Positions 1-40,339 of a stretch of 40,339 nt of DNA are shown piece after piece. The stretch's first letter is position 1, and every line of letters begins with the position of its first letter. The position numbers and the translations under genes are program-made. The notes under the pieces were generated by a model. It was not told the origin of the DNA. It did no database searches and worked only from the letters and a program-made list of their open reading frames with translations. Where the stretch lies: positions 1 to 40,339 of IMG/VR virus record IMGVR_UViG_3300029286_000106. One strand, written 5' to 3'. The stretch is from a virus.

Positions 1-160
1 ATAGTTGTGTAAAAATATATCTAAAAATTCAGCGTCCGCATCAGAAGTAAATTCATAAACTAAAGACGACCAGTCGTTTGTTCCGTTAAATGTTTTTGTC
101 GCTAAAGTATTAGAATCTGTGCCTGCTACAGCCGCATTATCAAATTGGATAAAACGAGCA
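1..160. repeat. Terminal overlap, left copy
   Basis: Bases 1-160 are identical to 40180-40339 except at position 127 (T here, G at 40306). The difference is a silent third-position change in a Val codon (GTA versus GTC) of the fibre gene. The overlap shows that the two ends join. It may be an assembly overlap of a circular or circularly permuted genome or, less likely, a true short direct terminal repeat. Confidence 0.95.
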
Positions 161-645
161 TAAACCGCGTTGTTAGCACAGTTATTAGTTTTAACCATTG
201 CCGAAAATCTATATTCTGTTGATGGCTTTAATCTTATCGCATATTTCGCAAGACCAGACAAAGTGACATTAACAGGAGTAAGTTCTGCTCTAACATAACC
301 AGATGCATTTGTGCAAGAAAGTTTTAATGATTTCCCTCCGCGATAAGCAACAGCACTATCAAACTCCGAGGATGTTGTGCCAACTCCTTGGTAGGCATAC
401 CAACCGTATTTTTCATCTTCTATCCAACCGTTTGATGTCTGAGTAACATCACCAGCTCCCAACTCAAACCCTCCATTAAATACCCCTCCTTTAGAGGCGG
501 TGGAGATTTTAAGGTCGGTGGGTGAGATATTATTTAGATTGCCAAGAGATATTTTTTTTGTCACCCCTCCATTTACTATTGCCAATAAATCAGCAGAAGC
601 AGGTGATAAATGTTCTGTTAGTTCGCTTATTTTTTTGCTCGGCAT
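1..645 (-). CDS. Tail fibre protein, N-terminal part (residues 1-215)
   Basis: This is the start of a 900-residue gene that continues in the same frame at 40179 once the ends are joined. The first ~40 residues (MPSKKISELTEHLSPASADL, then a VNGGVTKKI segment) match the 'KISELT...ADLLPIV..GVTKKITL' module that often opens phage tail fibres and anchors them to the virion. A beta-rich region follows from about residue 50 (GGFEL, GGKSLKL, YRFSAMVKT, WFDDIKLEE across the junction). It looks like a CBM4/9-type carbohydrate-binding jelly roll, so a host-glycan binding role is likely. The ATG at 645 has no Shine-Dalgarno sequence. The 73 bp upstream, after the 719 gene, hold only a weak stem-loop. The fibre assignment is firm in type; the receptor is unknown. 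Confidence 0.8.
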   Translation of the reverse strand, partial: MPSKKISELTEHLSPASADLLAIVNGGVTKKISLGNLNNISPTDLKISTASKGGVFNGGFELGAGDVTQTSNGWIEDEKYGWYAYQGVGTTSSEFDSAVAYRGGKSLKLSCTNASGYVRAELTPVNVTLSGLAKYAIRLKPSTEYRFSAMVKTNNCANNAVYARFIQFDNAAVAGTDSNTLATKTFNGTNDWSSLVYEFTSDADAEFLDIFLHNY

Positions 646-718
646 ATTGTGAAGTGTTAATAATTTTTACAAGGGTCAGGCGCTTAACTAGTTCGTCCGA
701 CCCCTAAAAAACTACTAA

Positions 719-1189
719 TTAGGAGGCACCGATTGTGACTGTCCAGGTAATTTTGAGAGTGTCGGCCGCGCCTTTGTTGATTGCGCCGAAAGTTGCTCTG
801 GCCAATTCTATACCAGCCGCGGAACTGTTGAAAATTCCTGCTTCGGTAATTACTCCTGTGCCGTCAGCGGCCGCCCAGTCGCCAACGTAGATAATATCGT
901 TATCATCTCCGCCTGCTCCTTGCGTTCTTGAAGTTAAGGCATTTCTGTCTATTTCAAACTCAAGCGCGGTATCAGTTGAAACCGGGTCAGTTGTTCCTGT
1001 TCCAATGGCCATATGGCTCATTGCGGTTTCATCTGGAGATGAAGATAATTGATCGGCAATGTGAGATTCGCCTACATTAACCATTAAATTATCTATATTT
1101 CTTTCTTCTTTTAGCTTTCCATCTGGACCGAATAGCTCAACGTGAAGTTTCCCCTTACGAGCTACGCGGTCGTTTAAATTATTTTCCAT
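719..1189 (-). CDS. Putative virion structural protein, 156 aa
   Basis: The family name is not recognised with certainty. The layout resembles small phage virion proteins with a core of the type MAIGTGTT...DTALEFEIDR...ITEAGIFN...LARATF...LKITWTVT. Predominantly beta content with glycine-rich turns is visible (for example IAIGTGTTDP-like and GAGGDDND loops). Such proteins often sit beside capsid or fibre genes and are thought to be capsid fibres or tail accessories. Here the gene lies between the small 1194 gene and the tail fibre, 4 bp after its upstream neighbour, in the late operon. The start at 1189 has no Shine-Dalgarno sequence and is preceded by A/T-rich sequence. The function is inferred from context only. 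Confidence 0.6.
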   Translation of the reverse strand: MENNLNDRVARKGKLHVELFGPDGKLKEERNIDNLMVNVGESHIADQLSSSPDETAMSHMAIGTGTTDPVSTDTALEFEIDRNALTSRTQGAGGDDNDIIYVGDWAAADGTGVITEAGIFNSSAAGIELARATFGAINKGAADTLKITWTVTIGAS

Positions 1190-1193
1190 ATAA

Positions 1194-1409
1194 TTATATG
1201 TCTTTAATTAATTTAACCGCTTTTGCTCGCTCTTGGTTGCCCCCGGTAAACTTATCCATAATAAGAGTTTCCCCTTTTAGATAAGTCTTGCCGTTCTTGA
1301 ACAATCCGGCCGGAGAGATAACCTCGTATTCCGCCTTACTTCCCAAAAGTTGGGATTGCAAAGCTGATGCTTCGGCTATCAAGTCTATGGGATTTTTTGT
1401 TTCGGCCAT
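1194..1409 (-). CDS. Small head-module protein, 71 aa
   Basis: Not recognised. It is a 71-residue soluble protein with an N-terminal helix (NPIDLIAEASALQSQLL) and a central stretch about glycine and charged turns (SPAGLFKNGKTYLKGETLIM). It ends in a short helix (QERAKAVKLIKDI). The YLKGE/GLFKNGKTY pattern resembles short SH3-like proteins found just after major capsid genes, but that is a guess. It follows the capsid gene after a terminator-like hairpin, so its transcription is probably lower than that of the capsid gene. The start at 1409 is the first ATG after the hairpin. Confidence 0.6.
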   Translation of the reverse strand: MAETKNPIDLIAEASALQSQLLGSKAEYEVISPAGLFKNGKTYLKGETLIMDKFTGGNQERAKAVKLIKDI

Positions 1410-1420
1410 ATGAGTGAGTT

Positions 1421-1460
1421 AATAAATAAGAAATGAGGGGCGATGGTGTTCTCGCCCCTC
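1421..1460 (-). terminator. Hairpin after the major capsid gene
   Basis: Nine-base GC-rich arms (1452-1460 and 1435-1443) pair perfectly around an 8-base loop. On the minus strand they are followed by an interrupted T-rich run (ATTTCTTATTTATT). The hairpin begins 7 bases after the capsid stop codon. A partial terminator here would let the capsid gene be made in excess over downstream genes. Confidence 0.65.
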
Positions 1461-1466
1461 GCTAAA

Positions 1467-2435
1467 CTAGGCAATACAATCTTCAATGAAATAACCACCG
1501 ACATTACTGGTTAGTTTTTCATCTTGGCAGATTTCAACCTCGATGACTTCTTTCTTCATATCTTCCTCTCTCCATGTGCGCGCGCCCCAAGGGGTGTGTG
1601 CTGCACTGCTTACGCGGAAGATATAACCGCAAGAAAATTCATCTAATGATGCCGCTTCGGGAACATAGAGCATAACAACGTGCTTGCCCCATACATCGGT
1701 TAATGTTTGGGTAGCGTTGCCCTCTTTATTGGTATTCTTGCTGCACTTCGGAATCATAACTTTCATATTCCAAAGCTTAGGCGGCAAATCTCCATCAACC
1801 AATAAATCGGCGTGAGTGTATTTTATTAAATCTCTAATTTTCGAATCCTTTTTAACGACCTTAGCGACTGCGGACGGAATGATTATGACATTCGGCTCAT
1901 AACCGCCAGTCTGGGTGCGGACAGCTTCCTTTCCGACATCGACACGTGCTTCGATAGTCGATACAGCGACAGTGTTGTCATATCCAGCGTTATTCCATTG
2001 CTGGGTGCCTGATAATTGAACTCTGTTTGTTGAAGCCCAATTTCCCTGTGTGGTTAACAAAGAAGCTACGCGGATTTCCTGATCTAACATCAAGATATCC
2101 TTTACTCTCCGGGATTTTGAAGAACGGAGATTGATTACGCTATCAGCGTTATCTACTTGACGATCGGTGACTTCAGTATTTAGAGCATATTCCTCTGCGG
2201 AATAAGTGCTAGTCGATAAAGAGAAACCGAGAGTTTTGGAACGAGTTCCATCAGCGCGCATGGTGCTGTCAGGAACTCTGAATGCTTCACCCTTGTTCCA
2301 TTCGTAGTATTTATCGCTCTCTTTCTTAACTGTGACGATAGGAAAGATTTGTTCAGCGATCATACCCTGCGGATGGTATCCTAACAAAATGTTAGATAAG
2401 GCGGCATCAATATGAACTTCATTTACTTTAGGCAT
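1467..2435 (-). CDS. Major capsid protein (HK97-fold type), 322 aa
   Basis: The gene is placed after the protease/scaffold and decoration genes, and its length fits an HK97-fold coat protein. The N-terminal part (ILLGYHPQGMIAEQIFPIV, then KYYEWNKGEAFRV) is typical of a group of phage coat proteins that starts with 'L.n..lgy.p.g.iae.lfP.v.V...sgky...'. A long helix-rich region (DILMLDQEIRVASLL) and a C-terminal beta part (RVSSAAHTPWGARTWREEDM) follow. It is expected to form the icosahedral shell as the main virion protein. The stop is TAG, direct evidence that TAG is a normal stop here. There is no Shine-Dalgarno sequence before the ATG at 2435. A hairpin follows immediately. The role is inferred from motif likeness plus context. 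Confidence 0.85.
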   Translation of the reverse strand: MPKVNEVHIDAALSNILLGYHPQGMIAEQIFPIVTVKKESDKYYEWNKGEAFRVPDSTMRADGTRSKTLGFSLSTSTYSAEEYALNTEVTDRQVDNADSVINLRSSKSRRVKDILMLDQEIRVASLLTTQGNWASTNRVQLSGTQQWNNAGYDNTVAVSTIEARVDVGKEAVRTQTGGYEPNVIIIPSAVAKVVKKDSKIRDLIKYTHADLLVDGDLPPKLWNMKVMIPKCSKNTNKEGNATQTLTDVWGKHVVMLYVPEAASLDEFSCGYIFRVSSAAHTPWGARTWREEDMKKEVIEVEICQDEKLTSNVGGYFIEDCIA

Positions 2436-2476
2436 ATTAATGTAAGGTTAATTTATAAGTGGTGTTTTCGCCGCAC

Positions 2477-2884
2477 TTAGTGAGCGATGACAAACGGACG
2501 GATTAATACGGAGATAATATCGCCGCCTGCTCCTGCCGCTTCTAAGGCAATACCGATAACGTGTTCGGTTGATGCCGCTGTTCCGGTCCAAGTCGAGGAA
2601 ATAGCTGGAACTGTTGCTACGCGACCGGTTGTAATAACGCCGACTAAATAGTCGCCCTTATTGATAGCCGCGTTAGCGACTGCTTTTGACACACCAGCTA
2701 CGCAAACACCGACAGCTCCACCGGCAACAGCAGTTTGCTGAGTAATACCGACTGGTTTATCGTTGTTTCCATCTGGTAAGTCTACCTGTCCAGCATTTGT
2801 GCCTAATTCTACAACGACAAATTTTTCAGTCATTGCATTTTCGGCCACAAACGGAACTTCTAACAATTTAATTTCGTGAGCCAT
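2477..2884 (-). CDS. Capsid decoration/cement protein (DUF2190-like), 135 aa
   Basis: The protein is small, Ala/Gly/Val-rich and beta-rich, with the pattern KPVGITQQTAVAGGAVGVCV ... INKGDYLVGVITTGRV ... HVIGIALEAAGAGGDIISVL. This is the hallmark arrangement of DUF2190 capsid cement proteins: a repeated 'GI...A..G..V.V...G' sheet and a closing 'iGvAle.a.ag..i.VlL'. It sits between protease/scaffold and major capsid protein, the usual slot for such proteins. It probably binds the outer capsid surface and stabilises the shell. A short dyad (TAAGTG...CACTTA) follows the stop but is too weak to call a terminator. Confidence 0.8.
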   Translation of the reverse strand: MAHEIKLLEVPFVAENAMTEKFVVVELGTNAGQVDLPDGNNDKPVGITQQTAVAGGAVGVCVAGVSKAVANAAINKGDYLVGVITTGRVATVPAISSTWTGTAASTEHVIGIALEAAGAGGDIISVLIRPFVIAH

Positions 2885-2916
2885 ACTGGTAGAATTTTAT
2901 TAATTAAATGAGCTTA

Positions 2917-3603
2917 TTATTTGGCCAGCTCTTTTTCAGCCATTACTAAGGCATTTTGATATTCTAGTTTACTATCAGATGCCATTAATTCTTTCGCTTT
3001 CTTATCGAGATTGAAAGAATACTCATCAACGCCTTTAGGGGCCGCGCTACCATCGTTGTTTGCGAGTGCAGCTTCTCCAATCTCGGAGAATAATTTTGCG
3101 CTCGGCATCAAGTCGATGATTTCGAAGAACTTAGTTGCTTGATCAGAACTTAAAGACATAGCGAAATCAGTTGCTTTATCTTTTAAGCTTGCAGGCAATT
3201 TACCCTTGTCGGCATTATTTTCACTATAAATGAAACCATTTATTTTTTCAGACATTTCCATTTTCCTTAATTTCTCCGTAGCTAGTAAACCAGCGGCAGC
3301 ATCATCTTGAAGCTTTTTAATTTGCGCTTCACTCATCGTGTTGTTGCCTTTATTTTTATTCGCTTCTGCTTCTTCTGCCGCCTTTTTATCGGCCTCATCT
3401 TTAATCTTTTTATCAGATTCTTCCTTTTCTTTTGCTTCTTTATCTTCTCTTTCTTTCTTTTGTTCATCAGTTTCAGCTGGTTCGAGTTCTTTAAACTTAG
3501 TTTTATCTGCTTCGTCTAACTCGCTAAAATGAGAAGTAATGAATGACTTCTCGTCATTACTTAAATCAGCGAAGATTTTTTTTGCGATTTCTTTTAAATC
3601 CAT
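2917..3603 (-). CDS. Possible nested scaffold protein from internal start, 228 aa
   Basis: An in-frame ATG at 3603 (MDLKEIAKKIFADL) falls exactly at the boundary between the protease and the helical scaffold region. In Mu (I/Z) and lambda (C/Nu3), the scaffold is made separately from an internal start inside the protease gene. The same arrangement is plausible here. Upstream of this ATG lies A/T-rich sequence (AAATTAATTTACAAAC), similar to other starts in this phage. This is inference only; another in-frame ATG lies at 3336. Confidence 0.4.
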   Translation of the reverse strand: MDLKEIAKKIFADLSNDEKSFITSHFSELDEADKTKFKELEPAETDEQKKEREDKEAKEKEESDKKIKDEADKKAAEEAEANKNKGNNTMSEAQIKKLQDDAAAGLLATEKLRKMEMSEKINGFIYSENNADKGKLPASLKDKATDFAMSLSSDQATKFFEIIDLMPSAKLFSEIGEAALANNDGSAAPKGVDEYSFNLDKKAKELMASDSKLEYQNALVMAEKELAK

Positions 3604-4125
3604 ATGTTTGTAAATTAATTTTTCAGACAGCACGACTGGATTCAGACCTTTAAAATACGGCCTGTTAGTCAGCGCACCACCTATTAAAACATTATTATAT
3701 AATCTTCGGTCCTCCGGGTCCTCGTATTGGAAGTAGAACTCTGGACTAAAAAAACGATAAATCGCGTTTTTAATCAGTTCTCGACCTTTGGCGTTCCACT
3801 CCACCATTCCGAAAAGTCCCTCATTACCTTTATTAATTAATTTTTTAATCCAACCAGTCGCCCCTTTATCAGAATAATGTTCTTCATCTATCGGCAGACC
3901 GACTGTCGCGCTATGCGCGCGCAAGCTATTGTTAAAATTATTAACAAAATCTTCTTGTATCTCTGGGGTTATTTCTACCATGCCATAACTTGGATGATTC
4001 CATTTTCCCGGCTTTAAAAGCATTAATTCATAACCACCATCTTTTTTTTCAGCAAACGATAAATCGATTGGAACTAATGTTCTAATCGCTTGGTTTTCTT
4101 TAGCTGTTTTTAAATCTTTTGGCAT
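2917..4125 (-). CDS. Mu gpI-like prohead protease fused to scaffold domain, 402 aa
   Basis: The N-terminal ~170 residues match the Mu gpI-type maturation protease: DFVNNFNN, GLPIDEEHYSD followed by ATGWIKKL, and YRFFSPEFYFQYEDPE. The acidic/His 'DEEH' segment and 'GWI' strand are family landmarks. From about residue 175 the protein becomes helical and very rich in Lys/Glu/Ala (about 225-270), then ends in a Ser/Lys/Ala scaffold-like domain. This is the usual protease-scaffold fusion cut during head maturation. An upstream in-frame ATG at 4164 would add 13 residues, but it lies inside the terminator stem, so the ATG at 4125 is preferred. The gene sits just below a leader ORF and terminator. 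Confidence 0.8.
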   Translation of the reverse strand: MPKDLKTAKENQAIRTLVPIDLSFAEKKDGGYELMLLKPGKWNHPSYGMVEITPEIQEDFVNNFNNSLRAHSATVGLPIDEEHYSDKGATGWIKKLINKGNEGLFGMVEWNAKGRELIKNAIYRFFSPEFYFQYEDPEDRRLYNNVLIGGALTNRPYFKGLNPVVLSEKLIYKHMDLKEIAKKIFADLSNDEKSFITSHFSELDEADKTKFKELEPAETDEQKKEREDKEAKEKEESDKKIKDEADKKAAEEAEANKNKGNNTMSEAQIKKLQDDAAAGLLATEKLRKMEMSEKINGFIYSENNADKGKLPASLKDKATDFAMSLSSDQATKFFEIIDLMPSAKLFSEIGEAALANNDGSAAPKGVDEYSFNLDKKAKELMASDSKLEYQNALVMAEKELAK

Positions 4126-4132
4126 ATGGTTT

Positions 4133-4162
4133 AAAAAAAACGCACCGGATTTTGTCCGATGC
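4133..4162 (-). terminator. Intrinsic terminator just before the head protease gene
   Basis: On the minus strand, GCATCGGA (4162-4155) pairs over 8 positions (one G-U) with TCCGGTGC (4149-4142) around a CAAAA loop. A G and eight Ts (4140-4133) follow, which is a canonical rho-independent terminator. It ends 7 bases before the protease ATG at 4125, in the middle of the late operon, where a full stop would block the capsid genes. It is therefore more likely a regulated or partial terminator. Confidence 0.75.
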
Positions 4163-4172
4163 ATTTTTAGAG
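4153..4172 (-). repeat. 20-bp direct repeat, copy 2 (inside terminator)
   Basis: CTCTAAAAATGCATCGGACA occurs here and again at 4236-4255, 83 bp apart. Each copy carries an A-rich stretch and an ATG CAT CGG ACA start. Copy 2 supplies the 5' arm of the terminator hairpin. Confidence 0.95.
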
Positions 4173-4247
4173 AGTTGGATCTCCAAACAAATCACGGACT
4201 AACTTGCTTATTGACCCTCGAGAAATCAACAAGCGTGTCCGATGCAT
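4167..4247 (-). CDS. Putative 26-codon leader ORF upstream of the head protease
   Basis: The ORF reads ATG CAT CGG ACA CGC ... CTC TAA; the peptide starts MHRTRLLISRG and ends LVRDLFGDPTL. It lies between the glycosyltransferase stop and the terminator. It starts in repeat copy 1 and stops 3 bases before copy 2. It spans a GTCCGTG segment (4193-4199) that can pair with either repeat copy. The layout resembles a leader peptide of a transcription attenuator. Translation is not proven. Confidence 0.35.
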   Translation of the reverse strand: MHRTRLLISRGSISKLVRDLFGDPTL

Positions 4248-4255
4248 TTTTAGAG
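4236..4255 (-). repeat. 20-bp direct repeat, copy 1 (start of leader ORF)
   Basis: This is the exact second copy of the 20-bp sequence at 4153-4172. It contains the ATG (4247) of the 26-codon leader ORF and overlaps the end of a TATACT box. Confidence 0.95.
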
Positions 4256-4259
4256 TATA
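4254..4259 (-). promoter_or_regulatory. Candidate late -10 box (TATACT) 6 nt before the leader ORF ATG
   Basis: TATACT is followed by six bases (CTAAAA) and the ATG at 4247. The same TATACT-N6-ATG spacing is seen at 35158-35170. No good -35 element is visible, so any activity would need an activator. The predicted start of transcription falls at or very near the ATG. Confidence 0.3.
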
Positions 4260-5066
4260 TTATTTTTTTATTTTAGCATAATTAATGTTTTCATTGCCTT
4301 TTTCTTTCTTAATTAATTTTACCATATCTTTACTATACTGTCTAATTTCTCCGTTGTTTTCCTGTGAGGTATAATCTGCGCGCCGGATTACTCTGCTTGT
4401 GACGTGTCCTATCTCAATATCAGTATCAACATAAATCTTAAATCCTAGTTCTCTGGCATCGCGACAGAAGTTAAAATCCTCCCCGGTCTTTGAAAAATAG
4501 AAATAAGGATATGTCATTTTCTTTAAAACTTCGGTGCTTATCAGTATTGCCCCGAAACCGACTGCATCTGTGACCATTAACCCCATATTGCACGCATCAA
4601 CGAACGTCATGGCTTCTGTTTCCTCTAATTTGGGGTCTTTGACGAATATGCAGGGATAATGAGGAGATGTCCTGCGATAGGCTCTCACGCCCACTACGGG
4701 CCGTTTGTAGAGCAATAGGGTATGAACTATGTCCTTATCAAAGACGTGGTCGCTGTCTATCATCATTAAATGAGTAAATCCCTCGTCTATGGCCATTTTA
4801 GCCAGGGCATTTCTAGCTTCATGAGTGACCATGCGCGGCACAGTTCTTATTTCCCATTTAGTGCTTTCTAAATTTGAAGCAATAAACATCGCTAACTTAA
4901 TAAAACTTTTAAATGGACTGTCGCCAGGCATATCATCATACGTTCCGGTATTAGGCAATCCGATTAATACTTTTGCCTCGGACCAGGTCTTTTTGCAATA
5001 AGTTTCCCAGTTGGCCGCATCTTCTTCGCTTACGTCTTTTTTAAAGATTTTTTTAATGTTTAACAT
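4260..5066 (-). CDS. GT-A fold glycosyltransferase-like protein in the head module, 268 aa
   Basis: It has a nucleotide-sugar transferase look. VPRMVTHEARNALAKMAIDE is followed by THLMMIDSDHVF, a DxD-type metal/sugar-nucleotide motif (DSD). VVGVRAYRR and a distal GEDFNFCRDARELGFKIYVD segment (the acidic ED motif of GT2 enzymes) follow. Proteins like this, often labelled family-2 or MNN9-like, recur in phage head gene clusters, where their substrate is unknown. It starts 6 bp after the portal-MuF gene and precedes the attenuator-like leader. It could glycosylate a virion protein. No signal peptide or membrane segment is seen. The fold assignment is good; the substrate is unknown. Confidence 0.7.
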   Translation of the reverse strand: MLNIKKIFKKDVSEEDAANWETYCKKTWSEAKVLIGLPNTGTYDDMPGDSPFKSFIKLAMFIASNLESTKWEIRTVPRMVTHEARNALAKMAIDEGFTHLMMIDSDHVFDKDIVHTLLLYKRPVVGVRAYRRTSPHYPCIFVKDPKLEETEAMTFVDACNMGLMVTDAVGFGAILISTEVLKKMTYPYFYFSKTGEDFNFCRDARELGFKIYVDTDIEIGHVTSRVIRRADYTSQENNGEIRQYSKDMVKLIKKEKGNENINYAKIKK

Positions 5067-5072
5067 TGGTGT

Positions 5073-8042
5073 TTATTTTAAATTATCAATAACCTTTTGC
5101 ATGTCCTTAATCGCTTTTTTATGGATTTCTATGCGATTAGGATAATTTCCATCTTTTTCGTATTTCTTTATCTTATTTTCTCGATTGGCTATTTCCTTGA
5201 CGTATTCAGTTTTTACAAAATCAGAAGCAACACTATCTTTAGTCAACTTAGGCATTTTTAATTGCTTAAAATCGTTAATGCTATCGTATCTGTCAAGCAA
5301 TGAATTCGGCGCACCGGTTATTTCCGGCAACTCCGATTCGTCTTTCATAATTTCAACCCATATACCGCGGCAATTTGAATGGAATTGGTCCTCTCCTGTG
5401 AATGGATCATCAACGCTAAATGTTCGACCATCTAAACTCATGCAGAAATTGCACGTTCTATCGTCAAGTAGTTCCGAGCGTTGGAGAGCATGGATATCAT
5501 TCTTATGGGTCATCTGCGTTAATCTTCGGCCGCCATTAATAGACCCGGAAGCAATTATTGAAGCGGTATTTTTGCTTACTTCTTTAATCGCCGCGGCCAT
5601 AACCTTTTCAACTCTGCCGATTGCTTTTTTTGGCTCTGTTCCTTTAGAGATACTATTAATCGTTTCTATCTTGGCTTTGGTCATTATTCTGGTTTCGTGA
5701 TCTTCAACAATTAATCCGGCCTGCACTTTTAATCTATCCATTTCTTCCTTTGGGCTTTGGGGTGGGGTCACTTTAATTTCGGCTGCGACTGTATTCTTTC
5801 CAAAATTATAAAGCTCTTTCATTTTCTCAAATATCTGGTCTTTATATTTACCGGTATAGCTTAACGATATATCCTGAATTGCTAAATAATCTTTATCTTT
5901 AATGGCTCTTTCAAACTTTTTTAAAAGACCTTTTTGTTCTTCCTTTAGAGCTTTTGAGAGCAACGCTTCAAATTCTGCTTCTTTCTTTTCGAATTCTTTT
6001 TTTAAATTTCCGAAATTAACTTTTTTTTCCGCAAATGTATATTCGCGATATGGTTTAAATGTTTCGCTTAACAAATGCAAATTTTTTTTTTGACCCTGAT
6101 CGTTAAATAGGGTATTGTCCATCTCGGCCAATCTTTCTTTTCTGTCGGCCATCATATCTTTGACTTCCTGAATGCGGTCTTTTATTTCCTTTCGCTTGCT
6201 CGGACTATCAGTGCTATCGTATTGTTTTTCCAATTTCTCAATTCTTAACTGGTCTTTTTCTACGCGCTTCTCCAGTCTTGATTTTCTAAGTGCGGCCTTT
6301 CTTTCCTTAATTGGCGCATTAATATTATCCTTTGCGCCTTTTTGTCTGTCTTTTTCCGCTTTTATTCCCTCTTTTCCAGCCTTAATCATTTTTTGAATTT
6401 CCGCAATTTTATCTTTAACGCTTTTATTAAACGCCTTTTTAGTCTTAGTGTCCTTTATCAATGCCGACTTTGTTCTAAAGTTTTCAACTACTGATTTTAA
6501 TTCGTCTATTCTGCGTTTGGCATCGGCAATACTATTTCCGCTATTTTCAATTTGAGTGACATCGGCCGAATGACCTTTGCTTGCCCAATAATCTTTTAAT
6601 GCCTGGCTAATTTTTTGTTTAGTATCGACACTAACCGGAGCCTTAAACATCATTTCGTCTTTTAAGGCTTCGTTAAACTGCCTTATATCTTCGTCATCCT
6701 CTTCGCTCATTGTTTGTTTGATTTCTGCTGGTTGCTCTGGCTCTCCCTCTCCGGCAACATCAACACTTAATAATTCCAATTCGGTTAATAAATTTTCTGT
6801 TTCATTATCATCTTCGTCTTTTTCTGGCTCGTCAGGTAAGTCCATTTCTTTTCGGATATACTTCTCATCATTCGTATTAAGCTTAATAATATTTGCCCCA
6901 ACTAAAGTATTAATGGCGGTAGCAAACTTAACTTTATCAATCGCACCTATTTCATCAACTTCAAGCGTAGGATATTCCTTTGTTCCGGGCCAGTTAATAT
7001 CGCACAACTGTTGAATAGCATATTTGTTAACAACGTCTTTAATATTCTTAGCAATCGCCTGTAAACTATCATAAAAGAAATCGCTTTGATCTTCGCTTAA
7101 TGAATAACTACCAGATGACCCGCCTGCGCCCAACATTAAGAATTGAGCCAAGACATTCAAGACAATCTGTCTGTTATGATATTCGATACTTGATTTCGGG
7201 TCGCGCACCTTATTCGCGCCCATATCCATAAACCCTATTTCATATCCCTCCGGGTAAACGACATATGCTTTCTCATTAGCTCTTAAATTTTTAACTATCT
7301 CAACGGCATCAGTTTTATCTTTAGGAGTATATCCTGACGGCAATTTACAGTATGGCACGCCTAATCCTTGACGTTCGAATGCCATCGCATCTATCTGCTC
7401 GAATACGTCTTTAAAAAACCAAGACTTATAAGCCGATCGAAGTATCGAGATTCCCTCCCAATTATCGCCCTCTTTTTCGTTAGTAAAAATTAATAACTTC
7501 TCTATCGGTATTTCGACAGATCCTTTCGAGTTAGTCACCTGCGTTATTCCGTCTTTCTGTGCTGCTATCATTTTCCAAGATTGGACTGTCCGCGGATGGC
7601 GTGAAGCAAATTTCTTCCATCCAATATATTGCTTGCCCTCATATTCTACATATCCAAATACCTTTTCAAAAACAAAAACCCCATAATCAAGCATTAATAG
7701 GGCTTCCCTTATAAAATCATCCCATGTTGTCGACATGGCTTCTTTCAAATTGTATTCAATAAATTTAGCTTGCTCTATTTGTAAAGCATCTTCTCCGGCC
7801 GGCTTGACATACCAATTAGCCGAGCGTAAAGGTAATTTAATAACTTTAAGCGATGCGGCTACTGTCGCATCTCCTTTTCTCATTTTATCGTAAACAGAAT
7901 ATTTACTTGTTCCGCTTAGGTCAGAATTATATTCTTCTCCCGATATCATTCCGTTGTAAATAGTCGTTCCAGTATCTCCTAACTCCGAGTTTAACGCCGG
8001 AGCTTTTTCTGGTGTTTCTTTAAAAAGTCCAAATAAAGCCAT
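5073..8042 (-). CDS. Portal protein (DUF935-like) fused to MuF-type head protein, 989 aa
   Basis: Residues ~1-410 resemble DUF935/Mu gp29-type portals: YDKMRKGDATVAASLKVIKL, SANWYVKP, DFIREALLMLDYGVFVFEKV, and the QIVLNVLAQFLMLG segment near the clip. The middle (~430-760) is highly charged coiled coil and includes a short NUMOD3-like stretch (KQKISQALKDYWASKG). The C-terminal part holds a MuF/gp30-type domain, with LLDDRTCNFCMSLDGR and FHSNCRGIWVEI (the CxxC...HxxCR signature). Portal and MuF are normally separate genes (~450-550 and ~300-400 aa); here they are fused, so each portal subunit carries its own MuF domain. The portal would form the dodecameric DNA channel. The gene starts 6 bp after terminase. 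Confidence 0.85.
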   Translation of the reverse strand: MALFGLFKETPEKAPALNSELGDTGTTIYNGMISGEEYNSDLSGTSKYSVYDKMRKGDATVAASLKVIKLPLRSANWYVKPAGEDALQIEQAKFIEYNLKEAMSTTWDDFIREALLMLDYGVFVFEKVFGYVEYEGKQYIGWKKFASRHPRTVQSWKMIAAQKDGITQVTNSKGSVEIPIEKLLIFTNEKEGDNWEGISILRSAYKSWFFKDVFEQIDAMAFERQGLGVPYCKLPSGYTPKDKTDAVEIVKNLRANEKAYVVYPEGYEIGFMDMGANKVRDPKSSIEYHNRQIVLNVLAQFLMLGAGGSSGSYSLSEDQSDFFYDSLQAIAKNIKDVVNKYAIQQLCDINWPGTKEYPTLEVDEIGAIDKVKFATAINTLVGANIIKLNTNDEKYIRKEMDLPDEPEKDEDDNETENLLTELELLSVDVAGEGEPEQPAEIKQTMSEEDDEDIRQFNEALKDEMMFKAPVSVDTKQKISQALKDYWASKGHSADVTQIENSGNSIADAKRRIDELKSVVENFRTKSALIKDTKTKKAFNKSVKDKIAEIQKMIKAGKEGIKAEKDRQKGAKDNINAPIKERKAALRKSRLEKRVEKDQLRIEKLEKQYDSTDSPSKRKEIKDRIQEVKDMMADRKERLAEMDNTLFNDQGQKKNLHLLSETFKPYREYTFAEKKVNFGNLKKEFEKKEAEFEALLSKALKEEQKGLLKKFERAIKDKDYLAIQDISLSYTGKYKDQIFEKMKELYNFGKNTVAAEIKVTPPQSPKEEMDRLKVQAGLIVEDHETRIMTKAKIETINSISKGTEPKKAIGRVEKVMAAAIKEVSKNTASIIASGSINGGRRLTQMTHKNDIHALQRSELLDDRTCNFCMSLDGRTFSVDDPFTGEDQFHSNCRGIWVEIMKDESELPEITGAPNSLLDRYDSINDFKQLKMPKLTKDSVASDFVKTEYVKEIANRENKIKKYEKDGNYPNRIEIHKKAIKDMQKVIDNLK

Positions 8043-8048
8043 ATTGTT

Positions 8049-9605
8049 TTAAAAATGTTTTTGATAAATGTCACTGGTGTTTTGTTCGGTCGCCGACTCT
8101 ACGAATTCGGCCAGCGATGCGATTGATATTTTAATTCCCTTAAAACATAGCCCAATTGACCAGAAACTATCGCCATGACCCTCGTGAGTTTCTACGGCCT
8201 GTAAATCGTTAGTCACCTGGAGTATCTGCCTTATCATGCGTTGATCGTTCTGTAATTCGATATATTCTTGATTAACACCCTTTTCAAACTCGGTTGCCAT
8301 TGAGTATTTATCCTTGCTTGTAAATGTGACCAAGACTATTTCAGGAGCTAACTCTTTCCGTTCTTCCAATGTGGTTAATTCTCCTCGAGTGTTATCACAA
8401 AATACTTTATCTATTCTAAATGCCTTAATTGCCTGTTTAATATAGCTGATTTGCGTTGGCTTATCGGGATTAAATTGCTCATCGTCATTGCCGGCATAAT
8501 CCCAGTTGTCAAAAAATACCTGATGTATTTGTATGGCTTTCTTTTTTCCGTCAACCATTCTCACTTGAAAAACTGTAAAGTGCGCCGGGTGTCGTTTCTT
8601 TCCTAAATCCCAGCCGCCGATTGTATCAAAATTCTCTGGTCCTTTAATCGTATCAAATATTGACCGATTAAGCAAACTAGGATTAACAACTTTATTTAAT
8701 TCTTCTTCCGTAAAAAAACTATTCTCTGAATAAACCGGGGAGCATAGATATTCCTGATTATAAATCTTCTGCCCTCGGGTTGATTTTCTGATTTGTAATT
8801 CTTCCCATGACATATGTTCTGGCCATAATGCTATTTTATTGACCGGGTCTTTCTCGGCCGGCTGAACTAGCAACGCAAACTTCTTTTTCATTTCGATATC
8901 AAAGAAGAAATCTGATGTTGTCTGTGGTGTTCCGCTTATCTTACAAAAGCCTGTTCTCTTAGGCATATCCAATATCTGCGTTTTAATGATTTTATTAATC
9001 TTATCTATTTTGGTTAAAATCATTTTATTATCCGGATCTTGAAAAGGGTCGTCTACATATACGCCATCGCAGTGAATACCGCGCTTAAAGGCGAGTAGGC
9101 CATGCGGTTGCATGGTTATTGAAGTATATTTAGTCGTATAGTCGCTGTAATCCCAACTATAAGCTATTACCGATTCGGCCGTTGGCTTTAAATCTTTACA
9201 TTGCGCGAAGTATGGATTGTCAAAAATAAGTCTTTTAATCTTTCCAATATGGTAGCCGGCCATTGAGTCTTGATAGGAAAAATAATGATATTCCTTATTC
9301 TCATAGGCATGCTTGAATAGTCGCCACATAAAATCGGCATATAATCCTGTTGATTTGAAATGATCTCTGGCAGATACTCTCATTGACCACTCGTGTTCCT
9401 GCATCCATTCGCAAACTTCGTCTATAAAAACCCCTCTAATAAAAACCGGAAATGACAGCGCAAAGACATTATGGACAAAATATTTAAAATCAATCTGCGC
9501 CCTCGCTATGTCCAACAGCTCCGGGCAACTCTGGGATAATTGGCTCAACGTCAACGATTCTTCGATTGTTGGCTGATTTAAGTTTTCTTTGCTGTTCTCG
9601 TTCAT
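8049..9605 (-). CDS. terL: Terminase large subunit, 518 aa
   Basis: This is the ATPase-nuclease that pumps DNA into the prohead. Residues ~75-90 hold a variant Walker A loop (VSARDHFKSTGLYADF). Walker B is GVYVDDPFQDPDN. A coupling motif near SGTPQTTSDFFFD follows. The C-terminal RNase H-like nuclease has its acidic residues in GGWDLGKKRHPAHF, DKVFCDNTRGEL and HGDSFWSIGLC. The length is usual for the family. The ATG at 9605 makes a 116-bp overlap with the small-subunit gene. No later ATG is near enough to keep the N-terminal domain, so the overlap may be real or a non-ATG start may be used. Confidence 0.92.
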   Translation of the reverse strand: MNENSKENLNQPTIEESLTLSQLSQSCPELLDIARAQIDFKYFVHNVFALSFPVFIRGVFIDEVCEWMQEHEWSMRVSARDHFKSTGLYADFMWRLFKHAYENKEYHYFSYQDSMAGYHIGKIKRLIFDNPYFAQCKDLKPTAESVIAYSWDYSDYTTKYTSITMQPHGLLAFKRGIHCDGVYVDDPFQDPDNKMILTKIDKINKIIKTQILDMPKRTGFCKISGTPQTTSDFFFDIEMKKKFALLVQPAEKDPVNKIALWPEHMSWEELQIRKSTRGQKIYNQEYLCSPVYSENSFFTEEELNKVVNPSLLNRSIFDTIKGPENFDTIGGWDLGKKRHPAHFTVFQVRMVDGKKKAIQIHQVFFDNWDYAGNDDEQFNPDKPTQISYIKQAIKAFRIDKVFCDNTRGELTTLEERKELAPEIVLVTFTSKDKYSMATEFEKGVNQEYIELQNDQRMIRQILQVTNDLQAVETHEGHGDSFWSIGLCFKGIKISIASLAEFVESATEQNTSDIYQKHF

Positions 9606-10035
9606 CTTTTAATAATTTTAATACTTGAGCGACATTTGTATATTTAACATCCAAAGTTCCAGCGTGCCTTTCAAATACTCCGGCATCAAACTGTTTTTCT
9701 AAAAGCATATTGAAATGCTTGACCCGGGTATCAAGGGCAATAATCTTTGCCATGTCTACTTTCGATGTCTTTGATATTTTTAAAAGTTCCTCGCTTGTTG
9801 CACTGATAAAATCTTCAAACTCGGCAATCGCTTTCTTTGCGGTTGCGTTGTTATATCTCGAATATTTTTCACGCCTTATTTTTTTTATCAGCTTACTAAT
9901 ATAATCCCGGTGCAGTTTTATTCCGTTATCAACTAAAACATCGTGAACTTGCTGTATGCTGACATCCGGTTTAGTTATTAATATTTTTCTTATTCTTGAT
10001 ATAAATTCTTTTGTCTTGTCCTCTCCGTATGTCAT
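9490..10035 (-). CDS. terS: Terminase small subunit-like DNA-binding protein, 181 aa
   Basis: It sits directly before the large terminase. The N-terminal ~70 residues contain a helix-turn-helix-like stretch (PDVSIQQVHDVLVDNGIKLH followed by RDYISKLIKKIRRE). An oligomerisation-type helical middle (SEELLKISKTSKVDMAKI) and a helical tail follow. This is the general plan of small terminases, which recognise the packaging site. The ATG at 10035 (MTYGEDKTKEF), 5 bp after the previous stop, is chosen over 10086, which would run into the upstream gene. The stop is TGA. The assignment rests on position and overall architecture more than on a strict motif. Confidence 0.7.
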   Translation of the reverse strand: MTYGEDKTKEFISRIRKILITKPDVSIQQVHDVLVDNGIKLHRDYISKLIKKIRREKYSRYNNATAKKAIAEFEDFISATSEELLKISKTSKVDMAKIIALDTRVKHFNMLLEKQFDAGVFERHAGTLDVKYTNVAQVLKLLKDEREQQRKLKSANNRRIVDVEPIIPELPGAVGHSEGAD

Positions 10036-10039
10036 AAAA

Positions 10040-10264
10040 TTAATCCATTCCAAAATTATCGCCGTATCCCTCAAACTCATTACCATGCGCTCTCTTGTCG
10101 CGGCCGAACTTATCTTTTAATTCTTCCATTCTTTCGTGCGTTATAAAAAAATCACATAAGGAATTAGAGCAGGTCACGCCTGGGTCACTAGCGTTCAAGC
10201 TATTACCGCATTTAGGGAAATCATCATCGGCTAAATTTTGCCAATCTAATTTTGTCTTAGGCAT
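10040..10264 (-). CDS. Small Cys-containing protein before the terminase genes, 74 aa
   Basis: Not recognised. Cysteines at residues 19, 32 and 37 (DFPKCGNSL, VTCSNSLC) could bind a metal, perhaps with nearby His. The C-terminal half is charged (HERMEELKDKFGRDKRAHGN). It lies immediately upstream of the small terminase, where phages often carry HNH or small zinc proteins, but no HNH motif is present. The start at 10264 follows 80 bp with no gene. Confidence 0.6.
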   Translation of the reverse strand: MPKTKLDWQNLADDDFPKCGNSLNASDPGVTCSNSLCDFFITHERMEELKDKFGRDKRAHGNEFEGYGDNFGMD

Positions 10265-10344
10265 ATTACTGCTATTATCCTTTAACTAATTAATTTTTTC
10301 TTCTCCCCCTCTTTACTAATCTTAAATAAAATATTATCTTTTGT

Positions 10345-10503
10345 CTACCTCACAGGATTATCTACGCATCTTCGGTTTCTCTCCGCCTTATAGATATAAT
10401 TCCAGTATTCTTCGTCTGTCATTCTCACTGCCCATAAAAACAGTTTCCAGCTCAAATAACAAACTATATCCCTTATTACTCCCTTGAATGATTGCTTGCC
10501 CAT
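10345..10503 (-). CDS. Small protein, 52 aa, start of the late region
   Basis: Not recognised. The ORF begins ATGGGCAAGCAATC and encodes a Trp/Tyr-rich peptide (SWKLFLWAVRMTDEEYWNYI) that could lie on or in a membrane. It stops at TAG. The same frame then stays open for another 23 codons to a TAA, which may be chance. It lies behind a perfect TATAAT box (10521-10526). The ~80 bp between it and the next gene hold no gene, only purine-rich sequence and a possible GATAAT. Confidence 0.45.
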   Translation of the reverse strand: MGKQSFKGVIRDIVCYLSWKLFLWAVRMTDEEYWNYIYKAERNRRCVDNPVR

Positions 10504-10520
10504 AAAATTAGTTATTTTAA

Positions 10521-10526
10521 ATTATA
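10521..10526 (-). promoter_or_regulatory. Candidate promoter -10 box before the late region
   Basis: A perfect TATAAT lies 17 bases before the ATG at 10503. At 16-18 bases upstream there is no TTGACA-like element (AAGCGA). A good -10 without a -35 would suit an activator-dependent late promoter, but it may be chance because the box overlaps a TAA stop codon. Confidence 0.35.
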
Positions 10527-10722
10527 CGTAGCTTTCTTTAAGTTCGCTTTCTAGGTCTTTTATGCGGTGGGATTCTCTCCTGAATCTCATTCCGCTTTTG
10601 TTTAGAGATATCCGGTTGCTCTTATGATGTTTCCGGTGGGGATATCCCTCAAATAATTGCCCGGATTTTAAGAGTTGCCTTTTAAATTCGTTAAACTGAC
10701 AATATCCTTTTTTGTTTCCCAT
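10522..10722 (-). CDS. Small basic protein, 66 aa
   Basis: Not recognised. It is rich in Lys/Arg/His (YPHRKHHKSNRISLNKSGMRF) with a helical acidic end (SHRIKDLESELKESYV), suggesting nucleic-acid contact. The ATG at 10722 lies 5 bp after the upstream gene's TAG. It ends just before the late-region promoter candidate. Confidence 0.55.
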   Translation of the reverse strand: MGNKKGYCQFNEFKRQLLKSGQLFEGYPHRKHHKSNRISLNKSGMRFRRESHRIKDLESELKESYV

Positions 10723-10727
10723 ATCCT

Positions 10728-10934
10728 CTAAGCCTTAATAGATTTTTCGTCTTTTTCCTTTCCATCTTTACGGTTTAAAGTGACGGCTAGCTCTCCGATA
10801 TCTAGTTTATCAAATTCCTGCTCGTAAATTTGGCTTACTTGATCTTCTAAATACTTCGGCTTTCCGTCTGTTCCGCCGGTAGGGTTTTCTAATGTTCTCC
10901 GGCGTAAAACTCTGACAATAAATTTCTCCTCCAT
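10728..10934 (-). CDS. Small protein, 68 aa
   Basis: Not recognised. It is a soluble, charged protein beginning MEEKFIVRVLRRRTLENPTG with a Gly-rich turn and a helical second half (SQIYEQEFDKLDIGELAVTL). It follows the RusA-like gene by 10 bp. The stop is TAG, and the next ATG lies 5 bases on, again showing normal use of TAG as stop. Confidence 0.55.
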   Translation of the reverse strand: MEEKFIVRVLRRRTLENPTGGTDGKPKYLEDQVSQIYEQEFDKLDIGELAVTLNRKDGKEKDEKSIKA

Positions 10935-10944
10935 AAATTTTATG

Positions 10945-11334
10945 TTAATTATTAATTATTTCTACCTCTACGCGAGGATTTGCTCTATCCATTTCTCCGG
11001 TTCGATATCTTGTTTCCTGAATATAGTTATCGTTGTCATCGGCTATGCATCCGTAAAAAGTTAAGGCATCGCAGAAAAACTTCTCGTGAATTGATAAAAC
11101 ATTTGACCGGTCCACTCTACGCTTGCTTCCCCAATAGAGCGTAAAGATTAAAGTTATCTTCCCTGTAAATTTTAGACTTTTTAAAGTATCTTCCATACAT
11201 TCTTTGTAAACTTCTTTGATTTGATTGCTGACAAAAAATTTCCAGTTGCGATAATAATTTAAATTTAAGGTGCATTTCTTGGCCGGCTTAGTCTTTCTGG
11301 GGAGATAGACCGCTAGCGGAAGTTTGATTATCAT
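10945..11334 (-). CDS. RusA-like Holliday-junction resolvase, 129 aa
   Basis: The second half carries the RusA pattern: [20 protein letters not shown], then [12 protein letters not shown], then a strand ending [10 protein letters not shown]. In RusA the acidic residues of 'D.DN', 'D.L' and 'DD' bind the catalytic metals; here they are D of VDRSN, D of CDAL and the DD pair. The length (~120-130 aa) is normal. It would resolve branched intermediates left by ERF/YqaJ recombination before packaging. Its ATG overlaps the TGA of the acetyltransferase gene by 4 bp (ATGA), so translation is coupled. Confidence 0.75.
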
Positions 11335-11828
11335 AGTTCTTTAAAATTATTACTGCATAATATTTTAATATCTGCTCTGATTCTTTCCTCTGACCAATCC
11401 CACCATTTTAGCTCAAGCAATTTCTCTATCATTTTATCGTCAAATCTCTTGCCTATAATTCTAGCAGGATTTCCGGCTACTACCGCATAGGGCGGAACAT
11501 CCTTAGTCACTACCGCGCGCGCTCCTATTACCGCGCCATCGCCTATATTTACTCCCGATAAAATAGTCGCCCCATAGCATATCCACACGTCATTGCCTAT
11601 TATCACATCGCCCTTGCTTCTTTCGCATTCTGGTATTTCGGCAGCTTCTGGCCAATCTCCTGGAAACGCAGGGAATGGATATGTCGTTATCCAATCTTTG
11701 CGATGTTCCCGGCCGAGAAGAATGACGACTTGATCAGATATCGAGCAGAATTTACCGATAATTAAATTGCCGGCGTTGTTCCCCTTGATTATTGTCGGGT
11801 GGCCGTATGTATATTTACCTATTTCCAT
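11331..11828 (-). CDS. CatB/Vat-like hexapeptide-repeat O-acetyltransferase, 165 aa
   Basis: It forms a left-handed beta helix of the xenobiotic acetyltransferase (CatB/VatD) subgroup. Visible parts are [19 protein letters not shown], then [15 protein letters not shown] (the family's active-site His loop), then hexapeptide rungs [18 protein letters not shown] and [15 protein letters not shown], and the closing [17 protein letters not shown]. It would transfer acetyl from acetyl-CoA to a hydroxyl. Although relatives inactivate antibiotics, a phage setting with several glycosyltransferases makes glycan O-acetylation more likely. It lies between the ParB-like and RusA-like genes and its stop overlaps the next start. 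Confidence 0.82.
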
Positions 11829-11838
11829 AATTAAATTA

Positions 11839-12420
11839 TTAATCCTTTTTAATATTTCGCCAATAATTTAAAATGGAACATAAGATTTCTGATTGTTTCA
11901 ATTTTTTGCCAGAGGGAATTAAAAGAGGATTTTCGCTCTCTTTTTCTAAGCACTCCCTAATAATTTTTTCTTCGTCCTGCGAAACAGTAAAGACAATAGT
12001 TCTTTTATTAATAGTTTCTTCTGCCTTGTCTTGAAAAATGTTAACCAATTCGTCATCAGAAAATCCTATAAGTTTCAAAAAGTCTTGGTCAAAATTTAAT
12101 AATTTGTTTAAATCCCAATCGCCAGAATTTTTATTAAGCCTGATATTCAATTCCTTTTCTTCTTCCTCGCTTAACTGTCTACTTGGAACGCGGACATCTA
12201 TCTCCTCTATCCCGATTTCGGCTAAAACTTTTATTCTCTGATGGCCGCCAATTATTCGATTATCTAAATTAATAATAATCGGGTCTGCCAAATTAAACTT
12301 TTCAAGACTATTCTTAATCTGCTCTTTCTGCTCGTCTGATAATTTTCTTGGATTATAATCAGCCGGTATTAATTCAGATACTTTTCTGACTTCATTTTTC
12401 CAAATTATATTTTTTTCCAT
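11839..12420 (-). CDS. ParB/sulfiredoxin-like N-terminal domain protein, 193 aa
   Basis: The first ~100 residues form a ParB-type domain: [20 protein letters not shown], then [20 protein letters not shown] with the 'GGHQR' phosphate-binding box, then [20 protein letters not shown]. Such domains in phages are used as CTP-binding or nuclease-like regulators and often accompany DNA methyltransferases. The C-terminal ~90 residues ([20 protein letters not shown]) are helical and of unknown role. It lies 4 bp after ssb and is probably co-transcribed with it. It is unlikely to be a true partition protein because there is no ParA gene. Confidence 0.75.
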
Positions 12421-12424
12421 ATAA

Positions 12425-12862
12425 TTAAAAAGGAAAATTACTTACATCTATGGCATTCTCGATTTCTTCTTCTGGGAAGTCTATCGGTGCTTCCTGCGTT
12501 GCTTGCTCTGGCTCTTTCGGTTTTTGTTCTGGTGTCTTTGCTGCTGGTGTCAAAAATTCAAAATTATTTACTATCACCTCGGTCGCGTATCTCTTTACTC
12601 CGTCTTGCCCGGTCCAATCTCTCGTCTGCAATTCTCCCTCGATCATAACCTTGCTGCCCTTTTTTAGATATTTGGCAAAAACTTCTGCCAATTTACCCCA
12701 GACGACAAAATTATGGAACGACACTTTTTGCTGTTTCTGGCCTTTGTCGTCTGTCCATGTTTTATTTGTCGCTATCGCTCCGGTGGCAACCGACTTTCCG
12801 CTTGGGATAGTTCTTAATTCTATGTCGCGCGCTAGGTTGCCAATCAATGTTGCTCTATTCAT
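12425..12862 (-). CDS. ssb: Single-stranded DNA-binding protein, 145 aa
   Basis: This is a classical bacterial-type OB-fold SSB: MNRATLIGNLARDIELRT, ATNKTWTDDKGQKQQKVSFH, NFVVWGKLAEVFAKYLKKGS, VMIEGELQTRDWTGQDG. A Pro/Glu-rich linker and the acidic tip EEIENAIDVSNFPF follow, ending in the FPF-type tail that recruits host replication proteins. It protects single strands during replication and ERF/YqaJ recombination. The ATG overlaps the end of the upstream small gene by 8 bp. It is driven by the promoter at 13109-13137. Confidence 0.95.
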   Translation of the reverse strand: MNRATLIGNLARDIELRTIPSGKSVATGAIATNKTWTDDKGQKQQKVSFHNFVVWGKLAEVFAKYLKKGSKVMIEGELQTRDWTGQDGVKRYATEVIVNNFEFLTPAAKTPEQKPKEPEQATQEAPIDFPEEEIENAIDVSNFPF

Positions 12863-13094
12863 ATGTTTTGACGATTGTTAAATTCATTAACTTGTTTTTA
12901 AAACTAATCCTTTTTTCTAATTGAGTCTGCTTAAAACAAAACAAACTTTTTATTCTTGCCAGATAACCAAAAATAGTTATCGGCGGAATAAAAAGTAAGG
13001 CGTGGTTTTTCACTCTTGTTCTTACAATTTTTAAAATTTTGTTGTTGCCGTTGTGGTTAATCCAGCGGCGATGTTTAATCATTTTTTTTGTCAT
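12855..13094 (-). CDS. Small basic protein ahead of ssb, 79 aa
   Basis: Not recognised. It is strongly basic (MTKKMIKHRRWINHNGNNKI) with a short hydrophobic middle (HALLFIPPITIFGYLARI) that might touch a membrane. It begins 15 bases below a near-consensus -10 box and ends (TAG) inside the start of ssb. It could be a leader-like gene coupling translation into ssb. It may also be a non-functional frame, since the composition is ordinary for A/T-rich sequence. Confidence 0.45.
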   Translation of the reverse strand: MTKKMIKHRRWINHNGNNKILKIVRTRVKNHALLFIPPITIFGYLARIKSLFCFKQTQLEKRISFKNKLMNLTIVKTYE

Positions 13095-13108
13095 ATTTGT
13101 ATAATAAT

Positions 13109-13137
13109 ATTATATCATTTGTGAAGTTCTTTATCAA
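13109..13137 (-). promoter_or_regulatory. Sigma-70 promoter for the ssb group
   Basis: TTGATA (13137-13132), a 17-base spacer, and TATAAT (13114-13109) preceded by TGA (extended -10). It lies at the very end of the 13115 gene. Transcription would start near 13102, only about 8 bases before the ATG at 13094. Confidence 0.7.
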
Positions 13138-14080
13138 GGACTTTTCCCCAAATTTTAGCGATATTTTCCATACTGTATTGCTCTATCATAAACGGCCTAA
13201 TTTCCTTAACATTTTTCTCCCTTAAATCAGGATTTCTAAATTTTATCAGGTCGCTTAACCAGCCTTTTTCGTCATTTACAAGTCTATCTATACATGGAAG
13301 TCCTAAAATATAAGCCATTACAGTTTTATTGTTGCTCTTTACGGCGTATCCTGGCATATCTAGGCGAGGATTTAGCACGATGTTTCCCTGTCTGACATGG
13401 TCATTGACCGTATCAACTCCCCAGATTATAAATTTAACCCCTATTTTTTGGCTCTCTACCTGCCCTCTAGCGCGTTCATCAGCAATAATGGTTAATGTAT
13501 CGCCTTTTCCTGTAATGCGCTCAAGGGTGGGCAAAATAGCCTTTAGGCTGGCGATTGTTCCAGAGTTCCCATACCAGATATAATGCATTGGCTCAACTTT
13601 ATTAATCGGTAATACTTTTATTTCGTTTCCCTGTTGAAAATAATGCACCTGGCCGTAATAATCAAGATCGTGGCCGTCTGGTATTTTATAGCATATTTTA
13701 TCGGGAAAATTCTTTTGCACCCATTTCTTTATTTGGTTAGTTGAGGCTATAACAAAGTCCATTCGTTCAATCATTGCTTTTAGCTCATCTTCTCGATGCA
13801 ACCACTCGGCATCGCATAAATCTAGGGATAATTTAATATCAGGGTTAATCTCTTTCGCAATTTTAGCTACTTCCTGAAATTTAGAGTTATAACATTTTTG
13901 AAAAATTACTAAATCATAAACTGATAACTTCGCACCCGTATCTTCGGGAGCCATCATACTAGCTCCAATATATTTTGCTGGCCACTCTGCCCGGATTCGC
14001 GCGCTGGCAGAATACCGCAGATGCGGACACTGGATATAAAACGGAACAAATAAAATCCTCTTATTCTCTAATTTTTTCAT
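13115..14080 (-). CDS. GT-B-like glycosyltransferase, 321 aa
   Basis: It resembles GT4-type enzymes with two Rossmann halves: an N-terminal KRILFVPFYIQCPHLRYSAS and RIRAEWPAKYIGA, then LCDAEWLHREDELKAMIERM and DFVIASTNQIKKWVQKNFPD. A donor-binding half follows with MHYIWYGNSGTIASLKAIL, TLTIIADE, and VVLNPRLD-type (NIVLNPRLDMPGYAVKSNNK) ahead of MAYILGLPCIDR. The ATG at 14080 (MKKLENKRI) overlaps the upstream GT2 gene by 20 bp and is chosen over 14182, which would add an unlikely basic extension. It probably acts with its neighbours on a glycan. The stop is TGA. The acceptor is unknown. Confidence 0.7.
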   Translation of the reverse strand: MKKLENKRILFVPFYIQCPHLRYSASARIRAEWPAKYIGASMMAPEDTGAKLSVYDLVIFQKCYNSKFQEVAKIAKEINPDIKLSLDLCDAEWLHREDELKAMIERMDFVIASTNQIKKWVQKNFPDKICYKIPDGHDLDYYGQVHYFQQGNEIKVLPINKVEPMHYIWYGNSGTIASLKAILPTLERITGKGDTLTIIADERARGQVESQKIGVKFIIWGVDTVNDHVRQGNIVLNPRLDMPGYAVKSNNKTVMAYILGLPCIDRLVNDEKGWLSDLIKFRNPDLREKNVKEIRPFMIEQYSMENIAKIWGKVLDKELHK

Positions 14081-14795
14081 AATACATTTTTTTATTGATT
14101 TGAAGTTCTTCGTCTTTCTGCGACCTCGGTCTATTAAGCGCATTGTGGTCGTGATAAATAATTGCCGTATATAAAAATTCAAACTTAATTCCTTTCTTAT
14201 CTAACAACCAAGCAAAATGCCTATCCTCTAAGCCATAACCGACAAACTCCTCGTCAAATCTGACATCGTTTAAATCATCTTTCCAAATGGCAAATGACCC
14301 GGATGAAAAATGATGCCAGATAAAATTATTATCTTTTGCCCTCTGCCAATAAAGTTGAGGCCGGCCATCTTCCAAGTCTTTTTCCGGGTCAAAATTATCG
14401 ACATTTTTCTTTAAACTTTCAGGCAGACTGCTTCTATACCCAACCGAGCAATATCCTATTTTAGTTTTTTTGTATTGCTCTATTAATTTAGGATGTGGCA
14501 AGCAGTCGTCATCGGCAAAAATAAGTAAATCACCTGTCGCAGCGTTAATCCCAAGATTTCTTGCTTTGGCCGGAGTCGCCGAATTATAACTTTTGGTATT
14601 GACATACTTCTGAATATGTCCGCACTTCAAAAAACTTTCGGCCATTATGTTTGTGCTATCGCCAGAGCCATCATCGGCAACCACTATTTCGATGTCATCG
14701 TCCTTATTTAATATTTTTTGAGAGTTAATTAAGCCAATATGATAGGCCAGGCTGTCGGCTCTATTATAAGTTAAAATGATATAAGAGATTTTCAT
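14061..14795 (-). CDS. Family-2 (GT-A) glycosyltransferase, 244 aa
   Basis: The GT2 signature is clear: MKISYIILTYNRADSL at the start, DIEIVVADDGSGDSTNIMAE, ATPAKARNLGINAATGDLLI, then the metal-binding FADDDCLPHP (DDD). Downstream is the acidic FVGYGLEDRHFAWLLDKKG motif used for the acceptor/base. The length is that of a minimal cytosolic GT2; there is no membrane segment. It overlaps the next glycosyltransferase gene and follows a 57-residue gene, so the cluster is translated as one operon. Confidence 0.85.
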   Translation of the reverse strand: MKISYIILTYNRADSLAYHIGLINSQKILNKDDDIEIVVADDGSGDSTNIMAESFLKCGHIQKYVNTKSYNSATPAKARNLGINAATGDLLIFADDDCLPHPKLIEQYKKTKIGYCSVGYRSSLPESLKKNVDNFDPEKDLEDGRPQLYWQRAKDNNFIWHHFSSGSFAIWKDDLNDVRFDEEFVGYGLEDRHFAWLLDKKGIKFEFLYTAIIYHDHNALNRPRSQKDEELQINKKMYYEKIRE

Positions 14796-14796
14796 T

Positions 14797-14970
14797 TTAT
14801 TTTATTTCTTTAATCGTTGCCGTAGATTTTCTAGGATTTCCAATTACGATATTAGTAATTATTTTATATTTACATCCTGATTTTAAAACTGGATATGGCT
14901 TTTCAAATTCCACCTTACTCAATAATATTCCATCTTCACAAAACGAGTAAATTGCATGATCTTTAGCCAT
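14797..14970 (-). CDS. Small protein, 57 aa
   Basis: Not recognised. The ORF begins MAKDHAIYSFCEDGILLSKV and ends NPRKSTATIKEIK. Alternating hydrophobic residues suggest a small beta fold. It fits tightly between the 52-residue membrane protein (1 bp upstream) and the GT2 gene (1 bp downstream), which supports it being a real gene. It fills what would otherwise be an empty ~175 bp. Confidence 0.55.
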   Translation of the reverse strand: MAKDHAIYSFCEDGILLSKVEFEKPYPVLKSGCKYKIITNIVIGNPRKSTATIKEIK

Positions 14971-14971
14971 A

Positions 14972-15130
14972 TTATTTTAAAATATAAAGTATTAACGATA
15001 ATAAAGATGCATCTAAAATTAATGCAAAAAAAATTAAAAATAATCCTGCCGACCAATCCCACTGCCAAAGATTGCAATCAAATTCTTCACCTCTCCTAAA
15101 ACTACCTATTAAAGCTAAAATGATAAACAT
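14972..15130 (-). CDS. Small membrane protein, 52 aa
   Basis: MFIILALIGSFRRGEEFDCN is followed by a Trp-rich turn (LWQWDWSAG) and a long hydrophobic segment (LFLIFFALILDASLLSLILY). It has one or two membrane segments. The ATG at 15130 lies 1 bp after the methyltransferase stop and is preferred to 15160. The function is unknown; it could tether the sugar-modifying enzymes to the membrane, but nothing shows this. Confidence 0.55.
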   Translation of the reverse strand: MFIILALIGSFRRGEEFDCNLWQWDWSAGLFLIFFALILDASLLSLILYILK

Positions 15131-15131
15131 A

Positions 15132-15800
15132 TTATTTCTTTTTATGGCAAACTCCAACAATGAAGATGCCGCGTTTATTTAAGCCCTCTAAATTTCCTTT
15201 TACTCGTTCGTAGTTAACCAGTTCTATACCCTCTTGGATATATAATTCCTCGTGATCGAAGTATTTAGTTATCAGCTCATAAGCTTCTAAAAATGTGTAA
15301 ACTACTTTATGATATTTGCTCGGGTTGCAAAGAGGGATTGAATAGACGAATCTGCCATCATCTTTTAAGCAATCTTTAATACCCTGTAAAAATAAATTAG
15401 GGTCATTAAGGTGTTCTATCGTTTCAAAACTGGTTATTAAGTTGAATTTAGAGTTTTCTATTAATTCAAAATCACTTAAATGACCAAATAATTTTTTATC
15501 TAATTGTTCATTTTCAAAATTAATTTTATAAATAGTTCCTATCATTCGTTCTTCATTATTCAGAAGTTCAATAGTAAAATCTACGGCCTCCTGGCTAACA
15601 TCTGCTCCTGATAAATTCGCTCCCAACATCCCCATAACTTTAAGCCCATATCCCGATCCGCAAGCGACATCTAAAATACGGCCGACTTTGGCATATCTGG
15701 TCGCAAAGGCATAACGGATTAAATGCTCGGACATTGTTTGCGCGTGACAAGTTTTGTTAGGGACGCAACGTTCCCCAGTAAAAGTTAAATCGTTAATCAT
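15132..15800 (-). CDS. Class I SAM-dependent methyltransferase, 222 aa
   Basis: It has a Rossmann-fold methyltransferase core. Motif I is GRILDVACGSGYGLKVMG, the acidic end of strand 2 is SGADVSQEAVDF, motif IV is FNLITSFETIEHLNDPNLFL, and the post-motif is LKDDGRFVYSIP. The N-terminal LTFTGERCVPN and HLIRYAFATRY are seen in small-molecule or sugar methyltransferases linked to glycosyltransferase clusters. The likely substrate is a glycan or lipid intermediate rather than DNA (no target-recognition domain). Its ATG overlaps the TGA of the HNH gene (ATGA). Confidence 0.8.
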   Translation of the reverse strand: MINDLTFTGERCVPNKTCHAQTMSEHLIRYAFATRYAKVGRILDVACGSGYGLKVMGMLGANLSGADVSQEAVDFTIELLNNEERMIGTIYKINFENEQLDKKLFGHLSDFELIENSKFNLITSFETIEHLNDPNLFLQGIKDCLKDDGRFVYSIPLCNPSKYHKVVYTFLEAYELITKYFDHEELYIQEGIELVNYERVKGNLEGLNKRGIFIVGVCHKKK

Positions 15801-16345
15801 ATATTTTTATTTAAGAATTCTTCTAATTGTTCTTTGGTATTATTTAATTTACCATATCTTTGATGAAATTCTAGATGTGATTCCTCTGATAAGGTGATTC
15901 CGTTATCAATAGCAAATCTAAGTTCGGGATATTGAGCGAAATTTTGAATATGATGAGTTCGTAATTTTTTACCTCTTATTCCTGTTTTCTGGCAAGTCCA
16001 ATTGTCGCGTGCTAGAACTGAATTTCTCCATAATTCATATTCTATCGATGTTCTGATTTTTATATTTTCAGGAGTGATACCGCCTTTCCAGTTAGGATGT
16101 TTTTTTCCTTTAAACGCTTTACTTATTTTCTTTTTTGTAATATCTGTATGATGTTTCCCTTTTATCCACGGAGTATTACCCATATGTGATAAACTCATCC
16201 TTTCTCTTGCTGTTTCTGAAAAATATCTACCTCTACTTGATTTACCAATTTTAACCCTAGCCGATTTTGAAACAGAATGCCCCATTAATGCTTTTCGTAT
16301 TTTATCTGATCTCGCTACTGGATTTGTGAAGACTCCTTTGGGCAT
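15797..16345 (-). CDS. HNH homing-type endonuclease with NUMOD3 repeats, 182 aa
   Basis: The N-terminal half has repeated NUMOD3 DNA-binding motifs (RSDKIRKALMGHSVSKSARV, ETARERMSLSHMGNTPWIKG, KKKISKAFKGKKHPNWKGGI). The C-terminal HNH core is LWRNSVLARDNWTCQKTGIR, then LRTHHIQNFAQYPELRF, DNGITLSEESHLEFHQRYG. The H-N-H catalytic residues are kept, but the usual CxxC zinc knuckles are replaced (CQKTG, SEESH), as in several phage homing nucleases. It overlaps the upstream GT2 gene by 31 bp and is related to the 21114 gene. It is probably a selfish mobile gene inserted in the glycan cluster. Confidence 0.85.
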   Translation of the reverse strand: MPKGVFTNPVARSDKIRKALMGHSVSKSARVKIGKSSRGRYFSETARERMSLSHMGNTPWIKGKHHTDITKKKISKAFKGKKHPNWKGGITPENIKIRTSIEYELWRNSVLARDNWTCQKTGIRGKKLRTHHIQNFAQYPELRFAIDNGITLSEESHLEFHQRYGKLNNTKEQLEEFLNKNI

Positions 16346-17097
16346 ATGTTATATTTATTATTAAACCTTTCTCTATTACGAGCTTTATAAAAACCCGCGT
16401 CTGGTATTGTATTCAAAGTTTTTGATTCGTAGTGATGTATCAGAATATTATTGACCGACATCGCAGGATGTCCTGCTTTTTTTAATCTTTCCCACAAATC
16501 AGTATCTTCATACCACAACATCCCGAATTGCTCGTCTATAAAAAAACCCTCCTTAGGTTTTTCTAACTTAGGCATTGTTTCGCGCCTAAACATAAAGAAA
16601 AATCCTTTGCCACCGGATACTATCTGTTCGGGGATAAAACGCTGTTTAAGTTCAAGCTCGTGCCAATTATCTGGCATTGTTAATCTGGTAAAGGCCGGGC
16701 TTAAACACCATATTTCAGGGTGCGCTTCCATTACGGCGAGCATTCTTTCTAAACAATCGTTCCCGATTAAAATGTCGTTATTTAAAATTGCTATAATTTC
16801 TCCCCTTGAGTCCTTTATCCCAATATTCCAAGCCTTTGCAACACCGAGATTTTCTCCATTTCTGATTATTCTTATTTCTCTATGAATTTTATTATAAAAA
16901 TCTTCATTACTGTCATCAAGTTTTTCCAGCCAATCAAAATACTCCTGCATTCCTGGCTCGGTGCTTCCATTGTCGACAATAACTATTTCATAATCAATCT
17001 TTGTCGTCTGCTGAATAAGACCGATTATTTTCTGGGTGAAAAAAAGGTTGTTAAAAACTGGCAAAATTATACTAATCATATTTGGGCGTGAGTTCAA
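16315..17097 (-). CDS. Family-2 (GT-A) glycosyltransferase, 260 aa
   Basis: The GT2 (rhamnosyltransferase-like) pattern is present: MISIILPVFNNLFFTQKIIG, YEIVIVDNGSTEPGMQEYF, IRNGENLGVAKAWNIGIKDS, and EIIAILNNDILIGND, in which NND takes the DxD place. FGMLWYEDTDLWERLKKAGH carries the acidic acceptor motif. There is no membrane segment. It could start at 17097 or 17079 (MISIIL). The stop is TAG, inside the start of the HNH gene. It would add a sugar to a lipid- or protein-linked glycan together with the neighbouring enzymes. Confidence 0.85.
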   Translation of the reverse strand: MNSRPNMISIILPVFNNLFFTQKIIGLIQQTTKIDYEIVIVDNGSTEPGMQEYFDWLEKLDDSNEDFYNKIHREIRIIRNGENLGVAKAWNIGIKDSRGEIIAILNNDILIGNDCLERMLAVMEAHPEIWCLSPAFTRLTMPDNWHELELKQRFIPEQIVSGGKGFFFMFRRETMPKLEKPKEGFFIDEQFGMLWYEDTDLWERLKKAGHPAMSVNNILIHHYESKTLNTIPDAGFYKARNRERFNNKYNICPKESSQIQ

Positions 17098-17121
17098 TTT
17101 TGTAATTTACAAAAAGGAATT

Positions 17122-17580
17122 TCATTTGATTAATTCTTCAACTACATTTACAACGACTCCATTGCCGCATAATTTATAGCGCTGGGAGTCGGATATTTCT
17201 TTTGCGTTACCTATTTGTCCAGGGCATATTGAGTCCTCCATAAAATCACCAATCGCTGTCCATCCGTCAGGGAGCCCCATTAATCTTTCGCATTCCGTGG
17301 GAGTTAAGCGGCGAATACGAGTGTCTTGAATTGTGTGTTGTTGCATTCCAGTGTCCAGGGTATTTGCTATTCCGTGGCCGAATCGGCCACGGCGTGTCTT
17401 GCTATCTATAACGGATAAATTAATACTGTCGCCCGGTTCTGCGATGGCATATCCTTGTTTAGTGGCTTCGGGCACCATGATTTTAATGTCATCTTTATCA
17501 CTTAGTCTTCGGGATGGTGCCACCATCCCGACTTTCCATGGTTCAGTGCTACGACCTCTAATTATAGCAATCTTTGTCAT
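17122..17580 (-). CDS. C-terminal half of the cytosine methyltransferase as a possible separate ORF, 152 aa
   Basis: An ATG at 17580 (MTKIAIIRGRSTEPWKVG), 4 bases after the G9 tract, opens the frame holding target-recognition residues and motifs IX-X. Split C5 methyltransferases with separately made halves are known, so the two halves could in principle reassemble. More likely this is simply the downstream part of one shifted gene. Confidence 0.4.
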   Translation of the reverse strand: MTKIAIIRGRSTEPWKVGMVAPSRRLSDKDDIKIMVPEATKQGYAIAEPGDSINLSVIDSKTRRGRFGHGIANTLDTGMQQHTIQDTRIRRLTPTECERLMGLPDGWTAIGDFMEDSICPGQIGNAKEISDSQRYKLCGNGVVVNVVEELIK

Positions 17581-17584
17581 TACA

Positions 17585-17593
17585 CCCCCCCCC
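17585..17593 (-). repeat. Homopolymer G9 tract in the methyltransferase gene
   Basis: Nine consecutive Gs on the coding strand fall in the Gly-Gly-Gly turn of the methyltransferase. Tracts of this length are slippage-prone and are a common basis of phase variation in DNA methyltransferases. Lengths of 8 or 11 would restore the full frame. Confidence 0.9.
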
Positions 17594-18336
17594 TGTTCCT
17601 GTTGGAGTGGTTGGAGCAATTCCTTCGGGACAGTAGACTCGTCTAATGGATTCATTTCGTTTGAGCCAAGTTTCTGAATTAAGTTCTCCGACAACTTTGA
17701 TTTTATTTTCATCGTCTGTTCCTCGCTCAAAAAATACTTCTCTTGGACATCCGTCTCTAAAACCGACGACAAAGATACGCTCTCGGTTTTGAGGGACACC
17801 GAAGTCTTTGGCGTTGAGAACTTGCCACCAGAGAGAATACCCTGCTTCGGCCATTTCATTGAGGACTGCTGAAAAATCGAATCCTCTATTGCTAGACAAA
17901 GCCCCTTTAACATTCTCCCAGATAAAATATTTAGGTCTTTTTTCCATGACTGCTCGCATGTATTCATAAAAGAGTCCACTCCTAGACCCATGCAGGCCAG
18001 CGCGCTTGCCAGCGATTGATAAATCCTGACACGGGCTTCCGCCTGTAAGCAAATCAAAGTCGGGAATTTTAGACCAGTCGATTTTTGTAATGTCACCATA
18101 GTTTTTAATTTTAGGCCAGTGATATTTAAGAACCGCTGACGCGTATTTGTCGATTTCACTGAATCCGATTGTTTCAAAAGTATCCCCCAATCCTGCCTTT
18201 GCGTTAAGGTCCAGCCTGCGCGGTTGCTCGCTGGTTGTATCCTTTGTTTTAGATTGCTGTTTTTCTGACTGAAGTATATTTTGTAATGCGAGTGAAAATC
18301 CGCCATAGCCACTAAATAAATCAAAATGAGTTAATT

Positions 18337-19440
18337 TCATATTCGTTTAATTTTTCTGCTAAATGTTCCAAGCGTTCTTTCTAAGATTGACTTCCAGTGC
18401 CTATTTTCGTGTGCGCCGGGAATTAAATAAACCAAATCTTCAATCTGCTGTTTTAATTCCTTGACCTCGCGGCCGATAATTTTACCCTCTAAAGTTTGGC
18501 GGATTAATTCCTGCCAGTCGTTTCTAAATCTTTCTGGACTAAAATAGTGCATCGCGGTTTTTCTTCCCTCTAAACCAATCTTGCGCGCTTTTTCGGGATT
18601 ACGTCTTAACCATTTTAATATCTCAACGGCTTCTTCCACACTATCACCTGATATTAAAAATCCGTTTTTACCATTAACGATATATTCATCCCAATCATGA
18701 TAAGGCGTGCTGACGACTACACATCCGGCAAGCATCGCTTCGGTCCGGGAGCGCGGCATTGGGCTGTGTCGTGTCGGATTAAAGCAAATTAGGCTCTCGG
18801 CCAGATATTTCCGATATTCTTCGTAGCTTCTGCACCTTATTTCCTGGCCGATATGAACAATGCCAATTTGTTCTTTTACTTTTTTAAAAAAATCTCTGTT
18901 ATGATATTCGCGCCAGCCATCTTTTAACGGATTATTCGCTTCTTCCCGGATTGTCGTAATTATTCTATTTTCCTTTTTTTCCACTGGCTTAAAATCTACC
19001 GCGCTTATTCCGTGAATAATACATTTCCCAAATCCCCATTCTTTCAAGGCTTCTCGGCTGTTAACGACCATTGTGTTGTCGCCAATCATTTTTCTCATTT
19101 CTTCTCTTAAATCTTCCGGGTCTTTATCTTGAAAGTGCGGCGTTCCGTGATTAATTACTATTTTAGGGATGTCTTGTATCTGCTCGTTCATCATCCGATA
19201 AGGCACGCCTTTATGGTCGCCATATAAGCATTGCTGATCAACATGTAAAATAGCAAAATCGTATGATCCTGGCTCATAGTGGTCAACAAAGAATAGGTTT
19301 TTAGGAACTGGCCGACTTTCTTCATTCCATTGTTTAATAGTATTTTTGATATAGTAAAAATTAAACTCCGGGAAAGCGTTAATAAGCGATGCCTGATGTC
19401 CAATATGCCAAGCATACCCAAATACGTTAAGCTTTTTCAT
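18337..19440 (-). CDS. GT-B-like glycosyltransferase, 367 aa
   Basis: It is a GT4-type layout. The N-half (FGYAWHIGHQASLINAFPEF, FAILHVDQQCL, VINHGTPHFQDKDPEDLREE, NTMVVNSREALKEWGF) is followed by the donor-binding half with CFNPTRHSPMPRSRTEAMLA, GCVVVSTPYHDWDEYIVNGK and NGFLISGDSVEEAVEIL. 'RSRTEAMLAGC.VV.T' followed by 'V..G.NGFL' is the standard nucleotide-sugar pocket of GT4 enzymes. The C-terminal ~60 residues are helical. Its TGA overlaps the methyltransferase ATG (ATGA), so both are co-translated. It is first in the glycan block after the repeat-rich 19442 gene. Confidence 0.82.
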   Translation of the reverse strand: MKKLNVFGYAWHIGHQASLINAFPEFNFYYIKNTIKQWNEESRPVPKNLFFVDHYEPGSYDFAILHVDQQCLYGDHKGVPYRMMNEQIQDIPKIVINHGTPHFQDKDPEDLREEMRKMIGDNTMVVNSREALKEWGFGKCIIHGISAVDFKPVEKKENRIITTIREEANNPLKDGWREYHNRDFFKKVKEQIGIVHIGQEIRCRSYEEYRKYLAESLICFNPTRHSPMPRSRTEAMLAGCVVVSTPYHDWDEYIVNGKNGFLISGDSVEEAVEILKWLRRNPEKARKIGLEGRKTAMHYFSPERFRNDWQELIRQTLEGKIIGREVKELKQQIEDLVYLIPGAHENRHWKSILERTLGTFSRKIKRI

Positions 19441-19441
19441 A

Positions 19442-20050
19442 TTATTTCAATTTTGATGGAAATTCTAAATTACAAGGCGGAACATAGACAAGGAATTTTC
19501 CATTGACTAATCCGACAGGATAAAGACCAAGTTCCCAAAGAGGAATGAGATTGATAAAATTTCCTTTCGGATATTTTTCTTTATATCCATCAAGATTAAG
19601 AGCAAGAATATCTGCTGCGCCCCATGCTGCGCCCCGTGCTGCTTCCCGTGCTGCTTCCCGTGCTGCTTCCCGTGCTGCGCCCCATGCTGCGCCCCGTGCT
19701 GCTTCCCATGCTGCTTCCCATGCTGCTTCCCGTGCTGCTTCCCATGCTGCTTCCCATGCTGCGCCCCGTGCTGCTTCCCATGCTGCGCCCCGTGCTGCTT
19801 CCCATGCTGCTTCCCATGCTGCGCCCCGTGCTGCTTCCCATGCTGCTTCCCAATCTTGCGGAGTTCTTAAATGTTTAAATTCAAGACTAGCCTTAACTCC
19901 AAAAGCTTCACAAGCTAATTTAACTTGGCTTTCTACCTCTCCACGATTGATATCCTTGGCCGGTTTAAACCAACTAATCTTTTTAATCCGAGAAATATAA
20001 TCGTTCAAACTCTTCTCTACTTCTTTAGGAAATTTTTGATTGTAATTCAT
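19442..20050 (-). CDS. Protein with 19 tandem AA[W/R][E/G] repeats, 202 aa
   Basis: Residues 1-68 (starting MNYNQKFPKEVEKSLNDYIS) and 145-202 are ordinary. Residues 69-144 are 19 uninterrupted four-residue units, Ala-Ala-(Trp or Arg)-(Glu or Gly), encoded by a perfect 12-bp period. The unit would form a long alanine-faced helix with i/i+4 Arg-Glu pairing and a Trp stripe. Similar repeats occur in uncharacterised phage and metagenomic proteins, with no known function. The C-terminal end (LIPLWELGLYPVGLVNGKFLV) is hydrophobic-mixed and may be a small beta domain. The gene starts 10 bp after the 20061 gene. Copy number is likely unstable because unit length is a multiple of 3, so length can change without a frameshift. 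Confidence 0.75.
   Translation of the reverse strand: MNYNQKFPKEVEKSLNDYISRIKKISWFKPAKDINRGEVESQVKLACEAFGVKASLEFKHLRTPQDWEAAWEAARGAAWEAAWEAARGAAWEAARGAAWEAAWEAAREAAWEAAWEAARGAAWGAAREAAREAAREAARGAAWGAADILALNLDGYKEKYPKGNFINLIPLWELGLYPVGLVNGKFLVYVPPCNLEFPSKLK
19619..19846. repeat. 12-bp tandem repeat array, 19 units
   Basis: Nineteen contiguous 12-bp units of consensus GCTGCTTCCCAT (plus strand) vary only at two places: T/C (Trp/Arg) and TTC/GCC (Glu/Gly). A partial unit extends to 19613. Because the period is a multiple of 3 and stop-free, several frames on both strands stay open, which creates false ORFs (for example plus strand 19545-20000). Confidence 0.97.
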
Positions 20051-20060
20051 ATTTTTAAAA

Positions 20061-20378
20061 TTATTTCTTTTTGTTAGCGACGACTTCCCCAGTGATAATA
20101 TCTTTCTTATCTTCTAAAATTATTAAAACTTCATCTGGCTTCTTTTCCGACAATTCATTTAGCCGGTCTTGAATAAATTGCTGATACTCGAAAGTCTGCT
20201 TAATATCCTGCTCGACAGTCAAAATAAGCGGAACTATCTTGTCGGCCTTAGCCGGATTTTCATCTAAAGCCTTTCTATTAAAATCGCGTGTCATGATAAA
20301 CTCGGCGAGCTGATACTCTACATTAGCCAAAAGTTTCTTTGTTAGCTTGGTTATTTTTTCCACTGTCATTGTAATCAT
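20061..20378 (-). CDS. Hypothetical early protein, 105 aa
   Basis: Not recognised. It is mostly helical and charged (KITKLTKKLLANVEYQLAEF, VEQDIKQTFEYQQFIQDRLN) with a Lys-rich tail (GEVVANKKK). It starts at 20378, or at 20369 (MTVEKI). The 68 bp before it (20379-20446) hold no independent start codon. They carry a 23-codon open stretch in frame with the replication gene's TGA. It is probably co-transcribed from the 21586 promoter with the replication gene. Confidence 0.6.
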   Translation of the reverse strand: MITMTVEKITKLTKKLLANVEYQLAEFIMTRDFNRKALDENPAKADKIVPLILTVEQDIKQTFEYQQFIQDRLNELSEKKPDEVLIILEDKKDIITGEVVANKKK

Positions 20379-20446
20379 TTTTTTAAAATTAATTTTTCTA
20401 ATTTAGAAATTTTTTCTTTTGCGCTATCAATTATTTCCTTTAATGT

Positions 20447-21109
20447 TCATACCGCATTTTTTATGGTTTCGTTATAAATCTTGAAAAAATACTCTACGCT
20501 ATTTTTACCCAGCTCTTTGCAATCACTTAGGGCTGTCCGGGCGACTTGATTGTGATCGCGGAATGCTTTAAATACGCTGCTCGCTTTCTCTTGCCCATTA
20601 ATGAAATACTTAATCGCATTAACTGCTTCGTCTTGCCATAAGCTAATCTTGCTCTTGGCCTGCTCTGGTAGCCCCATCCCCCTGTATAAATCTTTTAAGT
20701 TTGGCGAGCTTGGCTCGCTATTATTAATACTCTGTTCTACTCTACTCTCCTCTATACTGGCTAAGCCAGTGCTTAGCACATATTTTTTATTTTTGGTCAA
20801 TACTAATTGTTTCTTTTCATTTTGATACTCTGTATCCTTAATTCTTCGATTATCAAGCCAATTATTAGTATTCCAGTCTGTTATAACAACAACACCGGTA
20901 GGGAAGCATATTAAAAAATCTTTTGATATTAATACCTTGATATCATCTTCTGCGCCGCCATGTATTCTCAAAACTTTTTTATATGATACAAACCCCTCAT
21001 CATCAGCTTCCATGCCAAGTAAAAAGTATAATGCTTTAGTGGTCATTGGAAGATCCATAAATCTGTCTGTGTCTATAATTGCTCTGTCGAACATCCTCTT
21101 CTGTGCCAT
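20447..21109 (-). CDS. Replisome organizer-like replication initiation protein, 220 aa
   Basis: The N-terminal ~110 residues match the phage replisome-organizer winged-helix domain: MAQKRMFDRAIIDTDRFMDL, TTKALYFLLGMEADDEGFVS, DIKVLISKDFLICFPTGVVV, ITDWNTNNWLDNRR. This domain binds the phage origin. The C-terminal half (AKSKISLWQDEAVNAIKYFI, EYFFKIYNETIKNAV) is helical, a place where partners recruit the host helicase or loader. No helicase or loader gene is seen, so host DnaB/DnaC functions are presumably used. Dyads and tandem 5-mers inside the gene (20704-20777) may be the origin. It stops at TGA. Confidence 0.85.
   Translation of the reverse strand: MAQKRMFDRAIIDTDRFMDLPMTTKALYFLLGMEADDEGFVSYKKVLRIHGGAEDDIKVLISKDFLICFPTGVVVITDWNTNNWLDNRRIKDTEYQNEKKQLVLTKNKKYVLSTGLASIEESRVEQSINNSEPSSPNLKDLYRGMGLPEQAKSKISLWQDEAVNAIKYFINGQEKASSVFKAFRDHNQVARTALSDCKELGKNSVEYFFKIYNETIKNAV
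20704..20777. other. Candidate replication origin inside the initiator gene
   Basis: Perfect 6-bp dyads GCGAGC-TTG-GCTCGC (20704-20718) and ACTGGC-TAA-GCCAGT (20756-20770) flank five imperfect 5-bp tandem units (TCTGT TCTAC TCTAC TCTCC TCTAT, 20731-20755). A second dyad GCTAAG...CTTAGC (20760-20777) overlaps the last. Lambdoid phages keep iteron-type origins inside their initiator genes. This is inference by analogy. Confidence 0.35.
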
Positions 21110-21113
21110 ACTT

Positions 21114-21533
21114 TTATTTTTCTAAAAAAATTATTAATTGATTTCTATCGTTTTTTGTTTGACCAAATTTTTTATGAAATTCTTGATGTGATTTATCTGA
21201 TAATGTTATACCGTTATTAATATCAAATCTCAATTTCTCATTATCTGAAAAATTTTCTACGTGGTGAGCTTGCAGTTTGACACCCCTTTTCCCCATCTTC
21301 TGGCAAGTCCAATTGTCGCGAGCAAAGACTGCTTCGCGCCAAAGACGAATTTCGAGAGATGTTCTTATTTTTTTATTTTTTGGAGTAATTCCATTTTTCC
21401 AATTATAGTGTCTATTTCCACTAACCTTTTTACTAATTTCTTTTTTTGCTGTTTGAGTTAAAGAATATCTGCCTGTTTCTGTATTAAAAAATATTTTTTC
21501 TCCTGTTATAAAATCTTCCCTCAATATTTTCAT
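21114..21533 (-). CDS. HNH endonuclease, 139 aa
   Basis: It is a shorter paralogue of the 15797 gene without the NUMOD3 repeats: NRHYNWKNGITPKNKKIRTS, LWREAVFARDNWTCQKMGKR, LQAHHVENFSDNEKLRFDIN, NGITLSDKSHQEFHKKFGQ. The HH, N and H active-site residues are present; the CxxC zinc pairs are missing. The N-terminus reads MKILREDFITGEKIFFNTET and may be a short DNA-contact region. It has its own promoter (21586-21614). It is probably a homing nuclease next to the initiator gene. Confidence 0.85.
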   Translation of the reverse strand: MKILREDFITGEKIFFNTETGRYSLTQTAKKEISKKVSGNRHYNWKNGITPKNKKIRTSLEIRLWREAVFARDNWTCQKMGKRGVKLQAHHVENFSDNEKLRFDINNGITLSDKSHQEFHKKFGQTKNDRNQLIIFLEK

Positions 21534-21585
21534 TTTTAGAGATTATTATAATAAAGATATCCACATTGTGAATATTACTATTTTT

Positions 21586-21614
21586 ATTATACTACTTTAT
21601 AAATCACTTGGCAA
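21586..21614 (-). promoter_or_regulatory. Sigma-70 promoter for HNH and replication genes
   Basis: TTGCCA (21614-21609), a 17-base spacer, and TATAAT (21591-21586). It lies just after the 21625 gene, about 50 bases before the HNH start, in the ~90-bp gap 21534-21624. Confidence 0.7.
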
Positions 21615-21624
21615 ATAGCTTGAT

Positions 21625-22020
21625 TTATCGGTCTGTTTTGCGCCCATCTTTCCGGCCGTCTGGAGTATCGGTTATCATTCTCTTGGCCGATTGTATCTTC
21701 TCATACAAGTCTTGGCGGAAGTTTTTTATCTTCCGATAAACCATATACTCGGTTGTCGCCTGCGCGTTAAGTTCGGCATCAGCTTTACTTTTTACGTTCT
21801 GGCGCATTTCCGACATTACTCTATAAAAATAACTTTCAAACTCCGCTTCCAATATTCCTAAGCGGCAAAGATTGCCGCTTAGCTTGTTCACCCATTCCAA
21901 CGCCTGATTCGGTGTCACCATGTCCGGCGGTGTCGATCCCATCTCCTCCGTAATTTCTAGGATTGTATCGATCAGACCCATAGCTTGCGACTGTGCCGGG
22001 TTTAAATTTAAATTTGTCAT
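21625..22020 (-). CDS. Hypothetical helical early protein, 131 aa
   Basis: Not recognised. It is predominantly helical: AMGLIDTILEITEEMGSTPP, NQALEWVNKLSGNLCRLGIL, FESYFYRVMSEMRQNVKSKA, YMVYRKIKNFRQDLYEKIQS, ending in a basic tail (DGRKDGRKTDR). The layout suggests an oligomeric accessory factor. It overlaps the C-terminus of the upstream HNH frame by 185 bp. Its own sequence looks natural, so it is taken as real, and the overlapping tail of the HNH frame is suspect. Confidence 0.6.
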   Translation of the reverse strand: MTNLNLNPAQSQAMGLIDTILEITEEMGSTPPDMVTPNQALEWVNKLSGNLCRLGILEAEFESYFYRVMSEMRQNVKSKADAELNAQATTEYMVYRKIKNFRQDLYEKIQSAKRMITDTPDGRKDGRKTDR

Positions 22021-22228
22021 ACTGATATAAATAAATGTTTTGTAATTTTATTTCAAATTCTTTATCGAATGTCGCACGTTGATGGCATCTATGGCATAGC
22101 CAGACTGATGGGCTTAAAGCTCTCTGGCTTGCTCGCCAAAGATGGTGTTCCTCTAAGCCCACCGCCCAGCCTGTCGTTCCGCAGTAAAAACATTCATCGG
22201 GAAAACGCTGATATTTATTTTCCAGCAT
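21836..22228 (-). CDS. HNH-type zinc protein, up to 130 aa
   Basis: The ATG at 22228 overlaps the previous stop. MLENKYQRFPDECFYCGTTG carries the first CxxC, VGLEEHHLWRASQRALSP the HH pair, and VWLCHRCHQRATFDKEFEI the second CxxC-H. This is a zinc-bound HNH-like fold seen next to phage recombination genes. After about residue 70 the frame runs on for ~60 residues (FKFKPGTVASYGSDRYNPRN) through the start of the 21625 gene. The tail is probably an accident of a lost stop codon. Confidence 0.65.
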   Translation of the reverse strand: MLENKYQRFPDECFYCGTTGWAVGLEEHHLWRASQRALSPSVWLCHRCHQRATFDKEFEIKLQNIYLYQYDKFKFKPGTVASYGSDRYNPRNYGGDGIDTAGHGDTESGVGMGEQAKRQSLPLRNIGSGV

Positions 22229-22490
22229 TTTGACTTTCCAATTCTTTAGCCGCTCTTTCTTCTTCTGCCCTTGCTTTGGCATCGTTAATTTCCGCTTCCG
22301 ATTCCTCTGCTTTTTTGTCCTTTTTAGAGGTAGGCTTCTTTTCGCTTTCTTCAATCAAAATTTTATTACCGATTGAATTAACGACTGAAATAATCTCGTT
22401 TACTTTTTCAATGACAATTTCTTTAAATTGCCAATCCGCTAACTGCGCGGTATTTTTGCTTAATAAAGCAATAAGTTCTCCAATTCCCAT
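22215..22490 (-). CDS. Hypothetical charged protein, 91 aa
   Basis: Not recognised. The N-terminal ~45 residues are amphipathic helix (MGIGELIALLSKNTAQLADW, EKVNEIISVVNSIGNKILI). The rest is an unstructured Lys/Glu/Ala tail (KKPTSKKDKKAEESEAEIND). Similar short helical proteins sit near phage ERF/SSB genes. The ATG at 22490 follows the amber-interrupted gene. The end overlaps the HNH start. Confidence 0.6.
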   Translation of the reverse strand: MGIGELIALLSKNTAQLADWQFKEIVIEKVNEIISVVNSIGNKILIEESEKKPTSKKDKKAEESEAEINDAKARAEEERAAKELESQNAGK

Positions 22491-22502
22491 ATGGATTTAT
22501 AA

Positions 22503-22745
22503 TTAATTTCTTATCTCTACTTTTTTAATATTTAATAAGTCGATTATCGCCGCCGACATGTCACTTATTAATTTCACTTGCCGGCAAACTGCCTGGCTTT
22601 GCTCGTCATCAGCCATCATTAGGCTGGCATGTGTCGGAGCTAGAATCTCCCTTAAAGTTGCTAACAATACGTAGGTGTTAACATCAGCCGGAAAATCATT
22701 TAAAGTTTCCTGAATAATTTTTATTGCCTAGTTAATCTTGTCCAT
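22503..22745 (-). pseudogene. Small early gene with an in-frame amber codon at position 6 (80 codons)
   Basis: ATG GAC AAG ATT AAC TAG is followed in the same frame by 74 sense codons to TAA at 22503-22505 (AIKIIQETLNDFPADVNTYV ... ISDMSAAIIDLLNIKKVEIR). The open stretch reads as a helical protein. The ATG is preceded by AAGGAGG at ideal spacing, the best Shine-Dalgarno in the window, so the start is not in doubt. TAG serves as stop elsewhere in this phage. The gene may be newly inactivated, use a downstream non-ATG start, or be made by amber suppression. The upstream part alone would be a five-residue minigene. Confidence 0.6.
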
Positions 22746-22893
22746 TTTCGCCCTCCTTTCTATCGCGATTAATGCTTTTTTCGATTTCAGCTTTATCGTG
22801 TCTTAATTTTCTGATAGCACTTTCGTGGCCAATAATTTTAACATCGATTTTTCTAATTTCATTGCGCAAAATTTGGTCTGCTTTGTTCCACAT
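22732..22893 (-). CDS. Small coiled-coil protein, 53 aa
   Basis: MWNKADQILRNEIRKIDVKI begins a highly charged amphipathic helix that continues HESAIRKLRHDKAEIEKSIN and ends in an acidic/basic tail. The ATG at 22893 (3 bp after the previous stop at 22898) is preferred to 22992, which would run into the upstream gene. Its last codons hold the AAGGAGG that serves the next start. The function is unknown. Confidence 0.55.
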   Translation of the reverse strand: MWNKADQILRNEIRKIDVKIIGHESAIRKLRHDKAEIEKSINRDRKEGENGQD

Positions 22894-22897
22894 AATT

Positions 22898-23758
22898 TTA
22901 AATTTTAAATTCTCCGACTTTTTTATATAAAACCACTTTTGTTTCTTCCCTTTTAATATAAAAGTCTTGCCAGTTTTCTTTAGTATAGCCATTATCAGCT
23001 AAAAACTTCTGATATTTTTTTCCCTTTTCAAGTCTTTCGTTTTCCGCTTTTTCTTTGGCTATCTGGTCCGATTCCTTTTTTTGCTTCCTGTTTTTTTTGT
23101 CAATGCGTTCTTGGTCTTTTCTCTTTTGGTCGTCAATCAATTTCTGGCGATCACGTTTGGCCTTATCTTTTTCTTTTTGGATAGCTCTTTTCTTTTCTTC
23201 TTCAGCTTCCTTTTTAGCATTGGCGGCTGCTTCCTTGCGCGCATTAGCTAAATCTTTCTGGCGTTTATCTTCATTACGCTTATTTTCGGCATCTATTTTA
23301 GCTTGTTTTTCTTCTAAGTGCGCCATTTTCTTATCGATAAAAAACTCGGCAAATTTCTTATCGTCCATATCTAAAATTTCATCATCAGTCATAACCATTT
23401 CAATACTTGACAGCTTTTCTTTTCTTTCCGGCAAAATAGCTAATCTTTCCTCGCGCTTTCTGGCATCATCGATTTCCTTTATTTTATCGTCTAGTGGTTG
23501 TTCTACTTCGGAAATTATTTTTAACAAATCTTTTTCCACCTCAATAATTGCCTTTTGAAATTTAATTGCCCCATCACGCTCGGCTTTTAAATCTTTGACT
23601 AAATCAGTCCGTTTTGATTGAAGAACTTTTTTATTTTCTTTCATTAACTCGTATCCGGTCGCGCCGGTCGCACTTGCGACAGTTGCTTTCACGTTCTCCA
23701 CTAATGCGGAGATTTCCGCTTTTAGCGGATCAAATTTTGAGATTGATAGCTCATTCAT
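22898..23758 (-). CDS. Coiled-coil protein next to the recombination genes (DUF1351-like?), 286 aa
   Basis: The start MNELSISKFDPLKAEISALV, then KRTDLVKDLKAERDGAIKFQ and EVEQPLDDKIKEIDDARKRE resemble DUF1351-type phage proteins that accompany ERF/RecT annealing proteins. Residues ~150-250 are an extreme Lys/Glu/Arg/Ala coiled coil (KKEAEEEKKRAIQKEKDKAK). The end (KYQKFLADNGYTKENWQDFY) is a small folded tail. A structural or accessory role in recombination is inferred from position only. Lengths of such proteins are usually 250-320, as here. Confidence 0.6.
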   Translation of the reverse strand: MNELSISKFDPLKAEISALVENVKATVASATGATGYELMKENKKVLQSKRTDLVKDLKAERDGAIKFQKAIIEVEKDLLKIISEVEQPLDDKIKEIDDARKREERLAILPERKEKLSSIEMVMTDDEILDMDDKKFAEFFIDKKMAHLEEKQAKIDAENKRNEDKRQKDLANARKEAAANAKKEAEEEKKRAIQKEKDKAKRDRQKLIDDQKRKDQERIDKKNRKQKKESDQIAKEKAENERLEKGKKYQKFLADNGYTKENWQDFYIKREETKVVLYKKVGEFKI

Positions 23759-23768
23759 AAGTTTATAA

Positions 23769-23993
23769 TTAAAAATTATCTAAAATACAGAACACTACAC
23801 CAAGAATTATCCCACAAACACCTAAGCCAATAATTATCAAAATTATCGCCACTAACCAATCTACTGTTCCCCATGGAATAATGTTTATTTGCCCATTACA
23901 GATATTAATTAATTTACTGTTGCCAAAATTACTAACTGTTTTTAAGCATTGCTCTAATGTTTGAGAATCTAAATTTAAGTTAACGTTCTCCAT
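23769..23993 (-). CDS. Small membrane protein, 74 aa
   Basis: The N-terminal ~45 residues are soluble (MENVNLNLDSQTLEQCLKTV, KLINICNGQINIIPWGTVD). A single long hydrophobic segment follows (VAIILIIIGLGVCGIILGVV). Cys residues occur in both parts. It lies between exonuclease and coiled-coil genes, 4 bp after the exonuclease. The role is unknown. Confidence 0.55.
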   Translation of the reverse strand: MENVNLNLDSQTLEQCLKTVSNFGNSKLINICNGQINIIPWGTVDWLVAIILIIIGLGVCGIILGVVFCILDNF

Positions 23994-23997
23994 AGAT

Positions 23998-24606
23998 TTA
24001 ATTTTTATTAATAATTTTCTTAATTGCTTTTATCTTTTCCTCGCCCATTTCAAGGCCGATTAAAAGTTTTTTAAATTTGTCTGGATCGGGATATATCCTG
24101 TAAATAAAAATTGATTCGGGGTAATTAGGATTATAGGCTACGAAGTCGCACCACTTTCGGCCGGTTATTAGTAAGAGCATCTGCATTTGCCAGATATATT
24201 TACTCTCAATTACTTTTTCCTTATAAAGCAGGTATAAAAAATAGACTTCATCTTTCGGGCATTTAATCTCTATTAGTCCATCTTCCCCTACCAATCTATC
24301 GGGGCTGCAACCGGAATATTCCGAGTATTCAATAAACCCAATCTTTCTAACCTCAAACTCGTTATTAAAACTATAAATTGAAGCTGCCTGGTCCTCAAGC
24401 TCATTCCCTCTGTCAGTATCTCCGTTAGAAAAATGTTCTTTATCTGCTCGCGAGTAAAACTCGGACATTAAGGATATTATGTAAGTTTCCAGTCCTTTGC
24501 CATTGTTTCCTATCTCTTGGCCGTGGGATGCCGTCATTTTCCCCTTACGCATGATAAACCATTCTTCCGAGCCTTGTTCTAAATCGTAATGATATATTGG
24601 ATACAT
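23998..24606 (-). CDS. YqaJ/lambda-exonuclease family recombinase nuclease, 202 aa
   Basis: A PD-(D/E)XK nuclease of the YqaJ type: MYPIYHYDLEQGSEEWFIMR (the Q-G..eW...R motif), GKMTASHGQEIGNNGK, RGNELEDQAASIYSF, SEYSGCSPDRLVGEDGLIEI with the D...EIKCPK catalytic core, and KYIWQMQMLLLITGRKWCDF. It chews one DNA strand from ends so that ERF can anneal the exposed strands. It directly follows the ERF gene (1 bp), the usual two-gene recombination set. Confidence 0.9.
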   Translation of the reverse strand: MYPIYHYDLEQGSEEWFIMRKGKMTASHGQEIGNNGKGLETYIISLMSEFYSRADKEHFSNGDTDRGNELEDQAASIYSFNNEFEVRKIGFIEYSEYSGCSPDRLVGEDGLIEIKCPKDEVYFLYLLYKEKVIESKYIWQMQMLLLITGRKWCDFVAYNPNYPESIFIYRIYPDPDKFKKLLIGLEMGEEKIKAIKKIINKN

Positions 24607-24607
24607 A

Positions 24608-25447
24608 TTAGTCCATTAATTTAGATGATCCAATAAACGCTTCGTAGATTTTCTTTACTTCCGGGCTGTTTGTCTTTGGAAATTCTTTTAAGGAATACCC
24701 AGTGACATCGTTTATCATTGCTAATCCCTCGCTCATTTTCTTCGCGCCTTTATGGATTAATACCGTCTTTAATTTGTCGAGATAGTTGGTTGTGTCTTTT
24801 ACTTCTTTATCTTTTGGAAGAGCCGCTTCATTGTCATCATCTCCTGTTAAAATTCCGAAAACATTACAAAAAGCATAACGCTTGGCAAACGTTATGGCTG
24901 CGGCAGTCACTTGAGAATCGGACATTATTTTAGTTTTGTTTCCGAGAGGAACTTCCATGCTTGACGGCTCTGAATGCCCGGACTGATGTTTGGCGGTGCA
25001 AGTCGCTTTGACTTTATTGTCGCTAGTTTCTGTTTGAATAGAATAGCTAAATCCGTGCTTTAATAAAAGCGGCTTGACTTGCGATACGATTGATTCAAGA
25101 GGAGCATAACTATAAGCAACTTTCTCCTCTTTAGTTTCAACTGACTTAGTTTTTTTAATAACCGGGCATTCAGATTGGAACGCGGCCATCGCCCGATCGA
25201 ATTCTTCTTTAGCGTGTTCCTCTTTTAGGGATTTACGCATAGCAAGCAAACGTTCCATTGTGCCAACGTCTGCCTTGCTAGCAATAGCTTGAGAGATTAA
25301 ATTTTCGGCATTAAATCCAACAGATTTTTCTTCAATTTTTGCGATAGCTTTGGATGTAGTTTTTCTCTCTTTTTTTACTTCCGTCACTTCTCCGTCAATG
25401 ACTTCTTTTTGAGCCTTAGTCGCAGGCTTTGTCCGTGATTTTTTCAT
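24608..25447 (-). CDS. erf: ERF-family single-strand annealing protein, 279 aa
   Basis: The ERF signature is present: FDRAMAAFQSECPVIKKTKS, VAYSYAPLESIVSQVKPLLL, HGFSYSIQTETSDNKVKATC, and QVTAAAITFAKRYAFCNVFG followed by ILTGDDDNEA. Members of this family anneal complementary strands and promote genome circularisation and recombination. The first ~45 residues (MKKSRTKPATKAQKEVIDGE) are basic and unstructured. The last ~60 form a helical tail. It has its own promoter (25486-25514). Its length is within the usual range. Confidence 0.92.
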   Translation of the reverse strand: MKKSRTKPATKAQKEVIDGEVTEVKKERKTTSKAIAKIEEKSVGFNAENLISQAIASKADVGTMERLLAMRKSLKEEHAKEEFDRAMAAFQSECPVIKKTKSVETKEEKVAYSYAPLESIVSQVKPLLLKHGFSYSIQTETSDNKVKATCTAKHQSGHSEPSSMEVPLGNKTKIMSDSQVTAAAITFAKRYAFCNVFGILTGDDDNEAALPKDKEVKDTTNYLDKLKTVLIHKGAKKMSEGLAMINDVTGYSLKEFPKTNSPEVKKIYEAFIGSSKLMD

Positions 25448-25485
25448 TTTATTTGTTTTAAATAGTTATCCCCAATGATATTTTT

Positions 25486-25514
25486 ATTATATCAAATATA
25501 AAGTTAAACAGCAA
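25486..25514 (-). promoter_or_regulatory. Promoter for the recombination genes, with overlapping palindrome
   Basis: TTGCTG (25514-25509), a 17-base spacer and a perfect TATAAT (25491-25486) with TGA before it (extended -10). TTATAT-N3-ATATAA (25487-25501) is a perfect dyad covering the -10. It could be an operator, perhaps for the LexA-like protein encoded just upstream. Transcription would start near 25479, ~32 bases before the ERF ATG. Confidence 0.65.
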
Positions 25515-25517
25515 GTC

Positions 25518-25733
25518 CTATTTTATTTTGATATTACGCCATTTTCTGGCCGTAATTTTGAGCTTATCTTTTTTGGCCAATTTCTTAATAAAATAGGCAG
25601 CGGCCTGACTGCTCATTTTGAATCTGTCCGCGATCTCTTGTCTTGTAGGCGAATACTTATTGTCATCTATGTAGCCATAGATAAACGCCAATATTTCGCT
25701 CTCTTTTTCTGTTATTGGTAAAAAATTACTCAT
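25518..25733 (-). CDS. LexA-like winged-helix DNA-binding protein, 71 aa
   Basis: It matches the LexA N-terminal domain: PITEKESEILAFIYGYIDDN, KYSPTRQEIADRFKMSSQAA, AYFIKKLAKKDKLKI. The helix-turn-helix is clear (SPTRQEIADRFKMSSQAAAY). The self-cleaving S24 domain is absent, so it is a free DNA-binding domain rather than a damage-responsive repressor. It ends (TAG) two bases before the -35 of the ERF promoter, so it may act on the palindrome there. The target is inferred. Confidence 0.78.
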   Translation of the reverse strand: MSNFLPITEKESEILAFIYGYIDDNKYSPTRQEIADRFKMSSQAAAYFIKKLAKKDKLKITARKWRNIKIK

Positions 25734-25753
25734 ACTTATTCTTAAATTATTAA

Positions 25754-26251
25754 TTATTCAGCGTATAGATAAACCGCGTATCCGTCACCCGGCGTTCTTT
25801 CTCCTTTACTGCAATCTTTGTCCTGTATTTCTTGATTGCATTTAAGCCATGCGCTAGTCTTGCTTCCGCAACACTTTATAACGTGTCCAACTGGCTTTTG
25901 AATGATCCGTTCGACAATAATGTCGTTTCCCTTTACTGCTTCATGATTATTATTTTCTAATTGACTAATTCTTGCTTCCAACGATTTTAATTGTAAATTA
26001 TATTGCTCGGCGGCTATCCTTTCAACTATCGCCTTATCAGGGTAGTAATTGTATAAATCTGGGTTTTCTTTCCAGCCGTATTTTTTTGCCCAATTATCCA
26101 GTTTGGCGTTATTAGTTGGATCTCCTGGAAATGCCTTTTGTAAATCTGGTCGCCTATTCCATAAGTTAACGAGCGCACTATCGAAATAAAACGCCGAAGT
26201 CGGAATTGCTAGCGTGATAAATATTAAGATTGAAATAATTAATTTTTTCAT
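25754..26251 (-). CDS. Exported protein with signal peptide, 165 aa
   Basis: A clear N-terminal signal peptide (MKKLIISILIFITLAIPTSA, cleavage after Ala20) is followed by FYFDSALVNLWNRRPDLQKA, FPGDPTNNAKLDNWAKKYGW, a coiled-coil stretch (LKSLEARISQLENNNHE) and a Cys-rich end (VIKCCGSKTSAWLKCNQEIQ, DKDCSKGERTP). The six or so cysteines could form disulphides outside the cell. The 'RPDLQ..FP ... WA..YGW' pattern resembles short modules I associate with surface-acting proteins, but I cannot name it. With the RlpA-like gene two genes upstream it suggests early action at the cell envelope, perhaps superinfection exclusion. Confidence 0.65.
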   Translation of the reverse strand: MKKLIISILIFITLAIPTSAFYFDSALVNLWNRRPDLQKAFPGDPTNNAKLDNWAKKYGWKENPDLYNYYPDKAIVERIAAEQYNLQLKSLEARISQLENNNHEAVKGNDIIVERIIQKPVGHVIKCCGSKTSAWLKCNQEIQDKDCSKGERTPGDGYAVYLYAE

Positions 26252-26254
26252 AGA

Positions 26255-26509
26255 CTATTGTTTTAATATTAAAATTTTTTCCCATTTATTAACATTCTCA
26301 AAGCGTTCTTCGCAGCGTTTCTTAATTGTTATATTATCCAAGTCCATTCCAACTTTTAACAAATTGCGCCATCTCTCATAATTTCTAAAGCTAGGCACTA
26401 AATCGGTCTTTGCCCACGAGCCATCTTCAAGCTTAAATTCCACTCGGATATATGATCCGCGATTCCTGCTATACTCTATCGGATGAATTTTTGAAATAGT
26501 CGCGCGCAT
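26255..26509 (-). CDS. Hypothetical early protein, 84 aa
   Basis: Not recognised. It is basic and beta-to-helical (MRATISKIHPIEYSRNRGSY, IRVEFKLEDGSWAKTDLVPS, FRNYERWRNLLKVGMDLDNI). The first ~40 residues look like an OB- or SH3-like small beta barrel. It lies 1 bp after the RlpA-like gene and ends TAG 3 bp before the exported protein, so it is part of the same operon. Confidence 0.6.
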   Translation of the reverse strand: MRATISKIHPIEYSRNRGSYIRVEFKLEDGSWAKTDLVPSFRNYERWRNLLKVGMDLDNITIKKRCEERFENVNKWEKILILKQ

Positions 26510-26510
26510 A

Positions 26511-27059
26511 TTAATTAACTTCTTCTATTGATACATTTATTAAACCTAGACCTTTATCGGCTATCTGCTCAAAGGCGTGGCTCGACATATCGACTAATCG
26601 CTCGATACACGTTCCCGGCTCGTCAATTTTATATTTATAGCGATCTTCGCAACTCATCGGACCATGATCATTCACATAGCACACAACGCTTTTTCCGTTT
26701 TCAAGGTTGGTTGCTTTCATTTTTCCGTATCGATTCCAACCTCTTGTCGCGCAAGTATCATGACTTTTACTCCACTCATTCCCCGGAGTATCGTCATCCA
26801 GACTGTAATCATACCAACTGGCGACCCCTGTGGCTGTCATTTTGAGGGCTGACGGCGTTATTTCGGCTTTAGGCGATAATTCTACAATTTCTACTGCTTT
26901 GACCGCTAACGGCTCAAATTTGGCCGAATTTGCCCATACAAGAGCGAGGATAATCAAGATTATGAGGAATATTGTTATCCATAGGCTTTCGGGAACAGTT
27001 TTGTCAAAGAAACTAGCCTTTTTATTGGCCTTACTCCACCCTACATTTTTTATTAGCAT
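26511..27059 (-). CDS. Membrane-anchored RlpA-like double-psi beta-barrel protein, 182 aa
   Basis: The N-terminal ~27 residues are cytosolic, then a transmembrane anchor (SLWITIFLIILIILALVWAN). A linker leads to an RlpA-type domain: MTATGVASWYDYSLDDDTPG, CATRGWNRYGKMKATNLENG, KSVVCYVNDHGPMSCEDRYK (the ND.GP motif) and ERLVDMSSHAFEQIADKGLG. RlpA proteins bind or cut naked peptidoglycan at septa. The catalytic Asp of the 'ND.GP' loop is kept; the preceding His is replaced by the Cys of TCATRGW-type sequence, so catalysis is uncertain. It is an unusual early-phage cargo; possible roles are altering host wall growth or division, or blocking superinfection. It overlaps the upstream small gene by 29 bp. 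Confidence 0.8.
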   Translation of the reverse strand: MLIKNVGWSKANKKASFFDKTVPESLWITIFLIILIILALVWANSAKFEPLAVKAVEIVELSPKAEITPSALKMTATGVASWYDYSLDDDTPGNEWSKSHDTCATRGWNRYGKMKATNLENGKSVVCYVNDHGPMSCEDRYKYKIDEPGTCIERLVDMSSHAFEQIADKGLGLINVSIEEVN

Positions 27060-27207
27060 ATTTTTGTTTAGTAAACCTTTTATGAAAACTTTTTAATTCG
27101 TTTATTGTTCGGAATATTTTATAAGCCCAGCAACCTTGATAGATACAGTATTTTATTGCTTTGCGCCAAGGGATCTGTTCTTTATAATGCTTGCAGTAAT
27201 AAAACAT
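27031..27207 (-). CDS. Small Cys/Tyr-rich basic protein, 58 aa
   Basis: The ATG at 27207, 1 bp after the 40-residue gene's stop, starts MFYYCKHYKEQIPWRKAIKY. CIYQGCWAYKIFRTINELKS follows, then a very basic end. Four Cys and several His could bind zinc. It is preferred to the longer reading from 27231, which would overlap the preceding gene. The function is unknown. Confidence 0.5.
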   Translation of the reverse strand: MFYYCKHYKEQIPWRKAIKYCIYQGCWAYKIFRTINELKSFHKRFTKQKYANKKCRVE

Positions 27208-27208
27208 A

Positions 27209-27331
27209 TTAATCTTCGTTATCTCTTTCAATATCGTATGGCTCTACCATTTGGCAGACAGGATAATCAGGACACATCTCGCATTCTCCGCAGTCGTTAA
27301 TGTAGTCTTTTTCAGTTGGGCAATATTTCAT
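27209..27331 (-). CDS. First gene of the early operon: small Cys-rich protein, 40 aa
   Basis: MKYCPTEKDYINDCGECEMC is followed by PDYPVCQMVEPYDIERDNED. Five cysteines (C4, C14, C17, C20, C26), including two overlapping CxxC pairs, suggest a small metal-binding or regulatory protein, with an acidic tail. It lies ~24 bases below the strongest early promoter, so it would be the first phage protein made. That position suits a host-takeover factor, but this is inference. Confidence 0.55.
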   Translation of the reverse strand: MKYCPTEKDYINDCGECEMCPDYPVCQMVEPYDIERDNED

Positions 27332-27361
27332 AAAATAAAGTTTAGTTTTAATCTTGATTTA

Positions 27362-27390
27362 ATCATAACAAATTTAAAGTCTTTTGTCTA
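27362..27390 (-). promoter_or_regulatory. Main early promoter
   Basis: TAGACA (27390-27385), a 17-base spacer, and TATGAT (27367-27362) with TGT before it (extended -10). Each hexamer matches the sigma-70 consensus at 5 of 6 places. It lies in the ~260-bp gap between the late terminator and the first early gene and points into the early operon. Confidence 0.72.
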
Positions 27391-27442
27391 GTCTTTTATC
27401 AAGTTTTAATAAATCTATAATTATGCTAATTTTGGCTAAATA

Positions 27443-27480
27443 AAAAATACATCTGAAAAGTTTTCCCCAGATGTATTTTT
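27443..27480 (-). terminator. Strong terminator at the end of the late operon
   Basis: Perfect 13-base arms (27480-27468 and 27455-27443) around a 12-base loop, with A/T runs on both flanks, so it can act in either direction. It lies 13 bp after the tail-hub stop and separates late transcription from the early promoter. Confidence 0.88.
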
Positions 27481-27493
27481 GAAATATAATTTT

Positions 27494-28633
27494 TTACGTT
27501 GTGTAATCTGTTGGCAGGTCAATCTCTTTTTCTTTTTCAATTTCCTTATCAAGTTGATAAACTTTGTTGAAAATATCATTTTTAACCGGCTTAATAGTCA
27601 AGATAATTTTATCAATTAAATATTCGTATTCCGTAATTACCATTTCTTCATCGAATAACTGATCATTAAATCCCTCAATATTGACTGTATCCCCTACCTC
27701 AATGCTTTCTATGTTATAACCAAAATTATTTTCATTATTATCAAAGACAGTTAACTTAACGGAAATGTCCGGGATATTATAGGCATCTAAAATGCTCTGC
27801 GCATAATTATCCATAGTGGTAGTATCTCCGAAATTTCTATCAGTTTCTTTATAAACCCTGCGCCCATATTGCCCCTGCGAATAAACATCGCTATATTTTT
27901 TATAAACTCCAGCAACCTGTCCGTCAAACAACAAGACTTCGTTGATTATATTTTCCATGTTCTTGTCGCTCTTTATCTCCTCGAAGTGCTTGCCGTAGTA
28001 AAATTTGTGAACTGCACTTGTCGCCTTTAATTTAAAATGAAATATATTATTGCTATCTAAATACCAATACCACCCGGCCGGAGCAAGCCGTCTGGCTGTT
28101 TCTATGGCATCAAAATACGTCATGGCTTGAAAAGTATAACTAGCATTCTGGCCGACAGTATCAATTACACCGCCATAAATCAAAACGTCAGGGATAGACG
28201 TTTCAGCTAAATAACGAGTAAATATATTTTGAACAATAGTGCCAATATCGACTGCCGACTCTACTATCGTGGTAGTCGTTCCATTTTTATAAACGTCTTG
28301 ACTTAATTTAGCATGATAACCCAATAATGAAACTCTTACACCTTGCCGGCCATCTTCTATATATGGTTGATAAGAAGAAATAAAACCACTATAAATTATC
28401 GCATCATTTGAGTCTTTATCACTAACATGTATTTCTACTCGATTGTTTAATCTGACATCATTATTCTCGCCAAAGTCATCAAATTGTCGCGGCAGAGTGA
28501 TAACACATTCCCCATATCCGCCATTTATACTTTTAACAAAATGCTCGAACTTAGCATCGTTCCACGATTCGGTTAATAATACCCCTGCCGGAGTATAAGT
28601 TTTATAAAATATTTTCTTTTTTGGTCCGATCAT
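27494..28633 (-). CDS. Tail hub/tip protein (Tal-like), 379 aa
   Basis: It is positioned right after the Dit-like gene, where tail-associated hub proteins lie. The N-terminal domains (FYKTYTPAGVLLTESWNDAK, CVITLPRQFDDFGENNDVRL, NNRVEIHVSDKDSND, IIYSGFISSYQPYIEDGRQG) have the layout of phage hub proteins related to gp27/gpD-like barrels. The middle carries YFDAIETARRLAPAGWYWYL. The second half includes SIEVGDTVNIEGFNDQLFDE and a charged tail (LDKEIEKEKEIDLPTDYTT). No lysozyme or peptidase module is seen. It would close the distal tail and guide DNA exit. It is the last late gene. Confidence 0.72.
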   Translation of the reverse strand: MIGPKKKIFYKTYTPAGVLLTESWNDAKFEHFVKSINGGYGECVITLPRQFDDFGENNDVRLNNRVEIHVSDKDSNDAIIYSGFISSYQPYIEDGRQGVRVSLLGYHAKLSQDVYKNGTTTTIVESAVDIGTIVQNIFTRYLAETSIPDVLIYGGVIDTVGQNASYTFQAMTYFDAIETARRLAPAGWYWYLDSNNIFHFKLKATSAVHKFYYGKHFEEIKSDKNMENIINEVLLFDGQVAGVYKKYSDVYSQGQYGRRVYKETDRNFGDTTTMDNYAQSILDAYNIPDISVKLTVFDNNENNFGYNIESIEVGDTVNIEGFNDQLFDEEMVITEYEYLIDKIILTIKPVKNDIFNKVYQLDKEIEKEKEIDLPTDYTT

Positions 28634-29883
28634 AGAAAGCGCGGATAATAATTAATGACTGTGGCAACTGAAAAAGCCGCTTGTGAACCGCCAAAATATA
28701 AAGCAAATGCTAAATCACTGCTATAATTATTTGTCCATGTCGCACCGCTATCATCACTTGTAGCATAATTTCCTTTAGCATATAAATTGCCGGAAACTTC
28801 TCTAACCATATATTGGTTAGATCCATCGCCTGCGGTCGTCTTAAAAACTATCCAATATCTCGTATTGGCGTTTAAAGTGAAATTAGCAGCCGCAGTCAAA
28901 ACAACCGGACTATCAACAGAAGCGGCCGGGCAAGTAAATGTTGCTATCGGCGTTCCGTCTGGCTCTCCGTTATTATCACCTTCAATCGTTATTGTCAGCG
29001 CATTCGGTGGCGTGCCATCTTTAGTTAAATAAACCTGTAATTTTCTATAAGTAGCATCAGTATGCCTTACCATGAAACTCTGGGCGCGCTGATAAATGTC
29101 GTAAATAAATCTTTCTGTATATGATCCGCTAATTATTCCATCTTCTGCCAGCAGTGACCCGAAGTTTATTCTTACACTATTATCTCCCTGAACAAATCGG
29201 GGAAACGTGCCATAGTAAGGAACTTCAACGCCGTTCTTTTTTACTGTCTTATTTTCGCAGTCTATCTCTAAGGTATCGATATTTACAAATGCACTTGTCA
29301 CAATCAAATAATCATCAAAAGTTAATGGACTATCGAAATTTCTAACTTTTACGCCAGCTATTCCCCCGGCAGTAGTAAAGACTAAATTAAATATCGGCTT
29401 TTGGTCGGTGCTTCCATCGGCAACCGAGAGAGTAGCGGAATAATCGCCTGATAAAGTATTATTATATAATTCCGTTAATGAAGTTTTTTTACCAATGCCG
29501 TCTGACACTAAAAATTCCGCCACGTAAGGACAATGGGAAATATGAAAAAAATCTCTTTCTTCCATGCTTACCGCCCGACAAGTAGCAACGTATCTCCGCA
29601 AAGTTCCGCCGTTTGGTGTAATGTCTAAATTCTTCTCTTTACCAGCTAATAGTTTTTTTAAAGTATCTATTTTCCCTTGTAAATCGGCCGCGCTAGATCC
29701 AACTAAAACGCCGGAGATTGTTATTATTTTTGAAGCTAAATGTGTATTTACTATAATTTCTCCGTCATCTTTAGCCTTAGGAATGCTATCAATTTCACGA
29801 TTAAAACTATCCGCGCGCGCATAGCGCACGACATATGTAGAGTTAATCAGCTCTGTATTATCAAATTTTATGCTTTCGGCCAT
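28630..29883 (-). CDS. Distal tail protein (Dit-like) with carbohydrate-binding-type C-terminal insert, 417 aa
   Basis: Residues ~1-130 match Dit N-terminal domains (KIITISGVLVGSSAADLQGK, IDTLKKLLAGKEKNLDITPN, RYVATCRAVSMEERDFFHIS). A galectin-like part follows. From about residue 255 there is a beta-sandwich module (AQSFMVRHTDATYRKLQVYL, TIEGDNNGEPDGTPIATFTC, FTLNANTRYWIVFKTTAGDG). It is the type annotated as 'choice-of-anchor' or CBM-like and found in 'evolved' Dits, likely binding host sugars. The stop overlaps the hub gene start (ATGA). It forms the hexameric baseplate ring. Confidence 0.78.
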   Translation of the reverse strand: MAESIKFDNTELINSTYVVRYARADSFNREIDSIPKAKDDGEIIVNTHLASKIITISGVLVGSSAADLQGKIDTLKKLLAGKEKNLDITPNGGTLRRYVATCRAVSMEERDFFHISHCPYVAEFLVSDGIGKKTSLTELYNNTLSGDYSATLSVADGSTDQKPIFNLVFTTAGGIAGVKVRNFDSPLTFDDYLIVTSAFVNIDTLEIDCENKTVKKNGVEVPYYGTFPRFVQGDNSVRINFGSLLAEDGIISGSYTERFIYDIYQRAQSFMVRHTDATYRKLQVYLTKDGTPPNALTITIEGDNNGEPDGTPIATFTCPAASVDSPVVLTAAANFTLNANTRYWIVFKTTAGDGSNQYMVREVSGNLYAKGNYATSDDSGATWTNNYSSDLAFALYFGGSQAAFSVATVINYYPRFL

Positions 29884-29884
29884 A

Positions 29885-31501
29885 TTATTTTATTCCTTGA
29901 TAAGTTAATCTCATTTCCCGGCTAAGTGCATCTTTAATTTTTTTTATCACCGAATCGTCTGTAATAGTTGAATTATTAAAATTTATTATTACAGATGCGC
30001 CACCTTTATTCGGAGGGATGATAGTTTCTCCTCCATGGACCATTGCTATTTGCGGCGCACCTTTCGGACCAGGCACAACGCCGCCCTCGGCAAATCCCAA
30101 TAGTTGAAATCCAGATTTACCTCCGCTTATTTTTGCCGGGTCAGATTTTCCAGTTATCCTGGTCATGATAGACGACTTATTTCCTAAACCTATCATTTCT
30201 AAAAATGTAGGCGGTTTAGTTATGTCTGACTGTAATTGCATTCCCTCTTTAATTTGCTTGTCTAATTTTGATGTATCCTTGCCAGCCTTTTTCATTTCAT
30301 TCCTAAGATTGACAAGCTTTTTAGTAGCTACATCTATATCTCCGGCCGCTTCGGTTATTTTTGTCACGTTGGTCGCATTCAATAATTCAATCATTCCTTT
30401 TAAGCCATCATTGATGTGCGGCAGAACTTCATTACCTAATTCTATCAAGATTACATTTACGTTATTTTTAAAAGTTTGCATTTGTATGGCAGTTGTTTCC
30501 GCGGCAACGCCAAATTCTTTTTCTAAAGATGTATTGTTTTTCCAGCCAGTTTCAGAGGTAGTTAAATTAGTATTTAATTGATCTAAATTTCCAGTTAGTT
30601 TTGTCATTACTTTTCCACCGATTTGACCGAAAATATCCATTGCCGCGATATTTTTATCGGTAGCCGATGGTATTTTTTCTAATCCTCTAATAACATCACT
30701 AATTGCTCCGAGCGCATTTTCATCTAATCTTTTTTTAAATTCAGCGGTAGAAATTCCGGCAGTCTTAGCGGCATCATCAAGATGTTTCTGCATAAATACA
30801 ATGGCCGAGCTTACGCGCGTGCCGGCATCAGAACCATCCTCACCCATTGATACTAAAGTTGCGCCCAAAGCCGATGCCTGCGCCGCGCTTATTCCCATTG
30901 TTTTTGCCGAGCCACCTACGTTCTCAATAAATTTTGATATTTCCATGGCGTTAGCCGCGGTTGTATTTGATAACTCATTCCAAGTAGACAATAAATTCTC
31001 GGATTCTTTAGTTGTTAATTTAAAAACATTTTGCGCTTTAGCAACCACTAATGCTATTTGTTCGGCTCCGCCAGCAAATTCAGGAAGCGCGATTGTCGCC
31101 TTACCAATAATTTCCGTAAAATCTTTTATATTTTGAGTTCCTACAATACCCAACTGCCCGGCCACGCCAGCAATATCAGCTAATGCATCCGTTGAAATCG
31201 GCAACGTCTTGCTCATATTCAAAAGCTCATCTCCAAATTTTTTTGTTTCTTCGGTAGTAAATCCGGTAGTCTTTCTGACTTCCGACATTTTAGTTTCAAA
31301 ATTGATGGCTCCTCTTACCGCATCTACCCCAAGATTGACGGCTAATCCACCAGCGGCTAACCCTAAACCTTGAACTGCTAAAGCAGCTGTTTTCCCAGCA
31401 GACATACTTCTTCCTGCCTGATTATTAAAATCATTCAGGACTTGAGAGGCCTGATTTTTAGCTTTGACAACTATGGTTAAAACGCTATCTTGTATCGCCA
31501 T
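29885..31501 (-). CDS. Tail tape measure protein (TP901 type), 538 aa
   Basis: The TP901-like core shows: FETKMSEVRKTTGFTTEETK, KFGDELLNMSKTLPISTDAL, ADIAGVAGQLGIVGTQNIKD, LVSMGEDGSDAGTRVSSAIV. The C-terminal motif GFAEGGVVPGPKGAPQIAMV (then HGGETIIPP) is the usual end of many tape measures. Using the known ~0.15 nm per residue, 538 residues predict a tail of about 80 nm. Ala/Gly-rich hydrophobic stretches near the N-terminus (AALAVQGLGLAAGGLAVNLG) may serve membrane insertion. Its ATG overlaps the TAG stop of the preceding chaperone ORF. Confidence 0.92.
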   Translation of the reverse strand: MAIQDSVLTIVVKAKNQASQVLNDFNNQAGRSMSAGKTAALAVQGLGLAAGGLAVNLGVDAVRGAINFETKMSEVRKTTGFTTEETKKFGDELLNMSKTLPISTDALADIAGVAGQLGIVGTQNIKDFTEIIGKATIALPEFAGGAEQIALVVAKAQNVFKLTTKESENLLSTWNELSNTTAANAMEISKFIENVGGSAKTMGISAAQASALGATLVSMGEDGSDAGTRVSSAIVFMQKHLDDAAKTAGISTAEFKKRLDENALGAISDVIRGLEKIPSATDKNIAAMDIFGQIGGKVMTKLTGNLDQLNTNLTTSETGWKNNTSLEKEFGVAAETTAIQMQTFKNNVNVILIELGNEVLPHINDGLKGMIELLNATNVTKITEAAGDIDVATKKLVNLRNEMKKAGKDTSKLDKQIKEGMQLQSDITKPPTFLEMIGLGNKSSIMTRITGKSDPAKISGGKSGFQLLGFAEGGVVPGPKGAPQIAMVHGGETIIPPNKGGASVIINFNNSTITDDSVIKKIKDALSREMRLTYQGIK

Positions 31502-31705
31502 TTTTTTCTTTTTGCCATATCATATAAGATTTTTCAATATTCATTATTTTTAATATTGATCTTATGAAATGGTATGAGCTATTTAAAATATCTTTTTCAG
31601 TCCATCCAAATTTTTCGCACAATTTATAAATTATATATTCTGGCGGTATATCATCCGATGTTCCCTCTAAAATCTGTATCAAATTTAGGTCATTTAAGTT
31701 TTTTT
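31485..31705 (-). CDS. Tail assembly chaperone, frameshift extension (GT-like)
   Basis: In the -1 frame relative to the upstream chaperone, codons from the A9 tract read KNLNDLNLIQILEGTSDDIP and continue PEYIIYKLCEKFGWTEKDIL ... WQKEKNGDTR with no stop until TAG at 31485. There is no good start codon of its own (only TTG at 31682), so it is best seen as the extension made by -1 frameshifting, as in lambda G-GT and many siphoviruses. The long form would help load the tape measure. It lies immediately before the tape measure gene, as expected. Confidence 0.8.
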
Positions 31706-31990
31706 TTCAGCCAGGAGCTTATTTACCTCCGAAATTAAGTGATTTCCATCGGCGAAACTTAAATTTTTGACAATCTCGGCCGAGATAGGAAGTTTATCTC
31801 CTTTTTCGTCTACAAAATCCCAGTCCTTGATTAAAACAGATGCTAATTCTAATTTAGCATCATTTTCATCCGGGAGATTCTTTTCTTGAACTTTAATAAT
31901 TTGCCCATAAGTAAATTTGGTATAAACTTCTATTTTTGCTTTGCTTTCAGGCAATTCGATTGTTCTAGTTTCTTGTTTAAAAATTGGCAT
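31694..31990 (-). CDS. Tail assembly chaperone (G-like), 98 aa
   Basis: The small acidic protein lies between tail tube and tape measure genes: MPIFKQETRTIELPESKAKI, EVYTKFTYGQIIKVQEKNLP, ELASVLIKDWDFVDEKGDKL, IVKNLSFADGNHLISEVNKL. This 'YTKFTYGQ...V....L..WDF.D..G..lP...E.v..L' pattern is common in tail chaperones of Gram-positive-like siphoviruses. It ends Glu-Lys-Lys-Thr at a nine-A slippery run, from which a fraction of ribosomes would shift to make the longer product. Confidence 0.8.
   Translation of the reverse strand: MPIFKQETRTIELPESKAKIEVYTKFTYGQIIKVQEKNLPDENDAKLELASVLIKDWDFVDEKGDKLPISAEIVKNLSFADGNHLISEVNKLLAEKKT
31699..31707 (-). promoter_or_regulatory. Programmed -1 frameshift site (A9 slippery run)
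   Basis: The coding strand reads GCTG then nine As then CTTAA, containing A AAA AAA slippery heptamers 3-4 codons before the stop. A -1 shift joins the two chaperone frames exactly. Position and outcome match the conserved frameshift of tail-chaperone genes. Confidence 0.8.
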
Positions 31991-32000
31991 ATTGGTGTTT

Positions 32001-32047
32001 ATTATATAAAGGGGCTACTCGCGGCAACACCATTCCGCTTTCACCCC
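32001..32047 (-). terminator. Hairpin after the tail tube gene
   Basis: GGGG (32047-32044) and GCGG (32038-32035) pair with CCGC (32024-32021) and CCCC (32014-32011), giving a two-part stem with an internal loop. T-rich TTTATATAAT follows on the minus strand. It lies 12 bp after the tail tube stop. It probably reduces transcription into downstream tail genes, like the hairpin behind the capsid gene. Confidence 0.5.
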
Positions 32048-32058
32048 GATATAATGAA

Positions 32059-33285
32059 TTAATTATAACTCGAACCGGCTACATCGTTTATTAGTTTGAC
32101 ATCCATTCCCTGTGAATCAGTAGCATCAAACTGCGGAGAATATGCGGCATCGAGATATATGATTTCTCCTGTCACTAACGGATTCGGAGCTTCTTTCATT
32201 TTTATGTTATTGATAGTGATTCTTAATTCGTTTTTATCAGTTCCTGAAATAATCGAACTAAAGAATCTAATCACTAAGGCGCGCTTTCTAAGAGAAACAA
32301 ATCTCTCAAATTCCTTATAATCGCTAAACGATTTTTTAATACGAACATCCAAATCAACTGATTTTCTTACGAGAGCCGATGGATCTATTGATCCACTTCT
32401 TTTCGCTCCTCCATCATCCTCAAAGTCATGTAAAATTTCTACATTACTGCCCTGTTCTACTTTCACTTCCGCCGCCGCTAAAGCTGCGCTCGCATCATCT
32501 CCGAAGTAAAATTTAGTATTAGACCATTTAAACGGCTCTCCTAATGTTGGCACTAATGTTTGTTTCTTAATATAGCAATAATCTCCTGTGGTGAATGTTC
32601 CTGCTAAGGCAGATACTGTGACACCTGTGCCATTTACATTTACAGCCGATACTGCCTTTTCTTCATAAGTATCTGATGTTCCGCCTGTGACCTTAACAAA
32701 TACTAGCGTATCGCCGGCTACAATGCCCTTATTTGGCGCGTCATCGTAGTCTGTGGCCAAAACTACCGCAGTAGTCGCCGCTGACGTTATAGGGGCAATA
32801 CTGAACTGTCCAAGCGCACTGACAGTTAAATTTAACTTCATTGTGTTGTTTTCAAACAACGGAGCAATACGAGATATTTCTACCCCATAAAAACGATAGA
32901 TTACATCTCCCTTTAAAATCTCGACTGTATACGATTTTGATACAGGAACGTCATTATCGACAGTAAAAGGATGAGTATTTACGCTTCCCGAAACTGTGGT
33001 TGTTCCTTTCTTTAAAATCATATTCAAGAAATGGGGAAGTGTCTTTGGCTCGGCCAAAATTTTCAAAACACCCTTATGCTCGCGCTGACCTTTAAAATTA
33101 AAGTAGCGAGCAAAACGATTTCCCATTATGGGATTATCCATATCAAGATTTAAACTCGTTGATAGGCTTTCTTCATACAATGGCACGATAATGGTTGGTC
33201 TGACCGGCGTGCCTTTTATTGTTTCCACGCCGATGGCCATATAGCCAACATTTGCGAGGGAGTCTTTTTTTGTAAAATCGGACAT
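32059..33285 (-). CDS. Major tail tube protein, 408 aa
   Basis: The N-terminal half resembles siphovirus tube proteins: SLANVGYMAIGVETIKGTPV, PTIIVPLYEESLSTSLNLDM, and an FARYFNFKGQREHKGVLKIL segment followed by PHFLNMILKKGTTT. A beta-rich middle (VIYRFYGVEISRIAPLFENN, TMKLNLTVSALGQFSIAPI) and a second beta domain follow. At 408 residues it is longer than simple tube proteins (~150-250), so it may carry an extra surface domain (residues ~180-270). Position between terminator/connector genes and tail chaperones fits a tube protein. There is no sheath gene, so the tail is non-contractile. Confidence 0.78.
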   Translation of the reverse strand: MSDFTKKDSLANVGYMAIGVETIKGTPVRPTIIVPLYEESLSTSLNLDMDNPIMGNRFARYFNFKGQREHKGVLKILAEPKTLPHFLNMILKKGTTTVSGSVNTHPFTVDNDVPVSKSYTVEILKGDVIYRFYGVEISRIAPLFENNTMKLNLTVSALGQFSIAPITSAATTAVVLATDYDDAPNKGIVAGDTLVFVKVTGGTSDTYEEKAVSAVNVNGTGVTVSALAGTFTTGDYCYIKKQTLVPTLGEPFKWSNTKFYFGDDASAALAAAEVKVEQGSNVEILHDFEDDGGAKRSGSIDPSALVRKSVDLDVRIKKSFSDYKEFERFVSLRKRALVIRFFSSIISGTDKNELRITINNIKMKEAPNPLVTGEIIYLDAAYSPQFDATDSQGMDVKLINDVAGSSYN

Positions 33286-33301
33286 ATTTTTTTAGTTAGT
33301 T

Positions 33302-33772
33302 TTACGAGCGATTATTTACGCTAATAAAATCTTTTATATTAATTGTTATCTCTGCTTCTTCTGTTATTAAATCACCGCGCTCGGTTATAAAGTATTCTAT
33401 TGTGACTGATTGGTCGTTTATTGTATCGCCGAGCGTAAAGTATTTTCTAAGCACTCCCATAATCGAATTACTGACCCATACTCCGCTGCTGTCTACTCCC
33501 TCTATTATATCGGCCATTGTTCTTTGCGCACTCACTTCATTCGGATTTTTTCCCAGTTCGTCTTTTTTATTAAACACAAGCCTTATCAAATATGTTTTAT
33601 CCGCTTCATCAAGTCCGGTCGCGCCCTGGTTAATGTTGCTTGATGTCTTACTAACGATTAATGCCGGCAAATTAGAAGCCGGGATAGTAAGTGGATCTCC
33701 GAAATAATAGGTCTTTATTCTCTTATCGGCTATATCCTTTAAATATTTTATTATTTTATCAGCTATAATCAT
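33302..33772 (-). CDS. Tail terminator-like protein, 156 aa
   Basis: The order connector, tail completion, this gene, tail tube is that of tail terminators. Sequence: MIIADKIIKYLKDIADKRIK, TYYFGDPLTIPASNLPALIV, TYLIRLVFNKKDELGKNPNE, SIMGVLRKYFTLGDTINDQS, TIEYFITERGDLITEEAEIT. The alpha/beta plan (helix, strand 'P.l.V', strand 'y.irl.v..k.') is that of terminators capping the tail tube. It overlaps the upstream gene by 4 bp (ATGA). There is no strict motif; the assignment is mainly positional. Confidence 0.65.
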   Translation of the reverse strand: MIIADKIIKYLKDIADKRIKTYYFGDPLTIPASNLPALIVSKTSSNINQGATGLDEADKTYLIRLVFNKKDELGKNPNEVSAQRTMADIIEGVDSSGVWVSNSIMGVLRKYFTLGDTINDQSVTIEYFITERGDLITEEAEITINIKDFISVNNRS

Positions 33773-34188
33773 ACATTTTTATTAGCCATGTTTATTATTT
33801 GCTCTTGGAATAATTTGATTATCTTCTGCTTTCTGTTTTCGTCCAGTTTCATCATTATTCGTCTGGGAAGCTTTTTGCGCGGAAGATTGCTTTGATGGTA
33901 TTTAAAGTAGTCAGTTTTATTTCCTACCTCCACCTGCTCTTTATCATTTTTAAAATAAAAGCTGTTGCGCATTTTCCCACTCCTTTGAAGTTTATGATAA
34001 TACGGACCACCCGGCCACTTTTCTCCAATTATTGCGCCCTCGCTTTCAAATACATCGTTTGTAAAAAAACCCTGTAAATATTTCCCAACCCTTAATGTCG
34101 CCCATGACCAGTCTTTAACGCCGTCAGATAATCCCTTTATTCTTCTGTGCAGTTCTGTTTCGCCCTCAATATCAAATTGGATATCCAT
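33769..34188 (-). CDS. Phage virion morphogenesis (GpG/tail completion) protein, 139 aa
   Basis: It matches the phage_tail_S/Mu gpG family: RVGKYLQGFFTNDVFESEGA, EKWPGGPYYHKLQRSGKMRN, SFYFKNDKEQVEVGNKTDYF, KYHQSNLPRKKLPRRIMMKL. 'F.seG...g.kW.........L..sG.l..s......v.vg....Y...hq.G...lP.R' is the family pattern. It joins head and tail during assembly. It lies between connector and terminator-like genes. Confidence 0.8.
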   Translation of the reverse strand: MDIQFDIEGETELHRRIKGLSDGVKDWSWATLRVGKYLQGFFTNDVFESEGAIIGEKWPGGPYYHKLQRSGKMRNSFYFKNDKEQVEVGNKTDYFKYHQSNLPRKKLPRRIMMKLDENRKQKIIKLFQEQIINMANKNV

Positions 34189-34192
34189 ATTT

Positions 34193-35158
34193 TTACCATG
34201 ATTTACCTAACTGAAATATATAATTATCTTCATTATCGTGGTTTTCATCGGGAATAGACGACATCGAATTATCTGGGTATCCGGTTATTCCGCTACTGTT
34301 TGATATGGCCAGGCTAACATTATCGCTTCCTAGCAAAATCAAATTATTATTGCGGATATCTTTCAGCATCGATCTGGCTTCTTTTATTTTTACCAAACCA
34401 TCAAGACTCGTTCCGTTTCCTCGTTCGTCCGGATATTCTTGCCATAACAACCAACCGGCCGATAAGAGAATTGCGATTTGTCTGATTAATTCTTGCGCCG
34501 GGCTATCTTCCCAATATGTTTGCGTATTTAAAGGCAGGGAATATCTGGTTATCAAGCTAGCGTTTATTTCTCCCTCGCTACGCGCGCGCAGGCGGAATAC
34601 TCTCTCATCTTCTATATTGTCATTATTTCTAAATCCTGCTTCCTCTCTAACTTCATCTAAAAGGCAATAATGATTTCCTCCACTTCCATAAACCGCTTTC
34701 GCATCGTCTATGCTACTTTCGATTGAAGTGTATGAATTATAATAAGTTGCTTTATACTGTGCGGTATCTACGCCGTTAGCATCTTGATAAAATGTTCCAA
34801 GCGGTCTGTCTACTTCAATATCGACTGTGGCCAATAATGTAAATGAAGATTCACTTGATAGTTTTCGATAAATACGCCGTTTGTCATAAGCGTATTTAAC
34901 GATATCTTCAAATTGGCAATGGATAAACTTGGTAGCTGTTTTTAATACAATATTTTTTTGATCAGCGTTTACCGAACTTACACCGATTAATTCGGCTTGT
35001 TCCATTCCCTCTCGTCCTATACAAACAAAATCATTGGCTGCTAAACCCTGATTATTTTCTAATTGCAAAGCTGTGCCAGTAGATGCTTGAGTTAAATCTA
35101 GCGTTGTTTTTTCGCTTTTTATTAGACTTTCTGTTGGAATTATAAGTTGAATAGGCAT
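34193..35158 (-). CDS. Head-tail connector (gp36/adaptor-like) with N-terminal extension, 321 aa
   Basis: Residues ~165-275 resemble DUF1320/gp36-type adaptors: CLLDEVREEAGFRNNDNIED, FRLRARSEGEINASLITRYS, followed by LPL and ELIRQIAILLSAGWLLWQEY. This is the 'e..id.yl..ry.lPl...p..i...a..la...l' pattern of the ring that docks under the portal. The first ~160 residues are beta-rich (TTLDLTQASTGTALQLENNQ, DFVCIGREGMEQAELIGVSS, YRKLSSESSFTLLATVDIEV) with a fibronectin-like feel, unusual for connectors. A good promoter ends right at its ATG. Confidence 0.7.
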   Translation of the reverse strand: MPIQLIIPTESLIKSEKTTLDLTQASTGTALQLENNQGLAANDFVCIGREGMEQAELIGVSSVNADQKNIVLKTATKFIHCQFEDIVKYAYDKRRIYRKLSSESSFTLLATVDIEVDRPLGTFYQDANGVDTAQYKATYYNSYTSIESSIDDAKAVYGSGGNHYCLLDEVREEAGFRNNDNIEDERVFRLRARSEGEINASLITRYSLPLNTQTYWEDSPAQELIRQIAILLSAGWLLWQEYPDERGNGTSLDGLVKIKEARSMLKDIRNNNLILLGSDNVSLAISNSSGITGYPDNSMSSIPDENHDNEDNYIFQLGKSW

Positions 35159-35164
35159 ATTAAA

Positions 35165-35193
35165 AGTATAACATTTAACTTATGTTTAGACAA
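35165..35193 (-). promoter_or_regulatory. Promoter for the connector/tail genes, predicted leaderless
   Basis: TTGTCT (35193-35188), a 17-base spacer and TATACT (35170-35165) preceded by TGT (extended -10). Only six bases separate the -10 box from the ATG at 35158, so transcription should begin at or within 1-2 bases of the start codon, giving a leaderless mRNA. Confidence 0.55.
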
Positions 35194-36178
35194 TTGATTC
35201 ACCTTTTAAATTAACGTGCGGCACGCTATTCCAATCGGTCAATTTAACCGGGATTGCCGGCTCATATTTCTTTAAGCGCGAAGCTGATTGCACCATAATC
35301 TTCGACCAGTCGGAATCAATAATCATTCTGCCGTCAAGAAAAAATCCAAGCTTTTGCTCGTTTCCCTCTACTAAAAGATAAGGATAATTTTGTTTAAAAA
35401 CCATATTAATATTATTATTTTTTAATGATACTTTAATTCTCATAACAGTGCCGAATTGGTAGTTCCAGGCGTATTTTTTTAATGTCTTTCCACCTGTCTG
35501 TCTGGCATAGCTATCATAAATAATCCAGTATGCGCCATATTTTGCCCCCACGATAACGACATCGTGATTATGCTTGCCAGTAGGATTTAGTAGTTCTTCT
35601 CCATTATCAGAGGAAGCGTATCTTACAGTAGCTTTCAGCGGTGCTTCGTGAAGTTTCTGGTATAAATCATCCTGATTATTAACAGCATTTACGAATTCGC
35701 GATCAAAGACATAATTGTCAAGTGTTTTTAATGCTTTGTCAAGTGTTCCTTGAGGAATATCTTGATGATATTCTTCCCATGTCGGCGGCTGGATTTTATA
35801 TTCTTCCGGGTAGTCATCCTCAAAAACAAATCCCTTTTTAATTATTGCTTCGATAGGATAATTAACAAAGTTTCCTGATTTCGTGTTGCCAGCTATTACC
35901 GAAACAAAGCGATCGGATATATTTATCTCTATTCCGGTTAATTCTTTGACATCCGTTTCTATAAAATTATCCGTTGCCATCGCGGTGCAATTATACTTAT
36001 CTACTCCAAAATTATTCTGCACCTCATAGACCGGGATAAAATGCAACCAAAATCCGTTTTCTTCGTCTGTTCTCTTTTCCCATTTTAACGGAGAAAAGTC
36101 GCCGGCAATAAAATCCGCAGGCGACCTATAAGGCAAAGCTTTTAATCCTGTATTAAAATTGGCTTTTTCAATCAGCAT
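35186..36178 (-). CDS. Papain-like cysteine peptidase, probable endolysin, 330 aa
   Basis: A C1-like core is visible: VQNNFGVDKYNCTAMATDNF (Cys nucleophile in 'NCTAMA'), later GKHNHDVVIVGAKYGAYWII followed by YDSYARQTGG (His in 'NHDVVIVG', Asn/Asp region in 'YDSYA'). This is the Cys-His order of papain-like enzymes that cut peptide cross-links. The C-terminal ~80 residues (QNYPYLLVEGNEQKLGFFLD) repeat a short beta module that may bind the cell wall. It follows four small genes including two holin-like membrane proteins, which supports a lysis role. A tail-associated peptidase is the alternative. Confidence 0.68.
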   Translation of the reverse strand: MLIEKANFNTGLKALPYRSPADFIAGDFSPLKWEKRTDEENGFWLHFIPVYEVQNNFGVDKYNCTAMATDNFIETDVKELTGIEINISDRFVSVIAGNTKSGNFVNYPIEAIIKKGFVFEDDYPEEYKIQPPTWEEYHQDIPQGTLDKALKTLDNYVFDREFVNAVNNQDDLYQKLHEAPLKATVRYASSDNGEELLNPTGKHNHDVVIVGAKYGAYWIIYDSYARQTGGKTLKKYAWNYQFGTVMRIKVSLKNNNINMVFKQNYPYLLVEGNEQKLGFFLDGRMIIDSDWSKIMVQSASRLKKYEPAIPVKLTDWNSVPHVNLKGESIV

Positions 36179-36202
36179 ATTTAATTAGTAATTTGTAAAT
36201 AG

Positions 36203-36220
36203 GGCGGTTATAGTGCCGCC
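36203..36220 (-). terminator. Weak hairpin upstream of the peptidase gene
   Basis: GGCGG-N8-CCGCC (36220-36216 with 36207-36203) forms a short stem just after the 36225 stop, with no proper T-run (CTATTTA). It could be an attenuator or mRNA-protecting hairpin. Confidence 0.3.
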
Positions 36221-36224
36221 TCAC

Positions 36225-36428
36225 TTAATTGCGCCGTAAGGCTTCAATGTTTCTGGCAATCGACCAATCTTCAAGCTCGCACAAATTAACTTTCTCTTGT
36301 TTTTTGTAAGTTGATTGTGTCAGTTCTAAAATTTCCACCTGATGATTTGACGATTTGCGTTTCAAGCTTTCAAATAGCCGATAAGGCATTTCGACTTGAT
36401 ACATTTTGTTTTTCCAAAGAACTACCAT
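36225..36428 (-). CDS. Small protein in the lysis region, 67 aa
   Basis: Not recognised. MVVLWKNKMYQVEMPYRLFE starts a small basic protein with a helical end (CELEDWSIARNIEALRRN). Upstream of its ATG lies AAAGGGA at 7 bases, one of few Shine-Dalgarno-like sequences here. It lies between a 44-residue membrane protein and the peptidase. Confidence 0.5.
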   Translation of the reverse strand: MVVLWKNKMYQVEMPYRLFESLKRKSSNHQVEILELTQSTYKKQEKVNLCELEDWSIARNIEALRRN

Positions 36429-36441
36429 GATTATTCCCTTT

Positions 36442-36576
36442 CTAATTAAAGTAAACTATTGTTTCATAAATCGACTTTCCTATTAAAATAAATCCGGCGA
36501 TAAATACACAAACGATTAAAAGAATTGTTAAACTGGCGATTAAAAAGAATATAAAGTTTAAAAATTTTTCAAGCAT
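36442..36576 (-). CDS. Small membrane protein in the lysis region, 44 aa
   Basis: MLEKFLNFIFFLIASLTILL is followed by IVCVFIAGFILIGKSIYETI: one long or two short membrane segments. The stop is TAG. Together with the two upstream membrane proteins it may belong to the holin/spanin-like set. It fills most of the 36429-36589 gap. Confidence 0.5.
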   Translation of the reverse strand: MLEKFLNFIFFLIASLTILLIVCVFIAGFILIGKSIYETIVYFN

Positions 36577-36589
36577 TTTTATACATATA

Positions 36590-36844
36590 TTATTTTAAGT
36601 CTAGCAAAACTAACCAACGTATTAATAAGCCGATAAATGCTACCCCCATACAAGCTCCGACCCAAACTAATGCTTTCTCGGTCCACTTAGCGGCAAATTT
36701 ATTCTCCATTTTCTCTAAACTTAAATCGAGCTTTTCGCTAAATGAAGCAATCTGTTTTTTTATTTCGTTGTGATCGATGATATTTTGACTCATCATATTC
36801 TCTAATGTATTAATTTTAAGTACTTGTTCTTCTGGTAATGGCAT
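36590..36844 (-). CDS. XhlA-like coiled-coil membrane protein, 84 aa
   Basis: The N-terminal coiled coil (LKINTLENMMSQNIIDHNEI, KKQIASFSEKLDLSLEKMEN) is followed by one C-terminal membrane segment (VWVGACMGVAFIGLLIRWLV). This is the architecture of XhlA/hemolysin-type lysis accessory proteins. It lies 1 bp after the holin-like gene and upstream of the peptidase. The role is inferred from architecture and place. Confidence 0.65.
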   Translation of the reverse strand: MPLPEEQVLKINTLENMMSQNIIDHNEIKKQIASFSEKLDLSLEKMENKFAAKWTEKALVWVGACMGVAFIGLLIRWLVLLDLK

Positions 36845-36845
36845 A

Positions 36846-37043
36846 TTATTTATTATAAACTAATTTAGCAGTCGCAACGCTGGCAGTTCCAAAAATTAGA
36901 AACGATATGGCATTAATATAAACTGCCAAGTCTTGAGTAATTACTCCGGTAGTAGCCAAATAAGCCGATGTGGTAGTAATTAACCCGGCAATAATGCTTT
37001 TCTTTCCGCTTAGCCAAGCTAAGATTTTTTTTAAATTTTCCAT
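36846..37043 (-). CDS. Holin-like membrane protein, 65 aa
   Basis: MENLKKILAWLSGKKSIIAG is followed by LITTTSAYLATTGVITQDLA and VYINAISFLIFGTASVATAK: two membrane segments with an N-terminal 'GKKSIIAG' turn typical of small phage holins. Holins form the timed membrane lesion releasing the endolysin. It lies 4 bp after the repeat-rich gene and 1 bp before the XhlA-like gene. Confidence 0.7.
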   Translation of the reverse strand: MENLKKILAWLSGKKSIIAGLITTTSAYLATTGVITQDLAVYINAISFLIFGTASVATAKLVYNK

Positions 37044-37047
37044 AGGT

Positions 37048-38097
37048 TTATATTTTAGAAATTAATATAATTCTATCTTTATTTTTACTTAACACAGATA
37101 TTTTATCTTTATTTTTTACTGCTATGGCTGGCTCTGAATTAATCGGAATGACTGATTTTTTCAGCAATCTTCTCTGCATTACCGGCTCGATTGAATCGAC
37201 AACCGCGATTGCTGTTAGTAAATTAAGATTATATTCCTTAACTAATAGCTCAATCACGCTTACAGTATCCTCTATTTTTATCTCAACCGAAGAATTGATA
37301 AAATCCGATAATATCGCGTTATCATCTAATCCTTTCCCGACATCTGTTCTTAAAGATTCAACTATTAGAAACCCATCTTGAATATTTTTACCAGTGCTTA
37401 TTTCAGAAATAGCATCAGACAAATTTGTTCCGTCTTGAAGCGACTTATTAACAATTAAACTTATAAAATCTGATAAATTGTTCAAGTCATTTAAAACCTT
37501 TTCGAAAGTTAGGGCCTGTGAGTCGCTTAAATAAACTGTTTCCCCGATACTGCGATAATACTCGGATATTGTGCTTACAACGTCAGAGAGGGGCAAATTT
37601 TCGGAAATTACCCTATTGTAAACGCTTGCTAGAGCTAGATTATCAGTAATTGCCAAGTTATCACCTATATTCTTGTTTAATGTCAATATTATGCTATCAG
37701 AAAGACTTTGATTGTCTGCTAAATATTTCCCAAAATCAAATTCTCTAAAATCAGTTAAGTTGAGAATGTCTGCCGTATATTTCCCAATAGTCTTTTGTAA
37801 TAAATCGGCTAAGTTTAAAAGTTCTGTTTTTTGTAGTTGATTATCTTTTGATAGAAAATCATTCACTCCGGGATTATCAGTCACATTTTTTTCTGATTGC
37901 TTGGTTAGTGAATCTGAAACTGCAGGCTGATCAGCAACTTTCTTCTCTGTCTGTTTTGTCACTAAATCAGAAATGGCCGGATTTTCGCTAGCGACTACTT
38001 GCGCATTTTGTGGTTCTAATAATAAAGACGAGCCATCTTCCTGTAAAAGAACATCGCCATCTTCCATTAATAGTTCTTCATAAATTACAGTTGCCAT
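37048..38097 (-). CDS. Repeat-rich late protein with ~13 'LSD' repeats, 349 aa
   Basis: After a Leu/Asp-rich start (MATVIYEELLMEDGDVLLQE) the protein is about thirteen 17-20-residue repeats. The rough form is D-N-x-x-L-S-D-x6-K-x3, such as ENPAISDLVTKQTEKKVAD, QPAVSDSLTKQSEKNVTD, NQSLSDSIILTLNKNIGD. The last ~60 residues (MQRRLLKKSVIPINSEPAIA) are basic. Similar 'L.D.l.l.D' repeats occur in uncharacterised proteins next to phage tail fibres and are likely elongated stalks. It lies between tail fibre and holin-like genes. A structural or fibre-accessory role is inferred. Confidence 0.65.
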   Translation of the reverse strand: MATVIYEELLMEDGDVLLQEDGSSLLLEPQNAQVVASENPAISDLVTKQTEKKVADQPAVSDSLTKQSEKNVTDNPGVNDFLSKDNQLQKTELLNLADLLQKTIGKYTADILNLTDFREFDFGKYLADNQSLSDSIILTLNKNIGDNLAITDNLALASVYNRVISENLPLSDVVSTISEYYRSIGETVYLSDSQALTFEKVLNDLNNLSDFISLIVNKSLQDGTNLSDAISEISTGKNIQDGFLIVESLRTDVGKGLDDNAILSDFINSSVEIKIEDTVSVIELLVKEYNLNLLTAIAVVDSIEPVMQRRLLKKSVIPINSEPAIAVKNKDKISVLSKNKDRIILISKI

Positions 38098-38121
38098 ATA
38101 AGATTTTATGCTCTTGCTATA

Positions 38122-40339
38122 TTATATTTTAACTAGATTTAGATTAGCGTGATTAACTGTTATTGTTTCCCCACCAGTAATTGTCGTGACCCTTAAATCA
38201 ACATAATCTCCAAAATTAAGATATACCAAGCCACTCCCGGAAACCATAACGCTCGATCCATTAGCCGGGACGGAAACCTGTCCGCAAGCGTTTTTTAATT
38301 TAACTCCATTTTTAAATACTGACGCATGGACTAATTCCGCTTTTAAACATGCCGCCGACATATAAAAACCTATCTTGTAATATCCGGGAACTTTAATTTG
38401 TAATTGGTCAGCCGTTGCATTAGCTAAATCAACACCCATATTCATTAAACTTCCTTGGACGGCAGATACCCAACCGTAATATGTGCTACCGACTGTTATG
38501 GTGATAGCCGAGGAACCGTCATCTTCATAAATACCACCGAAAGCTGGATAATTATTTTTTTTCATGCCTTCTATTTCTTCCCCGATATCTCCAACCCTGC
38601 CGACTAATCCTTGTTGTCTTACTCCGATTATAAAGTTGCCTTGATGTGATGGGTCTTGCGTAGAGTCATTTGAATCGCCATTAGAGGACAGGTAAAAGGT
38701 GTTTTTAGTGATGTTGGTAAAAGCGGTCGTGCCTTTTCCGACCAAATAAACAACGCTTAATTCGTCTACGGCAGTCGATAAGGTCATATACTCTCCGTCA
38801 TTTAAGATGTAGTTAGCTCCCTCGTCAGAACCTGTGCCAACAGCTTGACCATTAGTGGTTGAGGCTTTAACAATAGCCACGGCTGGGTTGGTTTCTTGCG
38901 AGTTATCAAGAGGTAGAGAAATCTTGTCTATATAAACCCCAGAGGCGTCAGTAAATTCTAAGGCAGGAATAATTACGCCGTTTTCATTGGCGAACTTATT
39001 AAGACGGTAGTAGATACGAGTAGCAACAGAAGTGAGTTTTTTTGTTTCTGCGAATTGGTTTGTGGAGAGAGGGTAGACCAGACCTTGAGGAATGGCGGAG
39101 GTATCGAGGTCGGCTTCGATTGTAAAATAGTATATTCTTAATTCGACAGCTTGCGCGGCTGGTTTATAGAATCTGGTATAAAAAACACTTGAACCATTAG
39201 GCAAATCCTTTCCGTTTACTTCGATAGAAACTTTAGCGTCTATGCCAGCGGTTGAAAAATTTTGTAGAGTTGTCCAATTAACGCCGTCAATGCTAATTTG
39301 GAAATCAGCATAACCAGAAGCGTCGCCACGACATTGGACAACAAACCTAAGTCTTTTTATCGGAACTAAACAATTTACTTTATTGATTATATATTGGTCG
39401 GCGTTTGAAGAACCTGATGTAAGAGTCACGTCAGAATTAGCCGTTCCCCATCCATTTATCATTACATTTCCAGTAGTAGCGACTCCGTGGCTGGCGGAAT
39501 AAACATTGCCACTAAAACTTAATAGATTGGCTAAAGCAGAGAAATTAATGCCAACCCATCTATATTTCGCGTTGTCTAAGTCAAAAAGTGAACCAGACAA
39601 AACGCCGTCTTTATCAGATTTAAGTTCGGTTTTTATGCCATTAGCGATAAGAGTAAAGATTTCGGATTTTTTGGCATATCTTTGTATATAAGAAGCTGTT
39701 TCTAAATCGTTTGAAGTATTAGCTTTACAAGTTCCGTCTGCAACTGAAGAATAAAGGTGAAAATGTAAAGCACCGGAAGCCCAGATATTAGGCACGTCAA
39801 AGTAATTAAAAGCTCCGTCTACTAAAGAAGCGTTAGCGATTGTTTGAGAAGCTAAAACATTATTAGAAGCGTCGTGAACTACTAAAGTCCAGTTGCCTGT
39901 TCCTTTTGCGACAACCCAAACTCCTATTCTGGTGGTGTATTTTTTAGTCGGAGTAAAAGTCTGAATATGAGTAGCTCCTTCATTGACTGCGTTTGTAAGG
40001 GCGTAGGTATTAGCATAAGCACCCGTTGGGTCTAAAGACTGGTCAATGTTATCAGTTGAAGTGACTGCTTCTAAATTACCTCTTATCTTTTCAGCGACCT
40101 TACCTGTAAATGAAGTGTCGGGGACTACTTCTTCGAGTTTAATGTCGTCAAACCAAGCGTCTGATACATTTCCAGCAACATAGTTGTGTAAAAATATATC
40201 TAAAAATTCAGCGTCCGCATCAGAAGTAAATTCATAAACTAAAGACGACCAGTCGTTTGTTCCGTTAAATGTTTTTGTCGCTAAAGTATTAGAATCTGTG
40301 CCTGCGACAGCCGCATTATCAAATTGGATAAAACGAGCA
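38122..40339 (-). CDS. Tail fibre protein, C-terminal part (residues 216-900, plus the duplicated end)
   Basis: This continues the fibre gene that starts at 645; bases 40180-40339 duplicate 1-160. After the carbohydrate-binding region come further beta-rich segments, including YADFQISIDGVNWTTL with phage-fibre-like repeats. The last ~140 residues look like a C1q/TNF-type trimeric jelly roll: GYYKIGFYMSA, VFKNGVKL, SGLVYLNFGDYVDL and the ending NLNLVKI. Such heads are common at the receptor-binding tip of phage fibres. An ATG at 39795 could suggest a shorter 557-residue protein, but the frame stays open upstream across the junction to 645, so the long form is preferred. The stop is TAA. The next gene (38097) starts 24 bp downstream. 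Confidence 0.8.
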   Translation of the reverse strand, partial: ARFIQFDNAAVAGTDSNTLATKTFNGTNDWSSLVYEFTSDADAEFLDIFLHNYVAGNVSDAWFDDIKLEEVVPDTSFTGKVAEKIRGNLEAVTSTDNIDQSLDPTGAYANTYALTNAVNEGATHIQTFTPTKKYTTRIGVWVVAKGTGNWTLVVHDASNNVLASQTIANASLVDGAFNYFDVPNIWASGALHFHLYSSVADGTCKANTSNDLETASYIQRYAKKSEIFTLIANGIKTELKSDKDGVLSGSLFDLDNAKYRWVGINFSALANLLSFSGNVYSASHGVATTGNVMINGWGTANSDVTLTSGSSNADQYIINKVNCLVPIKRLRFVVQCRGDASGYADFQISIDGVNWTTLQNFSTAGIDAKVSIEVNGKDLPNGSSVFYTRFYKPAAQAVELRIYYFTIEADLDTSAIPQGLVYPLSTNQFAETKKLTSVATRIYYRLNKFANENGVIIPALEFTDASGVYIDKISLPLDNSQETNPAVAIVKASTTNGQAVGTGSDEGANYILNDGEYMTLSTAVDELSVVYLVGKGTTAFTNITKNTFYLSSNGDSNDSTQDPSHQGNFIIGVRQQGLVGRVGDIGEEIEGMKKNNYPAFGGIYEDDGSSAITITVGSTYYGWVSAVQGSLMNMGVDLANATADQLQIKVPGYYKIGFYMSAACLKAELVHASVFKNGVKLKNACGQVSVPANGSSVMVSGSGLVYLNFGDYVDLRVTTITGGETITVNHANLNLVKI
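40180..40339. repeat. Terminal overlap, right copy
   Basis: This is the second copy of the 160-bp end sequence, with 159 of 160 positions matching bases 1-160. The unique genome length is therefore about 40,179 bp. Confidence 0.95.

Follow-up and report, generated by a model that had tools for sequence, protein, structure and literature searches.

Does a phage switch the methylation of its own DNA by slippage at a run of guanines? The question is raised by the window analysed here, a stretch of 40,339 nucleotides of viral DNA, in which a minus-strand gene for a C5 cytosine methyltransferase is divided over two reading frames at nine consecutive Gs (G9). The phage carries a Mu-like portal protein (PF06074), and its methyltransferase gene lies between two glycosyltransferase genes.

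A C5 methyltransferase gene in two frames

The gene starts at ATG 18340 on the minus strand, and its first frame (alpha) extends for 260 codons to 17558, encoding motifs I (DLFSGYGG), IV (GGSPCQ), VI (ENVKG) and VIII (QNRERIF). Motifs IX (RRLTPTECERLMGLP) and X (CGNGVV) are encoded in a second frame that ends at 17122. Both parts match PF00145 (E-values 4e-56 and 1e-9), and when the gene is read across the tract, motifs I, IV (PCQ), VI (ENV), VIII, IX and X follow in the order characteristic of the C5 family. The frame of alpha is lost precisely at G9, past motif VIII and ahead of the target-recognition region. Removing one G yields a protein of 405 residues that matches TIGR00675 (dcm) over residues 7–405 (E-value 4e-70). 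Frames, translation and profile matches thus bear out two points of the preliminary description, namely that the landmarks of a C5 methyltransferase are distributed over two frames at a nine-G run, and that eight Gs give one intact 405-residue enzyme. The features of the gene are as follows.

17122–18340, minus strand: full extent of the alpha gene (C5 cytosine DNA methyltransferase), with its frame interrupted at G9 (PF00145 on both parts; TIGR00675)
17558–18340, minus strand: alpha as read at G9, 260 residues, motifs I–VIII (translation)
18322, 18043, 17917 and 17791, minus strand: positions of motifs I, IV, VI and VIII in alpha
17585–17593, minus strand: G9 homopolymer, the presumed slippage switch (outcome computed for each tract length)
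17269–17313, minus strand: motif IX, RRLTPTECERLMGLP
17143–17175, minus strand: motif X region, KLCGNGVVVNV
17122–17580, minus strand: candidate separate small subunit of 152 residues, recognition half plus motifs IX–X (ATG 4 nt past the G run)

The predicted products depend on the length of the tract. At G8, alpha has 405 residues, and a second, overlapping +1-frame product (beta) has 172 and ends two codons past the tract. At G9, as sequenced, alpha stops at 260 residues and beta continues through the recognition half and motifs IX–X, reaching 325 residues. At G10 the two products have 253 and 180 residues, respectively, and at G11 full-length alpha is restored (406 residues). The 152-residue ORF behind the run is open whatever the tract length. 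The locus has the form of a poly-G phase-variable gene, in which a tract of at least about eight bases lies within the coding region and a change of one base toggles the full-length product. It is also the sole G/C run longer than five bases in the 40-kb window. GGG accounts for 12% of glycine codons in the window, and a run of at least eight Gs arose in 1.4% of trials in which the protein was recoded with the window's codon usage. Only three genome-contig relatives were found, and the viral contigs searched included none conspecific with the window, whether of this or of another tract length.

Two further features of the window were recorded. A 12-bp unit is repeated 20 times at 19613–19852 in the gene at 19442–20050 (AAWEAARG-type repeats), where a change in copy number would preserve the frame. 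Two similar HNH-type ORFs lie at 15797–16345 and 21114–21533, the first with a NUMOD3 motif.

A conserved overlapping frame enters the tract

Upstream of the tract, the frame that encodes the C-terminal half stays open over a long distance, as far as 18324. This corrects the preliminary description, since it is a conserved overlapping frame and not a product of chance. Three features define it.

17122–18099, minus strand: +1-frame ORF at G9, beta fused to the recognition half and motifs IX–X, 325 residues from ATG 18099 (phrog_16143 and PF00145)
17594–18099, minus strand: overlapping beta frame up to the tract (open-stretch test; phrog_16143)
17701–17775, minus strand: conserved beta module SLSSVLETDVQEKYFLSEEQTMKIK, in the +1 frame, overlapping the end of motif VIII (the part of beta best predicted by AF2)

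When synonymous codons were permuted within the gene, the +1 open stretch of 245 codons compared with a mean expectation of 82 (p=0.0005), and the +2 frame of the same gene had no excess openness. Only 1 of 35 other window genes fell below 0.05 in this test. Across two sets of relatives, p was at most 0.01 in 123 of 139 methyltransferase genes, which are related and so do not amount to independent trials, compared with 1 of 168 flanking genes. In 1107 divergent pairs, whose alpha proteins are less than 45% identical, the +1 peptides resembled each other more than synonymous shuffles did, both in the part that ends at motif VIII (z=19.6) and in the part that directly follows it (z=17.1), with no excess from motif IX onward (z=-6.7); since the +2 frame shows an excess there too (z=3.8 and 10.3), part of the +1 signal may reflect general nucleotide conservation. 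An ATG lies near one site in 50 of 56 genes (37 expected). A Shine-Dalgarno-like sequence accompanies this ATG in 13 genes, compared with 4.7 expected, and the window's own start is without one.

Beta also has recognisable relatives. A phrog_16143 match was found in 27 of the 28 records tested, the window included, and the same family holds the product annotated as 'beta subunit' in Streptococcus phage MM1 (orf14), which is encoded in the same +1 frame. In the window's +1 ORF, phrog_16143 covers the beta part and PF00145 the C-terminal part. The AF2 model of beta has a mean pLDDT of 64, with 85–96 over residues 111–140 and low confidence outside the module. Among 206 genes of the +1 type, there was no natural fusion of beta to a C-terminal part with motif IX; phrog_1008 matches both pieces separately, and no real fusion was traced from it.

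The C-terminal end of beta is a module of the type SLSDILExxVDEKYFLS, and a similar segment follows motif VIII in frame in further C5 enzymes from phages and, by alignment, in M.MpeI. Scored with a profile HMM built from 23 +1 peptides (cut-off of 8 bits or more), 206 of the 288 genes examined had the module in the +1 frame and not in frame 0, 70 showed the reverse, 12 had it in neither frame and no gene had it in both. These proportions are not population estimates, because duplicates were kept, the 23 training genes were included and one recruiting search for in-frame genes used the module peptide EDDVDEKY among its patterns. The absence of genes with the module in both frames is the robust part of the count. 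The AF2 model of alpha from the relative L035 matches HhaI, with a recognition region so poorly predicted that it cannot show whether a module is missing.

Tracts in relatives of the gene

In L002/L035, the nearest relative (63% identity), an independent in-frame G9 occupies a different place in the same region. Its tract reads GCG GGG GGG GGC (AGGG) where the window has GCA GAA CCG GGC (AEPG), preceding DSINLS. The geometry is the same as that of the window, with beta stopping three codons past the G9 of L035. Among the first 80 relatives, a run of G8 or longer occurs in one other gene only and an in-frame G7 in two, and in about 427 kb of flanking sequence from these relatives, some of it from redundant contigs, no G/C run reaches nine bases. 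A different homopolymer breaks the C5 methyltransferase of the pneumococcal Streptococcus phage IPP54 (L057), at an A8 in the recognition region (about 1553–1560), one base from frame.

Several other candidates were rejected. The breaks in L121, L123 and L126 are HNH endonuclease insertions, Javan113 and Javan104 differ by one nonsense substitution in the gene and not through slippage, the frame disruption of Javan29 coincides with no homopolymer, and L341, the sole other match to the L035-like tract pattern, does not look like a methyltransferase when its frames are inspected. The HNH-endonuclease-like insertions of L121, L123 and L126 lie downstream of motif VIII. In L003, two HNH-like ORFs (521–904 and 953–1288) occupy other frames, and the methyltransferase frame is open through both.

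Length-variable tracts in other phage methyltransferase genes

A first comparison with other phage METHYLTRANSFERASES came from contigs with multiple tracts, which had been recruited by protein homology to another phage C5 enzyme and not by their tracts. One such contig, L298 (IMGVR_UViG_3300021311_000001), has nine G/C tracts of 7–10 bases within 3 kb of consecutive DNA-methyltransferase genes (3491–6507), and tracts of this block are present also in L299, L300 and L306 and in the related L301 and L302. Pfam matches in the block include C5 DNA_methylase and MT-A70, with N6_N4_Mtase scoring weakly at its start, below threshold. By listed length, 8 of the 9 tracts vary across the block contigs. 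Compared with L298, the contigs L299, L300 and L306 have no substitutions over 9,542, 9,501 and 4,453 bases, with 6, 5 and 1 gap openings, respectively; these four contigs thus differ solely by the lengths of G/C tracts, each of which lies inside or next to a DNA-methyltransferase gene. Where L215, L216 and L217 were aligned base by base (4.7 kb), substitutions are likewise absent, and all internal indels fall within G/C runs. In the 126-kb contig behind L215, tracts of G8 or longer are confined to 3 kb of methyltransferase genes (95,990–99,006), apart from one at 119,750 that lies inside a Dam gene (Pfam). Other long contigs of the same and a related phage show similar clustering, with no outlier or at most one. 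On this pattern of genes and tracts, the block looks like a combinatorial phase-variable methyltransferase block.

A second case is a phage Dam-type N6-adenine methyltransferase with a tract at one conserved site. Across 34 IMG/VR contigs (L307–L340), chosen by a pattern that requires G7 or more, the tract is G7 in 12, G8 in 4, G9 in 16 and G10 in 2; some of these contigs are copies of one phage and the 34 are therefore not independent events. The flanking frames agree only at G8, leaving 30 of the 34 out of frame, and one pair of contigs differs as G7 and G8 with no mismatches over 300 bases. Tracts are also present in the same phages in another C5 gene and in genes that resemble other DNA methyltransferases, as judged by eye from their peptides. 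G runs were also seen in or beside PAPS-reductase-like genes (identified by eye) in this kind of phage (L307 at 6511, L317 at 5250, L315 at 2104 and 2317).

Such tracts thus recur, with differing lengths, in phage methyltransferase genes. The earlier statement that poly-G slippage is rare in phage-encoded methyltransferases looks wrong in view of the Dam tracts and the multi-methyltransferase block. The variation in these genes is seen between assembled contigs rather than in reads, and could in part reflect consensus errors at long G runs.

Probable phase variation and its alternatives

We consider poly-G phase variation of the window's C5 methyltransferase to be the best explanation of the locus and a probable one, the case being strong by analogy. 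Slipped-strand mispairing during replication would add or remove a G between motif VIII and the recognition region. G8 or G11 would then yield one full-length enzyme, alpha would end past motif VIII at G9, and the resulting phage population would be mixed for its DNA-methylation state. The tract itself, the independent G9 of L035, the Dam tracts of G7–G10, the tracts of the methyltransferase block and the A8 break of IPP54 all favour the phase-variable reading of the preliminary description, from which we infer that the tract switches in this phage, presumably under selection by host restriction. The benefit proposed there, that some particles would evade restriction or methyl-dependent nucleases, is a putative one. 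Points that weigh against phase variation are the lack of a second tract length for this phage in the contigs searched, the near-absence of runs of G8 or longer among the first 80 relatives, and the consensus errors that may lie behind part of the tract differences between assemblies. At G9 activity may be lost, although a split enzyme or a beta fusion is a further possibility.

Known systems provide a frame for this reading. Poly-G tracts have been described in putative methyltransferases of H. canadensis (PMC2823697), and like the phase-variable methyltransferases of bacteria, which are switched by homopolymers or short repeats, the window gene contains a homopolymer at which one base toggles the frame. 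Unlike them, it is phage-encoded, its tract lies mid-gene between the catalytic and recognition halves, and a conserved overlapping frame enters the tract. The overlap as such is already known from streptococcal phages: C5 methyltransferases overlap in the 5093-group phages of S. thermophilus, where this was noted without a selection test or a role (PMC5601072). In MM1 and the 5093 group, as in the window, a second ORF lies within the C5 gene in a different frame, and beta of the window and of MM1 share phrog_16143; unlike the window, the MM1 gene has no G tract of at least seven. In the literature searched, we found no description of the breadth of the overlap, its selection signal or the mutual exclusion of in-frame and +1 modules. 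The open papers searched likewise contained no report of poly-G switching in phage-borne methyltransferases, which is weak evidence of novelty.

The least improbable of the alternatives holds that tract length decides which of two overlapping proteins receives the C-terminal half, so that G9 would encode a two-subunit enzyme, possibly active or of altered specificity. In M.AquI, the large part comprises motifs I–VIII and some of the variable region and the small part comprises the rest with motifs IX–X (PMC3404938). The window gene breaks at the corresponding place, between motif VIII with the variable region and the remainder with IX–X, and with a natural enzyme split at these motifs, the G9 form could still be active. 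Because G9 truncates alpha and fuses beta to the recognition half and motifs IX–X, it may represent a split enzyme rather than simply an OFF state. Such a swap is further favoured by the frame arithmetic, by the canonical order of the G9 beta product (module, recognition region, IX, X), by the conservation of the beta overlap, by the matching geometry of L035 and by the C-terminal switching at homopolymers proposed in Helicobacter canadensis (PMC2823697). Unlike in M.AquI, the split in the window depends on tract length, and the two-subunit activity is a prediction. M.EcoHK31I would be a further two-polypeptide likeness if the G9 form is split; according to PMC3404938, its small polypeptide carries motif IX only and motif X is in the large one, unlike the window, where both are together in the second frame. 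Against a swap, none of the 206 +1-type genes has beta fused to a C-terminal part with motif IX, and beta, the fusion and the small ORF are predicted products only. It is unlikely, although conceivable, that the tract acts as a domain switch that would place the recognition half on alpha or on beta, alternating between a one-chain and a two-subunit enzyme, with beta supplying the module in trans.

It is also conceivable that the genome is uniformly G8 and the tract inert, the ninth G being an error of consensus or assembly. The window is a metagenomic contig, homopolymers are the classic site of such errors, and an intact gene is one base away. Even so, the tract exists whatever its exact length, these genomes have few long G runs and those runs turn up repeatedly in methyltransferase genes, and Dam tracts out of frame in 30 of 34 contigs are hard to obtain from random error around an intact state. 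We regard an error as quite improbable. Decay of the gene through a fixed frameshift after loss of selection has precedents in the phage relatives Javan113, Javan29 and Javan172, whose genes are interrupted by nonsense mutations or disrupted frames; here both halves are otherwise intact with all checked motifs present, and beta is open as far as the tract, which makes decay very unlikely. Runs of nine identical bases can make a polymerase or ribosome slip, but constitutive recoding, in which transcriptional slippage or ribosomal frameshifting would yield some full-length enzyme from G9, has the smallest chance of being correct, given that L035's own G9 is in frame and that tract lengths in the multi-tract phage are not the same from contig to contig, a variation for which fixed recoding would have no use.

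Implications

Poly-G phase variation, if phages indeed switch their own DNA methylation by slippage, would make a single phage stock an epigenetic mixture, with consequences for host range, for restriction tests and for surveys of methylomes. With the comparative data, such switching can already be put to the test at the Dam and C5 tracts of many phages. In addition, a conserved +1 protein within many phage C5 methyltransferases, carrying a module that is otherwise encoded in frame, would mean that annotations of a common enzyme family usually lack one of its two products.
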